Shown here: positions 1 through 64,000 of the stretch, piece after piece | Layout: the number at the start of each line of letters is the position of its first letter | Numbering within the stretch: position 1 is the stretch's first letter | Assembly (NCBI GenBank): GCA_018820315.1 | Contig: JAHJOQ010000059.1 | Span: 1-64,000 of the forward strand | Reading direction: 5' to 3' | Source: Candidatus Zixiibacteriota bacterium | GTDB lineage: Bacteria; Zixibacteria; MSB-5A5; JAABVY01; JAHJOQ01 | Length of the DNA: 64,000 nucleotides | Made by a program: the position numbers and the translations under genes | Notes under the pieces: generated by a model | Seen by the model: only the letters and a program-made list of their open reading frames with translations | The model's database searches: none | Told to the model about the DNA's origin: nothing

Positions 1-213
1 GATGCTGCATCCAGACCTGTAGAACTCAGAATTTTCAATACTCTCGGTCAGGCTGTGACCACTCTCGTCGAGGGCGATCTGCAGCCCGGAGTGCATCACT
101 TCACATGGAATGGCAGAGACTCTTACGGCGAAGAGGTTGCCAGCGGTGTCTACTTCTATCGCCTTACTGTAGATGACGCCCGCTCCACCAAGAAAATGGT
201 GTTGATGAAGTAG
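1..213 (+). CDS. C-terminal fragment of an exported protein with a type IX-like sorting domain (5' truncated)
   Basis: The first frame is open from base 1 to a TAG at 211-213, giving the last 70 residues of a protein whose start lies upstream of the window. The piece has the FlgD-Ig-like fold pattern of type IX secretion type A C-terminal domains: 'VELRIFNTLGQ', then 'HHFTWNGRDSYGEEVASGVY', then 'FYRLTV' and a final 'KKMVLMK'. In Bacteroidota such a tail directs passage through the type IX pore and is removed by the PorU sortase, and porU/porV-like genes lie at the other end of this window. What the missing N-terminal part does cannot be told. Confidence 0.85.
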   Translation, partial: DAASRPVELRIFNTLGQAVTTLVEGDLQPGVHHFTWNGRDSYGEEVASGVYFYRLTVDDARSTKKMVLMK

Positions 214-393
214 AGCTCGATTGCGTATCATATCTGCAGACAGACTTCAATCCGGCAACTCCACGGAACTCACACTTTCGAATAACGTATGGAATCATGG
301 GCAATAGTGCTGGCTCAACTGGAGAACAATGACCTTGACACCATGTATCCAATTTCATAAGTTTCGTGTGAATCCAAGGGAGGGAGAGAGATT

Positions 394-1101
394 ATGAGAA
401 TTCAACTTAGCCTAATTCTGTTACTGTCGCTTCTGGCGGTGATCCTCATGCCATCAGTCACCCTTGCCGGTAAGGACGATGCAGGTGAAAAGATTGGCGA
501 TTCGGTTTATGTGGATAACAAGTTCGGGTTTTCGTTTGAGAAGCCGGCCACCTGGAAATTCAAGGATATTCACAAGAATAAGGACGTCGAAAGGGTGCTT
601 CTGCTTCAAGATAATCCGACCGTCCCGGCGCGCTATACCAGATTTCGGCAGCTTTTCACACAGCCGCAGATCACAGTTCTGGCATGCGAGATTGACCAGA
701 ACCCCAAGGAATATATGGACTTCCTTCTTGCGGAGGACGGGAAAGACGATCTGAAGAAGAAGGCCTTGGACAAGTTTCTGCTGTTTCAACAGGATTCCAA
801 ATATACTTTCGAGCCGCAACGACCAAGGTCTGTGAAAGTCGGTGGTCACCACGGTATCAAGATCGTCGGCAAGAAGCAGTACTCATATCAGACGGAAGAG
901 ACTGGCGCAATGTCCGATTATTTGTTCGGATATATCTATATCATAAATGCTGAGAATGGCCTTGTAGTAATGGAATTTGTTTGTGAAAGAGAGATTCAGG
1001 AGCAACTGGAACCCGATTTCGATTTCTTGATCAGTAGCTTCACGTTCACGGATAGCGATAAGGACAGCGACGTTAAGGATAGTGATTCGACGGAGGAATA
1101 G
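394..1101 (+). CDS. Exported hypothetical protein
   Basis: A 235-residue protein that begins with a clear signal peptide (MRIQLSLILLLSLLAVILMP, cleavage probably after 'TLAG'). The purine-rich GGGAGGGAGAG about 8 bases before the ATG supports this start. The mature part begins with 'YVDNKFGFSFEKPATWKF', a pattern seen in PsbP/DUF1795-like and other periplasmic proteins of unknown role, and ends in a low-complexity acidic tail rich in Asp, Ser and Lys. No catalytic motif is visible. It stands 70 bases ahead of lapA and may be transcribed with it. The function is unknown; a periplasmic or lipoprotein-associated role is only a guess from the signal peptide. Confidence 0.75.
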   Translation: MRIQLSLILLLSLLAVILMPSVTLAGKDDAGEKIGDSVYVDNKFGFSFEKPATWKFKDIHKNKDVERVLLLQDNPTVPARYTRFRQLFTQPQITVLACEIDQNPKEYMDFLLAEDGKDDLKKKALDKFLLFQQDSKYTFEPQRPRSVKVGGHHGIKIVGKKQYSYQTEETGAMSDYLFGYIYIINAENGLVVMEFVCEREIQEQLEPDFDFLISSFTFTDSDKDSDVKDSDSTEE

Positions 1102-1174
1102 GAATACCCGGCTTTTTGTTTGACAATGCGCCAATGCACGGATAGTATTCAGGAGTTCGGGTAAAGGAGGAACC

Positions 1175-1501
1175 ATGTGGGCAGTTAGATACTTGCTGCT
1201 GTTGATTCTGATAGTGCTGATCCTGGGCTTCGCGATTTTGAATTCATCTCAGAGGGTGTTTATCAATCTCCCGACTCGTCTGATTCCGGATGTGCCGCTG
1301 ACGGTCGTGATGTTGAGTGCCTTCTGCGTCGGAATTCTGGTCAGCTTCATTTTGACAGTGGCGCAGACGATGAAGATGTCGAGTGATGTGCGGGCAAGTC
1401 GCAGGAAAGTACACCAATTGGAAATGGAACTTGCGGCACTGAGAAACCGCTCGCTTGAAGACGTTGACACGCTTGATGAAAGTGAGGTCAGGCAGGAATG
1501 A
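1175..1501 (+). CDS. lapA: LapA-domain inner-membrane protein
   Basis: A 108-residue protein with two hydrophobic segments (about residues 5-22 and 42-62) separated by the 'NSSQRVFINLP' stretch typical of LapA/DUF1049 proteins, followed by a charged coiled-coil tail. In E. coli, LapA works with LapB in regulating lipopolysaccharide synthesis through LpxC turnover. The ATG has an excellent AAAGGAGG ribosome site. The stop codon overlaps the start of the next gene by four bases (ATGA), so the two are translationally coupled. Recognition rests on topology, the central motif and the lapB-like neighbour. Confidence 0.8.
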   Translation: MWAVRYLLLLILIVLILGFAILNSSQRVFINLPTRLIPDVPLTVVMLSAFCVGILVSFILTVAQTMKMSSDVRASRRKVHQLEMELAALRNRSLEDVDTLDESEVRQE

Positions 1502-2556
1502 CCACATTCTGGTGGATAGTGATTTTCATGATTGTTGTCGCGTCTGCGGCGGCCGCGTATTACTTCTATGTCCGTCGATCATCCAAGGAAAAGCCTGCAT
1601 CTGATGAGAGTTATGTCGAAGCTTTGAGGGCTTTGCTCGACGGCAACCAGACACTCGCATTTCTCAAGCTCAAAGAGACAGTCACGGGCGATTCGAACAA
1701 CATTGATGCATATTTGAGGCTTGTGGCCCTCTTCCGTCAGCGCGGCATGCATTCGAAGGCACTTCAGTTGAGCACAGATCTCAGCCTGCGGCAGACCATA
1801 GGTCCTGCTGACAAAGTGCGGGTACTCTACAGCCTCGCTGATGACCATCTTGCGGCCGGAAGGCTCGAAGCGGCGGAAGGCATACTTCAAAATCTGGCCC
1901 AGATGAGTGGGCAGAAGAGCACGGCGACGAAGAAGCTTGTCGAGCTATATGAGCGAATGGAGCGCTGGGAGGACGCGTTTAAAACGGGCCATGAATTCCT
2001 GAATCTCTCGCGAGAGCGTGACAAGTCATCACTTGCGAAATACAAACTCAGGTTGGGCGAGAGGATGATGGCGAATGGCGACCTTCACAAGGCAAGACTG
2101 GAATTCAAGGAAGCTCTTAAGCTCGATCCGAAGTCGGCAGAGGCAGTGCTCGGACTGGGCGATGCCTATGAGAAAGAAGGGCGACTCGAGGATGCAGTCA
2201 AAGCCTGGCGTCAGATGATTGATGTAAGCCCGACCAAGGCTGAGCTAGTGTTCGGCAGATTGAAAAAAGCACTCTTCGATCTCGGACGCTTCGGTGAAAT
2301 CGAGGATTTGTACAACAAGGTTCTTGAGCGCGACAAAGATAATCTTGCCGCGCTGACCGGTCTGGCGACTTTGGCCGAGAAGAAGGGCGACACATTGCTG
2401 GCAGTCGAGACTTACAATCAGATATTGGAGACGAAACCGGATTATCGTCCTGCGCTCGCCGGACTTCTCAAACTATACCGCGATGAGAAGAAATTCGGCG
2501 AAGCGGCTCAGGTCATTGAGCGAACCGTCAAGACACTCCTTCCCATCGACAAATAG
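1498..2556 (+). CDS. LapB-like membrane-anchored TPR protein lacking the rubredoxin domain
   Basis: The 352-residue protein starts with one membrane segment (residues 4-23, ending YYFYVRR) and then consists of TPR units, clearest at about residues 180-330 ('ARLEFKEALKLDPKSAEAV', 'ALTGLATLAEKKGDTLLAVE'). Order and spacing match E. coli LapB (YciM), the adaptor that links LPS synthesis to FtsH-mediated LpxC degradation. E. coli LapB ends in a C-terminal rubredoxin-type metal site needed for function. This protein has no cysteine and stops after the TPRs. It is coupled to lapA by a four-base overlap. It is probably the LapB counterpart, but the missing metal site makes an identical mechanism uncertain, so no symbol is assigned. 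Confidence 0.75.
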   Translation: MTTFWWIVIFMIVVASAAAAYYFYVRRSSKEKPASDESYVEALRALLDGNQTLAFLKLKETVTGDSNNIDAYLRLVALFRQRGMHSKALQLSTDLSLRQTIGPADKVRVLYSLADDHLAAGRLEAAEGILQNLAQMSGQKSTATKKLVELYERMERWEDAFKTGHEFLNLSRERDKSSLAKYKLRLGERMMANGDLHKARLEFKEALKLDPKSAEAVLGLGDAYEKEGRLEDAVKAWRQMIDVSPTKAELVFGRLKKALFDLGRFGEIEDLYNKVLERDKDNLAALTGLATLAEKKGDTLLAVETYNQILETKPDYRPALAGLLKLYRDEKKFGEAAQVIERTVKTLLPIDK

Positions 2557-2567
2557 ACGGCTCCGAC

Positions 2568-3584
2568 ATGCGATTCATCACACGCACAGAAATCATGGTG
2601 GCCGCAGTTGTTGCGGCCTCCTCTGTTTTAATTACTTCCGTTGCCATAGGCAGTCGATACGATACCGTGGAGGAGCTTATCATGCGAGGAGAGCTTCTCG
2701 ACGCAGAAGTCAGCCTTAACGATGTTCTTCGAGACGATTTCATCGATGCCGAAGGATTCTACTATCATTCAAGGCTCGAGGCCAGAGGAGATGTGGCAGT
2801 AGTAGACTTGCAGAAAGGCCTCAGTCTCTGCGAGGATAACTGCTCGGACATTGTCGTCGAACTGGTCGCCGCCTACTACGCGCAGAAACGGTATCAGGAT
2901 GCAGTGGGGATATACAAGTCGCACAGAAAGAAGGTGGAGGTTGCTCCTGCCAGCCTGAAGTTCTTCTGGCTGGCTGGTATGTCATATATGAGGCTTGGAG
3001 AGTACAAGTCGGCTGAGAATGTGTTCAAGGATATTGAGAAGAAGTTCGAGGATGTTCATCTATCCGGATGGGGATCTCTCGGCTGCGGAAGCGTTGAAGC
3101 CAGAAAGGGAGAATTTGGTGATGCGGATTCCGACTTCCGGTCTTTGATTTCATCTGGCGGAGAGGTCTCTGCACTTTCTATTTACAACAGATCCTATTTA
3201 GCTGCCCAGGCGGGTGATCAGGAGAGCGGGTTGTTTGGATACAACCTGCTTGATGAGCGCTTTGGTCGATTTATTGGGAGCGATGAGCTTGCCGGGCTGA
3301 TTACGGCTAAGAAGCCGAACGACCAGTCCGGGCAGTCCACTCTCTCGCCAGACACTACTTACACGATCGAAATGGGTGTGTTCAGCGACAAGTCGGAAGC
3401 TGACAAGCTCGTTGGCCAGCTCAAAGCCTCAAAATGGTCAGTGGATCTCGAAAGCTCATTCTCCGGCGACAATCGGTACTGGACTGTCAGGGTCGGAATC
3501 TTCAGATCGCAGCAGGCCGCTGCAAAAACAAAAGACAAGCTCGAAAGCCTGTTTCCGGGCAGCTACCGCGTGGTTATGAGATAG
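2568..3584 (+). CDS. TPR and SPOR-domain protein
   Basis: A 338-residue protein with an N-terminal membrane segment or signal anchor (about residues 8-27), TPR-like helical repeats through about residue 215, and a C-terminal SPOR domain (about residues 262-338) with its two half-repeats 'YTIEMGVFSDKSEADKLVGQ' and 'YWTVRVGIFRSQQAAAKTKD'. SPOR domains bind denuded peptidoglycan at division sites, so a periplasmic envelope or division role is likely. It starts 11 bases after the lapB-like gene, with no strong ribosome site. Its TAG stop shares its last base with the GTG start of mutS. It is therefore probably part of a long operon running from lapA to miaA. Confidence 0.8.
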   Translation: MRFITRTEIMVAAVVAASSVLITSVAIGSRYDTVEELIMRGELLDAEVSLNDVLRDDFIDAEGFYYHSRLEARGDVAVVDLQKGLSLCEDNCSDIVVELVAAYYAQKRYQDAVGIYKSHRKKVEVAPASLKFFWLAGMSYMRLGEYKSAENVFKDIEKKFEDVHLSGWGSLGCGSVEARKGEFGDADSDFRSLISSGGEVSALSIYNRSYLAAQAGDQESGLFGYNLLDERFGRFIGSDELAGLITAKKPNDQSGQSTLSPDTTYTIEMGVFSDKSEADKLVGQLKASKWSVDLESSFSGDNRYWTVRVGIFRSQQAAAKTKDKLESLFPGSYRVVMR

Positions 3585-6187
3585 TGGCTGACAAGCTCAC
3601 ACCATTGATGGAGCAATATAACCGGATCAAGAGAGAATATCCGGATAAGATACTCTTCTTCAGGATGGGTGATTTCTATGAGATGTTTGGTGAGGATGCC
3701 CGGAAGGCCGCGCCGATACTCGGGATTGCCCTGACTTCTCGCGCTCACGGCAAGAACGGCGATATCCCATTGGCAGGGGTGCCGTATCATGCTGCCGAGA
3801 AATATCTCACGAAGCTGATCGCAGCCGGCGAGAAAGTCGTTATTTGCGAGCAGACTGAAGATCCGAAACTCGCCAAGGGTTTGGTCAAGCGTGAAGTCAT
3901 CGAGATTATCACACCAGGGACCGTGGCACTTGACGGCGCCCTGCCGATCGATGCCAACAACTATCTTGTCGCTGTATGCGAGGAAAACGGTCGAGTTGGA
4001 CTCGCGGTAGCCGATCTTTCCACCGGTGAGTTTTCTGTAGAGGAGCCGGGGAGCAGGGACATTGCGGACCGCCTGATGAACTTGCAGCCTGCCGAAATAC
4101 TGATGCCTGAGAATTCGGACGTGATTCGGGATGCTGTCAGCAAGCTCGATCTCAAGTCTGCAAGGACGATTATCGAAGGATGGAAGTTCGATCGGCAATA
4201 TGCTACCGAAAAGCTGACCCAACACTTCGGCGTCATGTCGCTCGATGGATTCGGCATCGAAGATCTCAGTTGCGGGGTTTCCGCAGCGGGCGCAGTAATA
4301 GCCTATCTCAACGAGACTAAGATGGGTGCGCTGAAACACATCGGTAAAATCTCTCGCACCTCCGCGAGAAACATCATGTTTCTCGACAACGCGACAGTGA
4401 CGAATCTCGAGATTGTCACAGCTTCCGATGGCGTCAATTCACTCTATAAGCATCTCAACCAGACTCGCACTCCGATGGGGAGCAGGCTGTTTCGTAAGTG
4501 GCTGATTTCACCACTGATCGATAAGAAGGGCATCCTCTCACGACAAGATGCGGTGGCTGAGCTTCTCGATGAGAAATCGACGAGGAAATCACTTTCACAA
4601 ATTCTTACTGAGATCTCGGATCTCGAGAGAATCGCAGGACGACTCGGATCGCTACGAGCAACACCGAGAGACCTCATCAGTTTAAAACATTCCATCGAGG
4701 CATGCCTGAAACTGAAAAGTGAAACATCGCAACTTCTGTCGAATCTCTTTGCGTCGCTCGACATAGCTCCAGAAATGCTTGCACAAGTTGCGGATTTGAT
4801 CGAAAGATCAATAGTCGATCAACCGCCGCTGGTGGCGCATGATGGCGGCATCATCAAGCCGGGCTATGACGAGTCACTGGATCAGATGAAGACTGAAATC
4901 AGTTCCTCAAAAGACTGGATCGCATCGCTTCAAAAACGAGAGCGTGAAAGAACCGGCATCCCGGTGCTCAAGGTTGGCTATAATAAGGTGTTCGGTTACT
5001 ATATCGAGGTTACTCGACCGCATCTGTCGAAAGTCCCGGGTGAATATATACGCAAGCAGACACTTGTCTCTGCCGAGCGATTCATCACTCCTGATCTGAA
5101 GGAAAAAGAGGATATCGTGCTCAGGGCCGAGGAGAAAATCAACGGACATGAACAGAGATTGTTCGAAAAGATTCGTGATGAGCTCTCCAACAGCACAGCC
5201 CTGATTCAGACTTCTGCATTGTTCGTTGCTATTATCGATACAATCGTCTCGCTGGCGAACGTTGCGGAGAAACAGAGGTACAAGAAGCCGGAAATAAACG
5301 AGTCGACACTTCTCAAGATCGAAGGAGGTCGCCATCCGGTGCTCGAGAATATACTCTCATCCGGGAGCTTCGTGCCCAACGATACCGAGATCGACGCTGG
5401 CAGGTCACAGATACAAATCATCACCGGTCCGAACATGGCGGGCAAGTCGACCTATCTCAGACAGGTCGGATTGATCGTACTTATGGCTCAAGTAGGGTCG
5501 TTCGTACCGGCGGAAAGCGCTTCGATTGGAATTGTCGATCGCATTTTCACAAGGGTCGGCGCGGCAGACAAACTGACGCTTGGTCAATCGACATTCCTGG
5601 TGGAGATGAATGAGACAGCCAATATCCTCAACAATGCGACATCCAGGAGTCTGATTCTGCTCGATGAGGTTGGTCGGGGAACGTCGACCTATGACGGGCT
5701 TTCTATAGCCTGGTCGGTAGCCGAATATCTTCACGAGACGCCGAATCGGCAGGCACGCACGCTCTTTGCCACGCACTATCATGAGCTAACCGAATTGGCC
5801 GCGAGATTCAAACGTGTCAGAAATTATCAGGTGGCAGTGCGCGAGTGGCAGGATCAGATCATATTCATTCGCAAGATAATACCGGGTGGCTGCGACGACA
5901 GCTATGGCATCGAAGTGGCGCGGCTCGCCGGGCTTCCGAAAGATGTGACCGACCGTGCGAACATCGTTTTGCGACTGATCGAATCGGGGACATTCTTCTC
6001 TCCTAGTGAGAAAGAGAGTGCTGAAACGACCGACAAGGATCTGTTTGCATTTAAATATGGTAACTCGAACAAGATCAGAGATAGAGTGTTTGATAAGATA
6101 AAGAACATTAGTCCGGAGCAGATGACACCTCTCGAAGCGTTGAATCTCCTGGCTGAACTCAAGCGAGCTGCTGACGATGACTCATAA
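3584..6187 (+). CDS. mutS: DNA mismatch repair protein MutS
   Basis: An 867-residue mismatch-recognition ATPase. The N-terminal mismatch-binding motif GDFYEMF sits near residue 28, the Walker A motif GPNMAGKST near 615, and the Walker B region LLDEVGRGTSTYDG near 692, followed by the composite-site 'FATHYHEL'. The reading frame is open further upstream, but the start is taken as GTG 3584, which overlaps the previous stop (TAGTG). It retains the conserved 'TPLMEQY' entry into domain I, while everything upstream overlaps the SPOR gene and does not look like MutS. ATG 3608 is an alternative. The last 11 bases overlap mutL, a tight coupling of two proteins that act in the same repair complex. Confidence 0.97.
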   Translation: MADKLTPLMEQYNRIKREYPDKILFFRMGDFYEMFGEDARKAAPILGIALTSRAHGKNGDIPLAGVPYHAAEKYLTKLIAAGEKVVICEQTEDPKLAKGLVKREVIEIITPGTVALDGALPIDANNYLVAVCEENGRVGLAVADLSTGEFSVEEPGSRDIADRLMNLQPAEILMPENSDVIRDAVSKLDLKSARTIIEGWKFDRQYATEKLTQHFGVMSLDGFGIEDLSCGVSAAGAVIAYLNETKMGALKHIGKISRTSARNIMFLDNATVTNLEIVTASDGVNSLYKHLNQTRTPMGSRLFRKWLISPLIDKKGILSRQDAVAELLDEKSTRKSLSQILTEISDLERIAGRLGSLRATPRDLISLKHSIEACLKLKSETSQLLSNLFASLDIAPEMLAQVADLIERSIVDQPPLVAHDGGIIKPGYDESLDQMKTEISSSKDWIASLQKRERERTGIPVLKVGYNKVFGYYIEVTRPHLSKVPGEYIRKQTLVSAERFITPDLKEKEDIVLRAEEKINGHEQRLFEKIRDELSNSTALIQTSALFVAIIDTIVSLANVAEKQRYKKPEINESTLLKIEGGRHPVLENILSSGSFVPNDTEIDAGRSQIQIITGPNMAGKSTYLRQVGLIVLMAQVGSFVPAESASIGIVDRIFTRVGAADKLTLGQSTFLVEMNETANILNNATSRSLILLDEVGRGTSTYDGLSIAWSVAEYLHETPNRQARTLFATHYHELTELAARFKRVRNYQVAVREWQDQIIFIRKIIPGGCDDSYGIEVARLAGLPKDVTDRANIVLRLIESGTFFSPSEKESAETTDKDLFAFKYGNSNKIRDRVFDKIKNISPEQMTPLEALNLLAELKRAADDDS

Positions 6188-8027
6188 GATCCAGGTACTT
6201 CCGGATAGCCTCATAAACAAAATCGCAGCGGGCGAAGTTGTGGAGCGACCTGCCTCCGTTGTCAAGGAGCTGCTTGAGAACTCAATTGACGCAGAAGCGC
6301 ATAATATCAGGGTTGAGATCGAAAGTGGCGGTGTCAAGCTCATCAAGGTGAGTGATGACGGCGTCGGCATGTCTCCGGAGGGGGCGAAGCTTTCGCTCAC
6401 GAGACATGCCACCAGCAAGATTGGATCTGTCGATGATCTTTTCGCGATCTCGACTCTCGGATTCCGGGGAGAAGCGCTTCCGTCTATCGCCTCCGTGTCG
6501 ATGTTTCAGCTTGTGAGCAGGTCTGCGGAATTCTCCGATGGAATAAAGATATCGGTCCAAGGGGGCGCAGTGAAATCTGCTGCGCCACTGGGTGCCCCTC
6601 AGGGTACGACAGTCGAGGTCAGAGAGTTGTTCTTCAACTTGCCTGCGCGACGCAAATTTCTCAAATCTGTGACCACTGAGACGAGACAAATCATTCAGAC
6701 AGTGACTGCACTTGCCCTGGCTAATCCCGGGATAGGCTTCGAGTTGGTATCCGATGGGCGGGCATTGTTCGACTATCCTCCGGTCAAGAGTCTTGCCCAG
6801 CGGATTTGTGATGCTTACGGAGAGAATCTCTTCGGGCGATTCCTGACATTCGATGAGGATGCCGGCCCTGTGAAAGTTGCGGGGTTCCTGTCTGCACCGG
6901 CAGACGCGAAGCGTCACCGAATGGAGACTCGCTTCTTCGTCAATAGAAGAGCCATCACTTCGAAGATAGTCCACGCGGCTGTCATGTCGGCGTACGGCGA
7001 ACTTCTTCCGAAAGGCTGCTATCCGCAAGGGGCGTTGTTTATCGAGATTTCGCCCGAACTCATAGATGTCAACGTTTCGCCGACGAAAAACGAGGTGCGG
7101 TTTAATGATGAGCGGTCACTGTATCACATTCTCTATCACACCGTATCGGCGGCGGTCAGCAACCCAAAGGTGATTCCCGAAGTCGCGTCCGATGCCGACG
7201 ATGGGACAACACGGGAGTATGTCGAACGAGCCAAATCAGCGGTCAAGACTTTCCTCAATTCGCATGAGCAGAAGACATCAAATGCCAGCCAGACCTTCAT
7301 GCCGCTCGATGATCGCTCCATGCCGAGTGTCGAGCGATCACGAGCAACTCATCCCACTTCCGGGCGAACGTTCGAGTCGGAGGCCTCACAGAATCCAGCA
7401 GGCACATCTAATGACCAAGCCCTCGTGGGCGGTGCGCAGCATCCAGGCGTTCAGTCGACTGTCAGGCCGTACCGGCTTGTCGGATTTTCCGATCTCTACA
7501 TAGTAGCACTTTCGGCGGAAGCCATTTTCATCGTGGATCAGCATGCTGCGCATGAGCGGATTCTCTACGAGAAAGCGCTCGCGGCATTTGACCGCTCGCA
7601 GCTCGTGTCTCAGAAGCTCCTGTTCCCGGTGAACATCGAACTCGATCCTGCATCTTATCAGGTAGCGGAGGCTACTATGGATGAATTGAACTCACTCGGG
7701 TTTGAAATAAAGCCGTTTGGAGCAAGAAGCGTGGCCATTTATGCGACCCCTGCCGTCGCTCGCGGCGTGAATCCGGAAAAGATATATCGAAATATCATCG
7801 ATGATCTCGACGGAGTTGAGTCAGAAGGGGAGAAGATTCACAAGAAGGTCGCCCAGAGCTTTGCGTGTCGTGCGGCCTTCATGGCGGGAGATCGCCTGAC
7901 CGAACAGGAGATGTCTGCGCTTGTCTCAGATTTGTTCACCTGTCGAAACCCATATGTCTGTCCGCATGGCCGCCCGACTCTAATCAAACTGAGCAAGACT
8001 GAGCTGGAGAAGCGCTTTGGCCGATAG
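6177..8027 (+). CDS. mutL: DNA mismatch repair endonuclease MutL
   Basis: A 616-residue GHKL ATPase with all N-terminal motifs: ELLENSIDA (near 32), DDGVGM, TRHATSKI and GFRGEALPSI. The C-terminal half carries the metal-binding endonuclease motif DQHAAHERILYE (DQHA-x2-E-x4-E, near residue 459), the 'ACRAAFMAGD' motif, the 'CPHGRP' motif and a terminal FGR. This is therefore the nicking type of MutL found in bacteria that lack MutH, rather than the E. coli type. The middle (about 340-425) is a polar, poorly conserved linker. It overlaps mutS upstream and miaA downstream. Confidence 0.97.
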   Translation: MTHKIQVLPDSLINKIAAGEVVERPASVVKELLENSIDAEAHNIRVEIESGGVKLIKVSDDGVGMSPEGAKLSLTRHATSKIGSVDDLFAISTLGFRGEALPSIASVSMFQLVSRSAEFSDGIKISVQGGAVKSAAPLGAPQGTTVEVRELFFNLPARRKFLKSVTTETRQIIQTVTALALANPGIGFELVSDGRALFDYPPVKSLAQRICDAYGENLFGRFLTFDEDAGPVKVAGFLSAPADAKRHRMETRFFVNRRAITSKIVHAAVMSAYGELLPKGCYPQGALFIEISPELIDVNVSPTKNEVRFNDERSLYHILYHTVSAAVSNPKVIPEVASDADDGTTREYVERAKSAVKTFLNSHEQKTSNASQTFMPLDDRSMPSVERSRATHPTSGRTFESEASQNPAGTSNDQALVGGAQHPGVQSTVRPYRLVGFSDLYIVALSAEAIFIVDQHAAHERILYEKALAAFDRSQLVSQKLLFPVNIELDPASYQVAEATMDELNSLGFEIKPFGARSVAIYATPAVARGVNPEKIYRNIIDDLDGVESEGEKIHKKVAQSFACRAAFMAGDRLTEQEMSALVSDLFTCRNPYVCPHGRPTLIKLSKTELEKRFGR

Positions 8028-8946
8028 CAGTCTGCCTCGTGTTCTGACCCTCTTCGGTCCAACCGCGATTGGCAAGACATCGATTGCGATCGAGTTGGCA
8101 GACCGCCTGAACGGTGAAATCGTGTCCTGTGATTCCCGTCAGGTCTTCAAGTTCCTCGACATCGGAACAGCGAAACCGACTCCTGCTGAGCGGGATAAGG
8201 CCAGGTTTCATCTTGTGGACATAGTTCCTCCGGATCATTTCCTGAATGCGTATCGTTTCCGACTTCTCGCCAGCGATGCGATTCGAGATATCCTCAAGAG
8301 AGAGAAAACCCCCATAATGACGGTCGGAACCGGTATGTATCTTAAGGCACTGACGGATGGCATCTTCGAGGCTCCCGATGCAGATCAGGAGCTGCGTTCC
8401 GGATTGGAGAAGATCGCCGATACAAACGGTCTGGAGGCGCTTCATCGACGGCTGGCAGATGTTGACCCCGAGGCGGCATCGGCCCTCTCGATAAACGACA
8501 GAGTGAGGATAATTCGAGCATTGGAATTGTATAACCTTTCGGGTAAAACCAGATCAGAGTTGCAGGATGAACGACAGCTCGATCCGTTGCCTTATTCATT
8601 TGTGTTCGCAGGGCTTTCGCTCGAGCGGAAGGCGCTGTATGACAGGATAGATCGTCGCTGCGAGGAGATGCTCGAAAGCGGTTTAATTGCCGAAGCTAAG
8701 TCCTTGAGGGAAAATAGTGTGCTGAGTGATTCGATAGCTGCCAAAGTAGTTGGTTACAGTGAGGCTTATCAGTATCTTGATAAGCTCTGCTCTCTTGAGG
8801 AAATGATGAAGAAATTCAAGCAAGCCACCCGGAATTATGCCAAGAGGCAACTTACGTGGTTCCGCAAACATCCCGGGACTGATCCGTTTGACATTCGCGA
8901 TAACGGATTGATTGATAAGATATTAGAACAATTTTGGGATGCCTGA
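8017..8946 (+). CDS. miaA: tRNA dimethylallyltransferase MiaA
   Basis: A 309-residue enzyme that adds a dimethylallyl group to A37 of tRNAs reading UNN codons. It has the P-loop GPTAIGKTS at residues 14-22, followed by 'IVSCDSRQVFKFLDIGTAKP', the family's substrate-binding signature, and the C-terminal 'ATRNYAKRQLTWFRK' helix. The start is a TTG overlapping the last 11 bases of mutL, with GGAGA about eight bases upstream. Overlapping or adjacent mutL-miaA is a very common arrangement. The tRNA-Leu(UAA) at 43591 would be one of its substrates. Confidence 0.96.
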   Translation: MADSSLPRVLTLFGPTAIGKTSIAIELADRLNGEIVSCDSRQVFKFLDIGTAKPTPAERDKARFHLVDIVPPDHFLNAYRFRLLASDAIRDILKREKTPIMTVGTGMYLKALTDGIFEAPDADQELRSGLEKIADTNGLEALHRRLADVDPEAASALSINDRVRIIRALELYNLSGKTRSELQDERQLDPLPYSFVFAGLSLERKALYDRIDRRCEEMLESGLIAEAKSLRENSVLSDSIAAKVVGYSEAYQYLDKLCSLEEMMKKFKQATRNYAKRQLTWFRKHPGTDPFDIRDNGLIDKILEQFWDA

Positions 8947-9030
8947 CTGATTGACTCGAAAATAGACAGGTACTTTTGTATCAAGTTGATGCATGATTAC
9001 CGATAAAGTAAAATAGCGTAAAGATTTATG

Positions 9031-9060
9031 TTGACAAGCCGAATTGATAAAAAGTATTAT
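9031..9060 (+). promoter_or_regulatory. Sigma-70-type promoter of the transglycosylase gene
   Basis: TTGACA at 9031-9036 is followed after 18 bases by TATTAT at 9055-9060. That is a perfect -35 and a five-of-six -10 in the 220-base gap between miaA and the transglycosylase gene at 9168. Confidence 0.55.
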
Positions 9061-9167
9061 AGCGTTGACTGTCAAGGAGTTGTAGCTTGCCACCAAATGT
9101 CGGCTGCAACAACTTCTCTGATCGGTCAGCTAAACTTGCTGACAACTGGGTTGGTATAGGGGTAGTT

Positions 9168-11222
9168 ATGCTTAGAAAACATTGCTTAACAATGAGCTTG
9201 CTTACTATGGCGCTGCTGGTGTTTATATCTTGCAGCAGCAACGCTGCGCGATTCACGAGCGAGCCGCAACCAGATCAGCGTTCATCGGGCGAATCTGTGG
9301 CAGATGCAGAGTCTATCGAACCGGATGAGCAGGTTGATCCAGCCGATTCATCGCTTCTCGAGTATGCATACATTGATAGTGACCTGCAGTATCAATTGGA
9401 TCGCGCTGAAGAGGACTACAAGTTCGGCTATTCGGCGATGACCGATTCTAACTGGCTGGAGGCGCAGATCTACTTCGAGAGCGCTATCGAGCTGCTGGCA
9501 GGGCTGGACATAGATCCTGATAGTCCGACGCTCGCTGCCGACATATACAGCCGCCTGATAAACGAGATTATCTCTGAATACAAGCTGACGTTGCTATACA
9601 TCGCCACGCTTCCGGGCGAGGCCTCTCCTTCGGCAGTGATTGCCAGATATGAGGAACTCGACGGGATGTCCAATGGGAGCGTTCTCAAGAGCGTGGAACC
9701 GGAGCAAATACCGGATACCGTGGTGTTTGATATCCCGATTACGTGGAATGAGAAAGTCGAGAAGTGCGTCAACTACTTCCAGACTGTTGGGAAGAAGCCG
9801 TTTGAAATATCTCTCGCCCGATCAGGGAAATATCTGCCGCTGATGGAGAAGATTTTCGCGGAAGAAGGTTTGCCGCATGATCTTGTATACTTGCCATTGA
9901 TTGAGAGCGGCTTTAATCCAAGAGCATATTCCTGGGCACATGCGGTTGGTCACTGGCAGTTCATCTCTTCCACAGGCCGCATGTATGGCCTGAATAGAAG
10001 CTGGTGGTGGGATGAGCGTCGGGATTTTGAGAAATCGACTCGCGCAGCGGCGCGACACCTGAAGGATCTTTACAAGGAAGCAGGCGATTGGTATCTCGCG
10101 CTTCTCGGATATAATGCCGGGATGGGCAATGTCAGGAAGATGATTAAGTATAACAAGACTCGCGATTACTTCAAGATGACAATTCGAAATTCTCAGATGC
10201 GCAACTATGTGCCTCTGTATCTTGCTGCTACCATTATCGCGAAGCAGCCGGAGAAATATGGATTCAACATAGACTATCATGATCCCATTGAGTTCGATAC
10301 CGTCACGGTCAGGAGGTGTCTGGCCCTGGAGGACATCGCAAAGGCCGTTGATTGCTCATTACAGGAGCTTAATGACCTGAATCCGGAACTTCTGAGGAAG
10401 TATACACCACCAGACCGGAAGAGCTATACAGTCAGGATACCCAGGCTGAAGCGAAACGCGTTTTGGGCTGCATACCCGAAGATGAAATCGCCGGAAGAAA
10501 CCAGTTGGGTGCAGCACAAGGTTCGCAAGGGTGAGACCGTTTCCGGTATTGCCCGGAAGTATGGTGTTTCTCAATATGCGATAATCGATGCCAATAACAT
10601 GCGGCGACCATACAGGATAAATATTGGGCAGAATCTGACCGTCCCGGTACCTCTCGGTGAGAAGAAGACATATTCATCCAGTAGCAAATCGAACGATAGC
10701 TACGGAACCGCCGATGGTCACTATGTGGTCCGTTCCGGTGACAATTTGTGGGATATCGCTAAGGCATTCGGTACGACCACGCGTGAACTTCGTGTGCTGA
10801 ACAATCTCCGGCGCGACGGCAGGATTCACCCGGGGCAGAAGCTGTCGATACCGGGAAGGGGTGGCGACAGCTATGCCTCAAGCTCATCGGGATCTTCTGT
10901 CACTAAGCACAAGGTCAGGAAGGGTGACAGTCTCTGGAAGCTTGCCGAAAAGTATGGCACTACTATCAATGAATTGTGCAGACTCAATGGAATTTCGAGG
11001 AATAGAATGCTAACTCCGGGACAGGTTCTGAAAGTCCCCGGCTCGGGCAGTGGATCATCATCGTCCCATAGCTCCAGCCACTATGTCGTCAGGCGGGGGG
11101 ACACCTTGTCCAAGATCGCGAAGAATTTTGGGATTAGCCTCAACAGCCTGATGGCCTGGAACAGCATTACGAATCCTCGCAAACTCTCGGTAGGGACCAA
11201 GCTGCGCGTGAGCGCTGATTAG
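9168..11222 (+). CDS. Lytic murein transglycosylase with LysM repeats (MltD-like), probable lipoprotein
   Basis: The start is taken as ATG 9168 after TAGGGG, because it opens a signal peptide ending 'LLVFISCSSN' whose Cys could be lipidated (Phe at -3 is unusual for a lipobox). The upstream open frame is not protein-like. An acidic region and helices are followed by the SLT catalytic domain (about residues 220-330) with the catalytic Glu246 in LPLIESGFNP and the 'ALLGYNAGMGNVRK' motif. Next come one degenerate and four clear LysM repeats, such as 'YVVRSGDNLWDIAKAFG' and 'YVVRRGDTLSKIAKNFG', split by Ser/Gly linkers. The protein should cleave peptidoglycan glycan strands while held on the wall by LysM. 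MltD proteins are shorter and have fewer LysM units. Confidence 0.92.
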   Translation: MLRKHCLTMSLLTMALLVFISCSSNAARFTSEPQPDQRSSGESVADAESIEPDEQVDPADSSLLEYAYIDSDLQYQLDRAEEDYKFGYSAMTDSNWLEAQIYFESAIELLAGLDIDPDSPTLAADIYSRLINEIISEYKLTLLYIATLPGEASPSAVIARYEELDGMSNGSVLKSVEPEQIPDTVVFDIPITWNEKVEKCVNYFQTVGKKPFEISLARSGKYLPLMEKIFAEEGLPHDLVYLPLIESGFNPRAYSWAHAVGHWQFISSTGRMYGLNRSWWWDERRDFEKSTRAAARHLKDLYKEAGDWYLALLGYNAGMGNVRKMIKYNKTRDYFKMTIRNSQMRNYVPLYLAATIIAKQPEKYGFNIDYHDPIEFDTVTVRRCLALEDIAKAVDCSLQELNDLNPELLRKYTPPDRKSYTVRIPRLKRNAFWAAYPKMKSPEETSWVQHKVRKGETVSGIARKYGVSQYAIIDANNMRRPYRINIGQNLTVPVPLGEKKTYSSSSKSNDSYGTADGHYVVRSGDNLWDIAKAFGTTTRELRVLNNLRRDGRIHPGQKLSIPGRGGDSYASSSSGSSVTKHKVRKGDSLWKLAEKYGTTINELCRLNGISRNRMLTPGQVLKVPGSGSGSSSSHSSSHYVVRRGDTLSKIAKNFGISLNSLMAWNSITNPRKLSVGTKLRVSAD

Positions 11223-11231
11223 GGAGAGTGA

Positions 11232-12125
11232 ATGGCTCGCAAACGTGACATTGCAATCGGTGTAATAATCGCAGTCTGCTTTCTGTTCTTCGTAGGGATC
11301 ATGTTAGTGAGCTTCATGGAGATGTATGGAGGAGATTCTGATCTCTTTGCATTTGAGGACAGGATTGCGATTGTCGACGTTGTCGGTGCAATCACTTCTT
11401 CCGACGAAGTCGTGAGGCAGATCAAGAAATACGGCGATGACGGTTCCATCGCAGCAATCCTGATCCATGTCGACTCACCCGGCGGCGGTGTCGCGGTGAC
11501 CCAGGAGATCTATGACGAGCTGATGCGTGTCAGGATAGAGAAAGAGAAGCTGATTGTAGTATCGATGTCCTCTGTTGGCGCATCGGGCGGATATTATCTG
11601 TCCTGTGCGGCAGACCAGATCATTGCAAACCCCGGCACTCTGACAGGCTCGATCGGAGTAATACTGGATTATATGATCTTGGAAGGGCTTGCCGACAAAG
11701 TCGGAATCAGCCATGAGACGATTAAGTCGGGAGACGTGAAGGATGTTGGGTCGCCATGGCGGCAGCCGACTGAGAAGGACCGCCAGATGCTGCAGGCTGC
11801 GATCGATGATACTTATGAACAATTCGTGGAAGTCGTCATGGAAGGACGCAATCTTACGCGAGAAGAAGTTCTCGAGATCGCGGACGGATCGATATTCACC
11901 GGTCGTCAGGCGCTTGACTTGGGTCTGGTCGACAGGCTCGGCAGTTACGAAGAGGCGATCCGGATCACTGCAGAACTGGTTGGAATAGAAGGCGAGCCGT
12001 CAACAATCAAGGAGAGGCCAAGGAGACGTGCGACTTTGTGGGATGTCCTGCAGGGAACGGTCCTCGGATTCGTAGAGGAGAGAGTGCTGGCGCCCGGTCC
12101 AGAACTTAAGTACTTATTCAGATAA
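11232..12125 (+). CDS. sppA: Signal peptide peptidase SppA, short (S49) form
   Basis: A 297-residue membrane protein with one N-terminal transmembrane helix (about residues 10-27) and a single S49 protease domain. The nucleophile is probably Ser118 in VGASGGYYLSCAAD and the general base Lys170 in 'SGDVKDVGS', matching the Ser-Lys dyad of SppA. The length fits the single-domain SppA of Gram-positives and many other phyla, not the double-length E. coli enzyme. It degrades released signal peptides in the membrane. GGGAGAG precedes the ATG. The FmdB-type gene begins one base after its stop codon, so they share a transcript. Confidence 0.92.
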   Translation: MARKRDIAIGVIIAVCFLFFVGIMLVSFMEMYGGDSDLFAFEDRIAIVDVVGAITSSDEVVRQIKKYGDDGSIAAILIHVDSPGGGVAVTQEIYDELMRVRIEKEKLIVVSMSSVGASGGYYLSCAADQIIANPGTLTGSIGVILDYMILEGLADKVGISHETIKSGDVKDVGSPWRQPTEKDRQMLQAAIDDTYEQFVEVVMEGRNLTREEVLEIADGSIFTGRQALDLGLVDRLGSYEEAIRITAELVGIEGEPSTIKERPRRRATLWDVLQGTVLGFVEERVLAPGPELKYLFR

Positions 12126-12126
12126 T

Positions 12127-12342
12127 ATGCCTATATATGAGTTTCGATGTGCGAGTTGTTTAGCGGAGTTTGAGCTTTTGATCGGAATGGGCCACAAAGA
12201 TGTGAGTTGTCCGGAATGCGGGAGCGGTGAATGCGAAAAACAATTCTCGACTTTCGGTTTCTCGTCCGGTGGGAAGTTCACTTCATCACACGGGAGCGCA
12301 TGTTCCGGATGCAGCAAGGGATCGTGCAAAAACTGTAATTAA
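12127..12342 (+). CDS. FmdB-family zinc ribbon protein
   Basis: A 71-residue protein opening with 'MPIYEFRCASCLAEFELLI', the hallmark of the FmdB/CxxC_CxxC_SSSS family. A second pair, CPECGS, completes the metal-binding ribbon. The C-terminal 20 residues are rich in Ser, Gly and Cys ('SACSGCSKGSCKNC'), as usual in this family. It starts one base after the sppA stop. The biological role of the family is not established; 'regulatory protein FmdB' comes from one methylotroph operon. Confidence 0.88.
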   Translation: MPIYEFRCASCLAEFELLIGMGHKDVSCPECGSGECEKQFSTFGFSSGGKFTSSHGSACSGCSKGSCKNCN

Positions 12343-12386
12343 TAAGTTACATGCAATAGAGCCTGAAGCAGGTAAGGAGGAGGGAA

Positions 12387-12680
12387 ATGACCAAAGCTGA
12401 TCTGGTCGAACAAGTGGCCGAGAAGACTGGTCTGACCCGTACAGATGTCGCGGTTGTTGTCGACTCGTTTCTCGACACGATCAAGCGGACAATGGAAGAC
12501 GGGCACAATATCGAGATTCGCGGTTTTGGAACATTTAAGATCAAACTGCGCAAGGCGAGGAAGGCGAGAAATCCTCGAACTGGCGATGTTGTACCGGTTC
12601 CAGACCGAAAAGTCCCGGTTTTCAAGCCATCGAATGAGTTCAAGAATATGATTACCAAGCTACCGCTTGAAGAACAGTAA
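12387..12680 (+). CDS. HU/IHF-family DNA-binding protein
   Basis: A 97-residue nucleoid protein with the complete HU/IHF layout: N-terminal dimerisation helices 'MTKADLVEQVAEKTGLT', the core 'IEIRGFGTFKIK', and the DNA-embracing arm around 'ARNPRTGDVVPVPDRKVP', whose Pro intercalates at DNA bends. The ribosome site AAGGAGGAGGG is very strong, fitting an abundant protein. It is followed by the tiny bS22-like gene. Whether it acts as an HU homodimer or an IHF subunit cannot be decided from sequence. Confidence 0.95.
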   Translation: MTKADLVEQVAEKTGLTRTDVAVVVDSFLDTIKRTMEDGHNIEIRGFGTFKIKLRKARKARNPRTGDVVPVPDRKVPVFKPSNEFKNMITKLPLEEQ

Positions 12681-12766
12681 GATTTTGCTTGCATTTTCCG
12701 GGCTTTCGGTTATTTTGTCCTTTCTGTCAGCATACCGGAAACAACGGTTTTGGTTCAGGAGGATAG

Positions 12767-12862
12767 ATGCCGTCTGGCAAGAAACGTAAGCGGTTGAAAA
12801 TCAAGACCCACAAGCGGAAGAAGAGAAGGAAACGCGATCGTCACAAAAAGAAGATCAGGTAA
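12767..12862 (+). CDS. 31-residue AURKAIP1/COX24-domain ribosomal protein (bS22-like)
   Basis: Reading directly from ATG 12767 gives 31 residues starting MPSGKKRKRLKIKTHKRKKR and ending in TAA at 12862. About two thirds are Lys, Arg or His and there are no acidic residues except one Asp. The pattern matches the small AURKAIP1/COX24-domain proteins of Bacteroidota, relatives of mitochondrial mS38 and mycobacterial bS22, which sit on the small ribosomal subunit. AGGAGG lies six bases ahead of the start. It follows the HU gene and ends just before a strong terminator, consistent with an abundant basic protein. Such genes are often missed because of their length. Confidence 0.85.
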   Translation: MPSGKKRKRLKIKTHKRKKRRKRDRHKKKIR

Positions 12863-12891
12863 TTTCTTGTTCTCTACTTTGATATTAAGGC

Positions 12892-12919
12892 AAAGGCCAC
12901 CTTATCAGGTGGCCTTTTG
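12892..12919 (+). terminator. Rho-independent terminator after the bS22-like gene
   Basis: The stem AAAGGCCACC (12892-12901) pairs with GGTGGCCTTT (12908-12917) across a six-base loop and runs into TTTTGCTGTTTG. It closes the sppA to bS22-like transcript. Confidence 0.85.
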
Positions 12920-12960
12920 CTGTTTGTGCGATGACCTTGAATCAGAAGAGAATATCGAAC

Positions 12961-12991
12961 AAAAACAATCGCCCGCTGATTAAGCGGGCGA
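12961..12991 (-). terminator. Terminator of the CBS-domain gene (leftward)
   Basis: TCGCCCGCT (12969-12977) and AGCGGGCGA (12983-12991) form a perfect nine-pair stem with a five-base loop. Read on the minus strand the stem is followed by TTGTTTTTG, so it fits the end of the leftward gene that stops at 13021. Confidence 0.75.
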
Positions 12992-13020
12992 CTCTGCAGA
13001 GGAATAAGATGCGTGTAAAT

Positions 13021-13461
13021 TTACGCCGGATACTTGCCGGCTATGTAATCTTTGAGATGACGGTTTTCACCCTTCTCTTCTTTCAGTTGTGATTTGACGA
13101 GGTCTCCCATCGAAACAAGCCCGACAAGCTGACCCTCATCCAGTACTGGCAAATGACGGAAACGGTTTTCGACCATCGTTGCTATCATTGTCTCGACATC
13201 GTCTCCAACGAGCGCGACTATCAAGTCTGTCGACATGATCGCAGAGACTTTCGATTCGGTCAACGATCCGCCGATTCTGGAGCAGAATCTAAGAATGTCA
13301 CGTTCAGTAAGCATACCTGCAACTTCGCCCGCTTTATCAATTACAAGCGCTGATCCGACGAAATTCTCCATCATAATCTTAATTGCACCTGCGAGACTAT
13401 CGTCCGGTGCGACAGATACGATCTTGAAACCCTTCTTCTCAATAATATCTCTTACCAGCAA
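13021..13461 (-). CDS. Tandem CBS-domain protein
   Basis: A 146-residue protein made almost wholly of two CBS motifs (about residues 8-62 and 74-128), with 'GSALVIDKAGEVAGMLTERD' and 'FRHLPVLDEGQLVGLVSMGD' as the conserved strand-turn ends. Stand-alone CBS pairs bind adenine nucleotides such as AMP or ATP and act as energy sensors for partner proteins. No catalytic domain is attached. The start codon is a TTG (13461-13459 on the minus strand) with AGGAGGTG four bases upstream. It is transcribed alone and leftward, with its own terminator. The partner is unknown. Confidence 0.9.
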   Translation of the reverse strand: MLVRDIIEKKGFKIVSVAPDDSLAGAIKIMMENFVGSALVIDKAGEVAGMLTERDILRFCSRIGGSLTESKVSAIMSTDLIVALVGDDVETMIATMVENRFRHLPVLDEGQLVGLVSMGDLVKSQLKEEKGENRHLKDYIAGKYPA

Positions 13462-13797
13462 TGGACACCTCCTGGAACTGTGCGTATAGTCTGATTTTCA
13501 TTTCCCGTGAGAGTTGATGCTGTCTGTGCCGCTCACGTATATCACTACCCAAACGAAGACCGAATAATATACCTAACTTGTACTGTTTAGAACACTTTTC
13601 TCCACCAATCGTTCGGAAAAAGACGACAGCCCCTCGGAATAAATTTCTCCCGATCTTGTGTGAATCCCTGCTTTCAAGATCATGGTGCATCTCTAACTGC
13701 ATGAACCATCAGTGATTGTAAGATTGTTTCGTTTTGGATCAGTCCGGCACACGGTTTGTGATATAGGAGGGCAGTTAGACAATAGCCGGAGGAGGAG
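13462..13797. other. Divergent intergenic region, no gene seen
   Basis: This 336-base gap lies between the divergent CBS gene and the type IX cargo gene, so it should hold both promoters. The only clear element is the ribosome site GGAGGAGGAG just before 13798. No structured RNA or repeat stood out. Confidence 0.6.
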
Positions 13798-14508
13798 ATG
13801 AGGTTTAGAACATTACTATTCTTGCTGCTTGTCGCAGCGATGCTGATAATCGTTCCAGCAAATCACGCGATCCTCAGATGGATTGGACTCGATGCGACGC
13901 TCCATGGAGAGGAACTACGTTACGGTACAGGTACCAGCCTGACCGTCAACGATTCGAATACGGGGATGGACGGTTCGGATGCTGTCGATCCTCGTATCGA
14001 GGATGATCGAGTCAGCGGTAGCAATAACTCACTCTCAGCCGCAGACGGAAATATCGATCCCACGCCAACACTAAACAAATCAGATATATGTTCAGATGCT
14101 CCCCCGATGATTGCCTCCCAGCCGATTGAGATAAATCGTGCCGGGCGCAATCCGGGGGACACTCTGGTGTTTGATAATTCCAATGTGACGATAGAGAATT
14201 CAACCGCGCACAGACGAGTCGAAAGCTCGGATCAGGCAGTCGAACCGGAGCTTCACCAAAACAACCCAAATCCTTTCAATTCGAGCACCAACATATCGTT
14301 CGTGTTGCCGGAGGGGGGCGAGGTTTCGCTGGAGCTTTTCAATATTCTCGGTCAGAAAGTGAATGAAGTGTATCGAGGATATGTAGATGCCGGATTCTCT
14401 GAATTCGCTGTCGATAAATCGATTCACAATCTATCCAGTGGCATCTATTTCTATCGACTCAAGTTTGATAGCCTATCGCTAGTGAAGAAAATGATAGTAT
14501 TGAGATGA
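13798..14508 (+). CDS. Exported protein with a type IX type A-like sorting domain
   Basis: A 236-residue protein with a strong N-terminal signal or anchor (MRFRTLLFLLLVAAMLIIVP), a polar Asp/Ser/Asn-rich middle without recognisable domain (about 40-150), and a C-terminal sorting domain. That domain begins 'LHQNNPNPFNSSTNISF' and continues 'GEVSLELFNILGQKVNEVY' to 'SSGIYFYRLKF' and a last 'KKMIVLR', the classic type A signal. It is preceded by GGAGGAGGAG and followed by a strong terminator, so it is a single-gene transcript. Most of the protein is sorting domain plus linker, so its role may be as a small surface peptide carrier. This is unknown. Confidence 0.85.
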   Translation: MRFRTLLFLLLVAAMLIIVPANHAILRWIGLDATLHGEELRYGTGTSLTVNDSNTGMDGSDAVDPRIEDDRVSGSNNSLSAADGNIDPTPTLNKSDICSDAPPMIASQPIEINRAGRNPGDTLVFDNSNVTIENSTAHRRVESSDQAVEPELHQNNPNPFNSSTNISFVLPEGGEVSLELFNILGQKVNEVYRGYVDAGFSEFAVDKSIHNLSSGIYFYRLKFDSLSLVKKMIVLR

Positions 14509-14550
14509 TCTGACACGCATTAACCTCACCTCCAGAACGCTACATGTCGG

Positions 14551-14590
14551 AAGGCCGGGAGTCGAAAAGTCTCCCGGCCTTCATATTTCC
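14551..14590 (+). terminator. Rho-independent terminator
   Basis: AAGGCCGGGAG (14551-14561) pairs with CTCCCGGCCTT (14571-14581) across a nine-base loop and is followed by CATATTT. It terminates the type IX cargo gene. Confidence 0.85.
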
Positions 14591-14615
14591 AATCAGCGAT
14601 TGACAAATCAGAGGC

Positions 14616-16916
14616 ATGTCGTTAATTGTTGATATGAAGTCTGCATACGCAATCTGCGCGATAATAATGATTCTGCTGTCCGCATCTGCATATTCGATCA
14701 CGATTGACGATGGCTATCCTGCACGGAGCAAGGCTGACCGAGATGAGGATTACGAAGCTTCGGCAATACTCGATGCCAACGAGATTGGTATGCACATCTC
14801 TAACAATGGGTCACTTGCAAGAGACGAGAGTTTTGAGCATGATACCTACTCCGGGTTTTACTATCCGCTCGACTCTGGACTGATCCTGATGTCCTCAGCA
14901 GGGATATGGGTTTATTCTCAGGTGAATTTCACTCAACGTGTAGCGATGGTGTTCGGAAGATCTGAGTTCTCACCAGGTCCATACGACCACGACCAAGTTG
15001 AAGACAGCTCCATTTTCCGAGCATACAAAATAACGAGTAACGACACGCTGAGCCCTTCCCAGGATTGGATCGATTGGCCAAGCGAGTGGGGCGCTCCCGT
15101 CAACGAGCGGGGAGAGCCGCTACTGACCGGAGATCAGAGCATCTGGACAGTATTCAATGATCGAGATACTACGAATCATAGTTTGAGAGGAGGCAGTGAT
15201 CTGCCAATAGGAATGGAGGTTCAGCTTTACGCATATGCTTACAGGAATGCAGGATTGCTGGACAATGCGATCTTTCTGGATTACAGTTTCGTGAACAAGT
15301 CCGGCACTGATTGGCGGAATTTCATGGTTGGTCTTTGGTCCGATGCCGACATCGGCTTCTACCGTGATGACAAAGGCGGGACCGATTCGTCTTTGTCCAC
15401 AGTCTATACTTACACACTCGAAGGGGACAGCGAGCTTCCTGCTGATTTCTTGCCGGTAGTGGGCATGATGATGCTCGAATCCCCGTCGTCGCCATTTACC
15501 GGTCGTCCATCCGGCTCTGCAAACGTGTTGAGAGACTTCTTCAGAAGCTACTCTGTTGACATGACTCTGAATATTCTCCAAGGCATGACAGTCGACGGAG
15601 CGGAGTACATTGACCCAACGACCGGCAGCTCGACACATTATCCATACGGTGGCGACCCGAGGTCGGGAGATGGATGGCTCGATGAGGGCAAAGGCGACAG
15701 GCAAATCATAATATCATCTGCGCCTGTGGAGTTCAGCCGCGTTGACACTCTCTCGCTCAGTGCGGCATTTGTCGCTGGCTCCGGAAAGACTAACGAGGAT
15801 GCGGTCGAGAATTTCTACGAAGTAGTTCACGTAGTGCACGATTTCAAGACTTTAGGTCTGAATGGCTTGGATGCCGAGCAGAATGTTAGAGATGGCACGA
15901 TTCAAACCGTGTCATTTATTCCGCCAGAGCAAACATGGTTCATCGGCAGTGACTGGGGAGGTTCAGCACTTTCAGGCGGAATCGGTTTGGCCGGCAGGCT
16001 ATGGGGCACGTCGCTGAATAGGGCAGACAATGTCGATGTCGAATTTCTGTTTGCACCCGGAGGCGGACAGGAGGCCGCAAGGTTTGTCGAGCAGGGAGGA
16101 TTGTACAGATTTGTGGGCATTTCAACGGTGCCATTCTTCTGCCGTCGTTCGGCTGATTCGACGCTGGTGAATGTTCTGGTTGTAGACGCAAACAAGGACG
16201 GCAAGTGGACTGTCGCTGGTGAGGATGCCGCAGCTCCTGATCTTGTGCTGGTCACTCAGTCTGAATATGATGAAACGCCGCTCGCATATTACGAGAATAA
16301 GGTTTTCCCGAACGCCGCTCTTGATACTGACCTGATGTACGCGATGGCGCTATCACTGAAGCCGGGTCATGAGCGAAAGAACATCCGTGGCGGTCAAAAG
16401 CTGCAAATAAGAGTGGAGACCGAGGGTGAGACAGCTTCTGCCGATAGTGTCGATTTTTGGGATGTTGTCGTCGGGCTCGACAAGTCCGCTTCGATCGCTC
16501 TGCATGATCTATATGTCTACGACAAAGATTATTCGATGTATCTTGACAAGCCCGACCAGTTCAAAGTGTTACACCCCGATTTCAGAATCATCGGGGATGA
16601 TACAGCGCGCGTCAGAATCACATTCCACCCATCCGACACCACGATCTGTTCTGCCACTTTGACGATTGTAGCGGACGACTTCAATATGCCCGTCAAGAAA
16701 ATCGTATTGACCGGAAAGGGGAGAGCCTGGCCATTGGCGGGCGATTTAAGGCCGGACGGTTCGCTTGATCTGCTTGACGTAATCGCTTTCATCCGCTATC
16801 TTTACAGCAGTTACATACTTCCGGAAGAGATCGTTGCCCTCGATCTGGACGAGTCAGGAGACGTTACACTCTCTGATCTTGTGCTGCTGATTGACACCAT
16901 TTTCTCGCACGATTAG
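14616..16916 (+). CDS. Large exported protein ending in a dockerin-type repeat pair
   Basis: A 766-residue protein with an N-terminal hydrophobic export signal. The frame opens at ATG 14616, but ATG 14634 (MKSAYAICAIIMILL) gives a more typical signal peptide; neither has a good ribosome site. The body is beta-rich and aromatic, without a domain I can name. The last 60 residues hold two EF-hand-like dockerin repeats, 'DLRPDGSLDLLDVIAFIRYL' and 'DLDESGDVTLSDLVLLIDTI', with the Asp/Ser calcium-loop pattern. In cellulolytic bacteria dockerins bind cohesins; in FCB phyla they occur on many exported proteins with unknown partners. Two cohesin-like exported proteins are coded at 31903-33103. Confidence 0.8.
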   Translation: MSLIVDMKSAYAICAIIMILLSASAYSITIDDGYPARSKADRDEDYEASAILDANEIGMHISNNGSLARDESFEHDTYSGFYYPLDSGLILMSSAGIWVYSQVNFTQRVAMVFGRSEFSPGPYDHDQVEDSSIFRAYKITSNDTLSPSQDWIDWPSEWGAPVNERGEPLLTGDQSIWTVFNDRDTTNHSLRGGSDLPIGMEVQLYAYAYRNAGLLDNAIFLDYSFVNKSGTDWRNFMVGLWSDADIGFYRDDKGGTDSSLSTVYTYTLEGDSELPADFLPVVGMMMLESPSSPFTGRPSGSANVLRDFFRSYSVDMTLNILQGMTVDGAEYIDPTTGSSTHYPYGGDPRSGDGWLDEGKGDRQIIISSAPVEFSRVDTLSLSAAFVAGSGKTNEDAVENFYEVVHVVHDFKTLGLNGLDAEQNVRDGTIQTVSFIPPEQTWFIGSDWGGSALSGGIGLAGRLWGTSLNRADNVDVEFLFAPGGGQEAARFVEQGGLYRFVGISTVPFFCRRSADSTLVNVLVVDANKDGKWTVAGEDAAAPDLVLVTQSEYDETPLAYYENKVFPNAALDTDLMYAMALSLKPGHERKNIRGGQKLQIRVETEGETASADSVDFWDVVVGLDKSASIALHDLYVYDKDYSMYLDKPDQFKVLHPDFRIIGDDTARVRITFHPSDTTICSATLTIVADDFNMPVKKIVLTGKGRAWPLAGDLRPDGSLDLLDVIAFIRYLYSSYILPEEIVALDLDESGDVTLSDLVLLIDTIFSHD

Positions 16917-16998
16917 GCAGGTTCGACAGGGTTTCTTCGATTAAACCTCGCAGCCGGAACGCTCTTTGCGTTTCTGGTCGAGGTAGGGGAGATTGCTT

Positions 16999-17862
16999 AT
17001 GATTCGTGTCATTTCGATCTTGTTGATATTACTAGGGTTGGCAGCCTGTTCCGCGCATGGTGCAGTCATCGGACCGGACGGCGATATATACAGGTTGCAC
17101 GCGTTTGCATATTCAGATTCTCCATTATTGCAGACTTCTGAATACTCGATTAGGAGCAGTGCCACTGAACGGATCAAGTGGTACACTTATGGCGGCATTG
17201 GAGCTGCTCATCTTGTCGGTGCGGTCCCGGTCTATAATCATCTGACCGGTACCTGGGGAGCACCAACTGGAAGATTTCATTTCAAGAATGAGACCGCCGA
17301 TTACCTCGCGTTCAATGATGAAGTCTCTCATCTCTTCATCAGCTATAAACTCGCGCAGGGATTCGAGGCGGCTTACCGCAGTTTCGGATTTTCGGATGGG
17401 AAAGCACGGCTGTTTGGTGCTGTAGAGTCGGCTTTTATTATGACGTTCGTAGAGATCCCCGTCGATGCATTCAATCCGAGCCAGGGGATGGGAGCTACCG
17501 ATCTCGCAGCAGACTATCTCGGTATCGGGCTTGCTTGGTGGAAGAGTGTCAATCCCGCGTTACATGATCTCGATCTCAAAGTCAGCATGAGGTCTTTCTC
17601 GGGCCAGTACAGCAGGGGGCTCGGAGAAGACCAGGAAGATTATGACAACTACATCTACTGGCTGACCTACCGGTACAAATTCGCAGTCGCTGGCGTCGGA
17701 TACGGTACAACGCATCCGTCACCGAAAGACGCTGACCCGTCGGCATATATCGGAATCGGTACTACGATTCCCGATCTGGTCGGACTGGTGTCGTCGAAGC
17801 TTGCCAGGAATCTGAAACCCCTCGAACTCTACTTCTTCAATTTCCACGTCGAAGCGTTCTAA
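16999..17862 (+). CDS. Lipoprotein of the DUF2279/YfiM type
   Basis: The start is ATG 16999, six bases after AGGGGAG; a TTG six bases earlier is less likely. The signal peptide ends in the lipobox LAAC (residues 16-19), so the mature protein is probably lipidated. The central part has 'FHFKNETADYLAFNDEVSHL', then a 'FVEIPVDAF' helix and 'ATDLAADYLG', which together resemble DUF2279 (E. coli YfiM), a predicted membrane-embedded lipoprotein family of unknown role. Length is 287 residues, longer than YfiM, with an added beta-rich C-terminal half. An imperfect inverted repeat at about 16946-16983 lies just upstream of the ribosome site. Assignment is by pattern only. Confidence 0.65.
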   Translation: MIRVISILLILLGLAACSAHGAVIGPDGDIYRLHAFAYSDSPLLQTSEYSIRSSATERIKWYTYGGIGAAHLVGAVPVYNHLTGTWGAPTGRFHFKNETADYLAFNDEVSHLFISYKLAQGFEAAYRSFGFSDGKARLFGAVESAFIMTFVEIPVDAFNPSQGMGATDLAADYLGIGLAWWKSVNPALHDLDLKVSMRSFSGQYSRGLGEDQEDYDNYIYWLTYRYKFAVAGVGYGTTHPSPKDADPSAYIGIGTTIPDLVGLVSSKLARNLKPLELYFFNFHVEAF

Positions 17863-18215
17863 TAATCGCCGCAGGATGACTTGATGAACCGCTTCAGCTA
17901 AACCATGTAAGTTGCATATCTGTAGTACATTCCAGGTTGGTTTTGACATGGGTGCCCCACCTTCCAGATGGGTTCCAACTTCGAAGATTGTCCCGGAATC
18001 CCCATCGAGAGGGTGGACCACCCGACGCAATTGATGGCGATCTCTATGTCAATCAATGCAATAATGAGACAATCAGATTGCCACGCTTCGATCGCAATGA
18101 CAGCGTTTGGGGTTTCTCGACAAGCCCTTGCATCGGAATGACACCGCTACGGGCTGTAGGGATTTTGCCACGCACTGTGCTCATCAAGTAGGGTGTGTTC
18201 GGCAGCGGGGAGCCT
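17863..18215. other. Intergenic region containing a dispersed REP-like repeat
   Basis: No gene is seen in these 350 bases. The segment 18031-18101 contains the pieces GGCGATCTCTATGTCAATC and AGATTGCCACGCTTC followed by CGCAATGAC. They recur in the same order at 48539-48652 and in part at 23380-23417. Confidence 0.6.
18031..18105. repeat. REP-like dispersed repeat, copy 1
   Basis: It shares 19 identical bases (GGCGATCTCTATGTCAATC) with copy 3 at 48539-48652. About 25 bases on it carries the arm AGATTGCCACGCTTC-N-ATCGCAATGAC. The layout of a 'gcgacgtggcgatctc' arm facing a 'gagattgccacg' arm is that of the widespread bacterial palindromic repeats found beside genes. Confidence 0.7.
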
Positions 18216-18479
18216 TTAAGCCTTGAGCAGTCGTCCAAGGAGCCACACGGCGACTCGACCCAGCACCAGGATGAAGATAGTAACTGCGACCCTGGATGCA
18301 GGGATTTCAGATGGATCGGTGGTCAGTCCGAACAGGCTGTTAAAGTAAGTCTTGAAGTCGAGCGGATCAGATCTAAACGGGTTCTCTACGAGCAGTGCAT
18401 AGGTGACGAAGAAAATCCCTGCCAGCAGCATGAAGATTGTGAAGATATTCAATTTTGATTGTGCCGTTGTCGATTTCAT
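18216..18479 (-). CDS. Small two-helix membrane protein
   Basis: The start is set at the internal ATG (18479 on the minus strand) because GGAGG lies six bases upstream of it; the longer open frame has no such site. The 87-residue product has two hydrophobic helices, 'IFTIFMLLAGIFFVTYALLV' and 'VAVTIFILVLGRVAVWLLGR', joined by a polar loop of about 35 residues. No conserved motif is recognised. It is transcribed away from yjbQ and may share the intergenic promoter region. Function unknown. Confidence 0.6.
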   Translation of the reverse strand: MKSTTAQSKLNIFTIFMLLAGIFFVTYALLVENPFRSDPLDFKTYFNSLFGLTTDPSEIPASRVAVTIFILVLGRVAVWLLGRLLKA

Positions 18480-18731
18480 TATTGCCTCCACACAGGGATA
18501 CTTCAAAAAGCTTGCCTCGTCAGCTGCGATCCGCATTTCCCTCGAAAAAACGCTCGCAAGTCAATATGCTGTGGTATAATAGATTAGGTGTTCACTTATG
18601 ATGCAGCGCTTCATGGTGAAACCGTTCCGCAGAATAGTGCAGTGTTGAGCTTGTTCTGAGTGCAGAGGATTGCATTTCTGTGTTGACCCGCTGCAGGATT
18701 CTGCTTTATTGTGCCGAAAACTGGAGGCAGA

Positions 18732-19145
18732 ATGAAATCACACACGGAATATCTTTGGTTCGAAACCAAGAAGCGCAGAGAGTACATAAACATCACCGAT
18801 CGCGTCGAAGCCGCTCTGGAGAAGTCGGGAATTCAGGAGGGGATGGCGCTTGTATCGGCGATGCATATAACGGCGGCGGTCTATGTCAATGATGCGGAGT
18901 CCGGCCTGATTGAGGACATCGATGAATGGCTGGATGGCCTCGCGCCATTCGGCAAAGACTACCGTCATCATCGTACCGGCGAGGACAACGGCGACGCCCA
19001 TCTGAAAAACCTTCTGATGCACAATCAGGTTATCATTCCGGTGACAGGCGGCAAGCTTGATTTTGGACCGTGGCAGCAGGTCTATTATGCCGAGTTTGAC
19101 GGTCGCAGGCGCAAACGCGCGGTGATCAAGATTATCGGGGAGTGA
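18732..19145 (+). CDS. YjbQ/UPF0047 family protein
   Basis: The start is ATG 18732, five bases after GGAGGC; it gives a 137-residue protein of the size usual for the family. Conserved features are '[20 protein letters not shown]', the '[18 protein letters not shown]' block with its His and Asp residues, and '[18 protein letters not shown]'. YjbQ proteins form trimers, and some members show weak thiamine-phosphate synthase activity when overproduced. The physiological role is unsettled. A TATAAT at 18575-18580 lies about 150 bases upstream. nadA follows from its own likely promoter. Confidence 0.9.
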
Positions 19146-19181
19146 CAGTCAGATCCCGAAACATTGACGTATTTAATCTGT

Positions 19182-19209
19182 TTTACAAATGTGAGAAATG
19201 TGATATACT
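19182..19209 (+). promoter_or_regulatory. Probable promoter of nadA
   Basis: TTTACA (19182-19187), a 16-base spacer, and TATACT (19204-19209), both five-of-six matches, lie 29 bases before the nadA start. Confidence 0.45.
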
Positions 19210-19237
19210 TGGAGAGATGTTCTGATAGGATTGATAG

Positions 19238-20329
19238 ATGGCAGTGACATTCAACATAATTCCAGATGAGTATCGGGTCGCGACTGATGACGATCTGACG
19301 TCGCGAATCCTGCGGCGGAAGAAGGAATTGGGAGACAGAATGGTGCTCCTTACTCATCACTACCAGCGCAAGGAAATCGTCAAGCTTGGCGATTATGCGG
19401 GCGACTCTTACGCCCTGTCGAAAATCGCCTCCCAGCAGAAGGCTGATTACATCGTATTTTGTGGTGTACACTTCATGGCGGAGTCTGCTGAGATACTGTC
19501 GCAACCTCACCAAAAAGTCTATCTCCCGAATCCGCTGGCAGGTTGCCCGATGGCTGACATGGCTCAGATCGGGAATGTGCTTTATGCATGGGAAATGCTG
19601 ACGAAGACAGTTCCGGACACCAGGATCATTCCGCTTTCATATATGAATTCAGCAGCCGACTTGAAGGCATTTTGCGGGCGGAACGACGGGGCGATATGCA
19701 CTTCATCGAACGCAGTCAAGGCCTTTGAGTGGGCTTTCGAGAGGGGGGAGAAGGTGTTCTTCTTCCCGGATGAGCATCTTGGCACAAACTCCGCCAATAG
19801 ACTTGGCATTCCAAAAGATCAGATTGCCGTGTGGGATTTCAGCGATCGCAAGCTGGGCGGTAACTCAGTCGACGATCTCAAGCGCGCAAAGGTGATTCTC
19901 TGGAAAGGATATTGTCATGTCCACACGACTTTTCGTATCGAACACATAAAGCAGATGAGGCAGGCATATCCCGGGATCCAGATTGTCGTTCATCCGGAGT
20001 GTCCCGAGGATGTCGTCGATGCTGCGGATGCCAACGGTTCTACAAGTTTCATTGTCAAATATGTTGACGACGCGCCTTCCGGTTCGACAATAGCAATCGG
20101 CACCGAGATCAATCTCATCGACCGATTGGCGCACACATATCCCGACAAGAATATCTACGAGTTGTCAGGCAACACCTGCGCGATGTGCGTGAATATGTAT
20201 CGCACTACGCTCAATGATCTTGCGTGGTGTCTCGAAAATCTCGATACGGTTCCGGTTGTCACCGTACCTCCCGACATAGCCCGCGATGCGAAAATCGCTC
20301 TCGAGAGAATGCTCGAGATTCAGGGATAA
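19238..20329 (+). CDS. nadA: Quinolinate synthase NadA
   Basis: A 363-residue iron-sulfur enzyme that condenses iminoaspartate with dihydroxyacetone phosphate to quinolinate in NAD synthesis. The signature 'LLTHHYQRKEIVKLGDYAGD' and 'VHFMAESAEIL' mark the active site, and the three cluster cysteines are expected in 'PLAGCPMADM', 'HPECPEDVV' and 'SGNTCAMCVNMY'. nadB and nadC are not next to it, so the rest of the pathway lies elsewhere. It ends 21 bases before the convergent small barrel gene, with no obvious terminator hairpin between them. Confidence 0.95.
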   Translation: MAVTFNIIPDEYRVATDDDLTSRILRRKKELGDRMVLLTHHYQRKEIVKLGDYAGDSYALSKIASQQKADYIVFCGVHFMAESAEILSQPHQKVYLPNPLAGCPMADMAQIGNVLYAWEMLTKTVPDTRIIPLSYMNSAADLKAFCGRNDGAICTSSNAVKAFEWAFERGEKVFFFPDEHLGTNSANRLGIPKDQIAVWDFSDRKLGGNSVDDLKRAKVILWKGYCHVHTTFRIEHIKQMRQAYPGIQIVVHPECPEDVVDAADANGSTSFIVKYVDDAPSGSTIAIGTEINLIDRLAHTYPDKNIYELSGNTCAMCVNMYRTTLNDLAWCLENLDTVPVVTVPPDIARDAKIALERMLEIQG

Positions 20330-20350
20330 GCCAGGTCAGAATTAGAAGGT

Positions 20351-20704
20351 TTATCTGATGGGACTGCTGACCTCTTCTATCACCGACGTTCCTGAGTCCC
20401 CGGAGAGTATCTCCCACGTTTCATGAAGTCGGTAGCGGCCGTCGGGCAGTATTTCCGGCGTTGAGATGCATGTGCCGGAGACGAACTTGCCTTCGGTGTT
20501 CAGATACTGCCATACCATGTCGAGGCGACCGTCGTCTAGCATTTTAGCAACAAGCGTCCCGAAAAGAACACCGCCTCCCTCGCATGTGCCCCAGACCGTT
20601 GATCCCTCTTGATGGTAATGGAAAAGCGTATCTCCTGTCAGGTCGCCGTCGTCGTAATTCTCCACTCCGACGAAAATGCGATTGTCAAGATTGAAATCGG
20701 TCAA
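20351..20704 (-). CDS. Small beta-barrel protein often mislabelled N-acetylglutamate synthase
   Basis: The 117-residue product resembles short proteins of Bacteroidota that databases call 'n-acetylglutamate synthase'. It has the run 'TLFHYHQEGSTVWGTCEGGG', repeated Gly-rich strands, and the ending 'YRLHETWEILSGD' then 'GTSVIEEV'. There is no GNAT acetyl-CoA motif, so the enzymatic name is probably wrong; the strands suggest a small lipocalin-like barrel. It starts at TTG (20704 on the minus strand), with AGGAG seven bases upstream, only 12 bases after the GNAT gene, so they are co-transcribed. The GNAT neighbour could be the source of the inherited label. Confidence 0.7.
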   Translation of the reverse strand: MTDFNLDNRIFVGVENYDDGDLTGDTLFHYHQEGSTVWGTCEGGGVLFGTLVAKMLDDGRLDMVWQYLNTEGKFVSGTCISTPEILPDGRYRLHETWEILSGDSGTSVIEEVSSPIR

Positions 20705-20716
20705 TGATAATCTCCT

Positions 20717-21475
20717 CTATCTCAGGTAGTGCATCATCCAGACATTCGGTTCGATGTATGTCCCTGTATCAGCCTGGCGGTCGATCTCGACAGGGGAGAG
20801 CGCACCGGGCACGATATACGAACCGCTTTCGGGGAAATGCATCTTTGCCCACTTCTCCCATTCGTCAACTGTTCCGGTGATGAGCATCGATTCGGCGCAT
20901 GGCTTTATAGTCTGCGCACCGAGCCGTGCGTGAACGCGCATCCAGGGATCGAGCGGAAAACCATTGTTGTCCTTCCATCGGATAAATCGATCCATCGGAG
21001 CGAGAGGATAGTTGCTTTTGGAAGGTGGCCTTACGGGCGCGATCAGCCTGTCGAGGCTATTCGCCATGCCGGTCGCCATCATGCAGCGCACCATACGGCT
21101 GCTGAGTCCCTTACCGCGATACGCTTCGTCTATCACAATCTGCAATGCGCAGAGTGTTTTAAGTGGTCGGCCTTTAGAATGATCATCAAATCCCTGTTCC
21201 AATACCCAGTCGATACCTTTGTCAGGAAGATCGTAGGGCTTGCCATCCCACGCGAGAGGCACACTGTTTCCGAGAGCAATGAATTCACCTGTACTATTCG
21301 CCTGAAGCCCGAAATGGAACTCCGGGTAGGCCAGGAAGAGAGCATCCCAGTATTCGCCGACGTATGGATCGTGCAGCATGAATTCGGGCCACGATTTGTT
21401 GACCGTGTTGTTGGTCGCTTTAAGAAGGTCAGGGCGATCCTTGCCGGTCAGTATTTTGTATTCAGGCTTTGGCAT
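20717..21475 (-). CDS. GNAT-family N-acetyltransferase
   Basis: A 252-residue protein with the GNAT motif A 'LQIVIDEAYRGKGLSSRMV', whose R-G-x-G-L loop binds the acetyl-CoA pyrophosphate. N- and C-terminal parts are longer than in the minimal GNAT fold and include the conserved-looking 'RFIRWKDNNGFPLDPWMRVH'. The substrate is not predictable. It belongs to a leftward run with a nitroreductase upstream and the small barrel protein downstream, separated by 25 and 12 bases. Confidence 0.8.
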   Translation of the reverse strand: MPKPEYKILTGKDRPDLLKATNNTVNKSWPEFMLHDPYVGEYWDALFLAYPEFHFGLQANSTGEFIALGNSVPLAWDGKPYDLPDKGIDWVLEQGFDDHSKGRPLKTLCALQIVIDEAYRGKGLSSRMVRCMMATGMANSLDRLIAPVRPPSKSNYPLAPMDRFIRWKDNNGFPLDPWMRVHARLGAQTIKPCAESMLITGTVDEWEKWAKMHFPESGSYIVPGALSPVEIDRQADTGTYIEPNVWMMHYLR

Positions 21476-21500
21476 GTTGAAAATCGTAGTATAGTGTTGA

Positions 21501-22382
21501 TCACTTCACGCCCGGCTCGTACTTCTCAAACCAGTCGAAGCCGAAATCGCGGACTGTTTTCAGGAATTCTTCGTTTCTGTTCGGCATTTCATCAGCAATA
21601 TAATGAAGACAGAAGTAGGCTTGTGCCATGTTTACATATCCATTATCTCTGATCATTGTCAGGCACTTATTTGCGAAGTCTTCGCCGTGAACATTCGTGC
21701 ACACTCTACGGATTGTCTCAAGACGCTCGTCGGTGATTTCGAGCTTGCTGCGATTGCCATACTTCCTGTTGAATGCGGCGCGGACATCGTCATCCGACAT
21801 TTTGCAATATGTCTCGTTGTGGACGACGGTTTCGGTGCCGAGTTTCGGCTTCGGTTTCGGCCTGAATTTCGGATAGCCGATGCTGAGCAGAACCACCGGG
21901 AAGACATATTTCGGAAGTTGAAACATCTCGCGAAGCTGCGGGAGGCATTCGAGAACGCTTCCGATGTAGACAGATCCAAGCCCGAGAGCGTCGGCAGCGA
22001 TGCAGATATTCTGTGCCGCGATAACAGTGTCCTGGAAGCTGATCCAGAAGTGGCGAAAGCTGATGGTGGCTGTGAATGCCGCGTATTCTATCTCTGCCCA
22101 TCGCTTCAAAAGATGCCAGTCGATACAGAATATCAGATTGACCGGCGCTGTGCCGATGAAATCCTGTTGCTCGCACAACTCTCCGAGCCTCTTGCTCGTC
22201 TCGACGTTCTCGACTTTTATGATCGAGTAGGGCTGGAGGTTGCCGCCTGTCGGAGCGTGGATTCCAGCATCGAGAATCTGTTGCAGAACTTCTTCAGGGA
22301 TCTTCTTATCTTCAAAACTCCGGCAAGTAGATCTTTCGTGCAGTAGCCTTATCGTCTCATTCAGATATTGCTTTTCGGACAT
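21501..22382 (-). CDS. Nitroreductase-family FMN enzyme
   Basis: A 293-residue flavoprotein of the nitroreductase fold. 'RLLHERSTCRSFEDKKIPEE' matches the N-terminal FMN-phosphate-binding Arg-Ser-x-Arg pattern, and 'ILDAGIHAPTGGNLQPYSII' is the classic dimer-interface/FMN motif. 'AADALGLGSVYIGSV' and 'LLSIGYP' complete the core near residues 125-175. A C-terminal extension of about 90 residues with an 'HYIADEMP' helix is not part of the minimal fold. Members reduce nitro compounds, quinones or enones with NAD(P)H. GAGG lies six bases from the ATG. It heads the nitroreductase-GNAT-barrel transcript. Confidence 0.85.
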   Translation of the reverse strand: MSEKQYLNETIRLLHERSTCRSFEDKKIPEEVLQQILDAGIHAPTGGNLQPYSIIKVENVETSKRLGELCEQQDFIGTAPVNLIFCIDWHLLKRWAEIEYAAFTATISFRHFWISFQDTVIAAQNICIAADALGLGSVYIGSVLECLPQLREMFQLPKYVFPVVLLSIGYPKFRPKPKPKLGTETVVHNETYCKMSDDDVRAAFNRKYGNRSKLEITDERLETIRRVCTNVHGEDFANKCLTMIRDNGYVNMAQAYFCLHYIADEMPNRNEEFLKTVRDFGFDWFEKYEPGVK

Positions 22383-22445
22383 CTTATACCTCAGTCCAAG
22401 TCAGTCCATCGTCACTTTCTGTAACTTCTCGTTGACGAGCTAAAC

Positions 22446-22892
22446 TCAGTCAGAGAAATACCAATTGCCGTCGATCTTCTGAAATTTCACTTTGCCGCCG
22501 GGGACTTCCTCCACCGCATAGGCCACTATTGTGCTGTCTTCATTGAATTCCGGATCTACCGTTTTCGCCACTTTCATGGCGGCGACAAACTCATTCTTGA
22601 AAATCCTGAAACGACCCTCCGCGGCCTGAAGCTGTCCCGCTGCGATCAATGTATCGAGTACATCCGGCGGCGTGAACTTCTCAAACAGCCCATGTACATC
22701 ATCAGCTTCGACAAGCTGAATAGCAATATCAATCGCCACGGTCAGTTGCTGCGTCGGCGTCTGCGTCGCGGCTTCCGTAGTCGGTTGCTCGGAAGCTGCC
22801 TGTTCATCTGCTTCATCTCCGCCGCAGCCGGAAATGATCACAACCAGAGCGATTAACAGCATCAGCGCGAGTTTTGATAAAATCGTATTCAT
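22446..22892 (-). CDS. Lipoprotein, paralogue of the next upstream gene
   Basis: The start is the ATG at 22892 (minus strand) after GGAGGGAC, giving a 148-residue lipoprotein whose signal peptide ends in the lipobox ISGC. After a Glu/Thr/Gln-rich linker, a folded domain runs from about residue 50 to the end: 'LVEADDVHGLFEKFTPPDVL', then a helix, then 'VKFQKIDGNWYFSD'. The same plan and closing motif occur in the neighbour at 22918-23325, so they are tandem duplicates. No known family is recognised; the fold may be NTF2-like, judged by the terminal 'DGNWYF' pattern typical of such domains. Confidence 0.7.
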   Translation of the reverse strand: MNTILSKLALMLLIALVVIISGCGGDEADEQAASEQPTTEAATQTPTQQLTVAIDIAIQLVEADDVHGLFEKFTPPDVLDTLIAAGQLQAAEGRFRIFKNEFVAAMKVAKTVDPEFNEDSTIVAYAVEEVPGGKVKFQKIDGNWYFSD

Positions 22893-22917
22893 TGTCCCTC
22901 CGGTTTGCAAATTGTGA

Positions 22918-23325
22918 TCACTGTGATGAGTACCACTTGCCATCGATTTTTCTAAACACAAAATCAGGTATTTCACTCGGTACCATGATTGTTGCCTTAG
23001 TGTGATTTTCGCTGAAGACGGGCTTCACCGCTAGCGCTTCGCGAAGTCCTTGCAGCATCGGTTCCCGGAACATCGCAACGCGCCTCATCGCCTTCTCGAT
23101 GCTGCCGGTGGTATCCATGCGAGCCCAGTCCTCCGGCGATGCAAACTTCTTGAACAACCCTTCGTAATCCTCGAGCTCGATGAAGCTGATCATCTCTGTG
23201 ATGATTACTCTCAGCGCCTGCTCATCGTCTGTGACCGCAGCTTTCTCCTTTGCCGATTCTTTGCCGCAGGCAGCAAGGAGGAGCAGGGTGAGCAGGATGA
23301 TTGCGGTTCTTGTTATGATTGACAT
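22918..23325 (-). CDS. Lipoprotein, paralogue of the downstream gene
   Basis: The ATG at 23325 (minus strand) has GGGAGGAA five bases upstream and opens a 135-residue lipoprotein with the lipobox LAAC. The domain 'FIELEDYEGLFKKFASPEDW', the 'MFREPMLQGLREAL' helix and the last residues 'FRKIDGKWYSSQ' line up with the gene at 22446-22892. The longer open frame upstream runs into the REP-like repeat at 23380-23417 and is not coding. Function unknown; the pair is probably one transcript. Confidence 0.7.
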   Translation of the reverse strand: MSIITRTAIILLTLLLLAACGKESAKEKAAVTDDEQALRVIITEMISFIELEDYEGLFKKFASPEDWARMDTTGSIEKAMRRVAMFREPMLQGLREALAVKPVFSENHTKATIMVPSEIPDFVFRKIDGKWYSSQ

Positions 23326-23379
23326 GTGTATTCCTCCCGAGCTGAGTCTCTTCGTGTGATTCGATGTTATGATGCGGTC

Positions 23380-23417
23380 TGAGATTGCCACGCTCCCGTC
23401 GGTCGCTCGCAATGACG
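23380..23417. repeat. REP-like dispersed repeat, copy 2 (half copy)
   Basis: GAGATTGCCACGCTCCCGTC followed by GGTCGCTCGCAATGACG is the same arm as in the copies at 18031-18105 and 48539-48652. Here it sits between the two leftward genes ending at 23474 and starting at 23325. Confidence 0.6.
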
Positions 23418-23473
23418 ATTCTATTTCAGTGGGTAGGTCGAAATCCATGTGGTTTCGACATACCGGTCAATAC

Positions 23474-24601
23474 TTATCCCTTCAATGCTTCTTCTGTGAA
23501 GAGGCCTTTGAGTTCGTCGACTACGAATTCGCCATCCTTGCGGATCAGCTTATCATCGAAATACATCTCGCCGCCACCGTATTCCGGCGTCTGGATGCGC
23601 ACAAGGTCCCAGTGGATCGCAGAGCGATTGCCGTTTGGCGCTTCGTCGTAGCAGCATCCGGGAGTCAAATGGAACGATCCGCCGATCTTCTCATCAAACA
23701 GCGTATCCTTCATCGGTTCTTTCACCATCGGGTTGACGCCGATCGCGAATTCGCCGATATATCGCGCGTTGTCATCAGTGTCGAGTGTCTTGTTTAGCTT
23801 ATCCTCGTCGTTGTCAGCGGTAGCTTTCACGATCTTGCCATTCTTGAACTCGAATCTGATGCCCTCAAATACAGTTCCCTGATACAGCGACGGCGTATTG
23901 TATTTTATGTAACCATTTATCGAATCGCGCACCGGAGCGGTGTAGACTTCGCCATCGGGGATATTGCGATGCCCGTCGCACTTGACGACCGATATGTCCT
24001 TGATGGAAAATGTCAGGTCAGTGTCTTTGTCCTTGATGTGGACCTTGTCGGTCTTCTCCATAAGCTTCACCAGCGGATTCATTGCCGTGGACATTTTCGG
24101 ATAATTGACATTGCAGACATCGTAGTAGAAGTCCTCGAAAACTTCCTGCGGCTTCATCGCGAGCTGAGCCATGGCGTTGTTCGGATAGCGCATTACGCAC
24201 CATTTTGTGTTGCGCACGCGTTCTTCAAGGTGCACCGGAGTGTAGAAAAGCGTGTTCCACTTCTTCATTTTCTCTTCGCCGAGATCGTTAAGATCGAACG
24301 GATTCTCAGAGCCGCGAATGCCGAGATACGCGGACGATTTCTTCATCATATCGAGATGGAAATCAGCGAGCTTCTTGAGTTGGTCATCGCTGGCGTGAGC
24401 CAGATACTGCCTCAGCAGCGATTCGTCGTTGTAGAACCAGAATGGCACTCCGCCGGCTAATGTCGCCTGTTTGATACACTCCTTGCCGAGTGCGAGAGTA
24501 TCGATGCCCTTGATCTCGATGTAGATGATCTCACCCTTCTGAAGGCTGCAAGAGTAGTTTATGAGGTTTGTCGCGAGTGTGACAATTCTCGGATCTTTCA
24601 T
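23474..24601 (-). CDS. M29-family aminopeptidase
   Basis: A 375-residue metallopeptidase of the thermophilic aminopeptidase family (M29, AmpS/PepS). Signature pieces are 'KCDGHRNIPDGEVYTAPVRD', 'FEGIRFEFKNGKIVKATADN', 'ARYIGEFAIGVNP' and the late His/Asp block 'GNRSAIHWDLVRI', which together hold the metal ligands in this family. The enzyme removes N-terminal residues from peptides in the cytosol; there is no signal peptide. GAGAGGAC lies just before the ATG. Together with the asparaginase and tryptophanase further along it fits a peptide and amino-acid user. Confidence 0.9.
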   Translation of the reverse strand: MKDPRIVTLATNLINYSCSLQKGEIIYIEIKGIDTLALGKECIKQATLAGGVPFWFYNDESLLRQYLAHASDDQLKKLADFHLDMMKKSSAYLGIRGSENPFDLNDLGEEKMKKWNTLFYTPVHLEERVRNTKWCVMRYPNNAMAQLAMKPQEVFEDFYYDVCNVNYPKMSTAMNPLVKLMEKTDKVHIKDKDTDLTFSIKDISVVKCDGHRNIPDGEVYTAPVRDSINGYIKYNTPSLYQGTVFEGIRFEFKNGKIVKATADNDEDKLNKTLDTDDNARYIGEFAIGVNPMVKEPMKDTLFDEKIGGSFHLTPGCCYDEAPNGNRSAIHWDLVRIQTPEYGGGEMYFDDKLIRKDGEFVVDELKGLFTEEALKG

Positions 24602-25139
24602 ATTGTCCTCTCCATCTCGGAAAATATTGAAATAGACTATACTTTTCTCGCCAAATCCCCGGGTCGAGCTGTTCTGCTGTCGGCGGGATTGTTGCCAAGC
24701 TAATAAAATCGGAGGAAAAGAGCAACTGCTTTGCTACGCTGAGAGCATGCCGAGCCTCGGTGCGGTTACTGGCAATCTCGAACTAGCTGCGTTCTGATTG
24801 GCTATTTGGAGAAAATCAGTACTCGAATAGATTTTATGTTGACTGCATTTGCACAAACAGTTTAATAGCAACTTTTAGAGGTAGTTACGGTTTATGAAGC
24901 GGGGCAAGGCGAAATCAGAGTAATTCACGCACGGATTTACCGTGATCGGCAGCCGAAAAGCGTGGAAGTTAGGAATCTAGATATTGCTTGATGTAGTTGC
25001 AAAATATCACAATTTGGACACAGGAGTGGCCGATGATCTTGCTTGCTGAGATCAAAACCCCCTCTGTTTTCAGCGGAGAATTCACCGCCACCCGATTCAA
25101 TTGGGTGGCTTTTTCTTGCCCTTTAGTCTGGAGGTTATT
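24602..25139. other. Intergenic region with the leader of the asparagine synthetase-like gene
   Basis: This region of about 540 bases separates divergent genes and must contain both promoters. Its right end carries a terminator-like hairpin (25087-25115) only 25 bases before the next start codon. A short frame from ATG 25033 behind an AGGAG runs through that hairpin but has only one Asn codon nearby. The rest (24602-25000) shows nothing recognisable. Confidence 0.6.
25087..25115 (+). terminator. Terminator-like hairpin in the leader of the AsnRS-like gene (possible attenuator)
   Basis: GCCACCC (25087-25093) pairs with GGGTGGC (25103-25109) around a nine-base loop and is followed by TTTTTCTT. 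The ribosome site GGAGG and the ATG at 25140 follow directly, so full termination here would silence the gene. Confidence 0.65.
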
Positions 25140-26135
25140 ATGCGTCATCTGGAAGTCCTCGGTGGTGCGCACACTCAAACGACTCTTCTGAGATCGAAGA
25201 TGCTCAAAGCGGCTCGCGATTGGTTCGGGCAGAACTCGTTCATCGAAACGTGCGTACCATTCATCACCGGCGCGACCGGATCCTGCGAATGGTTCCCGAA
25301 TGCGATGCCCGTCACGATGTATGATCAGCAGGGGGACGAGCAGTGTATGTTCCTGCGGCAGACCGGTCAGCTCTACCTTGAGGCATTCACGCAGATCCAC
25401 AATCGTGTCTACACTATCGGACCGTCATTTCGGCAGGAGCGCAAGGTCACGAACCGCCATCTTTGCGAGTTCACGTTGATTGAATTCGAGGGGCGCGATT
25501 TTGAGCTCGACGGACTGATGGATCTGATTGAGTCGCTTCTAAAAGCTATGTATGCGGCATCGAGTGAGATTTACAGATGCGGTATGCTTGAGAACTATAT
25601 TACGCTTCCGTTCAATCGTGTCAGCTACTCCGAAGCTATTGAGACTCTGCAGAATAAAGGTCTCGAAGTCAGGTACGGTGATGATCTTGGCAGCGAAGAG
25701 GAACTCGCGCTCTGTGAGGCGTACTCAAGTCTTCCAACATTCGTTACGCTCTACCCTGCAGACCCGAAACCGAAAGAGGGGGGAGTCATAAAGTTCTTCT
25801 CAATGAAGCGAAACTCCGACAAGACAATCTGCTGCGATCTGCTCCTTCCGTTCGTGGGTGAATCTGTCGGCGGAGCGGTGCGCGAAGGGAGCTCGGAAAC
25901 GTGCAAGAAGCAATTTGAGGAATCATACATGCATGACCATCTGCTTGAACGCGATGTCGATCCGGGCCAGTTTGACTGGTACTTCGATGTGCTGTCACAG
26001 GGTGTCGGACAGTCGGCTGGATGCGGAATTGGATTCGAGCGCGTTGTGCAGTCAGTGCTGGCCTCACTGAATAGTGGAATCAGCATAAAGGAGGCTGTCG
26101 AACTGCCCCGATCTCCTGAATATCTGCTGCCCTGA
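25140..26135 (+). CDS. Asparagine synthetase of the AsnRS-like type (class II synthetase core)
   Basis: The start is ATG 25140, six bases after GGAGG, giving 331 residues. It is a class II aminoacyl-tRNA synthetase catalytic core without the N-terminal anticodon-binding OB domain. Motif 2 is 'GPSFRQERKVTNRHLCEFTL', motif 3 'QSAGCGIGFERVVQSVL', and between them 'CDLLLPFVGESVGGAVREG' is AsnRS-like. From memory, archaeal AS-AR, an asparagine synthetase descended from AsnRS, also lacks the OB domain and has 'SAGAGIGVERLV' at motif 3. That suggests an ATP-dependent aspartate-to-asparagine enzyme. The alternative is a truncated AsnRS paralogue with another amide- or adenylate-forming role. A terminator hairpin in the leader suggests regulation. 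Confidence 0.75.
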   Translation: MRHLEVLGGAHTQTTLLRSKMLKAARDWFGQNSFIETCVPFITGATGSCEWFPNAMPVTMYDQQGDEQCMFLRQTGQLYLEAFTQIHNRVYTIGPSFRQERKVTNRHLCEFTLIEFEGRDFELDGLMDLIESLLKAMYAASSEIYRCGMLENYITLPFNRVSYSEAIETLQNKGLEVRYGDDLGSEEELALCEAYSSLPTFVTLYPADPKPKEGGVIKFFSMKRNSDKTICCDLLLPFVGESVGGAVREGSSETCKKQFEESYMHDHLLERDVDPGQFDWYFDVLSQGVGQSAGCGIGFERVVQSVLASLNSGISIKEAVELPRSPEYLLP

Positions 26136-26166
26136 GATATTATTGCGTGACCGCTTTAACGAGCTT

Positions 26167-26203
26167 AAGATCGGTAAGTCGGGATTCCTGACTTACCGAT
26201 CTT
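26167..26203. terminator. Long palindrome between convergent genes
   Basis: AAGATCGGTAAGTC (26167-26180) and GACTTACCGATCTT (26190-26203) are perfect inverse complements around a nine-base loop. It lies between two convergent genes ending at 26135 and 26209, so it may stop transcription from both sides, although neither side has a long T run. Confidence 0.6.
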
Positions 26204-26208
26204 GTGAG

Positions 26209-27030
26209 TCATTTCTCGGACGTGTCTTCGTTCGCGGCAGATGGTCCTCGCAGGTCTTTTGCACATCGAAAGCCGACATTAAAGTCGACCCACTGTCCCG
26301 GCAGTGCATTGCGGAAGTGCACTCTGTTGCAGTATGGTCCCGAATACCAACCGCCGCCGCGAATCACTTTGAACTTGCCGTCGGTCGGGCCTGCTGGATT
26401 TTTCTGAGAACTTGAACTGTAATAATCCTGATCATAGTAGTCGGCCACCCACTCGACAACGTTGCCGGACATATCGTGCAAGCCGAATCCATTGGCCGGA
26501 TAGCTGCCGACAGGCACAGTGCCCTCGGACTTGAAGTTTGCTCTTGACGAATCAGGCTCATCGCCATACGTGTAGTTCTGTCCGACCAAACCGCCGCGGC
26601 CTGCATACTCCCATTCTGCCTCGGTCGGCAGCCTCATGCCCGCCCATTCGGCATACGCATTCGCATCACCCCAACTCGCACCAATGACCGGATACTCCGC
26701 GTATTCAGGGCCGCCGTGGAATTCATCCATATCCCAGAATTCGGGCATCTCTCTTTCTGTCTTCCTGCAGAATTCTGCGTATTGTGCGTTTGTTACTTCG
26801 TACTTACCAATATAGAATGAATCGATGAATACTGTGCGAACAGGACTGTTGTCGCCGTCGCCATCGATTCCCATCAGGAACTGCCCTCCCGGAATGAGCA
26901 CCATCTCCGGTCGTGAGCGTTCCTGAAGCTGCTCCTCGGTCTGAGCACGGGAGATCGCCGTTGCCGCGATCACCGCCATCACAGCGATCAATGGTACAAG
27001 CACTTGTCGATGTTCGAGGTTGCTGAACAT
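26209..27030 (-). CDS. Exported SUMF1/formylglycine-enzyme-like protein
   Basis: A 273-residue protein with an N-terminal hydrophobic export segment (residues 9-28) followed by the SUMF1 fold: 'MVLIPGGQFLMG' at the start, 'YIGKYEVTNAQYAEFC', 'GMRLPTEAEWEYAGRGG', 'GLHDMSGNVVEWVADYY' and the last 'VGFRCA'. Formylglycine-generating enzymes use two cysteines in a 'SxxCxxxxC' arrangement; here that stretch reads 'GGWYSGPYCNRVHFR', so only the second Cys is present. It is therefore more likely one of the many non-catalytic or otherwise altered SUMF1 proteins than a sulfatase activator. GGAGGA precedes the ATG. No sulfatase gene lies in the window. Confidence 0.85.
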   Translation of the reverse strand: MFSNLEHRQVLVPLIAVMAVIAATAISRAQTEEQLQERSRPEMVLIPGGQFLMGIDGDGDNSPVRTVFIDSFYIGKYEVTNAQYAEFCRKTEREMPEFWDMDEFHGGPEYAEYPVIGASWGDANAYAEWAGMRLPTEAEWEYAGRGGLVGQNYTYGDEPDSSRANFKSEGTVPVGSYPANGFGLHDMSGNVVEWVADYYDQDYYSSSSQKNPAGPTDGKFKVIRGGGWYSGPYCNRVHFRNALPGQWVDFNVGFRCAKDLRGPSAANEDTSEK

Positions 27031-27098
27031 ATTATCCTCCTCTTGTCATGTTTACAATCGGCGTAGCGGCTGTGTTCTATGCGTGTAATGCCCAGATG

Positions 27099-28436
27099 TC
27101 AGCCGGTCTCGGGCGCGATGAACACAAGTTGAATATCCATGACATTTGTGCCTGTCGGGCCGGTGACAATCAGGTCGCCCAGCTTCTGGAAAAAGTGATA
27201 ACTGTCATTGTTGGCTAAGTACGCTTGTGCATTGAACCCAACTGCATTCGCCTTCCTGATGGTGTCTGAGTCAGCGATTGCACCTGCTGCATCTGTCGGG
27301 CCATCGGTGCCGTCGGTACCGAACGACACAAAAGTGACGTTTTTCAGACGTTCGAGCTCGATAGCAGCCGCCAGCGCCATTTCCTGATTGCGCCCGCCTT
27401 TACCATTCCCGGTGATCGTAACAGTCGTCTCGCCGCCGGCGACAATCAGTGCGGGCGGTTCGACAAGGCCTTTGCCGGAAGCGATCTGCTCTGCCAATCC
27501 GCAGAGTCTGACAGCTGCGTCGCGCGCCTCTCCGATGATCGGATCCGGAATCACAACAGTGTTGTATCCGAGCGAACGACCGCAGTCGGCGGCCGCAGCC
27601 CTCGCGATGCTGTTGGAACCTACGATGATCTGGTAGTCGTTCTCAAATGATCTGTCTCCCGGTTTTGGCGTTTCGGGGGCTTCGCCGATCACTCCACGCT
27701 GAATGTGATCCAACGCGCTCCCAGGAATCGATGCAGCGATATCGTACCTGCCGATAACTCCCATTGCATCTCTGAATGTGTTCGGGTCCGGGACCGTTGG
27801 TCCGGATGAAATCGATGTCAGGTCGTCGCCGGTGACATCGGAGAGAACAAGTGTGATGATTGCTGCAGGGTGCGCTCCTTCTGCGAGGCGGCCTCCCTTG
27901 ATTCTGGAAAGATGCTTGCGAACCGTGTTCACTTCGTGGATGGTTGCGCCGCACGAAAGCAGGGAAGAGGTGACCGCTTGTTTGTCCTGGAGGCTGACTC
28001 CCTGGACTGGGCTGCACCAAACGGCAGATGCGCCGCCGGACAGCAGCACCAGCAGAAGGTCCTGATTTGTCAGTCGTGAGGCGATTTCGATGGCGCTGTC
28101 GGCGCACCTGACGCTCATTTTGTCAGGTATGGGATGCCCTGCTTCAAGTACAGGCAAGACCTTGAGGGTATCGGCATATCCATGTTTCGTGCAGACAAGT
28201 CCGCCTGCAATTCGACTGCCGAGGATGTCCTCGGCGGCACGAGCCATAGAACACGCGCCTTTGCCGCCGGCAATCACTGAAAGCGAGGAGTAGTCATCGA
28301 GATCGAGCTGTCTGGTGCCGGCAATTACTATTGATCCGTCACGCGACAGTTTATTTCTGACAGCATTTCCCGGGTCGGCGCTCCGGATTGCCTGCAGAAT
28401 GATGGAATCGATGTGATTTCTGATACCGTCAATCAT
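27099..28436 (-). CDS. Glycerate 2-kinase (MOFRL family)
   Basis: A 445-residue enzyme of the GckA/TtuD group that phosphorylates D-glycerate to 2-phosphoglycerate. The N-terminal half carries 'VIAGGKGACSMARAAE' and 'LLLVLLSGGASAVWCSP', and the C-terminal MOFRL domain has 'VAGGETTVTITGNGKGGRNQ' and 'FGTDGTDGPTDAAGA'. The ATG at 28436 is chosen, with AAGAAACGG about nine bases ahead; a TTG nine bases upstream is an alternative. It is a single leftward gene with about 70 bases to the SUMF1 gene. It would feed glycerate from serine or glyoxylate breakdown into lower glycolysis. Confidence 0.92.
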   Translation of the reverse strand: MIDGIRNHIDSIILQAIRSADPGNAVRNKLSRDGSIVIAGTRQLDLDDYSSLSVIAGGKGACSMARAAEDILGSRIAGGLVCTKHGYADTLKVLPVLEAGHPIPDKMSVRCADSAIEIASRLTNQDLLLVLLSGGASAVWCSPVQGVSLQDKQAVTSSLLSCGATIHEVNTVRKHLSRIKGGRLAEGAHPAAIITLVLSDVTGDDLTSISSGPTVPDPNTFRDAMGVIGRYDIAASIPGSALDHIQRGVIGEAPETPKPGDRSFENDYQIIVGSNSIARAAAADCGRSLGYNTVVIPDPIIGEARDAAVRLCGLAEQIASGKGLVEPPALIVAGGETTVTITGNGKGGRNQEMALAAAIELERLKNVTFVSFGTDGTDGPTDAAGAIADSDTIRKANAVGFNAQAYLANNDSYHFFQKLGDLIVTGPTGTNVMDIQLVFIAPETG

Positions 28437-28664
28437 GGTCGTCAACCGTTTCTTTTTGGTACAGCGAATGGTAGTCGGGACCTGATGACCTCCTGCGAAT
28501 TCTGCCGGGTTTGAACTTCGACATTCACCACAAATATGTACCGGCTCGGTTGAGTTTCAACAAAAAATGGGAATCGGGCGATTTTCGAGAATAAGAAACG
28601 CAACTTTGATCACGCTATCACGTTTCCTGAACCAAAGGAAATCAGTACGGAGGGAGTGTAGATC

Positions 28665-29888
28665 ATGAAAATTGCATTACTGATCGGTTTGATGGCAGTC
28701 GGTTTGGGCTTTTTGGTCATGCCCGCCGATGTCTCTGCTGAAAGTGGACGAATATACGGCACCATACGCACAGTTGACGGCGAGGATTTCGAGGGTTGGA
28801 TCAGATGGGACAAGAATGAGGCATTCTGGGATGATATCCTCGACGGGACAAAGGAGAGATCCAGCAAGAAGTACCGCAGCAAATCGCGCAGATCTTCGAA
28901 GCGGAGCAATCTGTTTGACGTTGCTCGGGACGGCTTCTTCTATTCGATCGGATCGTCTCGTCAATCTGAGGTTAAGTTTGGCCACATCAAAACGCTTGTG
29001 CCGCTGTCGTCAAGTGAGGCACTGATTGTGCTGAAATCAGGAATAGAATTCGAAATGACCGGTTCTGATGTCGGCTCCGGAGTCAGAGAAATAGTGATTG
29101 ACGACAGGGCTGAGGGAGAGATATATCTAGACTGGGATGATATAGACGAAGTGAATTTCCAGAAGGAGCCCAATGAGCCGGAATCCAAGGCAGAGCGCCT
29201 GTACGGGAAAGTCACAATTCGCCGGGGCGATGAGTATGTTGGATGGATCGAGTGGGATGTCGACGAAGTTCTCTCTACGGATGTCATTGATGGCGATGAA
29301 GGTAGTCGCCGAAACCGCAAAATCAGATTCGAAAAGATCCAATCGATAGAACGTCGCTCGAGATCATCGGCTCTGATCACTCTTAAGACAGGCAAGACGA
29401 TGCGGCTGTCCGGATCGAATGATGTCAATTCCGAGAATAGAGGTATCAGAGTGAAGAGCGCCGAACTGGGCCGCGTAAATATCTCGTGGAGTGACTTCGA
29501 AAAACTCGATCTGATGCCTGTTCCGTTGGACAGACTTCCGAAGTACGACTCATTCGATGGTGGAAAGGAGATTTCCGGCACTGTGTTCACGGAGGATGGC
29601 GAGCAGTTCACCGGCAGAATCGTATGGGATGAAGATGAGACATATACCTGGGAGCACCTGAATGGTGATTACGATGATTGTTCAGTGGTTGTTGAATTTT
29701 CGAATATTCAGTCAATAGAGAAGAGTTCCCGTCGCGGGTCGGTTGTGACGACAAAGTCGGGGAGAAACATTGTGCTGAAGGGGTCAAACGATGTTGACTC
29801 CGACAACAACGGCATTATCGTTTTTCTTGACAACGGAGACGAAGTGGAAGTAGACTGGCATGACTTTGAAAAGGCAGAATTCAAGTAG
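28665..29888 (+). CDS. Exported protein with three copies of an uncharacterised repeat
   Basis: A 407-residue protein with a signal peptide (MKIALLIGLMAVGLGFLVMP, cleavage near 'VSA-ES'). Three homologous units follow, beginning at about residues 30, 179 and 303: 'IYGTIRTVDGEDFEGWIRWD', 'LYGKVTIRRGDEYVGWIEWD' and 'ISGTVFTEDGEQFTGRIVWD'. Each goes on through an 'IQSIE' or 'IKTL' strand, then 'L-K-S/T-G' and 'L-x-G-S-N-D-V' and ends with 'I-W/D-W-x-D-F/D-E'. This is internal duplication of a beta-rich domain of roughly 120-150 residues; unit 1 has a basic insertion (KKYRSKSRRSSKR). No known family is recognised. GGAGGGAG stands before the ATG. Confidence 0.75.
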   Translation: MKIALLIGLMAVGLGFLVMPADVSAESGRIYGTIRTVDGEDFEGWIRWDKNEAFWDDILDGTKERSSKKYRSKSRRSSKRSNLFDVARDGFFYSIGSSRQSEVKFGHIKTLVPLSSSEALIVLKSGIEFEMTGSDVGSGVREIVIDDRAEGEIYLDWDDIDEVNFQKEPNEPESKAERLYGKVTIRRGDEYVGWIEWDVDEVLSTDVIDGDEGSRRNRKIRFEKIQSIERRSRSSALITLKTGKTMRLSGSNDVNSENRGIRVKSAELGRVNISWSDFEKLDLMPVPLDRLPKYDSFDGGKEISGTVFTEDGEQFTGRIVWDEDETYTWEHLNGDYDDCSVVVEFSNIQSIEKSSRRGSVVTTKSGRNIVLKGSNDVDSDNNGIIVFLDNGDEVEVDWHDFEKAEFK

Positions 29889-29962
29889 GCTGACAAAGAT
29901 ATAGGTTCAGAAACGTTATCACACTGCCGCATTGATGACGTTTCTTTTCTGCAGCTCCTCCA

Positions 29963-29996
29963 AGCCCGGGTACGCAACATGCCCGGGCTATTTATC
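29963..29996 (+). terminator. Rho-independent terminator
   Basis: AGCCCGGG (29963-29970) and CCCGGGCT (29982-29989) form a perfect GC-rich stem followed by ATTTATCTT. It ends the triple-repeat gene's transcript. Confidence 0.75.
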
Positions 29997-30088
29997 TTGG
30001 CGATGAACGCTGTCGTGACGGATTGACCTTGACAGTCGGGAACTGTTTCTGCAATATGAAGGTATCAATGCTGAGAGGAGCATCCCTG

Positions 30089-31792
30089 ATGATTAGAAAA
30101 TACCGATATGTCCTGATAGTACTTGCAGTCTTCATATCTTCTACAGTCGCATTATTTGCCAGCTCTGAAAGCCCTGTGATGTCAGCCATGAGCGAAGAGC
30201 TCCAGCGATCAATGGATAAGCTTGAGCTTGAAGGATTCGATCGCCCGTACTTCATATCGTATTCGCTGAACGATCTACACCAGATAACGCTGGCGGCTAG
30301 TTATGGATCGCTTGAAGGAGACGGTGATTCTCACTCGCGTTACCTCACGGTCGATCTTCATGTCGGCGACTACAGTTTCGACAATACGCCATCCGGAGCT
30401 GAGTATTTCTATATCCCTGACTACTATGACAGGATATCGAGGAACCTTGCTCGAGCCCCTCTTGATGATGACCTTGATGCGCTGAGGCACACGCTATGGC
30501 TTCTCACAGATGCGAGATATAAGCAGGCGCTGGACGCTCTCAATAAGAAGAAGGGCGAGTTGATCAGCAAGGTAGAGGAAGAGGACCGTCCGGATGATTT
30601 TTCGGGCGAGGAACCAACGGTGAGGATTGACCCCCTCAAGGTGCTCGACATCAATAGGGATGAGTGGCGCACGATACTGACAAGCGCTTCAGCTATGTTC
30701 AAGAGGTATCCGCGGATACTTACTTCGAGCGTAACGCTTGCTGCAAACCTACGAAACCAATTCATGGTGAGCACAGAGGGTACCAGACTGCAAATATCGG
30801 ACTATTTCTTCACGATTTCCGCTGTTGCCGACGCGAGATGTGAGGATGGGATGGAAGTGGACAATATCATCACGTGGAAGGCTTCTGCGTTGTCCGATCT
30901 ACCGACCAGAGCAGAGATCGAGAATGGCATTCAAGAACTTATTGATGACCTTCTGGCTTTGCGTGAGGCTGAGCCGGCAGATCCATACAGCGGGCCTGCC
31001 ATCATTGTCAACGAAGCAGCAGGCGTGTTTTTCCATGAAGCTCTCGGACATCGCCTCGAAGGGCACCGACTACGCAACGAGCAGGAAGGGCATACATTCA
31101 AGGGCAAAGTCGGACAGAGGGTGATCCCTGAATTCCTGTCTGTTTATGATGATCCGACATTGCAGGAGTTCGATGGGACTCCTCTATACGGTCATTATGA
31201 GTTTGATCAGGAGGGTGTGAAGGCGCTGCGAGTTGATCTTGTGCAGGATGGAATTCTGAAGGACTTCCTAATGTCAAGATTGCCTGCAAAGGGCTTCTCA
31301 AAGTCCAATGGCCATGGTCGGGCCGACATCTTCTCTAAACCGGTATCTCGAATGGGCAATCTGATAGTTACGACCAGCGATCCAAAAGGCTATGATGAGC
31401 TTCTCGATATGCTGATAGAGGAGTGTACTGTGCAGGAGAAAGAGTACGGGCTCATTTTCGAGGTCCTGACCTCGGGTGAAACGAACACATCTGGTTATGG
31501 TGTACAGACTCTGCGTTGCCAACCTGTGATTGTCAGGAAGGTTTATGTCACCGACAGGCACACGGAGTTGATAAGGGGTGTGGAGTTGATAGGCACTCCT
31601 CTGAATATCCTCGAGAACGTGGTAGCTGCCGGAGATGACCCCGCGGTGTTCAACGGCACCTGCGGCGCTGAATCCGGCTCCGTGGCGGTTTCGTCAGTTG
31701 CGCCGAGCATTCTGATCTCAAAGATCGAGATTCAGAAGTCGACGCAGAAATCGCGGCGACCTCCGATATTACCGCCGCCCCTTTTTGATTGA
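30089..31792 (+). CDS. Exported TldD/PmbA-family metalloprotease
   Basis: The start is ATG 30089, nine bases after GAGAGGAG. It opens a signal peptide (MIRKYRYVLIVLAVFISSTV, cleavage near 'ALFA'), so the 567-residue protein is predicted to be secreted, unlike cytosolic E. coli TldD. The zinc site is the HExxxH helix 'FFHEALGHRLEGH' (His316, Glu317, His321), and 'GTCGAESGSVAVSSVAPSIL' near the C-terminus is the other family signature. TldD normally works with TldE/PmbA, and no second gene is adjacent. The N-terminal 200 residues are less conserved. Likely a periplasmic peptidase or maturation protease; the substrate is unknown. Confidence 0.88.
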   Translation: MIRKYRYVLIVLAVFISSTVALFASSESPVMSAMSEELQRSMDKLELEGFDRPYFISYSLNDLHQITLAASYGSLEGDGDSHSRYLTVDLHVGDYSFDNTPSGAEYFYIPDYYDRISRNLARAPLDDDLDALRHTLWLLTDARYKQALDALNKKKGELISKVEEEDRPDDFSGEEPTVRIDPLKVLDINRDEWRTILTSASAMFKRYPRILTSSVTLAANLRNQFMVSTEGTRLQISDYFFTISAVADARCEDGMEVDNIITWKASALSDLPTRAEIENGIQELIDDLLALREAEPADPYSGPAIIVNEAAGVFFHEALGHRLEGHRLRNEQEGHTFKGKVGQRVIPEFLSVYDDPTLQEFDGTPLYGHYEFDQEGVKALRVDLVQDGILKDFLMSRLPAKGFSKSNGHGRADIFSKPVSRMGNLIVTTSDPKGYDELLDMLIEECTVQEKEYGLIFEVLTSGETNTSGYGVQTLRCQPVIVRKVYVTDRHTELIRGVELIGTPLNILENVVAAGDDPAVFNGTCGAESGSVAVSSVAPSILISKIEIQKSTQKSRRPPILPPPLFD

Positions 31793-31902
31793 TGTTTGTC
31801 GAGGTTGGGCGTCATGGACATAGACCGTGTTTCTGGAGTGATGAACTTTAACGACTGAATCGATGCAGTTGCCCGAATTCAGTAAGTACGGAGAATTGGG
31901 TT

Positions 31903-32460
31903 ATGAGGCATTTCAGGTTTGAGATCATATCAACATTCTTGTTACTCCTTATTATTGGCGCGGGATGCGGCAGTGATGACAAGGGCACCGATCCCGAGAA
32001 GGTGAATTCAAATCTGGTATGGGTGGACAGGGTCTCCGCAGTATCGAATCAGGATGATGTGAAAGTGAATGTGTGGTTTGGGAATCTTGTGCCCTTGTCA
32101 GGTCTTGAGGTGCCATTGAGAGTCTCCGGGGGTGGATTTACTATAGACTCCGTGTCGTTTGTCGGCAGCAGAGTTGGAGACTTCTTTTTGACAATCGGAG
32201 CGGTCGATACTTTTACTAACACTATTGAGATAGCCGCTGCGGACACGGCAGTATGTGTAGACTCAGGAGAGGGGCTCCTGGCCAGCCTGTACTTCACTCT
32301 CTATTCCAGTTCAGGCGGGCAGGTTCTCGCAATTGACACATTTTCGCTCGACACGGGCCCCTATCATAGCCTCATCTATATAGATACGAGTGAGGCGGGT
32401 GCTGAAATCATCCCTGACTTCATCGATGGTGAAATATCCGTTCTGCAGACGGGAGGATAG
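31903..32460 (+). CDS. Cohesin-like lipoprotein, copy 1
   Basis: A 185-residue lipoprotein with the lipobox GAGC at residues 19-22 and a short polar linker. The domain begins 'LVWVDRVSAVSNQDDVKVNV' and continues 'LSGLEVPLRVSGGGFTIDSV' and 'GEGLLASLYFTL'. The order of strands, the 'v-V-n-v-w-f-x-N' opening and the late 'G-LaslyF' strand match the all-beta cohesin fold that binds dockerins. A similar protein follows 49 bases downstream. Recognition is by pattern only and needs a profile search. Dockerin-bearing proteins are coded at 14616 and 43911. Confidence 0.6.
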   Translation: MRHFRFEIISTFLLLLIIGAGCGSDDKGTDPEKVNSNLVWVDRVSAVSNQDDVKVNVWFGNLVPLSGLEVPLRVSGGGFTIDSVSFVGSRVGDFFLTIGAVDTFTNTIEIAAADTAVCVDSGEGLLASLYFTLYSSSGGQVLAIDTFSLDTGPYHSLIYIDTSEAGAEIIPDFIDGEISVLQTGG

Positions 32461-32509
32461 CGGCGCCGCGCGGCTATAGTTCGCAAACGGTTTTGCCGAC
32501 ATACTCAAC

Positions 32510-33103
32510 ATGAGCCAATCACTTGTTCGTGTTCTGATCTCCTCCTTGCTGTTGCTGGTGCTTTGCGTCACATGCAGCAGTGATCGTGGAGGTGGTCCGA
32601 ACGACCCGCCGGACGATCCCGATCCAACTGGCGGTAATCTCATCTGGATTGATTCAGTTGACGCTTCACCAGGGACACAGGCGGTGATTGACGTGTACGC
32701 GAAACTGAGCACCGCGACTCAGGCTGTCACACTGCCGTTCGTGCTTGAAGGAACAGATTTTGTCATTGACTCAATGTCTTTCGTCGGCACGCTACTTGAC
32801 AATGATCCGATCTGGCTGTATGACTCGATCACCCCAAAAACGATCACAATCGGTATGGCCTTCTATCAGAAAGATGCTGTCGGACCAGATTCAGGTCAGA
32901 TGCTGCGACTCTTCGTGTCTCTGGACGAATCTGCCCCAAACCAGATTATCAGGGTCGACACGACTTCGATAATTCTGGAGAACGGTTCAGTCGCGAGTCT
33001 GGTGCTGGTTGACACCACTATAAATCCGTATCCGAAAGAATACATCCCGGAGTTCTTACCGGGGACGATAAGAGTCACGGATCAACCGGTTCTCTCCTTC
33101 TAA
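32510..33103 (+). CDS. Cohesin-like exported protein, copy 2
   Basis: A 197-residue paralogue of the previous gene: after a signal sequence (cysteine-rich end 'LLVLCVTCSSD', an imperfect lipobox) and an Asp/Pro-rich linker, the domain reads 'LIWIDSVDASPGTQAVIDVY', 'AVTLPFVLEGTDFVIDSMSF' and 'GQMLRLFVSL', the same strand order as copy 1. Both end with 'IIPDF' or 'YIPEF' and then 'G-I'. Tandem duplication is clear; membrane attachment is less certain than for copy 1. No ribosome site is obvious. Confidence 0.6.
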   Translation: MSQSLVRVLISSLLLLVLCVTCSSDRGGGPNDPPDDPDPTGGNLIWIDSVDASPGTQAVIDVYAKLSTATQAVTLPFVLEGTDFVIDSMSFVGTLLDNDPIWLYDSITPKTITIGMAFYQKDAVGPDSGQMLRLFVSLDESAPNQIIRVDTTSIILENGSVASLVLVDTTINPYPKEYIPEFLPGTIRVTDQPVLSF

Positions 33104-33397
33104 CTACTCTGATCGATCATTCCACTTTCCGGCTCCACTGGTCGGCGCGATTGTCCTGCCATTACGCCAGTTCTGACATGCTTGTGAAATTTTGATCAAA
33201 AAACCTCTTGATAGCCGATGAATTTTCTCGTATTTCTGACGATAATCCTAATAGCGGCGAACTTGCTAATCTTAAACGGTGCAACATGATAGCGTAGGTC
33301 TACAATGAGGAGTATCGCGATAGTTTTAGTTGACATTTTCTGGCATCGCATCAATATTTGTGGTCAAAGTAATATAGGCTAATCCATGGGAGAAGGT
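33104..33397. other. Upstream region of the porin-cytochrome operon
   Basis: These 290 bases carry no gene. The right-hand part holds TTGACA and AATATT (33330-33358), 40 bases before the first cytochrome start. No structured RNA was recognised. Confidence 0.55.
33330..33358 (+). promoter_or_regulatory. Probable promoter of the porin-cytochrome operon
   Basis: A perfect TTGACA (33330-33335), a 17-base spacer and AATATT (33353-33358, four-of-six) lie upstream of the 11-haem cytochrome gene. Confidence 0.45.
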
Positions 33398-34333
33398 ATG
33401 AAGCTACGATATCTCGCATTGCCTGCGCTAGTGCTTCTCTGCTCAGCTGGACTTGCGTACGCCGGGCACTCCTATTCAAAAGTGGAACTCTCAGAGACAT
33501 CATCAATGTGTCTGAATTGTCACGATGAAAAGGCTGTATCTCTTGAGAATTCCCTGCACCGCATAACTGAAGTGACTGATATGACCTCTGCGATCGCAAT
33601 CGGTTGTGTCAACTGTCATGACGGCTGGGCTGAACACGTTGAAGATCCCTCTCCGGAGAACATCGAAACTGCCGCGAGGCTCTCTTTCTCCGGGCAGGTT
33701 GATCTATGCAGTCGTTGTCACATCACACTTCATCAGTCGAGCATGGTGTCATCTGATCCGCACGGAAGGGTGGAGATCGGCTGCATTGAATGCCACAGCG
33801 TTCATTCGAATGTTAACGAACATCTTGTCAAGGATGACAGCGACAACTATTGTGCAGTGTGCCACACAAGTGTTGCTGCAGAGTTCAAACGCAGGTCGGC
33901 TCATCCGCTCGAATCGGGAAACGTTCGCTGCGTGGATTGTCACATGCTCGATGGGACTGAAGATCAACTCTTGGCTGTTGGGCTTGACTGGCGCTGTCAG
34001 AATTGCCACTCCGATCTCTCAGGACCGTTCTTGTATGAGCATCCGGTCGTGTACGCTCACTTGGTGGAGGGGGGAGGTTGCACCGAATGTCATCAACCGC
34101 ACGGATCGCCGAATGATCGTTTACTCAAGCAGCCGGGAGACGGTGTTTGTCTGCAGTGTCATGGTACACCGCCGGTGCACAGAATCGCACATGCCGGAAT
34201 AGCGACCAGGTTCGCTTGTGTTGACTGTCACAGCGACATTCATGGTTCGTTTGACAACAAGAAGCTGCTCGACCCGGCTCTTGGCGCTAAGATGGTGTTT
34301 GATTGTTCTGAATGTCATGTTCTCGGAGACTGA
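33398..34333 (+). CDS. Periplasmic 11-haem c-type cytochrome of a porin-cytochrome conduit
   Basis: ATG 33398 is preferred to ATG 33386 because GGAG then lies five bases upstream and the signal peptide (MKLRYLALPALVLLCSAGLA, cleaved at AYA) is intact. The mature protein holds eleven CXXCH motifs: CLNCH, CVNCH, CSRCH, CIECH, CAVCH, CVDCH, CQNCH, CTECH, CLQCH, CVDCH and CSECH. With no membrane anchor and an outer-membrane barrel gene 11 bases downstream, it fills the place of MtrA or DmsE, which insert haem wires into MtrB-type barrels and usually carry ten haems. Extra His residues could be distal ligands. Confidence 0.92.
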   Translation: MKLRYLALPALVLLCSAGLAYAGHSYSKVELSETSSMCLNCHDEKAVSLENSLHRITEVTDMTSAIAIGCVNCHDGWAEHVEDPSPENIETAARLSFSGQVDLCSRCHITLHQSSMVSSDPHGRVEIGCIECHSVHSNVNEHLVKDDSDNYCAVCHTSVAAEFKRRSAHPLESGNVRCVDCHMLDGTEDQLLAVGLDWRCQNCHSDLSGPFLYEHPVVYAHLVEGGGCTECHQPHGSPNDRLLKQPGDGVCLQCHGTPPVHRIAHAGIATRFACVDCHSDIHGSFDNKKLLDPALGAKMVFDCSECHVLGD

Positions 34334-34344
34334 GGAGGATGGAT

Positions 34345-35907
34345 ATGAAACTGACCAGAATATTCGTGATGCTGAGCGGGATCGTCCTCCTGAGTTGGTC
34401 TGCTGCGAATGCAGGCTCTGGGAGCGCGAAGCTGTCACTCGGTTACACATACCTCGATGAAGAAGGGAACCTGTCGGTCAACCAATCCACATTCAATCTA
34501 TATGGGGATCCGACAGTATCAATCGAGGATATTCTTTACAGATTCGACAACGGTCTGAGGCTGCGAGCCGATCTGACAAACATCATAATGAACAACCGGA
34601 ATCTGACGCTTGGATTTGATAAGGCTGGACTCTTCGGCGTTCGCATGCATCACAACCAGTATCGACGATTCTACAGCTTCGACGGCAGTAGTTTTACCAG
34701 ACGGCACAGATCGGGGGGTGAACTGTGGGTGCGACCTCATCGTTATCTGAAGTTCTTCGGTGGTGGATCATACGTCGGGAAATCGGGTCAGATGGTAGAC
34801 TTGTTCGATGCGGCAAGCACAGCTACGATCGACGTGGATTACACGCAGACATACTACAACGGTGGTGCGCATGTGAACTACGAGGGGCGGATGTTCCGCG
34901 CGGAGTTCCGTGGATCCGATTTCACCAATAATGAGGATGCAAGCCGCAATCAGAATTGCACCAGCATCCTGCTCACGGCTGGCGGCCCTTTGCCTAAGTA
35001 CGATTTTGTCTCTGTGCTCGGAGGCTTCAGGAGATTCGCAACTAAGTACGACTCAAGCGGACTCGAACTCACTTCGAATCGCGGGTGGGGTGGAGCTTCT
35101 TTACGGTTACCGGAGAATTTCAGCGTGAAATACAGCTTTGTATTCGATCGCACCGGATCAGACTCGGATCTTGTGAAGACCGACAATGTATCTCATGCTG
35201 TGTACGCAACACACACATGGCCGCATCTTGCGTACCTGACTGCGGGGTATCAGAAGGACTATAACGATGACTTTGAAGCTCAGGTGCAGAGTAACTCGTT
35301 CTATTTCGCTGGCTGGCTAATGCCGATTAAGTCGCTCGAATTCAGGGCCGAGGTTGGCACCAGAGCAGAAGAAGTGACGGATGGTGTGCGACTCGTCGGT
35401 GATGAAGATCACTTCAGGCATAAATTCACTGCGAAATATCGCTGCAGGGATAACGGGTCACTTACTCTTGGTGTTGATTCTCGCACGCGCACGAACGATA
35501 TGCTTGGGAGCGAGTCGGAATTCACACGATTCACTGGTCAGCTCGAAGCCCGCATTGCTGAATATGGTAATTTCACGGGCGGATACGTTTATTCGCAGGG
35601 GGATTTCGAAAACAAAGAGCAGACGTTCGAATTCGCGGACCATACATTGTTCGGAGATATAACCTCGCGCGAATGCCACAATGCGATCGTCGGATTCGGT
35701 GCGACATATTACCAGAGCAGGCGCGATCTCGATGTCGTGAAGTCTTCGCTTCGTTTCAGCGGCGCATATAGATTTCTGGAATTCTACCATCTGGAGGTGA
35801 AATACTCGGTGTTCAACTTCGATGATTTCCTGTATACCGATCAATTCGATGAGTACTACACGGGCAATATCGTGGAAATGAAAATTACGAGAGATATATC
35901 ATTGTAG
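34345..35907 (+). CDS. MtrB/PioB-like outer-membrane beta-barrel
   Basis: ATG 34345 is chosen: GAGGAGG lies six bases upstream, and the signal peptide (MKLTRIFVMLSGIVLLSWSA, cleavage near ANA-GS) begins there. The 520-residue mature part consists of alternating hydrophobic/polar strands such as 'LRADLTNIIMNNRNLTLGFD' and 'LSFKYSFVFDRTGSDSD'-like turns, the pattern of a large barrel of MtrB/PioB size class (shorter than Shewanella MtrB, about 700). The N-terminal CXXC of MtrB is absent. It ends with a strand, 'IVEMKITRDISL'. Position between the 11-haem cytochrome and the six-haem lipoprotein is the strongest evidence for a conduit sheath. Confidence 0.82.
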   Translation: MKLTRIFVMLSGIVLLSWSAANAGSGSAKLSLGYTYLDEEGNLSVNQSTFNLYGDPTVSIEDILYRFDNGLRLRADLTNIIMNNRNLTLGFDKAGLFGVRMHHNQYRRFYSFDGSSFTRRHRSGGELWVRPHRYLKFFGGGSYVGKSGQMVDLFDAASTATIDVDYTQTYYNGGAHVNYEGRMFRAEFRGSDFTNNEDASRNQNCTSILLTAGGPLPKYDFVSVLGGFRRFATKYDSSGLELTSNRGWGGASLRLPENFSVKYSFVFDRTGSDSDLVKTDNVSHAVYATHTWPHLAYLTAGYQKDYNDDFEAQVQSNSFYFAGWLMPIKSLEFRAEVGTRAEEVTDGVRLVGDEDHFRHKFTAKYRCRDNGSLTLGVDSRTRTNDMLGSESEFTRFTGQLEARIAEYGNFTGGYVYSQGDFENKEQTFEFADHTLFGDITSRECHNAIVGFGATYYQSRRDLDVVKSSLRFSGAYRFLEFYHLEVKYSVFNFDDFLYTDQFDEYYTGNIVEMKITRDISL

Positions 35908-35916
35908 GAGGGAACC

Positions 35917-37020
35917 ATGCGTTGTCTTAAGTTGGCAGCCACCACGCTACTCGTTCTGCTGCTTGCTATCTCTGCAGGCTGCGAACGCAAGATTGTCATG
36001 AATGAAGATGGTGGCGATACAGAACTGCAGTGTTTCGGATGCCACACCGATCAGGACCTTTCGCTTGTCGAGGCACGTGCTCAGTGGGAGACGTCGAATC
36101 ATGGCATAATGGAAACTGTGGACCGCGGATCGAGCGGGTCATGCAGACCGTGCCATTCGAGCGAGGGCTTTCTTGAGAATGTGACCGGCGAGGACTTCGA
36201 TGGACAAGCAGTATCCAAGATTGGGTGCTTCACCTGCCATGCTCCCCACACGAACGAGACGTTTGCTCTCAGAACCGAGGAAGCGGTTGAATTGGGCAAT
36301 GGTGCGATCTTTGACGGGGGTGAGGGCAATCTCTGTGCGGCATGCCACCATGGCCGACGCAATGTCGAAACGTACGTCTTTGACGGTGTCGAGTTGTCGC
36401 AGCATTTTGGTCCGCACCATAGCAATCAGTCCGATATGCTCGCGGGTGAGAATGCTTACGAGTACGAAGGCGTGTCATACACCAATTCGCCTCACACGAC
36501 ATTTGTGGTTAACGCATGCGTTGACTGCCACAAAGCAGATCCTGTGGCGCGCTATGTAGGCGGGCATACATTCCGCATGGTATACGGTGAAGAGGATGAT
36601 GAGGATATCAACGTAGACAATGCCTGTAACGTAAGTGGATGTCATAGCGACCTTGAGGACTATAATAGGCCAGCCACAGCAGATTTCGACTGGGATGACG
36701 AAACCGAAGGCGTTCAGGATGAGATCGAAGGTCTCCTTGACAGCCTCAAGACACTGCTGATCGATGAAGGCCTGCTTGTGTATTACGAGGAAGACGATGC
36801 TTACGAGCCTCCGGAAGACTATATTCTATCCGATGCCGATTCGGCTGGCGCAGTTTTCAACTATTTGTATGTTCACGAGGATAAATCTGAGGGTATTCAC
36901 AACACGAGCTATGCAGTTGCATTGCTGCAGTCATCGATAAACTTCATTGCGAATGGTGATCCTACCGGAGCTCCAGCGACTCCCACCGGGCCACCGTTTG
37001 CTGCGATTCGATCTCACTGA
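35917..37020 (+). CDS. Multihaem cytochrome c lipoprotein (six haem sites, one CX4CH)
   Basis: A 367-residue protein with a lipobox (SAGC, near residue 22) after a signal peptide. It has five CXXCH sites (CFGCH, CRPCH, CFTCH, CAACH, CVDCH) and a sixth of CX4CH type, CNVSGCH. The C-terminal third has no haem and is acidic (EDDEDINVD, then helices and a Pro/Thr-rich tail). A lipidated multihaem cytochrome beside an MtrB-like barrel usually sits on the outer surface and passes electrons to minerals, humics or partner cells. GGAGGG precedes the ATG nine bases after the barrel stop. Surface display is inferred from context, not shown. Confidence 0.88.
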   Translation: MRCLKLAATTLLVLLLAISAGCERKIVMNEDGGDTELQCFGCHTDQDLSLVEARAQWETSNHGIMETVDRGSSGSCRPCHSSEGFLENVTGEDFDGQAVSKIGCFTCHAPHTNETFALRTEEAVELGNGAIFDGGEGNLCAACHHGRRNVETYVFDGVELSQHFGPHHSNQSDMLAGENAYEYEGVSYTNSPHTTFVVNACVDCHKADPVARYVGGHTFRMVYGEEDDEDINVDNACNVSGCHSDLEDYNRPATADFDWDDETEGVQDEIEGLLDSLKTLLIDEGLLVYYEEDDAYEPPEDYILSDADSAGAVFNYLYVHEDKSEGIHNTSYAVALLQSSINFIANGDPTGAPATPTGPPFAAIRSH

Positions 37021-37040
37021 TCGATGATATTTCCGAACAA

Positions 37041-37067
37041 GCCCTCCGATAGACTCGGAGGGCTTTG
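37041..37067 (+). terminator. Terminator between the porin-cytochrome and cytochrome b units
   Basis: GCCCTCCGA (37041-37049) and TCGGAGGGC (37055-37063) form a perfect nine-pair stem with a five-base loop followed by TTTG. It splits the cytochrome region into two transcripts. Confidence 0.8.
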
Positions 37068-37135
37068 TCCTATCGGAACTATAACGAAAAATCAGATCAA
37101 GAAAGCGCTGCCCGCAAGAAAAGAAGATGATTTGA

Positions 37136-37164
37136 TTGACAAATAGGGTGCATGTTGTTATATA
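37136..37164 (+). promoter_or_regulatory. Strong promoter of the Rieske-cytochrome b unit
   Basis: TTGACA (37136-37141), exactly 17 bases, and TATATA (37159-37164) lie 68 bases before the Rieske start codon and after the preceding terminator. Confidence 0.6.
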
Positions 37165-37231
37165 TGGCGAATCGTAGTGCGAGTCGCAGAACTTGGCACA
37201 TTGATGCAGATGAATTAGAGTTTATTCAGCT

Positions 37232-37672
37232 ATGAATGAGAAGGATGTTGGCAGACGGACGTTCCTGAATTGGCTGATTGGCGGCACCACTCTGGCGAGC
37301 CTTGCGGCCATTTTCTATCCAGCAGCACGGTTCTTTGAGCCGCAGGAGGTTCCTGAAGCCGCAATATCGAGTATCAAGGTCGGAGTCATCGAGGATTTTC
37401 CTCCCGATTCGGGGTCGATTTTCAAATTCGGGCGGAAGCCAGGGATTCTTATTCATACTGCAGACGGCAAATTCAAGGCGTTCCATGCTACATGCACTCA
37501 CCTGAGTTGCATAGTGCAGTATCGAAAGGACCTCGGTGCAATCTACTGCGCATGCCACAATGGTCGTTTCAACACAAATGGCGAGAATATTTCCGGCCCA
37601 CCACCGAGGCCGCTGGAAGAATTCGATGTGCATCTGAAGGGCAATGAAATCTATGTATCGGTGCGGAGTTGA
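37232..37672 (+). CDS. Rieske [2Fe-2S] protein of a bc-type complex
   Basis: A 146-residue membrane-anchored iron-sulfur protein. The N-terminus 'GRRTFLNWLIGG' has the twin-arginine pattern followed by a hydrophobic helix, as in Rieske proteins exported folded by Tat. The cluster ligands are in 'CTHLSCIVQY' and 'YCACHNGRF', giving the C-T-H...C-x-x-C-H cluster-binding pair. Its stop overlaps the region of the cytochrome b start (GTG 37675), so the two subunits are coupled. It would take electrons from quinol and hand them to the haem proteins coded downstream. Confidence 0.93.
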   Translation: MNEKDVGRRTFLNWLIGGTTLASLAAIFYPAARFFEPQEVPEAAISSIKVGVIEDFPPDSGSIFKFGRKPGILIHTADGKFKAFHATCTHLSCIVQYRKDLGAIYCACHNGRFNTNGENISGPPPRPLEEFDVHLKGNEIYVSVRS

Positions 37673-37674
37673 TC

Positions 37675-38763
37675 GTGGATAACGGAAGCAGCGGACAGAG
37701 ATTGTATAGCTTTCTGAACGAACGTTTCAAGCTCGATTCTCTCGTAGAATTCTTCAGTCACAAGACAGTCCCGCGCCACAGCCATTCGTATTTGTACTAC
37801 ACAGGTGGCGTGAGCCTGTTTCTTTTCATGGTTCAGGTGTTTTCTGGCATTCTGCTTTTGATGTACTATAAGGGATCTGCTGACTCGGCATTCGAATCTG
37901 TACGATTTATCATGTCCGAAGTACCGTTTGGATGGCTGATTAGAGATGTCCATTCGTGGTCTGCCAATCTGATGATATTCTTTGCATTTATCCACATGTT
38001 CGCGGTCTTCTTCACGAAGTCGTATCGCTTTCCACGCGAACTCACCTGGCTTTCCGGAATGGTGCTTCTCTTTCTCAGTATGGTCTTTGGTTTCTCGGGA
38101 TACCTTCTGCCGTGGAACGAGCTTGCATTCTTCGCAACGAAGGTAGGCACTGACATTGCCGGTGCGCTACCGGGGATTGGCGAGCCGATACTGAAGCTTC
38201 TGCGGGGGTCGGAGGATGTCACTGGCGCTACGCTCTCGCGGTTTTTCGGCATTCATGTCGCCATAATGCCCGGAATATTCGTCCTGTTCCTCACTATGCA
38301 CTTGACCCTGGTGCAGAGACTCGGCATGTCGGAGCCGCTCCATTGGAAGAATCTTCCGGAGGACAAGAAGAAACATACACCGTTCTTCCCGAATTTCCTG
38401 CTGAGAGATTTCTCACTTTGGCTGATCATACTCTCAATTGTGGCTGCCCTGTCTGTTTTCTTCCCGTGGGAGCTTGGCCTGAAGGCTGATCCGTTTGTAT
38501 CGGCACCAGCGGGAATCAAGCCCGAATGGTATTTCATGTTTGTGTTTCAGACGTTGAAGTATATTCCGGCGCATGTGCTGATAATGGAGGGCGAGCTTTT
38601 CGGGATATTGATGTTCGGTCTTGGAGCATTGCTTTGGATGTTTGTGCCGTTCTTCGATAGAGAGGGCAGAGGCGAGAGACTCAGCCGGGCGTTCACTTAC
38701 GCCGGTGTCGTGATTGTTGCCTATATCATCGTGATGACAGTTCTCGGATACACCATGGAATGA
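37675..38763 (+). CDS. Cytochrome b of a bc-type quinol oxidoreductase
   Basis: GTG 37675 is preferred to TTG 37669 because GGAG lies seven bases ahead of it. The 362-residue protein has about eight membrane helices and joins the b6-like part to a subunit-IV-like part. Haem ligands are His93/His107 (13 between) and His194/His209 (14 between, the b6-type spacing). 'GFSGYLLPWNELAFF' and the quinol-site motif 'KPEWYFMF' are present. There is no cytochrome c1 gene; the nine-haem membrane cytochrome that follows probably takes that place, as in some Geobacter and green-sulfur-like complexes. Confidence 0.93.
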   Translation: MDNGSSGQRLYSFLNERFKLDSLVEFFSHKTVPRHSHSYLYYTGGVSLFLFMVQVFSGILLLMYYKGSADSAFESVRFIMSEVPFGWLIRDVHSWSANLMIFFAFIHMFAVFFTKSYRFPRELTWLSGMVLLFLSMVFGFSGYLLPWNELAFFATKVGTDIAGALPGIGEPILKLLRGSEDVTGATLSRFFGIHVAIMPGIFVLFLTMHLTLVQRLGMSEPLHWKNLPEDKKKHTPFFPNFLLRDFSLWLIILSIVAALSVFFPWELGLKADPFVSAPAGIKPEWYFMFVFQTLKYIPAHVLIMEGELFGILMFGLGALLWMFVPFFDREGRGERLSRAFTYAGVVIVAYIIVMTVLGYTME

Positions 38764-38770
38764 GATAGCT

Positions 38771-40039
38771 ATGTGTAAGCGTGATACAATCGTTTTACTT
38801 GCTGCAATCATTATTGCATTGATGCTCCCATGGTTCGCATACGCCCAGGAGCCGAAGAATACTTGCGTCGAATGCCACCTGCAACTGGATGACGAATTGC
38901 TGGCACCGGCCGAGGCGTTCGAGAACGATGTGCATAATCGCCTTGGAGTGCTATGCGTAGGCTGTCATGGTGGCGATTCAGCGGCGGAGGACGCAGATGA
39001 TGCGATGAGCAAACAGATGGGTTTCATCGGCGCACCATCTCCGTTGGAGATTCCGAAGCTCTGTTCGAAGTGTCACGCTGATCCTGTCTACATCAAGACG
39101 TTCAATCCGCAGCTTCCGACAGATCAGTACTCCAAGTATCTGACCTCGATGCATGGAGTGAAGAACCTTAAGGGGGATCAGAAGGTAGCGCAATGTGCGT
39201 CATGCCACCGAGCGCATGACATAAGAGCAGCCAATGATCCGAAATCATCCGTGTATGCAATCAACATTCCGGCGACGTGCGCGCATTGTCACGCCGACTC
39301 GGTATACATGGCCGGACGTGGAATTCCGACAAATCAGATGGAGCAGTATGCTTCATCCGTTCATGGCGTAGCGTTGCTGGAGAAGCACGATGTCGGCGCT
39401 CCGGCATGCAATAGCTGCCATGGTAACCACGGCGCAATGCCACCGGGTATCACTTCGATTGAGCGAGTTTGTGGATTATGCCACGCGAATAACATGACGT
39501 TTTTCGAGGAATCTACCCATTTCGAATATTTCCAGGGCATGAATGCACGTGCCTGCGAGACCTGCCATTCCAATCACGCAATCGCGAAGCCGTCGATCGA
39601 GATGCTCGCCGGCGAGCACTCTGTCTGTCTTCAGTGTCACGATCCAAAAGACGGGACTGGTGGAATAGAAGCTGCTATGCAAATGCGGATGGCAATAGAC
39701 TCGCTGAGCGGCCTGATAGATGATGTGAATGCCAGGCTTGACGATGCCGATCAAAAAGGGCTATACGTGACCAACGCGCTGTTCACGCTCAAGGACGCGA
39801 CGCAGAATCTATTTGAGGCTAAGACTGCTGTGCATATACTGAATGCAGATAGTGTTTCCGGCATAACACTTGATGGTGACAAGCTCGCCCAGCAAGCAAG
39901 TGTTGTCGCTGATGGTCTACTGGCCGACTATGTGGTTCGCAGGATCGGTCTTGCTGTATCGGTCGTTGTACTCCTGTTTCTCGCGCTGCTGATATGGATC
40001 AAAGTGCGTCGGATAGAAACGCGGCAGAAGCTTCGCTAA
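38771..40039 (+). CDS. Membrane-anchored nine-haem cytochrome c
   Basis: A 422-residue protein with an N-terminal signal segment (ending AYA), nine CXXCH sites (CVECH, CVGCH, CSKCH, CASCH, CAHCH, CNSCH, CGLCH, CETCH, CLQCH) over residues 30-300, a helical stretch without haem, and a C-terminal membrane helix (about 385-407) with a basic cytosolic tail. It starts seven bases after cytochrome b. The layout resembles the large periplasmic cytochromes of Cbc or NrfH/NapC-like complexes that draw electrons from cytochrome b. It likely links the bc core to periplasmic acceptors, including the 11-haem cytochrome coded upstream. Confidence 0.9.
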   Translation: MCKRDTIVLLAAIIIALMLPWFAYAQEPKNTCVECHLQLDDELLAPAEAFENDVHNRLGVLCVGCHGGDSAAEDADDAMSKQMGFIGAPSPLEIPKLCSKCHADPVYIKTFNPQLPTDQYSKYLTSMHGVKNLKGDQKVAQCASCHRAHDIRAANDPKSSVYAINIPATCAHCHADSVYMAGRGIPTNQMEQYASSVHGVALLEKHDVGAPACNSCHGNHGAMPPGITSIERVCGLCHANNMTFFEESTHFEYFQGMNARACETCHSNHAIAKPSIEMLAGEHSVCLQCHDPKDGTGGIEAAMQMRMAIDSLSGLIDDVNARLDDADQKGLYVTNALFTLKDATQNLFEAKTAVHILNADSVSGITLDGDKLAQQASVVADGLLADYVVRRIGLAVSVVVLLFLALLIWIKVRRIETRQKLR

Positions 40040-40313
40040 CGTCAGCCCAGTTCCTGAGACTACCGGTTATGACGAATTTGCAATCACTTGCAACCTGTCG
40101 TTGCAGTAGAAATCCCCATCATTGTCAGACCTGGAGGAGAAGATCATGAATACCAGAGGAAACCATGATCCATGTTTTACCTTGACTTCAATGCTCCACG
40201 CGAGTAATCTGCTCGGGTGAACTCAATGTTTTTATCGCACACAATTCGACAGACAGCACATCTTGTATTTGATAAGCTAATCATGAAACCCCGCTCCGGA
40301 GGGTCACGACAGA
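40040..40313. other. Intergenic gap, nothing recognised
   Basis: The 274 bases between the nine-haem cytochrome and the helicase hold the ribosome site GGAGGG (40298-40303) and otherwise no gene, hairpin or repeat that I can support. Confidence 0.5.
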
Positions 40314-41600
40314 TTGACTGACAGAAAAACCCAATCTTCTCACAGCGGATTCACCGGTTTGGGCATTGCACCCGGTCTGCTTGATGCCATAGATCGCCTC
40401 AAGTTCACCGAACCAACACCAATCCAGCGGCAGTCCATACCGATAACTATCGAGGGTAAAGATCTTATCGCAATTGCACAAACGGGGACCGGTAAAACAC
40501 TCGCTTACGGTATTCCAATGATACAGCGCCTGGCCCAGATCAAGGGACGGGGTCTCGTTCTAGCCCCGACACGTGAACTGGCTCTTCAGGTTGACGAGGC
40601 GCTGAATTCCGTCGGACGATCTTTGGGGCTGCGCACTACGGTACTGATTGGCGGAGCATCAATGGCAGTTCAACTCCGCTCTCTCGAACGGAAACCGCGT
40701 GTTATCGTCGCCACGCCCGGTCGTCTGATTGACCATCTCGAGCATCGGAAAGTCAGTCTAGCCGACGTGCAGATACTTGTTCTGGATGAGGCGGACCGGA
40801 TGCTGGACATGGGGTTTGCGCCCCAGATCAACAGGATTTTGGCGGACGTTCCGAAGAAGCGTCAGATGATGCTGTTTTCGGCTACCATTCCGGAGGAGAT
40901 TATGACTCTCGCCAGACGCGAGATGGAATTTCCCATTCATGTCGAAGTTGCCCCCTCCGGAACCGCACCTGAGAAGATTATCCAGGAGATGTTTTTCATC
41001 GAAAGAGGGGCGAAAACGCAGTTGCTCGAAGTCATGCTTAATCGATATCTCGGCCCGGTGCTCATATTTACACGGACTAAGCACGGCGCACGCAAGCTCG
41101 CTCGTCAAGTCAGATCTATGGGGCACACGGCGGCGGACATCCATTCCGATCGGAGTCTATCACAGCGTCGCGAAGCGCTCGATGGTTTTAAGTCCGGGAA
41201 GTACCGCGTGCTGGTGGCGACCGATGTCGCAGCCAGAGGCCTCGATGTCTCGGGAATCGAGCTGGTTGTCAACTACGATCTGCCAACGAATACTGAAGAC
41301 TATGTCCATAGAATCGGACGCACCGGGCGAGTTGGTCTCCCCGGTCGGTCGGTTTCTTTTGCCACTCTCGATCAGAAGAAAGATGTGAGGAGTATCGAGC
41401 GACTGATCAGAACAGACCTGCCTATTTCAGTACTTCCGGACCTGCCTCCCCCGCGCAGGCGGATGCCCGCGACCGATTCCCCAGACAGAAGTCGACCGCC
41501 ACGACGTCAACCTTCTGCGCAACGGCCATCAAGGAAGCCACCACGCCAACGTCGTCAGTCAAGTCGGAAGAGTCGTAAAGGGTGGAAACGAGAGAAGTAA
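40314..41600 (+). CDS. DEAD-box RNA helicase (RhlE-like)
   Basis: A 428-residue helicase starting at TTG 40314, ten bases after GGAGGG. Motifs: the Q motif 'FTEPTPIQRQSIP', I AQTGTGKT, Ia PTRELALQ, II DEAD, III SAT, IV 'LIFTRTKHGARKLA', V 'ATDVAARGLDV' and VI HRIGRTGR. The C-terminal tail of about 50 residues is very rich in Arg, Pro and Ser, as in RhlE-type proteins that bind RNA non-specifically. It would unwind structured RNA in ribosome assembly or decay. Confidence 0.93.
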   Translation: MTDRKTQSSHSGFTGLGIAPGLLDAIDRLKFTEPTPIQRQSIPITIEGKDLIAIAQTGTGKTLAYGIPMIQRLAQIKGRGLVLAPTRELALQVDEALNSVGRSLGLRTTVLIGGASMAVQLRSLERKPRVIVATPGRLIDHLEHRKVSLADVQILVLDEADRMLDMGFAPQINRILADVPKKRQMMLFSATIPEEIMTLARREMEFPIHVEVAPSGTAPEKIIQEMFFIERGAKTQLLEVMLNRYLGPVLIFTRTKHGARKLARQVRSMGHTAADIHSDRSLSQRREALDGFKSGKYRVLVATDVAARGLDVSGIELVVNYDLPTNTEDYVHRIGRTGRVGLPGRSVSFATLDQKKDVRSIERLIRTDLPISVLPDLPPPRRRMPATDSPDRSRPPRRQPSAQRPSRKPPRQRRQSSRKSRKGWKREK

Positions 41601-42066
41601 GTCTGAGGCCATTGTCTGATCGGTTTCGATTCCACTCAAAAGCCGAACAACGGTTCCACCAGACTTCGTCTGACAGGGCAGAGCATGAAGGACAATTGAA
41701 CGGGTGCAATATTAGGGAAACGAGTAAGTCGTAAGGCTGGTGTGCTAATACTGGCAGAACTTATCTGAACCTCAATTCAGTGAAGCTACGGACATTGAGA
41801 TATGAAGACGGCGATTGAGCTTCTCCTGCAATACAGAACATCACAATAGCCCTTCTGCAGTACCGAGCGAGATCTAATCGTCCATTTTAGACTGACTGGA
41901 AACAGCTGTACGTTGCCAGACATAGTGGACATTGTGTTTTGGAAGTTGAGGCTGAACTTGTTTGTTGGTAGCTGATTCTTGATACCCTCGTTTCCTCTGA
42001 TTCATAGTTCGGTCTTTGATTCGATTTTCACCTTTGAAATTACCGCAACACTTGCTTTCTTGTATC
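41601..42066. other. Intergenic region without a recognised element
   Basis: This gap of about 470 bases is noticeably richer in A and T than its neighbours. I found no gene, RNA or repeat in it. No terminator with a T run follows the helicase gene. Confidence 0.5.
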
Positions 42067-43257
42067 ATGTTTGCCAATGCAACAAAAGCAGAACATCGTT
42101 TCCGGATGGTTGCCAAAACTCTGTACGGATTAGAGGAGATTTTATCCAAGGAATTGACTGATTTGGGAGCTCAAAATGTGAGGACGATGAACCGGTCGGT
42201 TGAATTCTACGGTGATAAGCAATTGATGTATGAGGCGAATCTGTGGTGCCGCACGGCTACCAGAATTCTCAAGCCAGTGCGCAACTTTAGGGCAGCTGAC
42301 GAAGAAGAGTTATATCGTGGAGTTCTGAACATTGAATGGGGGAAATATTTCGGTTTGCATCAGACATTTGCTGTTGATGCTGTCATTAGCGACTCCCAAT
42401 TCAGGAATTCCCTGTATGTGGCTCAGAAGGCCAAAGATGCCATTGCTGACCGTTTTCGAAAGGAGACCGGACAGAGGCCATCGGTTGACTTGAAGAGTCC
42501 GGACATCAGAATAAATATCTACATATGTCAAAATGAATGCACTGTCGCTATCGACTCATCAGGCGAACCTCTTTTCAAACGGGGGTATCGAAGCAAACCA
42601 GGCAAAGCACCCTTAAATGAAGTGCTTGCCGCGGGGATTGTACTGCAATCTGAATGGGATAGAACCAGTTCGTTTGTTGACGCTATGTGCGGTTCAGGAA
42701 CCATTGTTATCGAGGCGGCCTTGTTGGCTCGGAACATCGCCCCGGGACTGACCAGGAAAGCATATGGATTCATGAACTGGCCAGATTATGACATGAATCT
42801 CTTCAAGATGATCTATAAAAAGGCTCGCAAGGAAATCATCCCGAAGCTGAACTTCACAATTGTCGGTTCTGACATAAACTCAATCCAGGTCCGAGAAGCA
42901 TCCGAAAACGCCAACCGGGCCGGGATTGGCAGCGATGTTAATTTCAGACAGAGTGATATTGTTGATTTGGTTCCCCCTCCGCCGCCAGCTGTTGTGATTA
43001 TCAATCCGCCATATGGTGAGCGACTTTCAGTCGACGACATAAGTAATTCTTATCGCTCCATTGGAGATGCATTCAAGAAAAACTTCACTGGCTATGATGC
43101 CTATGTTTTCACCGGGAATTTAGTCGCAGCAAAAAGTATTGGCCTGAGAACGTCAAGACGAATTGAGATGTATAACGGGCCGATTGAATGCAGGCTGTTG
43201 AAATTCGAGATGTATAAGGGCAACCGCAAGAGCAAATCTGATCCTTCCGCGACTTAA
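42067..43257 (+). CDS. THUMP-domain rRNA/tRNA methyltransferase (RlmL N-terminal half-like)
   Basis: A 396-residue protein starting at about ATG 42067 (ATG 42106 also possible; neither has a ribosome site). The N-terminal 'VAKTLYGLEEILSKELTDLG' ferredoxin-like/THUMP region binds RNA. The C-terminal SAM-dependent domain has 'FVDAMCGSGTIVIEAALLA' and the catalytic 'VVIINPPYGERL' (NPPY). This fits the UPF0020 family that methylates guanine N2, as in RlmL's first half (G2445 of 23S rRNA) or archaeal Trm14. Length equals one half of E. coli RlmL, without the RlmK half, as is usual outside Proteobacteria. Confidence 0.9.
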   Translation: MFANATKAEHRFRMVAKTLYGLEEILSKELTDLGAQNVRTMNRSVEFYGDKQLMYEANLWCRTATRILKPVRNFRAADEEELYRGVLNIEWGKYFGLHQTFAVDAVISDSQFRNSLYVAQKAKDAIADRFRKETGQRPSVDLKSPDIRINIYICQNECTVAIDSSGEPLFKRGYRSKPGKAPLNEVLAAGIVLQSEWDRTSSFVDAMCGSGTIVIEAALLARNIAPGLTRKAYGFMNWPDYDMNLFKMIYKKARKEIIPKLNFTIVGSDINSIQVREASENANRAGIGSDVNFRQSDIVDLVPPPPPAVVIINPPYGERLSVDDISNSYRSIGDAFKKNFTGYDAYVFTGNLVAAKSIGLRTSRRIEMYNGPIECRLLKFEMYKGNRKSKSDPSAT

Positions 43258-43397
43258 TGGACATTGCATGCTAAGAGTTTGGACATGGTTAGTCTGAAGA
43301 CTTACAGATTGATGCACTACCAGATATCAATTGCCACGATCTCTATTGACTATCATTGTGATTTGGTTTATTTATCCATCACGATTTAGGAGAGAAA

Positions 43398-43556
43398 ATG
43401 GCTATGAGGAAAATAGGCGAGACCTGGTATATAGACTGCTCCCTTGGAGGCCGGCGGATTCCAGAATTCGTTGTCTCCGAAAAGAAGACGACTGCTGCTG
43501 CGCTGGTTGGGAGTTACATTCCGATTACTGAAGGGAAACGCTCCCAAACTGACTAA
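43398..43556 (+). pseudogene. Short frame resembling the arm-binding start of a phage-type integrase
   Basis: From ATG 43398, four bases after AGGAGAG, an open frame of 52 codons runs to TAA at 43556. It begins MAMRKIGETWYIDCSLGGRR, close to the start of tyrosine-recombinase arm-binding domains, which typically read '(K/R)-x-G-x-x-W-Y-(I/V)-D' and then a Gly-Arg-Arg turn; the later 'SEKKTTAAALVGSY' sits where such domains have 'S-K-K-x-A-E-x-x-L'. The rest of an integrase is absent. It lies 35 bases before tRNA-Leu, the usual integration site. It may be a relic or an intact small protein; this is moderate evidence only. Confidence 0.45.
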
Positions 43557-43590
43557 TGCGATGCAGTCTTGGTGTACTGCGACATATAAT

Positions 43591-43676
43591 GCCGGAGTGG
43601 CGGAATAGGTAGACGCAAGGGACTTAAAATCCCTCGGAGCTTACGCTCTGTGCCGGTTCGATTCCGGCCTCCGGCA
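43591..43676 (+). tRNA. tRNA-Leu (anticodon UAA)
   Basis: Acceptor GCCGGAG (43591-43597) pairs with CTCCGGC (43669-43675), discriminator A at 43676. The anticodon stem AGGGA/TCCCT (43618-43622 and 43630-43634) encloses the loop CTTAAAA, giving anticodon UAA for leucine codon UUA. The long variable arm (43635-43651) and the T arm GCCGG-TTCGATT-CCGGC (43652-43668) are complete. CCA is not encoded. Confidence 0.97.
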
Positions 43677-43910
43677 TTTTGATTCTCCTTGATCCAGTTA
43701 CTCGCCAGACAAGTCCAATATAATACTCTCAGTCCATTTTGCGTCTTGACAGGATGTCGATTTGCACCGATATTAGAAACAGACAATTTTACATCTCAAT
43801 TGATAGATGATTTTGACTGGTTGGACACCAGACTTATGATTCAATGCGATCTGGGGCATGGTGCAGGCTTCTGAATGTGTGTGCAATCCGTGTTTGGGAG
43901 GTTATCCATA
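43677..43910. other. Intergenic gap after tRNA-Leu
   Basis: The 230 bases between the tRNA and the Asp-box protein contain no gene I can support. The GGGAGG about nine bases before 43911 serves the next gene. No direct repeat of the tRNA 3' end was seen here. Confidence 0.5.
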
Positions 43911-46900
43911 ATGAAGAAAGTCAGCTACCTACTGGCGGCAGTTGTATTGACGGCGGCGTTCGCGTTCATTGCGATTGAACAGGCTCCGGAACAAATGCCG
44001 GATCGGGATACACCCGACTTTGCCTACTTCATGATGAAGAATGACGGCAAAGTCCCCAAAGTCAAACAACGGCCGAATGACTGGTTCTATGAACAGCGTG
44101 CATATCCGACCGGTGACATTCCGGTTGAACGACGCCTCGAGGCAGCCAGAGCTGCGCGCGAACTCAAGCAGGCCTCAAAGCGTGATGACGTCACCTGGAC
44201 TCTCGCCGGACCGAATAATATCCCCGGTCGCGTTGCCGACATTGCGGTACATCCGTCTGAAGTAACCGAAGTCTATATAGCTTCTGCAGCAGGCGGCATC
44301 TTCAGGTTGCCCTCACTTGGCTGGCCATGGGAACCTCTATTTGACGATGAGGGACCTCAGTCGATGGGCGCTGTCGCCATCCATCCCGATGATCCGAATA
44401 TTCTCTACGCCGGCACGGGGGAGGCCAACGGAGCTGCAGATATGTACGAGGGCACGGGCGTCTACAAGACGACCGACGCCGGTCTGACCTGGGATCATGT
44501 TGGACTGCCGAACAGCTACCACATTGGGAGAATTGCCATCGATGCCTTGCGCCCGGAAACGGTGTTTGTCGCGGTGACCGGGAAGCACTTCGGCGGCACG
44601 AATCCTGAGCGCGGTGTTTATCGATCTACAGATGGAGGAGCAAACTGGGAACAGAAGCTGTACTTGACCGATTCCACCGGTTGCATTGATATTGCAGTAC
44701 ACCACTCGACCGGTACCGTTTTCGCCGCAATGTGGGAAAAGGTGCGCTACGTCGACAGGACCTTTTTCGGAGGAATCACTAGCGGAATTTACAGATCGAC
44801 TGATTATGGCGAAACCTGGAGCTATCTTGGAGGAGGTCTGCCGGCGCCCGCATCGGATATGGGCAGAATCGGAGTTACGGTCGATCCAATGTCGACAACT
44901 GTCTATGCCATCTATTCGAATGCCGAAGGAGAATTTCTCGGAATATACAAGAGCACGAATCTCGGTGACACATGGACTCGAACGAACGACGGCGCAGCAT
45001 CGGGACTTTTTGGTTCATGGAATGGCGGTTGGTATTTCGGTCAGATTCGAGTGGCACCCGGCTACCCAGACATTGTGTATGCGCTCGGTGTCTATCAGTA
45101 CAAGACATCAGACGGTGGCTACAGCTGGGTGAGTGCTGACGCGGGTATCCACGTCGATCATCATGCGCTCTGGATCTCGCCGAATGATCCGAATTGGGTT
45201 TACAATGGATGCGACGGAGGCGCCAACATTACGCCGGATGGCGCAGGGCAATGGGCTCAGCTGCTGCAATTGCCCAACACTCAGTTCTATGCGATCGCCA
45301 TTGATCCGAATGCGCCATACAAGCTCTATGGCGGCACTCAGGACAACGGATCGATGAAAACTCCGGGCGGAGATGTCGGTGATTGGATTCAGATACTTGG
45401 CGGAGACGGTTTCTACTGTGTCGTGGATCACAAGAATTCGGACATTATCTACGCAGAATATCAGTATGGCAGTCTCAACAAGTCTACCGATGGGGGACAG
45501 ACGTTCGGTTATGCCATGAATGGCATCGACTACGGAAATGACCGACACAACTGGAATACTCCCGTGGTGATGGACCCCAACGATCACGAAGTGCTTTATT
45601 ACGGCTCCCATCGTGTGTACCGCACCGAAAATGGTGCTGCGAACTGGTCGGTGATAAGTGGAGATCTGACTGATGGCGGCGATTTGCACATAAATACAAT
45701 CACTACAATTGACGTTGCGAGGACGGACGGGCAGGTGGTCTATGTCGGTACAGCCGACGGCAATGTCTGGGTCACGACCAACGGTGGGCAGAATTGGTCG
45801 CAGATCGATGGCAGCATTCCCGATAGATGGGTAACGAGGGTTACTGTTGATCCATTCGATGCAGCCGTGGCCTATGTAACTCTCTCCGGATACAAAGTAG
45901 CTGATTACCTACCTCACATTCTTCGAACAACAGACTTCGGTCAGAACTGGACAGCAATACACGGCAATCTTCCCGACATGCCAATCAACGATGTTATCGT
46001 TGATTATCACGATAACTCTCGCCTGTACATCGCTACAGACTATGGCTGTTACCGAACGCTCGACCTTGGAGGTACCTGGGAGTTTCTAGGAGACGGGATT
46101 CCATTGTCGACTCCGGTGAATGATCTTGCGTTCGATACGAAGTCACGGACGCTTGTTGCGGGTACGCATGGCAGGTCGATGCTCAAGACAGTTCTGGATT
46201 GTCCGGATGATACCGACTCTGACGGCGATGGTATCATGGATGCCTGCGATAATTGCGTTGACGATTACAATCCGGGACAGGAGGATTTCGACAATGATTT
46301 GATGGGCGATGCCTGCGACGATTGCACGGACACCGACGGTGATGGTTATGGTAATCCGGGATATCCAAATCCAGGCTGTTCCGATGACAACTGTCCTACA
46401 GTATACAATCCTGACCAGGCTGATGAGGATGGTGACGGCGCCGGTGATGTCTGTGATTACAGGCCGGTTCACTGGGATACAATTTCGACGACCTGTACGG
46501 ATCTGGTAGTCTCCAATTTCGGCAATTTCGGAAGAAAGGGACTGGGCCGGGTGAATCTCGATTTCGTCGGTACGGGCGATTGTGACAACACTGCAGAAGT
46601 GTATATCTACGATGGATCTCCGGTGATAGCTTATGTCAATGACGATGACACGGTTGTGAGCTTTGCGTTATTTGGTGCTCAGACTTTGCGCCTTGTCGAC
46701 AAAGACAACCCCACTGTTCCTACCGAAAACAACGGCGAATATGAAGTCTTCAAGACGGGCACATTCGTGACGAAGGATTCGACCATCGGAGTTGAGGTGG
46801 GATGGTTCGCGCCTCTCCAACCCGATTCGTGTGATTTCGTAATACAGCACCTCAGGCTGTATTCGTTCGATGGGCAGGCACACTCCGGCTTGTTGATCGG

Positions 46901-47606
46901 AAATGTTGTCGATTGGGATGTGCCGGGTGATGGCTATGCAGATAATTCATCCGGATACGACATGACAAAGAAGCTGGTTTATCAGCAGGGAGTCGAATGG
47001 GATTATGCCGGCTGTCAGTTTAACGACGAGCGGTTTGGCGGTCAGGCATGGCTCGGTTACTATGAATCGGGCGATCAGTCACTGAATACGACAACGCAGC
47101 CATTTGGAGCGTACATAGAGAGTAATGAAGTCTATGTTTGGCCAACTGGAGGCTTTGTTCCAGGTGAACTCTACTCCCGGATGCGACAGGGGGGATACAG
47201 TGATCTTCCATACGAGGTCGATGCTCATGCAGCAACAACATACTTCAACAACTATGATCTTGCTGCAGATGACACGCTGAACATATTCACGACATTCACC
47301 TCGGTCAAGACCGGCACTGTCTCGGACCTCATGAATAACGTCGATCAGTCGCGTGGATGGCTGATGAATCACGTGTTGGTGGACCTGATAAGCTACAAAT
47401 GTGGTGATGCGAATGGCAGTGGCCAGGTGGACATTGATGATATCGTTTATTTGATTGCATACATATTCTCCGGCGGTCCGTCGCCCCAGCCGCATGTTCT
47501 AGCAGGTGATGTGGATTGCAGTGAGGATGTAGACATAGATGATGTTGTCTATATTATAGCCTATATTTTCATGGGTGGCCCTGAGCCGTGCGCGTATTGC
47601 AAGTAG
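43911..47606 (+). CDS. Giant exported Asp-box propeller protein with thrombospondin-3 and dockerin repeats
   Basis: ATG 43911 follows GGGAGG and opens a signal peptide ([19 protein letters not shown]); the upstream part of the open frame is not used. The 1231-residue protein has about ten BNR/Asp-box turns in residues 150-750 ('[12 protein letters not shown]', '[12 protein letters not shown]', '[12 protein letters not shown]', '[12 protein letters not shown]'), a VPS10/sialidase-like propeller. Calcium-binding thrombospondin type 3 repeats follow at about 762-848 ('[20 protein letters not shown]'), then a beta-rich region, and two dockerin repeats at 1163-1230 ('[20 protein letters not shown]'). 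It ends 'CAYCK'. Propeller enzymes of this group hydrolyse or bind glycans; no catalytic residues can be assigned. A strong terminator follows. Confidence 0.85.
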
Positions 47607-47642
47607 CGTCACTGAGTGATCTCCTTGGACCGCCAATCATAG

Positions 47643-47676
47643 CGGGAGCGGCTTTTGCCGCTCCCGTTCTGCTTTG
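47643..47676 (+). terminator. Rho-independent terminator
   Basis: CGGGAGCGGC (47643-47652), loop TTTT, and GCCGCTCCCG (47657-47666) form a ten-pair stem followed by TTCTGCTTTGG. It ends the transcript of the Asp-box protein. Confidence 0.85.
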
Positions 47677-47784
47677 GTGTGCTGCTGTTCAATGTGCAGA
47701 ATGGAACTTCACTCATATTGAAACGTTCTACGCATAATAGATGCTGGATTGAAGACGGCTGTTTGCCACATGTTACTTCTGTAC

Positions 47785-47813
47785 TTGACGAGCACGGCTT
47801 GTCGCTGTAAACT
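47785..47813 (+). promoter_or_regulatory. Probable promoter of the LysE-type exporter gene
   Basis: TTGACG (47785-47790), 17 bases, TAAACT (47808-47813), 36 bases before the start at 47849. Confidence 0.4.
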
Positions 47814-47848
47814 GCGTTCTGACTTAACTGCAGGCATAGGAAAGAGAC

Positions 47849-48472
47849 TTGATATTTGCAGCATTTATCCTGAAGGCCATGTTTCTGTCGCTCTCCGGAG
47901 TGATGGCGCCGGGACCGATAACGGCGGTCACCGTAGCGCATGGCAGCAAGTCCCCGCATGCAGGTGCCTGGATTGCAGTCGGCCACGGCATAGTCGAATT
48001 TCCCCTGATGATTCTGATATTTCTCGGTTTCGAGTATCTGCTCAAATCGAATGAGATCCGTGGAGCGATTGGTTTAGTGGGTGGCTTGTTTCTTCTATTC
48101 ATTGCTTACGGGATGTTTCGCAGCGTCAAGAACGCAGATCTCGGCTCGATGTCGACATTTAGGTCGCCGGTTGCTTCCGGTGTGATACTTTCAGCAACAA
48201 GCCCGTATTTCCTGATATGGTGGGCGACAGTCGGCGCATCGTTGATAATCGCGTCAGAAGAATTCGGGCTGATCGGCTTCGTTGCGCTGGTTGCTTTTCA
48301 TTGGACATGTGACCTGGTGTGGTTCTATTTCCTTTCGGCCCTCTCTTTCAGAAGCGCAAAGTTTTTCGGCGACAAATTTCAGAGAGTAGTCTTTGCTGTT
48401 TGCGGTGTATTTCTTATACTCATGGGTGGCATGTTCATAATTGACGGCGCAAAGATCATGACTTGGCTATGA
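47849..48472 (+). CDS. LysE-family amino-acid exporter
   Basis: A 207-residue membrane protein of five to six helices with the LysE/RhtB signature 'LSLSGVMAPGPITAVTVAHG' near the N-terminus and 'ILSATSPYFLIWWATVGASL' in the middle, the Gly-Pro and Asn/Ser-Pro turns typical of these exporters. Start at TTG 47849 after AGGAAAGAG. Substrate not predictable; family members export lysine, threonine, homoserine or other small amines. A single-gene transcript is likely: terminator upstream, own promoter, REP-like repeat after it. Confidence 0.85.
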   Translation: MIFAAFILKAMFLSLSGVMAPGPITAVTVAHGSKSPHAGAWIAVGHGIVEFPLMILIFLGFEYLLKSNEIRGAIGLVGGLFLLFIAYGMFRSVKNADLGSMSTFRSPVASGVILSATSPYFLIWWATVGASLIIASEEFGLIGFVALVAFHWTCDLVWFYFLSALSFRSAKFFGDKFQRVVFAVCGVFLILMGGMFIIDGAKIMTWL

Positions 48473-48538
48473 TCCAGATATCGCCTGCAACATTCGCTTT
48501 CAGGGGCTTGTTGAAGAAGTCTTGTGTGATACAAAATC

Positions 48539-48652
48539 CGTCATCGCGAGGAGCGAAGCGACGTGGCGATCTCTATGTCAATCGAGTCTATTGTGAAATG
48601 CGGAGATTGCCACGCTTCGCTCGCAATGATTTCAAAGGTTTCTCAACACGCC
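48539..48652. repeat. REP-like dispersed repeat, copy 3 (fullest)
   Basis: CGTCATCGCGAGGAGCGAAG opens an arm ending GGCGATCTC, and the returning arm GAGATTGCCACGCTTCGCTC ends CGCAATGA, so the element folds on itself. The two arms are separated by about 32 bases. Shorter relatives lie at 18031-18105 and 23380-23417. Confidence 0.75.
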
Positions 48653-48670
48653 GGCAGGAGTGTATAACAA

Positions 48671-51373
48671 ATGAATGATACATTCAGGTCTTATTCAATA
48701 CTCAGACTCGATGACACGGAGTTCGGATTTCATAGTCTGCAGAAACTGGAGACTGCAGCTGGATGCGAATTGTCGCGGCTACCTTTTTCCATAAGGATAC
48801 TCATTGAGGCTCTGCTGAGGAACTGTGATGGCAATTCGATCAGCGAAGAGAATGTGCTCGAACTGGCGAACTGGAAACCCTCTTCTCCTGTGCGCACTGA
48901 GATTGGATTCATGCCGGCACGAGTACTGCTGCAGGATTTCACTGGTGTTCCTGCTATAGTCGATCTGGCGGCGCTCAGATCTGCGATGCACCGCCTTGGA
49001 GGCGATCCAAAACGAATCAACCCGTCAATCCCGGTCGATCTTGTGATCGATCACTCTGTGCAGGTCGATAAGTACGGTTCCGATGATGCTCTTTTGTTCA
49101 ATGCTGAGAGAGAGTTTGAGCGAAACAGAGAGCGTTACGAGTTTCTGCGCTGGGGGCAGGGAGCTTTCGATAACCTCAGCGTAGTGCCCCCGGCAACCGG
49201 CATCGTTCACCAGGTCAACTTAGAATACTTGGCGAAAGTAGTGCAAACGAGAGTTGTGGGTGGTCAGCGTATAATCCTGCCCGATACGCTTGTCGGCACG
49301 GATTCGCATACGACGATGATAAATGGGCTTGGAGTGCTCGCCTGGGGAGTGGGCGGCATTGAGGCTGAGGTAGTGATGCTCGGTCAGCCGATTTATATGC
49401 TTGCTCCCGATGTGATCGGATTCAAGCTGGGAGGCGCGCTGCAGGATGGGGTAACAGCTACCGATCTCGTGCTGACCGTAACCCAGATGTTGCGTGCACA
49501 CGGCGTCGTCGGCAAGTTCGTCGAGTTCTATGGATCGGGCTTGAGCAGACTCACACTTGCTGATCGCGCGACGATTGCAAACATGGCTCCGGAATATGGG
49601 GCAACGGTCGGTTATTTCCCGGTCGACGCAGAGACGTTGGCGTACTTGCAAGGCACCGGCAGGGAAGAGGCATTGGTCAGCCTGGTCGAGGGATACTTCA
49701 AGGAGCAGGGGTTGTTCCGAACAGATGAGACCCCCGATCCAACATATACAGAGACACTCGAACTTGACATGAACGATGTAGAGAGCAGCGTTGCGGGTCC
49801 GAAGCGTCCGCAGGATCGTGTCGCACTCAGCGATGTCAAAAACAGCTTCCTGGAATCGCTTACTCAGCCGCAGGAGAAGCGCGGGTTTGGACTTGAAAAG
49901 AACGATCTCAATAGGGAGATTGACGTCAAAGTCGAGTCTGGCAGGTCCACGCTGCGTCATGGCTCTGTAGTTATTGCTGCGATTACGAGCTGCACGAACA
50001 CTTCGAATCCGTCGGTGATGATCGGGGCGGGTTTGCTTGCGAAAAAGGCGGTGGAGAAAGGACTGAGCGTACCTCCTCACGTCAAGACCAGCTTGGCTCC
50101 CGGGTCGAAAGTGGTGGAGGCCTATCTCAGGGGATCCGGTCTGCTCCCGTATCTGGAAAAGCTCGGCTTCAATGTCGTCGGTTTCGGATGCACGACCTGC
50201 ATAGGTAATAGCGGACCTCTTCCTGAGCCGGTGGCAGAGGCAGTCAGATCGGAGAAGCTTGTTGCGGCAGCAGTACTCAGTGGAAACCGAAATTTCGAGG
50301 GCCGGGTAAACCCGCTTGTCAAGGCAGCCTATCTGGCATCGCCTCCATTGGTGGTTGCCTATGCTCTGGCTGGCAGGATGGATGTCGATTTAGCGCATGA
50401 AGTATTAGGTGAAGATGATAATGGTAAGTCAATATATATGAAAGATATATGGCCGTCGCAAAAGGAGATTCGAGACACAATTGCCAAGTCTCTTAGGCCT
50501 GAGATATTTAGGGAGCAGTACGGCAGCGTGTATGATGGCAATCCGCGCTGGAATGCCGTCGAAGTCACCGGAGGAGATATATATGAGTGGGATGACCAGT
50601 CGAGCTATATTCGAGAGCCATCGTTTTTTGCCGATCTGGCTGCCGATTCAGCAGCACTTGAGGCGATCAACGATGCTCGCGTGTTAGCATTGCTTGGCGA
50701 TTCGGTAACCACCGACCACATTTCTCCGGCCGGAGCGATTGCAGCCGATAGCCCGGCGGCGAGGTACCTCAATGATCGAGGAATCGAGCGGAGAGATTTC
50801 AATACATACGGTTCGCGCCGTGGCAATCATGAAGTAATGATGCGCGGTACATTCGGCAACATTCGCATCAAGAATCGGCTTCTGCCGGATTCCGAGGGGG
50901 GTGTGACAGAACATCTTCCCACCGGTGACACTATGTCGATATACGATGCAGCGATGAAGTACAAATCTAGCGGCACGCCTCTTATTGTGATTGCGGGCAA
51001 AGATTACGGTATGGGGTCATCGCGTGATTGGGCTGCGAAAGGGACCTTCCTGCTTGGTGTGAAGGCAGTCGTATTCGAAAGCATCGAACGAATTCATCGA
51101 AGCAATCTGATCGGCATGGGAGTGCTGCCGCTGCAGTTCATGGTTGGCGAGAATGCCGCTACTCTCGGACTGACCGGCCGGGAGACATATACAATCGAAT
51201 GCATAGATGATAAGCTCGCTCCCGGGCAGAGTCTTGCTGTGATCGCTAAAAGCGAATTCGGAGACACTGTGACATTTGACGTGACTGTCAGAATCGACAC
51301 TCATGTAGAGCTTGATTACTACAAGAACGGCGGCATCCTGCAGTTAGTATTGAGGCGAATGCTGAGGTCTTGA
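48671..51373 (+). CDS. acnA: Aconitate hydratase AcnA
   Basis: A 900-residue TCA-cycle enzyme of the AcnA/IRP1 type converting citrate to isocitrate. Cluster cysteines lie in '[10 protein letters not shown]' (near residue 440) and '[13 protein letters not shown]' (near 506). '[11 protein letters not shown]', '[20 protein letters not shown]' and the swivel-domain signature '[17 protein letters not shown]' are all present, so it is full length and intact. AGGAG lies 11 bases before the ATG, somewhat far. No other TCA gene is adjacent. The next 140 bases carry an inverted-repeat element. Confidence 0.97.
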
Positions 51374-51374
51374 C

Positions 51375-51515
51375 GTAGGGCAGCGATCCGTAGCGTAGCG
51401 GATTGATCCTGCCTGATTCTTCGTTTCGGCTTTCGAGGGCATTTGTCAGGATCTGCTCACTGATGTTCGCACCTGCTCTTCGCTCCGCTCGATCAGGCAA
51501 GGATCGCTGACCTAC
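51375..51515. repeat. Inverted-repeat element after acnA
   Basis: The 15-base ends GTAGGGCAGCGATCC (51375-51389) and GGATCGCTGACCTAC (51501-51515) are inverse complements with one mismatch. Inside, GATCCTGCCTGAT and ATCAGGCAAGGATC repeat the symmetry. There is no gene within these 141 bases. It looks like a small non-autonomous or folding intergenic repeat. Confidence 0.6.
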
Positions 51516-51685
51516 CATATTCAACGGAATGACATGTCGCATTTCCCGTTTCCGCTTGACTCTTTGGCGATCTTAGCTTACAATCGGGGCGGCGTTCGTG
51601 CGCTCTGCGACGATGTGTGTATGAAGCGCGTGTATGCGATCATCGGAGACGGACTTTCAAATTCCTGTCTTACGGAGGTAAGAGA

Positions 51686-53218
51686 ATGAAAATAGATAAT
51701 CTCGAAGGGATTCTCAAAGACCTTGGTCTTGAAGGGACCAATCTCGGTGCGAGCGACGGTGTCGACTGGTTCGGCAACGGCACGGAGAATGTCAGCATTT
51801 CACCGATCAACGGCCAGGTGATCGCCCGAGTCAAACAGGCAAACGCCGATGATTACGATAGACTCGTGAAAGCTGGCCTCGCTGCGTTCAAAGTGTGGCG
51901 CGAAGTTCCGGCGCCGAAACGTGGCGATATCGTACGGCAGCTCGGCGTCGCATTGCGCGAAAAGAAAGATGCACTGGGAACGCTCGTCACGATCGAAATG
52001 GGCAAGTCGATTCAGGAGGGTAAGGGCGAAGTCCAGGAGATGATCGACATCTGTGATTATGCCTGCGGCCAGTCTAGAATGCTCTACGGTGTGCAGACTC
52101 ACAGCGAGAGAGCGTACCACCGCATGTATGAGCAGTGGCATCCACTCGGAATAGTTGGCATAATCAGCGCGTTCAATTTCCCTGTCGCGGTATGGTCATG
52201 GAACCTCGCAATAGCGCTCGTGTGCGGCGATGTCTGCCTCTGGAAACCGGCATCACCCGCACCGCTGACAGCAATCGCGTGCCAGAAGATATTCGAAAAA
52301 GTCCTCAAAGCGAACAAGCTCCCCGCTGGGATATCATCGCTTGTAATCGGCAAAGGCTCCGACGTCGGCGAGTTGCTGCTCAATGATTCACGCATTCCGC
52401 TAATCAGCTATACAGGCTCGACGCGCATCGGCAAGCGCATTGCAGAGGTTGTCTCGTCAAGATTCGGAAAGACGATCCTCGAGCTGGGTGGCAACAACGC
52501 ACTGATCGTCACCCAGAGTGCCGATCTCGAGCTGGCAGCGAAGGCTGTATTATTTGGTGCGGTCGGAACCGCCGGTCAGCGCTGTACATCGACACGCCGT
52601 GTGATTATCGAATCATCGATTTATGACAAGTTCATGGCGCTTCTCGAGAAATACTACGGCAAGCTGACGTACGGCAATCCGATCGATCAGTCGAATCTGG
52701 TTGGGCCGATGGTCGACACCGGCGCGGTTGATACATACCTCAAAGCTATTGAGACGGTCAAGAAGCAGGGGGGCAAGATTCTCTGGGGTGGCGAGAAGCT
52801 TGACTATGAAGGTGACTGCTATGTGAAACCGGCTGTCGCGCTGGTCGAGAACAGCATGGAGATCGTGCAAGATGAGACATTTGCTCCGCTGCTTTATGTC
52901 ATCAAATATGAAGGCGGTGTGATGAATGCGATCGCCCTCCAGAATGATGTTCCGCAGGGGCTGAGCTCATCAATCTTCACGAACAATCTGATTGAATCGG
53001 AGAAGTTCCTGTCATGCTTCGGTTCTGACTGTGGAATCGCGAATGTGAATGTCGGAACATCCGGCGCCGAAATCGGCCTCGCATTCGGTGGCGAGAAAGA
53101 GACCGGTGGTGGGAGAGAATCTGGAAGCGATGCCTGGAAGGGCTACATGAGACGTCAGTCCAACACGATCAACTGGTCGGGCGGAATGGAACTGGCCCAG
53201 GGCATTGAATTCGATTGA
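51686..53218 (+). CDS. Aldehyde dehydrogenase of the ALDH7 (antiquitin/AmaB) type
   Basis: ATG 51686 lies seven bases after GGAGG and gives 510 residues, the normal ALDH7 size. The NAD site 'GIISAFNFPVAVWSWNLAIA', the general-base Glu in 'ILELGGNNA' (near 266) and the nucleophile Cys in 'GTAGQRCTSTRR' (near 300) are intact. The end 'AWKGYMRRQSNTINWSG' is characteristic of the ALDH7 group, which oxidises alpha-aminoadipate semialdehyde / piperideine-6-carboxylate in lysine breakdown. A terminator follows. It sits upstream of asparaginase and tryptophanase genes, consistent with amino-acid use. Substrate is inferred from the subgroup. Confidence 0.9.
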   Translation: MKIDNLEGILKDLGLEGTNLGASDGVDWFGNGTENVSISPINGQVIARVKQANADDYDRLVKAGLAAFKVWREVPAPKRGDIVRQLGVALREKKDALGTLVTIEMGKSIQEGKGEVQEMIDICDYACGQSRMLYGVQTHSERAYHRMYEQWHPLGIVGIISAFNFPVAVWSWNLAIALVCGDVCLWKPASPAPLTAIACQKIFEKVLKANKLPAGISSLVIGKGSDVGELLLNDSRIPLISYTGSTRIGKRIAEVVSSRFGKTILELGGNNALIVTQSADLELAAKAVLFGAVGTAGQRCTSTRRVIIESSIYDKFMALLEKYYGKLTYGNPIDQSNLVGPMVDTGAVDTYLKAIETVKKQGGKILWGGEKLDYEGDCYVKPAVALVENSMEIVQDETFAPLLYVIKYEGGVMNAIALQNDVPQGLSSSIFTNNLIESEKFLSCFGSDCGIANVNVGTSGAEIGLAFGGEKETGGGRESGSDAWKGYMRRQSNTINWSGGMELAQGIEFD

Positions 53219-53244
53219 TTTTTCGTGCATAATCTGAGAATACC

Positions 53245-53282
53245 AAGCGCAGGGCAGTAAGTCCTGCGCTTAATGTTTTGGT
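53245..53282 (+). terminator. Rho-independent terminator
   Basis: AAGCGCAGG (53245-53253) and CCTGCGCTT (53263-53271) form a nine-pair stem followed by AATGTTTTGG, 26 bases after the ALDH stop codon. Confidence 0.75.
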
Positions 53283-53376
53283 TTAAGTTCCGCCTGTAAA
53301 GCTCTAAGAAGAAGAACGTTGCTGTTGTCATTCTTTGCCCTTGCTTTTGGCTATGCATTAGTTAGATTATTGCGTT

Positions 53377-54381
53377 ATGGAACCGCTCGCATACACAACA
53401 CGGGGTAACGGAGTTGAATCGGTTCACTATGGTTCAATAGCCGTTACAGACAATCATGGCAGACTGCTCTACTATGCGGGTGATCCTGAATGGAATACGT
53501 TCACTCGCTCGTCTGCTAAACTGATTCAAGCGATACCGGTCTTCGAGTCGGGGGCCGTCGACAAATTCGGTTTCACAATCTCCGGTCAGGCAATCATGTG
53601 CGGATCGCACAATGGATCGCCGCGTCATGCCGCTCAGACGAAGGAGAATCTCGATAAGATAGGCATTGACGAATCGTATCTCAAGTGTGGCGTGCATCCG
53701 CCATCTGAATATAAAGTGAAAGACATCCTCCCTCGCAGCGATGAGGTGTTTTCTCCTCTCCAGCACAATTGCTCCGGCAAGCATTCGGGGCAGATCGCAC
53801 TCGCGATTCAAATGGGCTGCGATCCGGCGAGGTATCTCGAATTCGATTATGATGTGCAGCAGCGCGTGTTCGAGGCGGTCTGCCAGGTTTATGAGATGAA
53901 TCCCGGCGATGTGAAGATCGGAACCGATGGCTGCTCGCTTCCAAATTTCGGAATGCCTCTGAAGAATATGGCGATTGCTTTCGCGAATATCATTACCGGC
54001 AGGACGAGCGTCACAGGTCGTGAGAAAGTGTTCGAGAGGATAGTCACTGCAATTCAAGCTGATCCGTTTATGGTATCCGGCGACAAGAGGTTCGATCTTG
54101 CGCTCATGCAGGCGCTGCCGGGCAAGATTATCTGCAAAGTCGGAGGCGAAGCGGTCGAATGTGTCGGCATCGCGGAGAAAGGTTGGGGATTGGCGGCGAA
54201 GATTTCTGACGGAAATGTTCGAGCACTTTATCCGGTAGTTGTGGAGGCTTTGCGCAAGCTCGAAATTCTGCCGGATGACCGGCTGCAGCATGTTGGTGAT
54301 TTCGTTCGAACGAAGTTGTACAATTATAGAGATATTCATTACGGAGATGTGGTACCGTCGTTTGAGTTGAAGAAGGGTTGA
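53377..54381 (+). CDS. Asparaginase of the Rhizobium/AnsA-like (PF06089) family
   Basis: A 334-residue enzyme of the thermolabile asparaginase II family, unrelated in fold to E. coli AnsA/AnsB. Recognisable blocks are 'NTFTRSSAKLIQAIPVFESG', 'MCGSHNGSPRHAAQTK', 'LQHNCSGKHSGQIALA', 'IGTDGCSLPNFGMPLKNMA' and the late 'KVGGEAVECVGIAEKGWG', which include the serine, lysine and cysteine residues of the active site in this family. It hydrolyses asparagine to aspartate and ammonia, while a possible asparagine synthetase is coded at 25140. No ribosome site is clear. Confidence 0.92.
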   Translation: MEPLAYTTRGNGVESVHYGSIAVTDNHGRLLYYAGDPEWNTFTRSSAKLIQAIPVFESGAVDKFGFTISGQAIMCGSHNGSPRHAAQTKENLDKIGIDESYLKCGVHPPSEYKVKDILPRSDEVFSPLQHNCSGKHSGQIALAIQMGCDPARYLEFDYDVQQRVFEAVCQVYEMNPGDVKIGTDGCSLPNFGMPLKNMAIAFANIITGRTSVTGREKVFERIVTAIQADPFMVSGDKRFDLALMQALPGKIICKVGGEAVECVGIAEKGWGLAAKISDGNVRALYPVVVEALRKLEILPDDRLQHVGDFVRTKLYNYRDIHYGDVVPSFELKKG

Positions 54382-54498
54382 CCACGCGAAGAGGATCTCG
54401 TTAATGCGACCTGTAGTGGAGAAGATCAAAGACGTTCCGTAAACACTCCCGCAGTTATCGATCTGATGATTGTGAACGCATTACTGTGGGAGAATGTC

Positions 54499-55914
54499 AT
54501 GAACAGCGAGTTTGATTTTCCGGTAGAACCGTACCGTATAAAGGTCATCGAGCCGATTCGCCTGTTACCTCGCGATAAGAGGGAAGAGGTGATCCGGCAG
54601 GCATCGTTCAATATCTTCAACATAGCTGCCAGGGACGTTTTCATCGACTTGCTCACCGATTCCGGCACGTCAGCTATGTCCGACGATCAATGGGCTGGAA
54701 TGATGAAGGGGGATGAATCGTACGCAGGCTGTAATAATTATTACCACTTTGTCGAGTCGATTCAGGATATCTTCGGATTCAAGCATGTCATGCCGGTGCA
54801 TCAGGGAAGGGTGGCGGAGAACCTCCTGTTCTCGGTGACTCTGAAAGACGGCGACTTTGTCCCCAACAACACTCACTTCGATACAACTCGTGCCAACACC
54901 ATGCACAAGGGGGGAAAGCCGGTCGATCTCATCATAAAAGAGGGGAAAGATCCAAGTAGTTTGCATCCATTCAAAGGCAATATGGATATCGCCGCTCTCG
55001 AAGACTTCATAATCGAGAAAGGCAAGGAAAAGATTCCTCTTATCATTATGACGATCACTAATAATACAGCCGCCGGGCAGCCGGTCTCGATGGATAACAT
55101 CCGCAAAACAAGTGATATCTGTAAGAAGTACAGTATCCCGTTCTTCTTCGATGCCGCGCGTTTTGCCGAAAACTGTTGGTTTATCAAGCATAGGGAAGAG
55201 GGATATCGCGATCGTGAGCCGATAGAGATTGCCCGCGAGATGTTCTCGTATGCCGATGGCTGCGTGATGTCTGCAAAGAAAGATGGTCTTGTCAACATGG
55301 GCGGTTTCATCGCGCTCAACGATGATGAACTGGAGCAGAAAATCACGAAACTGATGATCCTGATCGAAGGATTCAGGACATACGGCGGGCTTGCCGGGCG
55401 TGATCTCGAAGCTGTGGCAAGAGGTTTGCGTGAATCTCTTGATCCTAACTATCTTGACTTTCGTACGGCGCAGGTGAAGTTTCTTGGCGATCGTCTTGTC
55501 GAGAAGGGAGTCCCGATCATTCAGCCCCCCGGAGGGCATGCGATATTTGTCGATGCGGGGGCGATGTTCCCGCATATACCTGCGTCGGATTATCCGGGGC
55601 AAACGCTCACCGTTGCGCTCTATCGTGAGGGGGGTATCAGAGGTGTCGAAATCGGTGGTCTGATGTTTGCCGAAAAAGATCCCGTGACGGGCGAGGAGAT
55701 CAATCCCCCGCTCGAACTTGTGAGGCTCGCGATTCCACGAAGAGTCTATACGAATTCTCATCTTGATTATGTCGCACACGTCTGCGGCAAGATTGATTCA
55801 TACAAAGAGAAGCTTCACGGATTCGAGATTGTCTACCAGACGAAATACCTGCGGCACTTCACGATGAAGTTGAAGGAGAAGAATTCGAGCTCGACTGTTG
55901 ATGTGAAATCGTAG
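54499..55914 (+). CDS. tnaA: Tryptophanase (beta-eliminating PLP lyase)
   Basis: ATG 54499 lies seven bases after GGGAGA and gives 471 residues starting MNSEFDFPVEPYRIKVIEP. The family pattern is 'FIDLLTDSGTSAMSDDQWAG', 'MPVHQGRVAENLLF' and the PLP site 'SYADGCVMSAKKDGLVNMGG'. Tyrosine phenol-lyase and tryptophanase are close paralogues. By recalled alignment the TPL-specific Arg381 (in 'SMERGI') is Ile here ('RGVEIGGLM'), as in tryptophanase, so indole, pyruvate and ammonia are the likelier products. 'IPRRVYT' is TPL-like but is not the discriminating position. No TnaC-like leader with a Trp codon was found. Confidence 0.88.
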   Translation: MNSEFDFPVEPYRIKVIEPIRLLPRDKREEVIRQASFNIFNIAARDVFIDLLTDSGTSAMSDDQWAGMMKGDESYAGCNNYYHFVESIQDIFGFKHVMPVHQGRVAENLLFSVTLKDGDFVPNNTHFDTTRANTMHKGGKPVDLIIKEGKDPSSLHPFKGNMDIAALEDFIIEKGKEKIPLIIMTITNNTAAGQPVSMDNIRKTSDICKKYSIPFFFDAARFAENCWFIKHREEGYRDREPIEIAREMFSYADGCVMSAKKDGLVNMGGFIALNDDELEQKITKLMILIEGFRTYGGLAGRDLEAVARGLRESLDPNYLDFRTAQVKFLGDRLVEKGVPIIQPPGGHAIFVDAGAMFPHIPASDYPGQTLTVALYREGGIRGVEIGGLMFAEKDPVTGEEINPPLELVRLAIPRRVYTNSHLDYVAHVCGKIDSYKEKLHGFEIVYQTKYLRHFTMKLKEKNSSSTVDVKS

Positions 55915-55942
55915 GTCAGCATCCTTGCGATGCTGACAACGC

Positions 55943-56081
55943 GTGGCCGCGATCTCTGATCGCGGTTCGACGAAGTCGAACGAAGCAGGTAGGCTTTTCG
56001 TCAGGAATGGATTCCTGACGACTTTGGAGAATAGGCAAAACCACTTCGTTGCGCTCTGCGCAACTCCGGGATTTTGCCCTA
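55943..56081. repeat. Modular intergenic repeat, copy 1
   Basis: Module a (55943-55987: GTGGCCGCGATCTCTGATCG followed by CGGTTCGACGAAGTCGAACG), module b (55999-56020: CGTCAGGAATGGATTCCTGACG, a perfect palindrome) and module c (56034-56081: GGCAAAACC to GGATTTTGCCCTAC). Two more copies follow within 1 kb. Confidence 0.85.
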
Positions 56082-56139
56082 CGAGAACCGTCAGAGAGAA
56101 TGAAGTTGCCTTTCTATAGGCAAAGAAAGGAGAGTTCAG

Positions 56140-56613
56140 ATGGATAAGTACGATACTTTGCTTCTGGACTGGGCAGATTCCTCGAAGATTGATGAAGCGG
56201 AGTGCGGAAAGGTTGTCCAGGTATTCGGTTCTTGGATTGTCACAGAGGAAGGTCTAGTGTATGGAGGATCTCCTCATGTAGAGTACTTCATCGAAGCTTC
56301 GAGGCTTTGGGAAGTCAGGCCCCGTACAAGACAGTGGGATTGGTTGCTTCACATGGACGAAAAAGCGTGGATGAGTGATGCCGACGTATATTGCTTAAAC
56401 ACGGCATTCTTCTTTGCGTTGGACTTCTTCAGGGCCAAACAGCCAAGAGATTTTCAAGGTGCTGATACAGTCGGTACACTGTCTCTACAAGCCATCGGTT
56501 TGCTTAACCGAAGGCCTGGTGCTGGTGGTGAGATTGGTAAGAAGCTGGATAATGCAGTCAAGAGATTGTCGAGCTACGAGCGTGACGACGATAAGGAACC
56601 ACGGGAAAGATAG
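56140..56613 (+). CDS. Hypothetical protein embedded between repeats
   Basis: A 157-residue, slightly acidic soluble protein starting at ATG 56140, six bases after AAGGAGAG. It has no signal peptide or membrane segment. The middle is aromatic ('WEVRPRTRQWDWLLHMDEKA', 'CLNTAFFFALDFFRAKQ') and the end is charged. I do not recognise a family. It is framed on both sides by copies of the modular repeat, and its base composition looks slightly lower in G and C than that of the tryptophanase gene. Possible recent insertion, but this is not shown. Confidence 0.6.
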   Translation: MDKYDTLLLDWADSSKIDEAECGKVVQVFGSWIVTEEGLVYGGSPHVEYFIEASRLWEVRPRTRQWDWLLHMDEKAWMSDADVYCLNTAFFFALDFFRAKQPRDFQGADTVGTLSLQAIGLLNRRPGAGGEIGKKLDNAVKRLSSYERDDDKEPRER

Positions 56614-56640
56614 CCTGTGACATGGTGAATCACTGGTGCA

Positions 56641-56740
56641 CGTGGCCGCGATCTCTGATCGCGGTTCGACGAAGTCGAACGAAGCAGGTAGGCAAAACCG
56701 CTGCGTCACATTTTATGTGACTCCGGGATTTTGCCCTACA
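56641..56740. repeat. Modular intergenic repeat, copy 2
   Basis: Modules a (56641-56685) and c (56692-56739) are present and module b is missing. Module a is identical over more than 45 bases with copy 1. Confidence 0.85.
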
Positions 56741-56800
56741 GTTTCCAGATTCCATTTTTCAACGGAATGACACCGCCCGCGGCGGCGTAACCGGTATGAG

Positions 56801-56995
56801 CGTGGCCGCGATCTCTGATCGCGGTTCGACGAAGTCGAACGAAGTAGATAGATTTCCGTCAGTAAGGGATTCCTGACGGCTCTGTGGCATTGGCAAAACC
56901 ACTTCGTCACGCTCCGCGTGACTGGGGATTTTTTGCCCTACACTTGCTCGTCAGGATGGTGCTTTTCCGTCAGGAAAGGATTCCTGACGGCGCAA
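56801..56995. repeat. Modular intergenic repeat, copy 3 with an extra module b
   Basis: Module a (56801-56844), module b (56857-56879, slightly degenerate), module c (56891-56942) and a further module b (56969-56990: CGTCAGGAAAGGATTCCTGACG with one mismatch). It lies immediately downstream of the VOC gene on the other strand. Confidence 0.8.
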
Positions 56996-57026
56996 CACAC
57001 GGCGCATGAGGATCCGCATCGTACGA

Positions 57027-57383
57027 TTATTTCTTCAGCGCCTCGAACAGACCGATGCTGTTGCCATCGAGATCAGTGAATAAACCATACCATCCGTGAC
57101 CCGGAATTTCGGTCTTTGCTTTGACCAAAGTTGCGCCGAGCGAGACAGCTTTCTTGAGATAGGCAGTGCAGTCATCAACCTGGAAATACATATTGATATT
57201 GTCGCCAAGCTTGATATCGTCTGACTTGCCGAGCGCACCGCCAGGTTCCTGACCGGTGTTCACGAAAAGATAATCATCTCCCATGTCGTGAGTGATCTTC
57301 CACCCGAACAGGTCAGTGTAGAATTTCTCCGCCTTGGCGGGATCTTTTGTCGAGATCTCGAAATGACAAAGAGTGCCAGCCAT
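57027..57383 (-). CDS. VOC-family (glyoxalase/bleomycin resistance fold) protein
   Basis: ATG at 57383 (minus strand) follows AGGAGGAATC and gives 118 residues with the VOC pattern: 'CHFEISTKDPAKAEKFYTDL', then 'FGWKITHDMG', and 'AYLKKAVSLGATLVKAKTEI' and 'GLFTDLDGNSIGLFEALK'. The conserved 'D-P-D/DG-N-x-I/F-x-L-F/E' end supplies a metal-ligand Glu in metal-dependent members. Members are glyoxalases, dioxygenases or binding proteins; the substrate cannot be told. The gene stands alone and the modular repeat lies directly downstream of it. Confidence 0.9.
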   Translation of the reverse strand: MAGTLCHFEISTKDPAKAEKFYTDLFGWKITHDMGDDYLFVNTGQEPGGALGKSDDIKLGDNINMYFQVDDCTAYLKKAVSLGATLVKAKTEIPGHGWYGLFTDLDGNSIGLFEALKK

Positions 57384-58063
57384 GATTCCTCCTATAAACA
57401 TATCCTCGGTTCGTCGTCAATTCACTATGGACCTGATGTTTGTTGGAACGTCTCGATCACGGTTGCGTTCCTGATCAGGGCAAAATCGAAATACCGCACT
57501 AAATGATTCAAGATTGTTGTCTATATATAATAGATGTCCCCGGCGAGTCAATCATATTTGGGTCGAAATCGAATCGAGTAGCTCAATCTATGCCGCAACG
57601 TGAATTCGTTTGCACTTTCCCGGAACTTCGCGTTCTATATTTCAGTATCAATAGCGTGCTGTGGCTGGTGCACCGGCGCTCACATCGAAGAATTGCCTTA
57701 ACCTAATAGCGTAACTCGCTGTGCAGCAACACCTCCACGCGTGTGCATATTTTGCACAATCTTCTGGCAGACGAATTGCAAACAATGAGCTACGTTGCGC
57801 CGCATTCTGAGCGTACTTGGTGTGAAACCATTGGGACATAAGGGTTGTTAAATCGATGGAAAAACCTTGACACCGGAGCTAAGTTAGTCTAACTTGTTGT
57901 CGAATCGAAAGTAGAGGAGCCACTATAAGACATTGTTAAAGGGTTAAATTGAATTGCTTTTCTTGAGGATGATGACTTTTTGTGTCTTTCGAACCCTTTG
58001 ACTGTCGAGGCGGCTTAATGAGCCGGATGCCAGCAATTCCGGTTTTTTTTGTTGTCCTTTGAA
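57384..58063. other. Leader region of porU with competing hairpins
   Basis: No gene is visible in this 680-base gap. A TTGACA at 57867-57872 may be the -35 of a promoter. Near the right end, CGGCT-TAATG-AGCCG (58011-58025) and CCGGA...TCCGG plus eight T (58023-58050) overlap, so only one can form at a time; the second is a terminator-like hairpin ending 14 bases before the start codon. Confidence 0.5.
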
Positions 58064-61000
58064 ATGGAAGCGTTAGTGGCGAAACGATCGTCGACAAAAT
58101 CAGTCATTGCAGCTCTTTTCTGTCTTGGTATCGCGGCAACAATATCGTCCGCCGCGCCTCTATATGGACATAGCGACTACCCGGACATTTCCGTCCTGTC
58201 TCTTTCCTCCGATGACATAGTCTTCACATACCGACCCGAGCAGTCGAACTGGACTGTGGATCTCGGTAATGGCTCGAAGCTCTTCGATATTCCGAGGTGT
58301 GCCTATAACGAGAAGATTGGTGAGGCGCGCGTGCCGATCCGAGTTGTTCTCATAGGACTTCCGCCATCCGGCATGCCCGATATCTCTGTGCTGAGTTCGA
58401 GATTCGCAAGCATCGAACCAGGCGCAGTCTCTGTCAATCGCCCCCTGGAGACTTCATTCTATGACAATGCAAGATTTCAAAAGGCAAAGGCCTATGCGTC
58501 CTACCCGGTAGTTTCGTTTGGCAGGCCATATTTCATCAGGGATCAACGGGTGATCGAGCTTCATATTGATCCGGTTCAGTTAGTCGGCAGCAACACTATT
58601 TCGACCGTTGCCGAGGAGATCACTATACGCTTGACGTTCAATCAGGCACCAACCACGAACATGATGCCATCAGGTGACCAGAGATTCGAGAAAATATTCA
58701 GAGCGTCGCTTCTCAACTACGAGCAAGCCAGATCCTGGCGCGTGAGAGATGTCTCCGGCATTTCTCTATCAGGCGAATCAGAGATCAGTCCGTTTTCCCA
58801 GTCGAGCGATTGGATCAAGATCGGCGTCACACAGTCAGCGATCTACGGGATCACGCCAGCACAGCTCTCCGACCTCGGTGTCAATGTTGGCAATGTAGAC
58901 CCTCGCACATTCCGCGTGTTTTGGGATGGTGGAAGGAATCTATCGAAAGACAATTCCGACCCGAGACCTCAGTACCGCGAGATTGCCATTGAGGTCACGG
59001 GTGATGAAGACGCAAGTTTCGATGGCGACGACCGCGTCATATTCTACATGCATGGCGCTGATTTTGTAGACATTGACAGTAGCGCGATCACGCCTCATGG
59101 GGTGAGAAATCCGTACACGACAGAAAACTTCGCATGGTTGACCTACGGCGGAACTTTCTCTGACGATCCGCGTCGCATGAGCGATGTCTCGGTTACGCCT
59201 CAGGCCGCAGCACCGGTGTTTCACGATCAATTCAATCAGTTCATTCGATTCGAAGAGGATAGGCTACTGGAGATCGGTTCCGAAGGCCACATCTTTGATT
59301 ACTTTACATGGTATTGGCACGATGAGGGAGACTACACAATCTCAATCCAGCTCGACGATCTCATCCCGTTTCAGGTATGCTCTCTGCTTGTCAGATCAGA
59401 AGATAATCCGGATGCCGGTGGCCTTGCCATCGACATCAATGGCGTGTGGCATGTCCCTGACGCGTACCCCGGACATGACAAGAAGTTCTTTGTGAATGAT
59501 GGTGCCAGCGTGCTGAAGAACGGATTGAACAACCTAGTTTTCCACCAACAGCGTTATGGATTCACTCCGCTGCTCGACAACTTTGATTTGACATATCCAC
59601 GAACTCTCAAGTATTCAGCCGGCACTTCAGATTTCTATACGTACAATTCGCCGGGCACACATAGATATTCACTCGACTTCGGTTCCACCGAGACGGGCAG
59701 CGCAGTGTTGCTGCATGTAACCGACCTCGACAACCAGGCCTTTCTGACTGGAAGTGATTTTTCGGCAGGGAAGATGACGTTTGACTGGGTGTCTTCAATT
59801 CCCGGCTTCGATAGATTCGCGCTTGCCACTATATCTCAATTGAGATCGCCGTCATCCCTGAGGCGCGTGACGCCAACCGACCTGAGCAATCCGCCCACAG
59901 GTGACCTCGTCGTTATTGCGCCGGAGAGTTTTCGATCCGGAGTGACAGAGTACAAGTCATACAGAAAGCAGCAGGGCTATTCCATCGATTTTGTTCCACT
60001 CGACGACATTTACGCCAATTTCTCCGGAGGCAGGATTGATCCCGTCGCCATAAGAGATTTTCTGAAATACTGTTTCGAAAGTTCTTTCACCCCACTGGGC
60101 GGAGCACTTCTGGTTGGCGACGGGCACTATGATTTCAGAAACAACCTCGGCAGAAATGTCGGTAATTTCGTGCCACCGTATGTCGTCGATGGGGATGAGA
60201 CTGTATCTGACGAGAATTTCGTTAACTTCGCTGCTAAGGGCGTTCTCGATTCGGATTCGTCGTATGGTGCGGATCGCGGAGTCGATATGATTGTGGCGCG
60301 ATGGCCTGTCAGATCCAGTTCAGAGGTCTCTGCGTACGTGACAAAACTGAAGGAGTATGAAAGCAGTTCCAACTACGGCCCTTGGAGAAACGTCCTGACT
60401 CTGGTCGCAGACGATGAGTTCAAGAGCAAACACAGCAAAGTCACCGAATCTGTTCACACTCAGCAGAGTGAGATTCTTGCGAGTGAACATATTCCACCGA
60501 GTGCGGAGGTTCAGAAGATATATATGACCGATTACCCGTTCGACTCCTTCAATCAGAAGCCGAGAGCGAGAGCCAGGGTGATTCAGGCGATAAATGACGG
60601 CACAGTGATGATTAATTACATCGGACATGGAAACCCTGATCTGTGGGCTGACGAGAGGGTGTTCTATTGGAAAGAAGATCTCTTCAAACTCACGAACAGG
60701 GACAAACTAGCAGTGATCTTCAACGGGTCATGCTCAATCGGCCAGTTTGATTCCCCGCTGCGCGAGGCGATGGCCGAAGAGCTTTTTCGTTACAATGACG
60801 GCGGCGCGATTGCCACGGTTGCTGCAACAAGGCTTGTCTTTTCGGATCCTAACGCGAAGTTTGCGTACAAAGCATACGACCTGCTCCTAGGTCCTGAAGA
60901 ATATACCATTTGTGAGGCGGTATATGTCGCCAAGTTGCTCAGACAGCTCCCGTCCGGCTATCCGATTGACAATGACAGGAAATTTGTTGTGTTCGGAGAT

Positions 61001-62086
61001 CCCCTGATGAACTTCGGCGTTCCGCAGAACGAGATCGTAATAAGCTCGCTTGAACCGCAGACATTGACCGCTCTGGCATTGACATCTGTCAGTGGATATG
61101 TTGCAAATACTGACGGCTTAGTTGATGAGGGATTCAGTGGTGACGTTTACATTTCTGTTTTTGACGCAGAAAGAGAGAAGGAAAACAAGCTGACCGACGA
61201 CTTCACGCTGGAATACAGACTACCCGGCCCCAGGATATTTCGGGGCAAGGGCACTGTAACCGGCGGCAGGTTTGAGATGCAGTTCGTGGTGCCTAAAGAT
61301 ATTTCGTACGGCGAGAGCTCGGCAGGAATTCGTGCATACGCTGTTAGTCAGACGAGTCAGGCTTCGGGTGGTTTCGATTCCATTTCGATTTCCGGATCGA
61401 ACCCAGCAATAACCGACACGCTGGGCCCGCAGATAGAGGTGGAACTGGCGAACGGCAGTCCCCTTGAAGGTGGGGTTGTAAAGGTTGATCAGTTGCTGGA
61501 GATCAATCTTTTTGATAGTTCGGGGATGAACCTCTCGGGAGAAGTAGGGCATGGAATCGAGGTCACTTTCGATGATGATCCACTTAATGATATGGACTTG
61601 ACGGAGAGTTTTGCGTATCATCCCGGGAGCTATCAGTCTGGGTCGGTGGAATTTCGCATGCCGGATCTGCCGCAGGGTTCTCACACTCTGAAGGTAAAGG
61701 CCTGGGATTCTGCCAACAACTCAAACTTGGAGACTTACAACATCGCTATAGGAGAGGTGGAAGCACTGGTCGTTTCGGGAGTCTCCAACTACCCGAACCC
61801 GGCGACAGACACGACTCGATTCTCATATCATTTGTCAGAGCCTGTTTCCTCTGTTCGAATCGATGTGTATTCACTTCGGGGCAGGCTGATCAAAACGCTT
61901 TCGACGCAACCGGGAAATGCCGGCTACAATCTGTCGTCGATCTGGAATATGACAGACGGCGTCGGGGATCGACTGTCAAATGGTGTCTATATTTACAAAA
62001 TTACTGCCTCAGGAAGGCTCACATTTGCTTCGCAGGGGGAGAGTAACGCTTCAGAAGGCTTCGGGAAACTCGTTATCCTTAGATAG
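58064..62086 (+). CDS. porU: PorU-like C25 peptidase (type IX sortase family)
   Basis: ATG 58064 opens a 1340-residue protein with a signal peptide ('VIAALFCLGIAATISSAA'). After a long N-terminal region the gingipain-type C25 domain lies at about 620-950 with His855 in 'YIGHGNPDLW' and Cys890 in 'FNGSCSIGQFD', the expected catalytic pair. The C-terminal 80 residues are a type A-like sorting domain ('VSNYPNPATDTTRFSYHLSE', 'LRGRLIKTLS', 'SNGVYIYKI'). PorU removes cargo signals and attaches cargo to lipopolysaccharide. The porV-like gene follows 15 bases downstream, as in Bacteroidota. Without phylogeny, a secreted C25 protease rather than the sortase remains possible. Confidence 0.85.
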   Translation: MEALVAKRSSTKSVIAALFCLGIAATISSAAPLYGHSDYPDISVLSLSSDDIVFTYRPEQSNWTVDLGNGSKLFDIPRCAYNEKIGEARVPIRVVLIGLPPSGMPDISVLSSRFASIEPGAVSVNRPLETSFYDNARFQKAKAYASYPVVSFGRPYFIRDQRVIELHIDPVQLVGSNTISTVAEEITIRLTFNQAPTTNMMPSGDQRFEKIFRASLLNYEQARSWRVRDVSGISLSGESEISPFSQSSDWIKIGVTQSAIYGITPAQLSDLGVNVGNVDPRTFRVFWDGGRNLSKDNSDPRPQYREIAIEVTGDEDASFDGDDRVIFYMHGADFVDIDSSAITPHGVRNPYTTENFAWLTYGGTFSDDPRRMSDVSVTPQAAAPVFHDQFNQFIRFEEDRLLEIGSEGHIFDYFTWYWHDEGDYTISIQLDDLIPFQVCSLLVRSEDNPDAGGLAIDINGVWHVPDAYPGHDKKFFVNDGASVLKNGLNNLVFHQQRYGFTPLLDNFDLTYPRTLKYSAGTSDFYTYNSPGTHRYSLDFGSTETGSAVLLHVTDLDNQAFLTGSDFSAGKMTFDWVSSIPGFDRFALATISQLRSPSSLRRVTPTDLSNPPTGDLVVIAPESFRSGVTEYKSYRKQQGYSIDFVPLDDIYANFSGGRIDPVAIRDFLKYCFESSFTPLGGALLVGDGHYDFRNNLGRNVGNFVPPYVVDGDETVSDENFVNFAAKGVLDSDSSYGADRGVDMIVARWPVRSSSEVSAYVTKLKEYESSSNYGPWRNVLTLVADDEFKSKHSKVTESVHTQQSEILASEHIPPSAEVQKIYMTDYPFDSFNQKPRARARVIQAINDGTVMINYIGHGNPDLWADERVFYWKEDLFKLTNRDKLAVIFNGSCSIGQFDSPLREAMAEELFRYNDGGAIATVAATRLVFSDPNAKFAYKAYDLLLGPEEYTICEAVYVAKLLRQLPSGYPIDNDRKFVVFGDPLMNFGVPQNEIVISSLEPQTLTALALTSVSGYVANTDGLVDEGFSGDVYISVFDAEREKENKLTDDFTLEYRLPGPRIFRGKGTVTGGRFEMQFVVPKDISYGESSAGIRAYAVSQTSQASGGFDSISISGSNPAITDTLGPQIEVELANGSPLEGGVVKVDQLLEINLFDSSGMNLSGEVGHGIEVTFDDDPLNDMDLTESFAYHPGSYQSGSVEFRMPDLPQGSHTLKVKAWDSANNSNLETYNIAIGEVEALVVSGVSNYPNPATDTTRFSYHLSEPVSSVRIDVYSLRGRLIKTLSTQPGNAGYNLSSIWNMTDGVGDRLSNGVYIYKITASGRLTFASQGESNASEGFGKLVILR

Positions 62087-62101
62087 AATTCAGGAGGACT
62101 T

Positions 62102-64000
62102 ATGCGCAGACTTTTCTTAATCACCCTTCTTGCTATGGCGGCGCTCGCAGGCGCCGGGCACGATGCGATCGCCGGAGTCTCCGATGCGGGTGTGCTGTTC
62201 CTGAGAATAGCGGCAGGTGCGCGCGCTGCGGGCATGGGCGAAGCATTTGTGGCCGTCGCTGATGATGCTACCGCTACTCACTGGAACCCGGCCGGTCTCG
62301 GCAGTTATCCGCTCACGAGTGATTTCCATCAGATCAGCATCAGAGATGACCGGATTATGCGGGAGAGGGCAGTGCAGGTGCTGAAAGGCGAGGTAGAAGA
62401 GGACTATTCCGAGACGATAGGTCAGTTTCTCTTCCGAAAGGATGGCATAGTCCGCATTGGGGAATCCGGCAAAGAAAGCTTTCTGGAATTCGATGTCGAT
62501 ACGGAGATTCCTGTTGTGCAGTTCATCGCATCGAATGCTAGGCTGGAAGATCGCGATCTGCTCAAGATGGGCGTTCGCGCGATCGCTTCCGAGAATACAG
62601 GCGTGACGTTTGACCGGATCGATGGTCAGCGAGCAAGGCTGCTGGGTCTCCTCGACGAGAATCAGACCAGGGAGGTCAACGGACTCTTCGAGACAATCGT
62701 TGCCGATTGGCAGAATCTGAGGATTGTTCCGGAATCGGTTACCTTCCTTGAGGAGAAGTTGAATTTTGTTTTGGAAGATGGCGTCATGTCGCCGGATGAA
62801 TATTCCGAAGTCGTAGAGACTCTTGCCAAGACTTCGAAAACGTACAGGCCAGGCAAAGTCAAAGTTCCTTACGAGGTTCTAATCGCACTCTGGAAGGATT
62901 ACTCGCTGCCCTGGGAGACTCAGATTCTCGATATGGCTCTGCTCAAGAACGACATCCCTTCGGACAACTATAGCCGGTATGATATCTGGGCTCTCGTGCC
63001 GGGCGGTCTGACTAAATGGAATGGAGCAGATGCCTGGAACTCTTCTTTGGCTGTCTATCCTAATAAAGCTGACTATGTCACTGATCTCATCTCAAGTTAT
63101 GCTGACGAGGCTGACGAGGCACGGCTAAATGCGCTCAGGCAGCAGGTCGCGGCTCTCAATTATGGTATCACCAAGGATCGGATCGAGGACATAATCGAGA
63201 AGATTCGGTCAGCCTTTGCCGCCTCGAGTGATGCCATTCTGACAGATGTTTTCGAGACTGACTTGAATGATGTCCTGATTTGGTACGACGAGATGAATCT
63301 CGATCCTGATCTATTCACGCGATTTGTTCAGGACTATGACAATGCAATCGCTGATGATGACCTGACCTCTGCAGAACTGAGCAAACTCGAGTTCTCACTT
63401 CACAAGTCTCACTCCGGTCGGATACCGAGAGTCATCTACCTGCCGTATGCACTGCCATTCACAGCCGATCCGACATGCATCGCAGCGACCGATAAGCTGT
63501 TGTGGGTAGGGACTGATGATGGTCTCTTTCTGTTCAATGGCAGAGCGTGGCAGCGGTACACGATCGAGGATGGCCTGCCATCCACTAAGATCAACGCGCT
63601 TTCAGTATTCGATAAGAATAGACTTTGGGTGGCCACGGGAAGGGGAGTAGCCTACTACTATAGAGGAACATGGTCGTTCTATGCCTCAGAGACGGGCCTT
63701 GAAGATATCGAATTCACGAGCATCTACGGATACTCTCGTGATAAGGCATGGGCCGCTGCAGGCAACAGATTGTTCTTTTTCAACGGAGACACCTGGCGAT
63801 CAGACTATCAGTACACGGCGGTGGTCAATGATTCCCTGATTCGTATGGTCCGCGAGTTTAGTGGTGTGTATGACAATGACTACATCAGACAGAAGGCTGC
63901 GGAGATCAAGACCAAGAATAATCTCGCCAGTGACTACCCCGAACCTGGCACTGAGATCGCAATACCGTTCGAGACAGCATTCCGCCACCCGATCACATCG
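62102..64000 (+). CDS. PorV-like outer-membrane protein with a propeller-containing insertion (3' truncated)
   Basis: ATG 62102 lies four bases after AGGAGG. The frame stays open for 633 codons to the end of the window, so the C-terminus is missing. A signal peptide (MRRLFLITLLAMAALAGAG) is followed by 'FLRIAAGARAAGMGEAFVAV' and 'ATHWNPAGLG', the start of PorV/UPF0164 barrels, which carry cargo from the type IX translocon to PorU. Normally the barrel follows directly. Here about 320 residues of helical, charged sequence and a block with 'LLWVGTDDGLFLFNGRAWQR' and 'RLWVATGRGVAYYY' (two-component-regulator propeller blades) intervene. The adjoining porU supports the assignment, but the fusion is unusual. 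Confidence 0.75.
   Translation, partial: MRRLFLITLLAMAALAGAGHDAIAGVSDAGVLFLRIAAGARAAGMGEAFVAVADDATATHWNPAGLGSYPLTSDFHQISIRDDRIMRERAVQVLKGEVEEDYSETIGQFLFRKDGIVRIGESGKESFLEFDVDTEIPVVQFIASNARLEDRDLLKMGVRAIASENTGVTFDRIDGQRARLLGLLDENQTREVNGLFETIVADWQNLRIVPESVTFLEEKLNFVLEDGVMSPDEYSEVVETLAKTSKTYRPGKVKVPYEVLIALWKDYSLPWETQILDMALLKNDIPSDNYSRYDIWALVPGGLTKWNGADAWNSSLAVYPNKADYVTDLISSYADEADEARLNALRQQVAALNYGITKDRIEDIIEKIRSAFAASSDAILTDVFETDLNDVLIWYDEMNLDPDLFTRFVQDYDNAIADDDLTSAELSKLEFSLHKSHSGRIPRVIYLPYALPFTADPTCIAATDKLLWVGTDDGLFLFNGRAWQRYTIEDGLPSTKINALSVFDKNRLWVATGRGVAYYYRGTWSFYASETGLEDIEFTSIYGYSRDKAWAAAGNRLFFFNGDTWRSDYQYTAVVNDSLIRMVREFSGVYDNDYIRQKAAEIKTKNNLASDYPEPGTEIAIPFETAFRHPITS

Follow-up and report, generated by a model that had tools for sequence, protein, structure and literature searches.

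The bS22 gene and its surroundings

The window, i.e., the whole 64-kb stretch of DNA that was analyzed, carries a series of genes on the same strand which leads from a signal peptide peptidase via a zinc-ribbon protein and an HU/IHF-family protein to a frame of only 31 codons (Table 1). Its translation reads MPSGKKRKRLKIKTHKRKKRRKRDRHKKKIR, directly followed by a stop codon. With 20 of 31 residues being Lys or Arg (65%), the product has the size (about 28-33 residues) and the extreme Lys/Arg richness expected of ribosomal protein bS22. The gene was found as a single copy in its own genome and starts 86 bases behind the end of the HU gene.

Table 1. Genes and sequence features at the bS22 locus (positions in the window).
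Feature	Position	Strand	Evidence and remarks
Signal peptide peptidase SppA gene	11232..12125	+	TIGR00706, 238.9 bits (cut-off 155.45); conserved upstream neighbor
FmdB-type zinc-ribbon gene	12127..12342	+	TIGR02605, 55.7 bits (cut-off 31.3); partly conserved upstream neighbor
HU/IHF-family DNA-binding protein gene	12387..12680	+	Pfam PF00216, E 2.1e-32; conserved upstream partner
Shine-Dalgarno (SD) site AGGAGG	12757..12762	+	Sequence; 4 nt before the bS22 ATG
bS22 gene	12767..12862	+	31 codons plus stop; translation, homology to ribosome chains, match in 116/132 genomes
Intrinsic-terminator-like hairpin	12892..12917	+	11-bp stem, 4-nt loop; 29 bases after the bS22 stop codon

The hairpin behind the gene had been called a perfect terminator in the first-pass annotation. 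The stem is indeed perfect over its whole length, but the T tract is short and interrupted, so the wording was slightly generous. For the region 12885-12930 a folding energy of -21.9 kcal/mol was obtained, with a z of -4.5 relative to 200 shuffles. Facing bS22, a CBS-domain gene is encoded on the opposite strand and possesses its own terminator-like hairpin at 12967-12993.

Further frames of the window attracted attention by their C-termini. The frame at 13798-14508 ends with NPFNSSTNISFVLPEGG...GIYFYRL...KKMIVLR, which we take to resemble a type IX secretion sorting domain. A frame of 766 residues (14616-16916) carries the C-terminal repeats GDLRPDGSLDLLDVIAFIRYL... and LDLDESGDVTLSDLVLLIDTIF, two presumably dockerin-like units, and the frame at 9087-11222 combines a candidate enzyme region, presumably lytic-transglycosylase-like, with several C-terminal repeats that we assume to be LysM-like.

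Conservation of the HU-bS22 gene pair

The neighborhood of bS22 was compared for 30 loci (own locus and 29 others), from which one (L018, with a first codon reading Leu) was set aside, leaving 29 examined loci. In 28 of them, HU lies upstream of bS22 in the same orientation, and the only exception (L011) lies on a contig starting 51 nt before the gene. The position after HU, as described in the first-pass annotation, is conserved in these loci. SppA was found upstream in 26 and FmdB in 13 of the 29 loci (E up to 1e-4), counts for which several loci were shortened by contig ends and a short, diverged FmdB could be missed. At seven of the 29 loci (L012, L019, L020, L023, L025, L026, L030), bS22 is followed at a distance of no more than about 55 nt by a frame in the same orientation that contains the motif VISDTH or VVSDTH, presumably a metallophosphoesterase of the YfcE kind. 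Judged from these frames, the operon may extend past bS22 in some lineages.

The same gene pair was approached from the HU side, using the best 80 of 544 HU relatives. The named relatives among these 80 place the window in Candidatus Zixiibacteriota. Within these best 80, bS22 followed just after HU in all 19 Zixibacteria-like loci (L031-L049), while the other 61 had bS22 on the same locus in six cases (L054, L072, L081, L103, L105, L106), at L103 about 760 nt beyond HU. One of the 19, L045, is titled Ignavibacterium sp., but bS22 of its genome (G171) shares contig number and coordinates with that of G101 from the window's class, so the title is probably a misnomer. Both locus sets overlap (L033 and L004, for example, are from the same genome), and their counts are not independent. 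HU was adjacent to bS22 for both copies from Krumholzibacteriota, the one from Eisenbacteria, both from Gemmatimonadota and the unclassified L117. For the Ignavibacteriae copy HU was located 759 nt away, and no HU turned up in the roughly 1.5 kb around the copies of Fibrobacter and AUK196 (L115, L124). We regard the conserved HU-bS22 pair as a modest new element, which may nevertheless have been described before. It provides a practical rule for finding bS22 in Zixibacteria, namely to look right behind HU.

Translation signals and selection

Two observations had been named beforehand as speaking against a real gene, a missing translation signal and the absence of homologs at the equivalent position in relatives. 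Homologs are present there, in the conserved order described above, and a strict SD motif was found upstream of 26 of the 29 bS22 copies, with two weaker sites and one copy without any. Only 11% of random stretches from the same loci carry the strict motif. Both Gemmatimonadota copies begin with TTG. Over the whole 64 kb, an SD motif preceded some possible start within the first 40 codons in 31 of 43 long frames; a shifted control gave 12 of 43. Directly before the very first start, the motif was seen in 20 of 43.

The substitution pattern points in the same direction. Compared with its nearest relative, which belongs to a different genus within the family, the gene of the window shows 14 differences over the first 87 nucleotides and none in the residues encoded by the first 29 codons. 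The copies L005 and L006 are distinguished by 12 nucleotides, every one at a third codon position, and in more distant pairs, where 18 to 29 nucleotides were exchanged, at most 4 residues were altered. Over the 29 loci the mean non-major fraction was 0.13, 0.07, and 0.42 at first, second, and third codon positions, respectively. As substitutions were mostly silent and third positions vary far more than the others, the gene is under purifying selection. Together with the SD site, the conserved place and the homology described below, this bears out the initial reading of the 31-codon frame as a real gene.

Homology to chains of solved ribosomes

Searching solved structures with the sequence, three ribosome chains were aligned along the whole length of bS22: 7jil_5, which we take to be from the ribosome of Flavobacterium johnsoniae, 9i5v_10, and 8fmw_V, presumably from the Borrelia ribosome. 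E-values ranged from 2.1e-6 (7jil_5) to 5.5e-5 in the single-sequence search and from 1.7e-14 (7jil_5) to 2.1e-10 in the profile search, with 22/30, 22/30, and 19/28 identical residues for 7jil_5, 9i5v_10, and 8fmw_V, respectively. The only further match of the single-sequence search was a polymerase chain at E 6.9. In order to control for composition, the window protein was shuffled 3000 times per target chain. Real scores of 118, 118, and 107 were obtained against best shuffles of 67, 78, and 74 (same order of chains), which places the real matches 11 to 13 standard deviations above shuffles of the same composition. Since the real scores lie far above every shuffle, the homology goes beyond the shared Lys/Arg richness. 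The molecule name of 9i5v_10 is AURKAIP1/COX24 domain-containing protein and that of 8fmw_V is bS22. We noted a naming conflict for the identical 30-residue chain of 7jil_5 and same-sequence PDB entries, which is called both 30S S22 and 50S L38.

The whole-length homology to solved bS22 chains supports the first-pass assignment as an AURKAIP1/bS22-like ribosomal protein. The F. johnsoniae protein (7jil chain 5) also shares the length class, the MPSGKKRKR start, and the RHKKK end. The window gene has a strong SD site, whereas Bacteroidota rarely use such sites. The F. johnsoniae bS22 is mentioned in an excerpt of PMC10618245. Borrelia burgdorferi bS22 (bb0822; 8fmw chain V) is likewise the product of a short, overlooked gene, which according to the same excerpt was earlier unannotated and starts with GUG (PMC10618245), whereas the window gene starts with ATG. 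With 61% Lys/Arg and a lysine at position 10, chain 8fmw_V agrees with the description of Borrelia bS22 given there (PMC10618245, excerpt). In that study, bS22 was the single ribosomal protein to escape tryptic LC-MS/MS (PMC10618245).

Among the PDB matches up to E 10 no chain was recognizable as mycobacterial or otherwise actinobacterial, the organism of 9i5v not being given. The link to actinobacterial bS22 therefore rests on published structure overlays. In the excerpted texts of PMC10085706 and PMC10618245, bS22 of Mycobacterium and Cutibacterium fills the same pocket in the structures that the window protein would be expected to occupy.

Family models did not decide the assignment. The proposed check with a COX24/AURKAIP1 profile returned a match of Pfam COX24_C (PF08213), but with 16 bits (E 0.011) it remained below the gathering cut-off of 23 bits. 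With E up to 1 allowed, this model was matched by eight of 12 related proteins, the best of them at 0.0035, and NCBIfam models gave no match to the window protein. In a COX24_C search of the own genome (E up to 1) bS22 was missed and a weak match on another contig was returned instead; the model alone would thus miss the gene. Three of 14 control genomes matched, one of them above the cut-off. Genes of the bS22 type are not unknown to annotators, as seen from the name of the 9i5v chain and from C. acnes bS22, which in an extract of PMC10085706 is already annotated as "AURKAIP1/COX24 domain-containing protein".

The mitochondrial mS38 chain 8a22_BC was matched marginally (E 0.062 and 0.015 in two profile searches) via the core KIKxHKxxKRR. 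Variants of the form KIKKHKLRKRR were seen in L028 and L029; the mS38 match spans about 16 residues, too short to decide on an mS38 origin. Human mS38 is described in an excerpt of PMC10618245 as longer than bS22, while chain 8a22_BC has 31 residues. Other than in the original proposal, which named bS22 of mycobacteria and mS38 of mitochondria as relatives, the closest solved relatives were of the Flavobacterium/Borrelia type, and the link to mS38 stayed marginal.

Occurrence across genomes

A total of 116 of 132 genomes in the phylum set, all from the class of the window or nearer, contained bS22, and 75 of the 78 best genomes did so. Two matches in one genome were observed once among the 116 positives (G034). 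In a set of 39 relatives, own genome included, 36 were positive, with 33 of 33 for the best genomes. Eight of the 16 negative genomes were checked, including all three misses among the best 78. In all eight the partner HU was missing as well: the HU relative reached just 30-34% identity in five genomes, and the remaining three gave no HU match. The joint absence of bS22 and HU fits assembly gaps; loss of the whole locus would fit too.

Whole-genome searches for 40 of the 80 listed HU loci yielded bS22 in 13 of 40 genomes, a search in which strongly diverged copies could escape the profile and for which completeness of the genomes was not given. Zixibacteria-like genomes were positive in four of four cases (also part of the phylum set), others in nine of 36, and genomes with Gemmatimonadota-type titles in only two of 26. 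A search of the open-licence literature found no paper pairing bS22/AURKAIP1/COX24 or "ribosomal protein S22" with Zixibacteria. As judged from sequence, a known and easily overlooked, otherwise ordinary protein is almost certainly extended here to a little-studied phylum of uncultured bacteria.

Alternative readings of the frame

That a Lys/Arg-rich frame without function arose here by chance is a reading to which we assign a practically negligible probability. The frame is short and stays under the Pfam cut-off, as expected for such a case, but matches in 116 of 132 genomes, mostly silent substitutions, SD motifs at 26 of 29 copies, and the shuffle control all contradict it. A functional product might still work outside the ribosome, as a basic nucleoid-associated or RNA-binding peptide acting together with HU. 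The conservation of the gene beside HU would suit this idea, and Lys/Arg-rich tails also bind DNA. Against it stand the agreement with solved ribosome chains, residue by residue and over the full length, which exceeds composition by far, and the copies of Fibrobacter and AUK196, which keep the protein with no HU found nearby. We therefore consider such a peptide very improbable.

Slightly less probable still is a reading in which the ribosomal protein also plays a main role away from the ribosome, for example as an antimicrobial peptide. Free cationic peptides often act at amounts like 80 µM, which counts against this reading when the published experiments are considered. In excerpts of PMC10085706, C. 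acnes bS22 inhibited the growth of E. coli and staphylococci as well as a cell-free system, and 80 µM were used for 80% inhibition of the latter.

Proposed role of bS22 in the ribosome

We consider it highly probable that the gene belongs to a Zixibacteria genome and encodes the ribosomal protein bS22 of the small subunit, a judgement covering the identity jointly with the expression and the 30S role proposed here. bS22 would probably share a transcript with HU, which perhaps includes sppA and fmdB too and ends at the hairpin, and the strong SD site of the gene itself would serve its translation. By analogy to the solved relatives, the most likely fold of the protein is a short, bent and basic helix that would be buried in the 30S subunit. 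The helix would sit in a pocket of the 16S helices h2, h27, h44, and h45 and touch the 23S helix H67/H68, where it may brace the decoding region and add an inter-subunit contact. For Borrelia bS22, an excerpt of PMC10618245 describes a pocket of 16S h2, h27, h44, and h45 with a contact to 23S H68. C. acnes bS22 is placed between h27, h44, and h45, contacts H67, adds a subunit bridge, and may affect head movement (excerpt of PMC10085706). In the mitochondrial case, knock-down of AURKAIP1 lowered the synthesis of all 13 mitochondrial products, as stated in an extract of PMC3726836.

An excerpt of a paper on mS38 located bS22 at a similar place and speculated on a connection of bS22/mS38 with leaderless or SD-less translation or initiation (PMC6582356). 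Among 58 genomes searched, 21 carry GGCTGGATCACCTCCTT with the CCTCC anti-SD and 37 gave no exact match; the own genome belongs to the 58 and not to the 21, as the search for the exact 16S 3' end found no copy there. With SD sites in use at the bS22 loci and the CCTCC anti-SD in 21 of 58 genomes, bS22 thus occurs in SD-using lineages as well.

Tentatively, and with slightly less than an even chance of being right, we propose bS22 as an old core subunit of the ribosome within the FCB group, namely in its Zixibacteria-Krumholzibacteria-Eisenbacteria-Gemmatimonadota part. Ancestrally, it would have been expressed together with HU, and most Gemmatimonadota would have lost it. Working in SD-using lineages, it would then serve the structural bracing of the 30S subunit rather than aid SD-less or leaderless initiation. 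Zixibacteria are another lineage that pairs bS22 with strong SD sites, and in view of the published speculation (PMC6582356, excerpt) such a lineage is useful for testing what bS22 does.

Follow-up and report, generated by a model that had tools for sequence, protein, structure and literature searches.

Do the genes of a single locus specify a chain that carries electrons between the quinone pool and the cell surface? The question is raised by a cluster of six open reading frames (positions 33386–40039, forward strand) in a 64 kb window, by which we mean the whole stretch of DNA that was analyzed, from a Zixibacteria MAG. The features of the cluster, whose products we refer to as A, B, C, R, b, and D, are as follows.

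33386..34333, + strand: A, undecahaem MtrA-like cytochrome (11 CXXCH; MtrA match)
34312..35907, + strand: B, MtrB-like outer-membrane beta-barrel (AF2 model, Foldseek)
35917..37020, + strand: C, hexahaem lipoprotein (5 CXXCH and 1 CX4CH)
37021..37231, + strand: intergenic boundary between gene groups (211 bp gap)
37232..37672, + strand: R, Rieske [2Fe-2S] protein with an N-terminal anchor, PetC-like (PF00355, PF25471)
37669..38763, + strand: b, cytochrome b of the fused b6 + subunit IV type, two b haems (PF00033/PF13631/PF00032)
38771..40039, + strand: D, nine-haem c-type cytochrome with a C-terminal anchor (9 CXXCH)

The gene content given in the original prediction (a cytochrome with 11 CXXCH motifs, a barrel, a six-haem lipoprotein, a Rieske protein, a cytochrome b with b6-type spacing, and a nine-haem cytochrome) was borne out in full, and motif counts and histidine pairs agreed with its tally of 26 haem c sites (11 + 6 + 9, one being CX4CH) and two b haems. 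Dozens of homologues share the haem and cofactor motifs, which are therefore not due to chance. A, C, and D are the only open frames of at least 60 amino acids in the 64 kb window with CXXCH. The genes had also been assigned to two adjacent operons. Gaps within each gene group are small (−22 to +9 bp), a gap of 211 bp separates C from R, and a weak terminator-like hairpin (37008–37024, at the edge of this boundary) and a weak promoter-like match (37193–37221) are found there, such matches being present at the boundary in numbers near those in shuffled sequences. Together these features make two transcription units a reasonable interpretation.

The porin-cytochrome genes

The product of the first gene exhibits ten haem sites of the MtrA type and an eleventh, C-terminal site. 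It matched MtrA (6r2q_A) with an E value of 4.2e-48 over profile positions 36–298 and scored 167.7 bits with TIGR03508, which is under the curated cut-off of that model (192.2). A has an N-terminal hydrophobic segment consistent with a signal peptide and is the only full-length MtrA match in its own genome; an alternative start at 33398, the one originally proposed, corresponds to an in-frame ATG at codon 5. Translation of B probably begins at 34345 (codon 12), a position that is nearly conserved among homologues, and the protein contains no haem sites. A sequence search of the PDB with B yielded nothing useful, and fold comparison alone was informative. The AF2 model (pLDDT 87.8) has 26 strands, and its best PDB match in Foldseek was MtrB (6r2q_B; E 1.6e-16, TMq 0.78), followed by a second-best match at E 2.3e-9 and TMq 0.48.

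The barrel was found in 65 of 118 genomes of the class. A gene for a decahaem or undecahaem A protein adjoined it in 30 of 30 barrel loci, and a gene for C was present in nearly all of them. The 26-strand, MtrB-like model and the presence of an A gene beside all 30 barrels rule out an ordinary substrate porin. Indeed, the prediction of a trans-outer-membrane conduit had been staked on homologues of the barrel not being substrate porins unlinked to cytochromes, and it is upheld by this adjacency, by the homology of A to MtrA, and by the MtrB-like barrel. Judged by sequence and model, A, B, and C constitute a genuine porin-cytochrome conduit of the MtrAB type, the type with which Shewanella respires rust, in which A is predicted to be seated inside B and to conduct across the membrane. 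The presence of mtrAB in Zixibacteria has been reported previously (PMC9769843).

The locus resembles MtrCAB, MtoAB, and PioAB in that it groups, in operon order, the genes for an MtrA-family cytochrome, for an MtrB-type barrel of 26 strands, and for an outer cytochrome that is a lipoprotein. It differs from them in the eleventh haem site of A, located beyond the C-terminus of MtrA, and B is only 12% identical to MtrB in the fold alignment. The MtrA family is thereby extended to a conserved 11-haem form. C bears a lipoprotein cysteine (Cys22) after its signal peptide, and this residue and the six haem sites are conserved in 25–30 homologues. The CX4CH motif is probably a real haem site, since 12 of 30 relatives have CXXCH at the aligned position. 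We infer that C is probably a cytochrome of the cell surface or outer leaflet. A likeness to MtrC and the decahaem MtrC/OmcA/UndA fold is, however, not supported: C has six sites, its MtrC/MtrF domain is sub-threshold, MtrC and UndA were absent among its PDB sequence matches, and its AF2 model (pLDDT 75) returned no significant fold match.

The Rieske/cytochrome b complex

R scored 62 bits with PetC models and contains the Rieske motif CTHLSC...CACHNG, of which CTHLxC/CxCHNG is invariant in 79 homologues. The b-haem ligands of the cytochrome b are H95/H109 and H196/H211, the latter two being 15 apart, which is the b6-type spacing; all four histidines, as well as the PEWY motif of the Qo site (P285-E286-W287-Y288), are invariant in 68 homologues. 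The gene is present in a single copy in its own genome. D ends in a hydrophobic helix (residues 392–410), a C-terminal transmembrane anchor like that of c1 or f, which is kept in 65 of 67 homologues. The order R-b-D is conserved in nearly all untruncated loci from many phyla. By these sequence features R-b-D is a b6-like Rieske/cytochrome b complex of the quinol-oxidising kind in which D would stand in place of cytochrome c1 or f. It is not a canonical bc1 or b6f complex: the monohaem c1 or f is replaced by the nine-haem D. Nor is it an enzyme of the CbcL or CymA type, given that D and b match neither PF01292 nor PF03264, and the initially suggested likeness to Cbc-type oxidoreductases is not supported.

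The nine-haem protein had been proposed to serve this organism as a substitute for c1. D does occupy the c1/f position, but this organism did not originate the arrangement. R-b-D is found in many phyla of the FCB group, in most cases with no barrel, and a multihaem "c1" is therefore not special to it; in Ignavibacteria, Calditrichota, Neomarinimicrobiota, and others such a replacement is the rule, and Geobacter and anammox bacteria, too, are known to have multihaem Rieske/b complexes. In the Rieske/b complexes of the anammox bacterium Kuenenia, a hexa- or octahaem cytochrome c likewise replaces f/c1 in a b6-like complex (PMC12954380), but those complexes, which include putative NAD(P) oxidoreductase subunits, work for the anammoxosome, and no outer-membrane conduit has been described for them. 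Similarly, Cabys_2558/2557 of Caldithrix abyssi encode a Rieske/b pair without a nearby monohaem c1 in a genome with ACIII elsewhere; unlike the genes studied here, they lie in a nitrate reductase locus, for which porin-cytochrome genes were not reported (PMC5317091).

Pairing of the two modules

Known partners of conduits are CymA, MtrH/MtoC, and NetBCD (PMC6295460, PMC8805035). In contrast to MtrCAB, MtoAB, and PioAB, the conduit described here adjoins a Rieske/b complex instead, and it is this pairing that is new, both parts being of known kinds. The Geobacter extHIJKLMNOPQS cluster also unites a Rieske/b complex (Rieske ExtO and cytochrome b ExtP) with multihaem cytochromes (ExtM/N/KL/S) and a porin-like protein of the outer membrane, ExtI (PMC5877670, PMC2825233). 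ExtI, however, is said to have no analogy to known pcc clusters and to bear a weak likeness to phosphate porins; b, a fused b6-IV form, matches the ExtP model but below its cut-off, and D matches ExtM marginally.

A search of related genomes for the six-gene order found the two modules within 5 kb of each other in eight of the 44 class genomes that hold both. Four layouts were seen instead of a single order: A-B-C may precede R-b-D or follow it, the two groups may converge on a NapC-like gene that separates them, or they may diverge. A Latescibacterota genome (L041) has the order A-B-R-b-D. Proximity falls in four separate places of the cytochrome b tree, and co-presence across the class has an odds ratio of 3.2 (p 0.003, kinship ignored). 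Yet each module often occurs alone. The barrel was found without this cytochrome b in 19 class genomes and the reverse in 23, which does not fit R-b-D as a strictly dedicated feeder of the conduit; in five genomes the modules share a contig but are 49 to 977 kb apart; and among 36 loci of R-b-D homologues with long flanks, only three had A-B nearby. Furthermore, the genome encodes other candidates for quinol oxidation at the inner membrane (at C88, a CbcL-like b561 fusion, a NapC/NrfH-like hexahaem protein, and an octahaem-FeS-NrfD set). Thus, the joining of modules originally envisaged is supported insofar as proximity recurs, but a single dedicated wire is not supported.

Might R-b-D instead be a general menaquinol oxidase, equivalent to complex III, that feeds a periplasmic multihaem pool for several reductases and oxidases, with the conduit fed mainly by the CbcL-like and NapC/NrfH-like proteins and the closeness of the genes reflecting a loose respiratory neighborhood? 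The wide distribution of R-b-D without a conduit (including the 23 genomes with b only), the other feeder candidates in this genome and in neighboring loci, and the position of the Caldithrix pair in a Nap locus (PMC5317091) are all consistent with such a role. On the other hand, a frozen neighborhood would not by itself account for modules that lie close together at four points of the tree and in four different layouts. Oxygen, moreover, is already served by a separate ACIII-caa3 chain, so that oxygen respiration has no need of R-b-D, which cannot be the only complex III for it. We regard this explanation as rather unlikely. A role in feeding NrfA was also rejected, as no NrfA above the cut-off was found in the genome. 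A hexahaem neighbor of about 500 residues in other loci proved to be NapC/NrfH-like and not NrfA. The genome also encodes, at C103, an octahaem protein resembling HAO and hydrazine dehydrogenase.

Proposed route and direction of electron flow

The reading that we favor, and consider fairly probable, is that the six genes specify two modules of an extracellular electron-transfer chain, with R-b-D feeding the conduit, probably as one of several feeders. R-b-D would oxidise (mena)quinol at the Qo site of the Rieske/cytochrome b complex, one electron passing to the low-potential b haems and the other to the Rieske cluster and on to the membrane-anchored, nine-haem D. D would then pass electrons into the periplasm, from which they would reach A directly or via small cytochromes. 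The sequences establish the protein families, cofactor sites, type of barrel, gene order, and recurrent closeness of the modules; the transfer from D to the chain of A, the Q-cycle energetics, and outward flow as the usual mode are presumed, and we concur with the original statement that direction cannot be read from sequence.

Flow could run inward: C and A would accept electrons supplied by Fe(II), by a mineral, or by a partner cell, some of which D, the Rieske protein, and b would lift to the quinone pool, the caa3 oxidase receiving the remainder. MtoAB and PioAB conduits run inward (PMC12016527, PMC6831781), a caa3-type oxidase is present in this genome, and iron oxidation by Zixibacteria has been put forward on the strength of their genes (PMC8478452). 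Nevertheless, uphill running of a Rieske/b complex would be unusual, and a search of the genome that covered RuBisCO alone among the possible routes, reductive TCA being another, gave no match; we judge inward flow to be improbable. Least probable of all is that the conduit works for an extracellular enzyme acting on a soluble substrate, C itself being a reductase with kinship to the NrfA/OcwA haem scaffold and not a mineral-contact cytochrome, for the weak matches of its profile to NrfA (E 7e-7) and OcwA (E 0.002) in the PDB are of a strength that can stem from shared haem-site spacing only, its sequence lacks the CXXCK catalytic site, and its model gave no fold support for an NrfA- or OcwA-like protein.

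Returning to outward flow through the two modules, the inner-membrane quinol step of well-studied iron respirers (CymA; CbcL/ImcH in Geobacter) is thought to save little energy. It is conceivable, if on balance doubtful, that a Zixibacteria lineage and at least one member of the Latescibacterota carry out extracellular respiration via a proton-pumping Q-cycle, with R-b-D handing electrons straight to the undecahaem conduit, such that, unlike with CymA or CbcL in Shewanella and Geobacter, the quinol step of mineral respiration would conserve energy. The location of conduit genes beside genes for a haem-rich, quinol-oxidising complex makes it likely that the organism trades electrons with minerals or with other partners outside the cell. 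The recurrent pairing of the modules provides a concrete, testable gene set, and if R-b-D is coupled to the MtrAB conduit, this uncultured phylum, which is widespread in sediments, would have a way into extracellular respiration that conserves energy.

Gene content of the cluster

Translation of 33386-40039 on the forward strand confirmed the six proteins and 26 haem c sites of the original prediction: A, an MtrA-like cytochrome (11 CXXCH motifs); B, a barrel (none); C, a lipoprotein (five CXXCH and one CX4CH); R, a Rieske protein; b, a cytochrome b; and D, an anchored cytochrome (nine CXXCH). A, C and D, which together account for the 26 sites, are the only open frames of at least 60 aa with CXXCH in the 64 kb window. 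The start previously assigned to A (33398) falls on an ATG, the fifth codon of a frame opening at 33386, a small correction, and codon 12 of B (34345) is probably its conserved start, so no A/B overlap is required. In b, histidines 95/109 and 196/211 are the b-haem ligands, and the latter two, separated by 15 residues, show the b6-type spacing that had been noted. These histidines and the PEWY motif are invariant among 68 homologues, and the closest cytochrome b records are from Candidatus Zixiibacteriota. Directly upstream of A (31903-33103) lie two tandem, apparently related lipoproteins without a Pfam match.

The predicted A-B-C conduit

B matched no family model and gave no useful match in PDB sequence searches. 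Its AlphaFold2 model (29 homologues; pLDDT 87.8) has 26 strands, and MtrB is an established 26-strand barrel. The top PDB fold was MtrB itself (6r2q chain B, E 1.6e-16, TMq 0.78), with siderophore receptors trailing at about 0.5. The barrel is present in 65 of 118 class genomes; the gene for A adjoins it in all 30 loci read, and C follows A/B in nearly all of them. The MtrB-type assignment is thus upheld by model, fold and gene neighbourhood.

A, the sole full-length MtrA of the genome, aligned with MtrA (6r2q chain A, E 4.2e-48) across all ten MtrA haem sites, and scored 167.7 bits against TIGR03508 (DmsE family), below the curated 192.2. Its eleventh site lies past the aligned part.

34304-34321, forward strand: eleventh (C-terminal) haem site of A, compared with homologues at L002-L041 and L115-L129
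36625-36645, forward strand: sixth haem site of C, a CX4CH/CXXCH-type position in the homologue alignment

The C-terminal position of the eleventh site is kept across the MtrA-like family (34 sequences) with varying spacing: CX4CH in 23, CX2CH in 4 and CX1CH, a form that may or may not bind haem, in 7. Because the C-terminal end of MtrA points toward the outer cytochrome, the extra haem would extend the wire outward. Spacing varies similarly at the sixth site of C (CX4CH 16, CXXCH 12, CX5CH 1, CX6CH 1).

The signal-peptide cysteine and six haem sites of C are conserved in homologues. Its PDB profile matches were to NrfA (E 7e-7) and OcwA (E 0.002) rather than to MtrC, and its model (pLDDT 75) returned no fold match. 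Position and anchor suggest that C acts like an outer cytochrome. Homologues of C also occur near R-b-D in loci without recognisable A-B from Bacteroidota/Ignavibacteriota, Calditrichota and Chlorobiota (L057:459-2594, L072:366-2621, L080:7517-9367, L099:15426-16631), some being larger (about 600-750 aa, 8-9 haems).

Multihaem partners of cytochrome b and other respiratory genes

A C-terminal membrane anchor is the arrangement of cytochromes c1 and f, and 65 of 67 D homologues have a C-terminal membrane helix. D, with nine or eleven haems, lies directly 3' of b in nearly all untruncated R-b-D loci, the exceptions (L042, L082, L084) having it several kb downstream. The trio occurs in Ignavibacteriota, Bacteroidota, Calditrichota, Neomarinimicrobiota, Kryptoniota, Krumholzibacteriota, Latescibacterota and others. 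The idea that the nine-haem protein replaces cytochrome c1 therefore holds for its place, but as a general trait of the complex rather than a speciality of this organism. Rieske/b complexes of Geobacter (PMC2825233) and anammox bacteria (PMC12954380) likewise have multihaem partners.

The genome (3.78 Mb, 173 contigs) has one Rieske/b copy and a single haem-copper oxidase, caa3-like, beside ACIII genes including ActD. RuBisCO, the one CO2-fixation marker searched for, gave no match, and NrfA nothing above cut-off. A second respiratory cluster lies on another contig:

L151:3766-19096 (contig C88): octahaem-FeS-NrfD set, CbcL-like multihaem-b561 fusion, NapC/NrfH-like hexahaem protein, and 19-haem protein with b561 similarity

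Elsewhere, genes for 26-haem (658 aa) and 16-haem (406 aa) cytochromes adjoin one for a SurA/PPIase-like protein, with no barrel identified beside them (L152:1155-6183, C143), and an octahaem protein resembles the HAO/hydrazine-dehydrogenase family (L153:6505-8061, C103). Two loci of relatives that lack this cytochrome b (L121:4429-7130, L160:2955-5652) have a further conduit (a decahaem protein and a barrel-size protein containing CXXCH) convergent to A-B-C; that of L121 scored above cut-off for the GSU2203/GSU2204 families.

Proximity of the two modules and a proposed electron path

With the weakest matches left out, the 118 class genomes, this one included, comprised 44 with barrel and b, 19 with the barrel alone, 23 with b alone and 32 with neither (Fisher p 0.003, relatedness among genomes ignored). 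The modules lie within 5 kb in 8 of the 44.

Arrangements of modules at most 5 kb apart
A-B-C then R-b-D: this genome
R-b-D then A-B-C: G003 (L034)
Convergent, NapC/NrfH-like gene in between: G004, G006, G007, G060, G085
Divergent: G107

Five further genomes have both genes on one contig but 49-977 kb apart; in the remainder they are on different contigs, where proximity is mostly undecidable. A Latescibacterota chromosome (L041) has the order A-B-R-b-D, its barrel being homologous to B (hhalign probability 100). The close cases occupy four places on the cytochrome b tree (85 rows), one of them (L115) a long branch.

Zixibacteria have already been reported to carry mtrAB (PMC9769843), and iron cycling has been proposed for the phylum (PMC8478452). 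Quinol dehydrogenases adjoining mtrAB are also known (CymA, MtrH/MtoC, NetBCD; PMC6295460, PMC8805035), and in Geobacter the ext cluster combines Rieske/b and a porin-like protein (PMC5877670). The literature searched gave no description of a Rieske/b/multihaem complex adjoining an MtrAB-type conduit, an absence that is weak evidence.

In the main rival to the predicted joining of conduit and quinol oxidoreductase, R-b-D would serve as a general quinol oxidase and be no more than a frequent neighbour of the conduit. The modules are often apart, with 19 barrel-only and 23 b-only genomes, which argues against an obligate link, but their repeated closeness in four different arrangements argues for a functional one. 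What the analysis established are the protein families, cofactors, fold of B, gene order and recurrence. In the most likely path, quinol would be oxidised at b, possibly with Q-cycle energy conservation by R-b-D, and electrons would pass through the Rieske protein to D and presumably across the periplasm to A, which, seated in B, would carry them outward to C.
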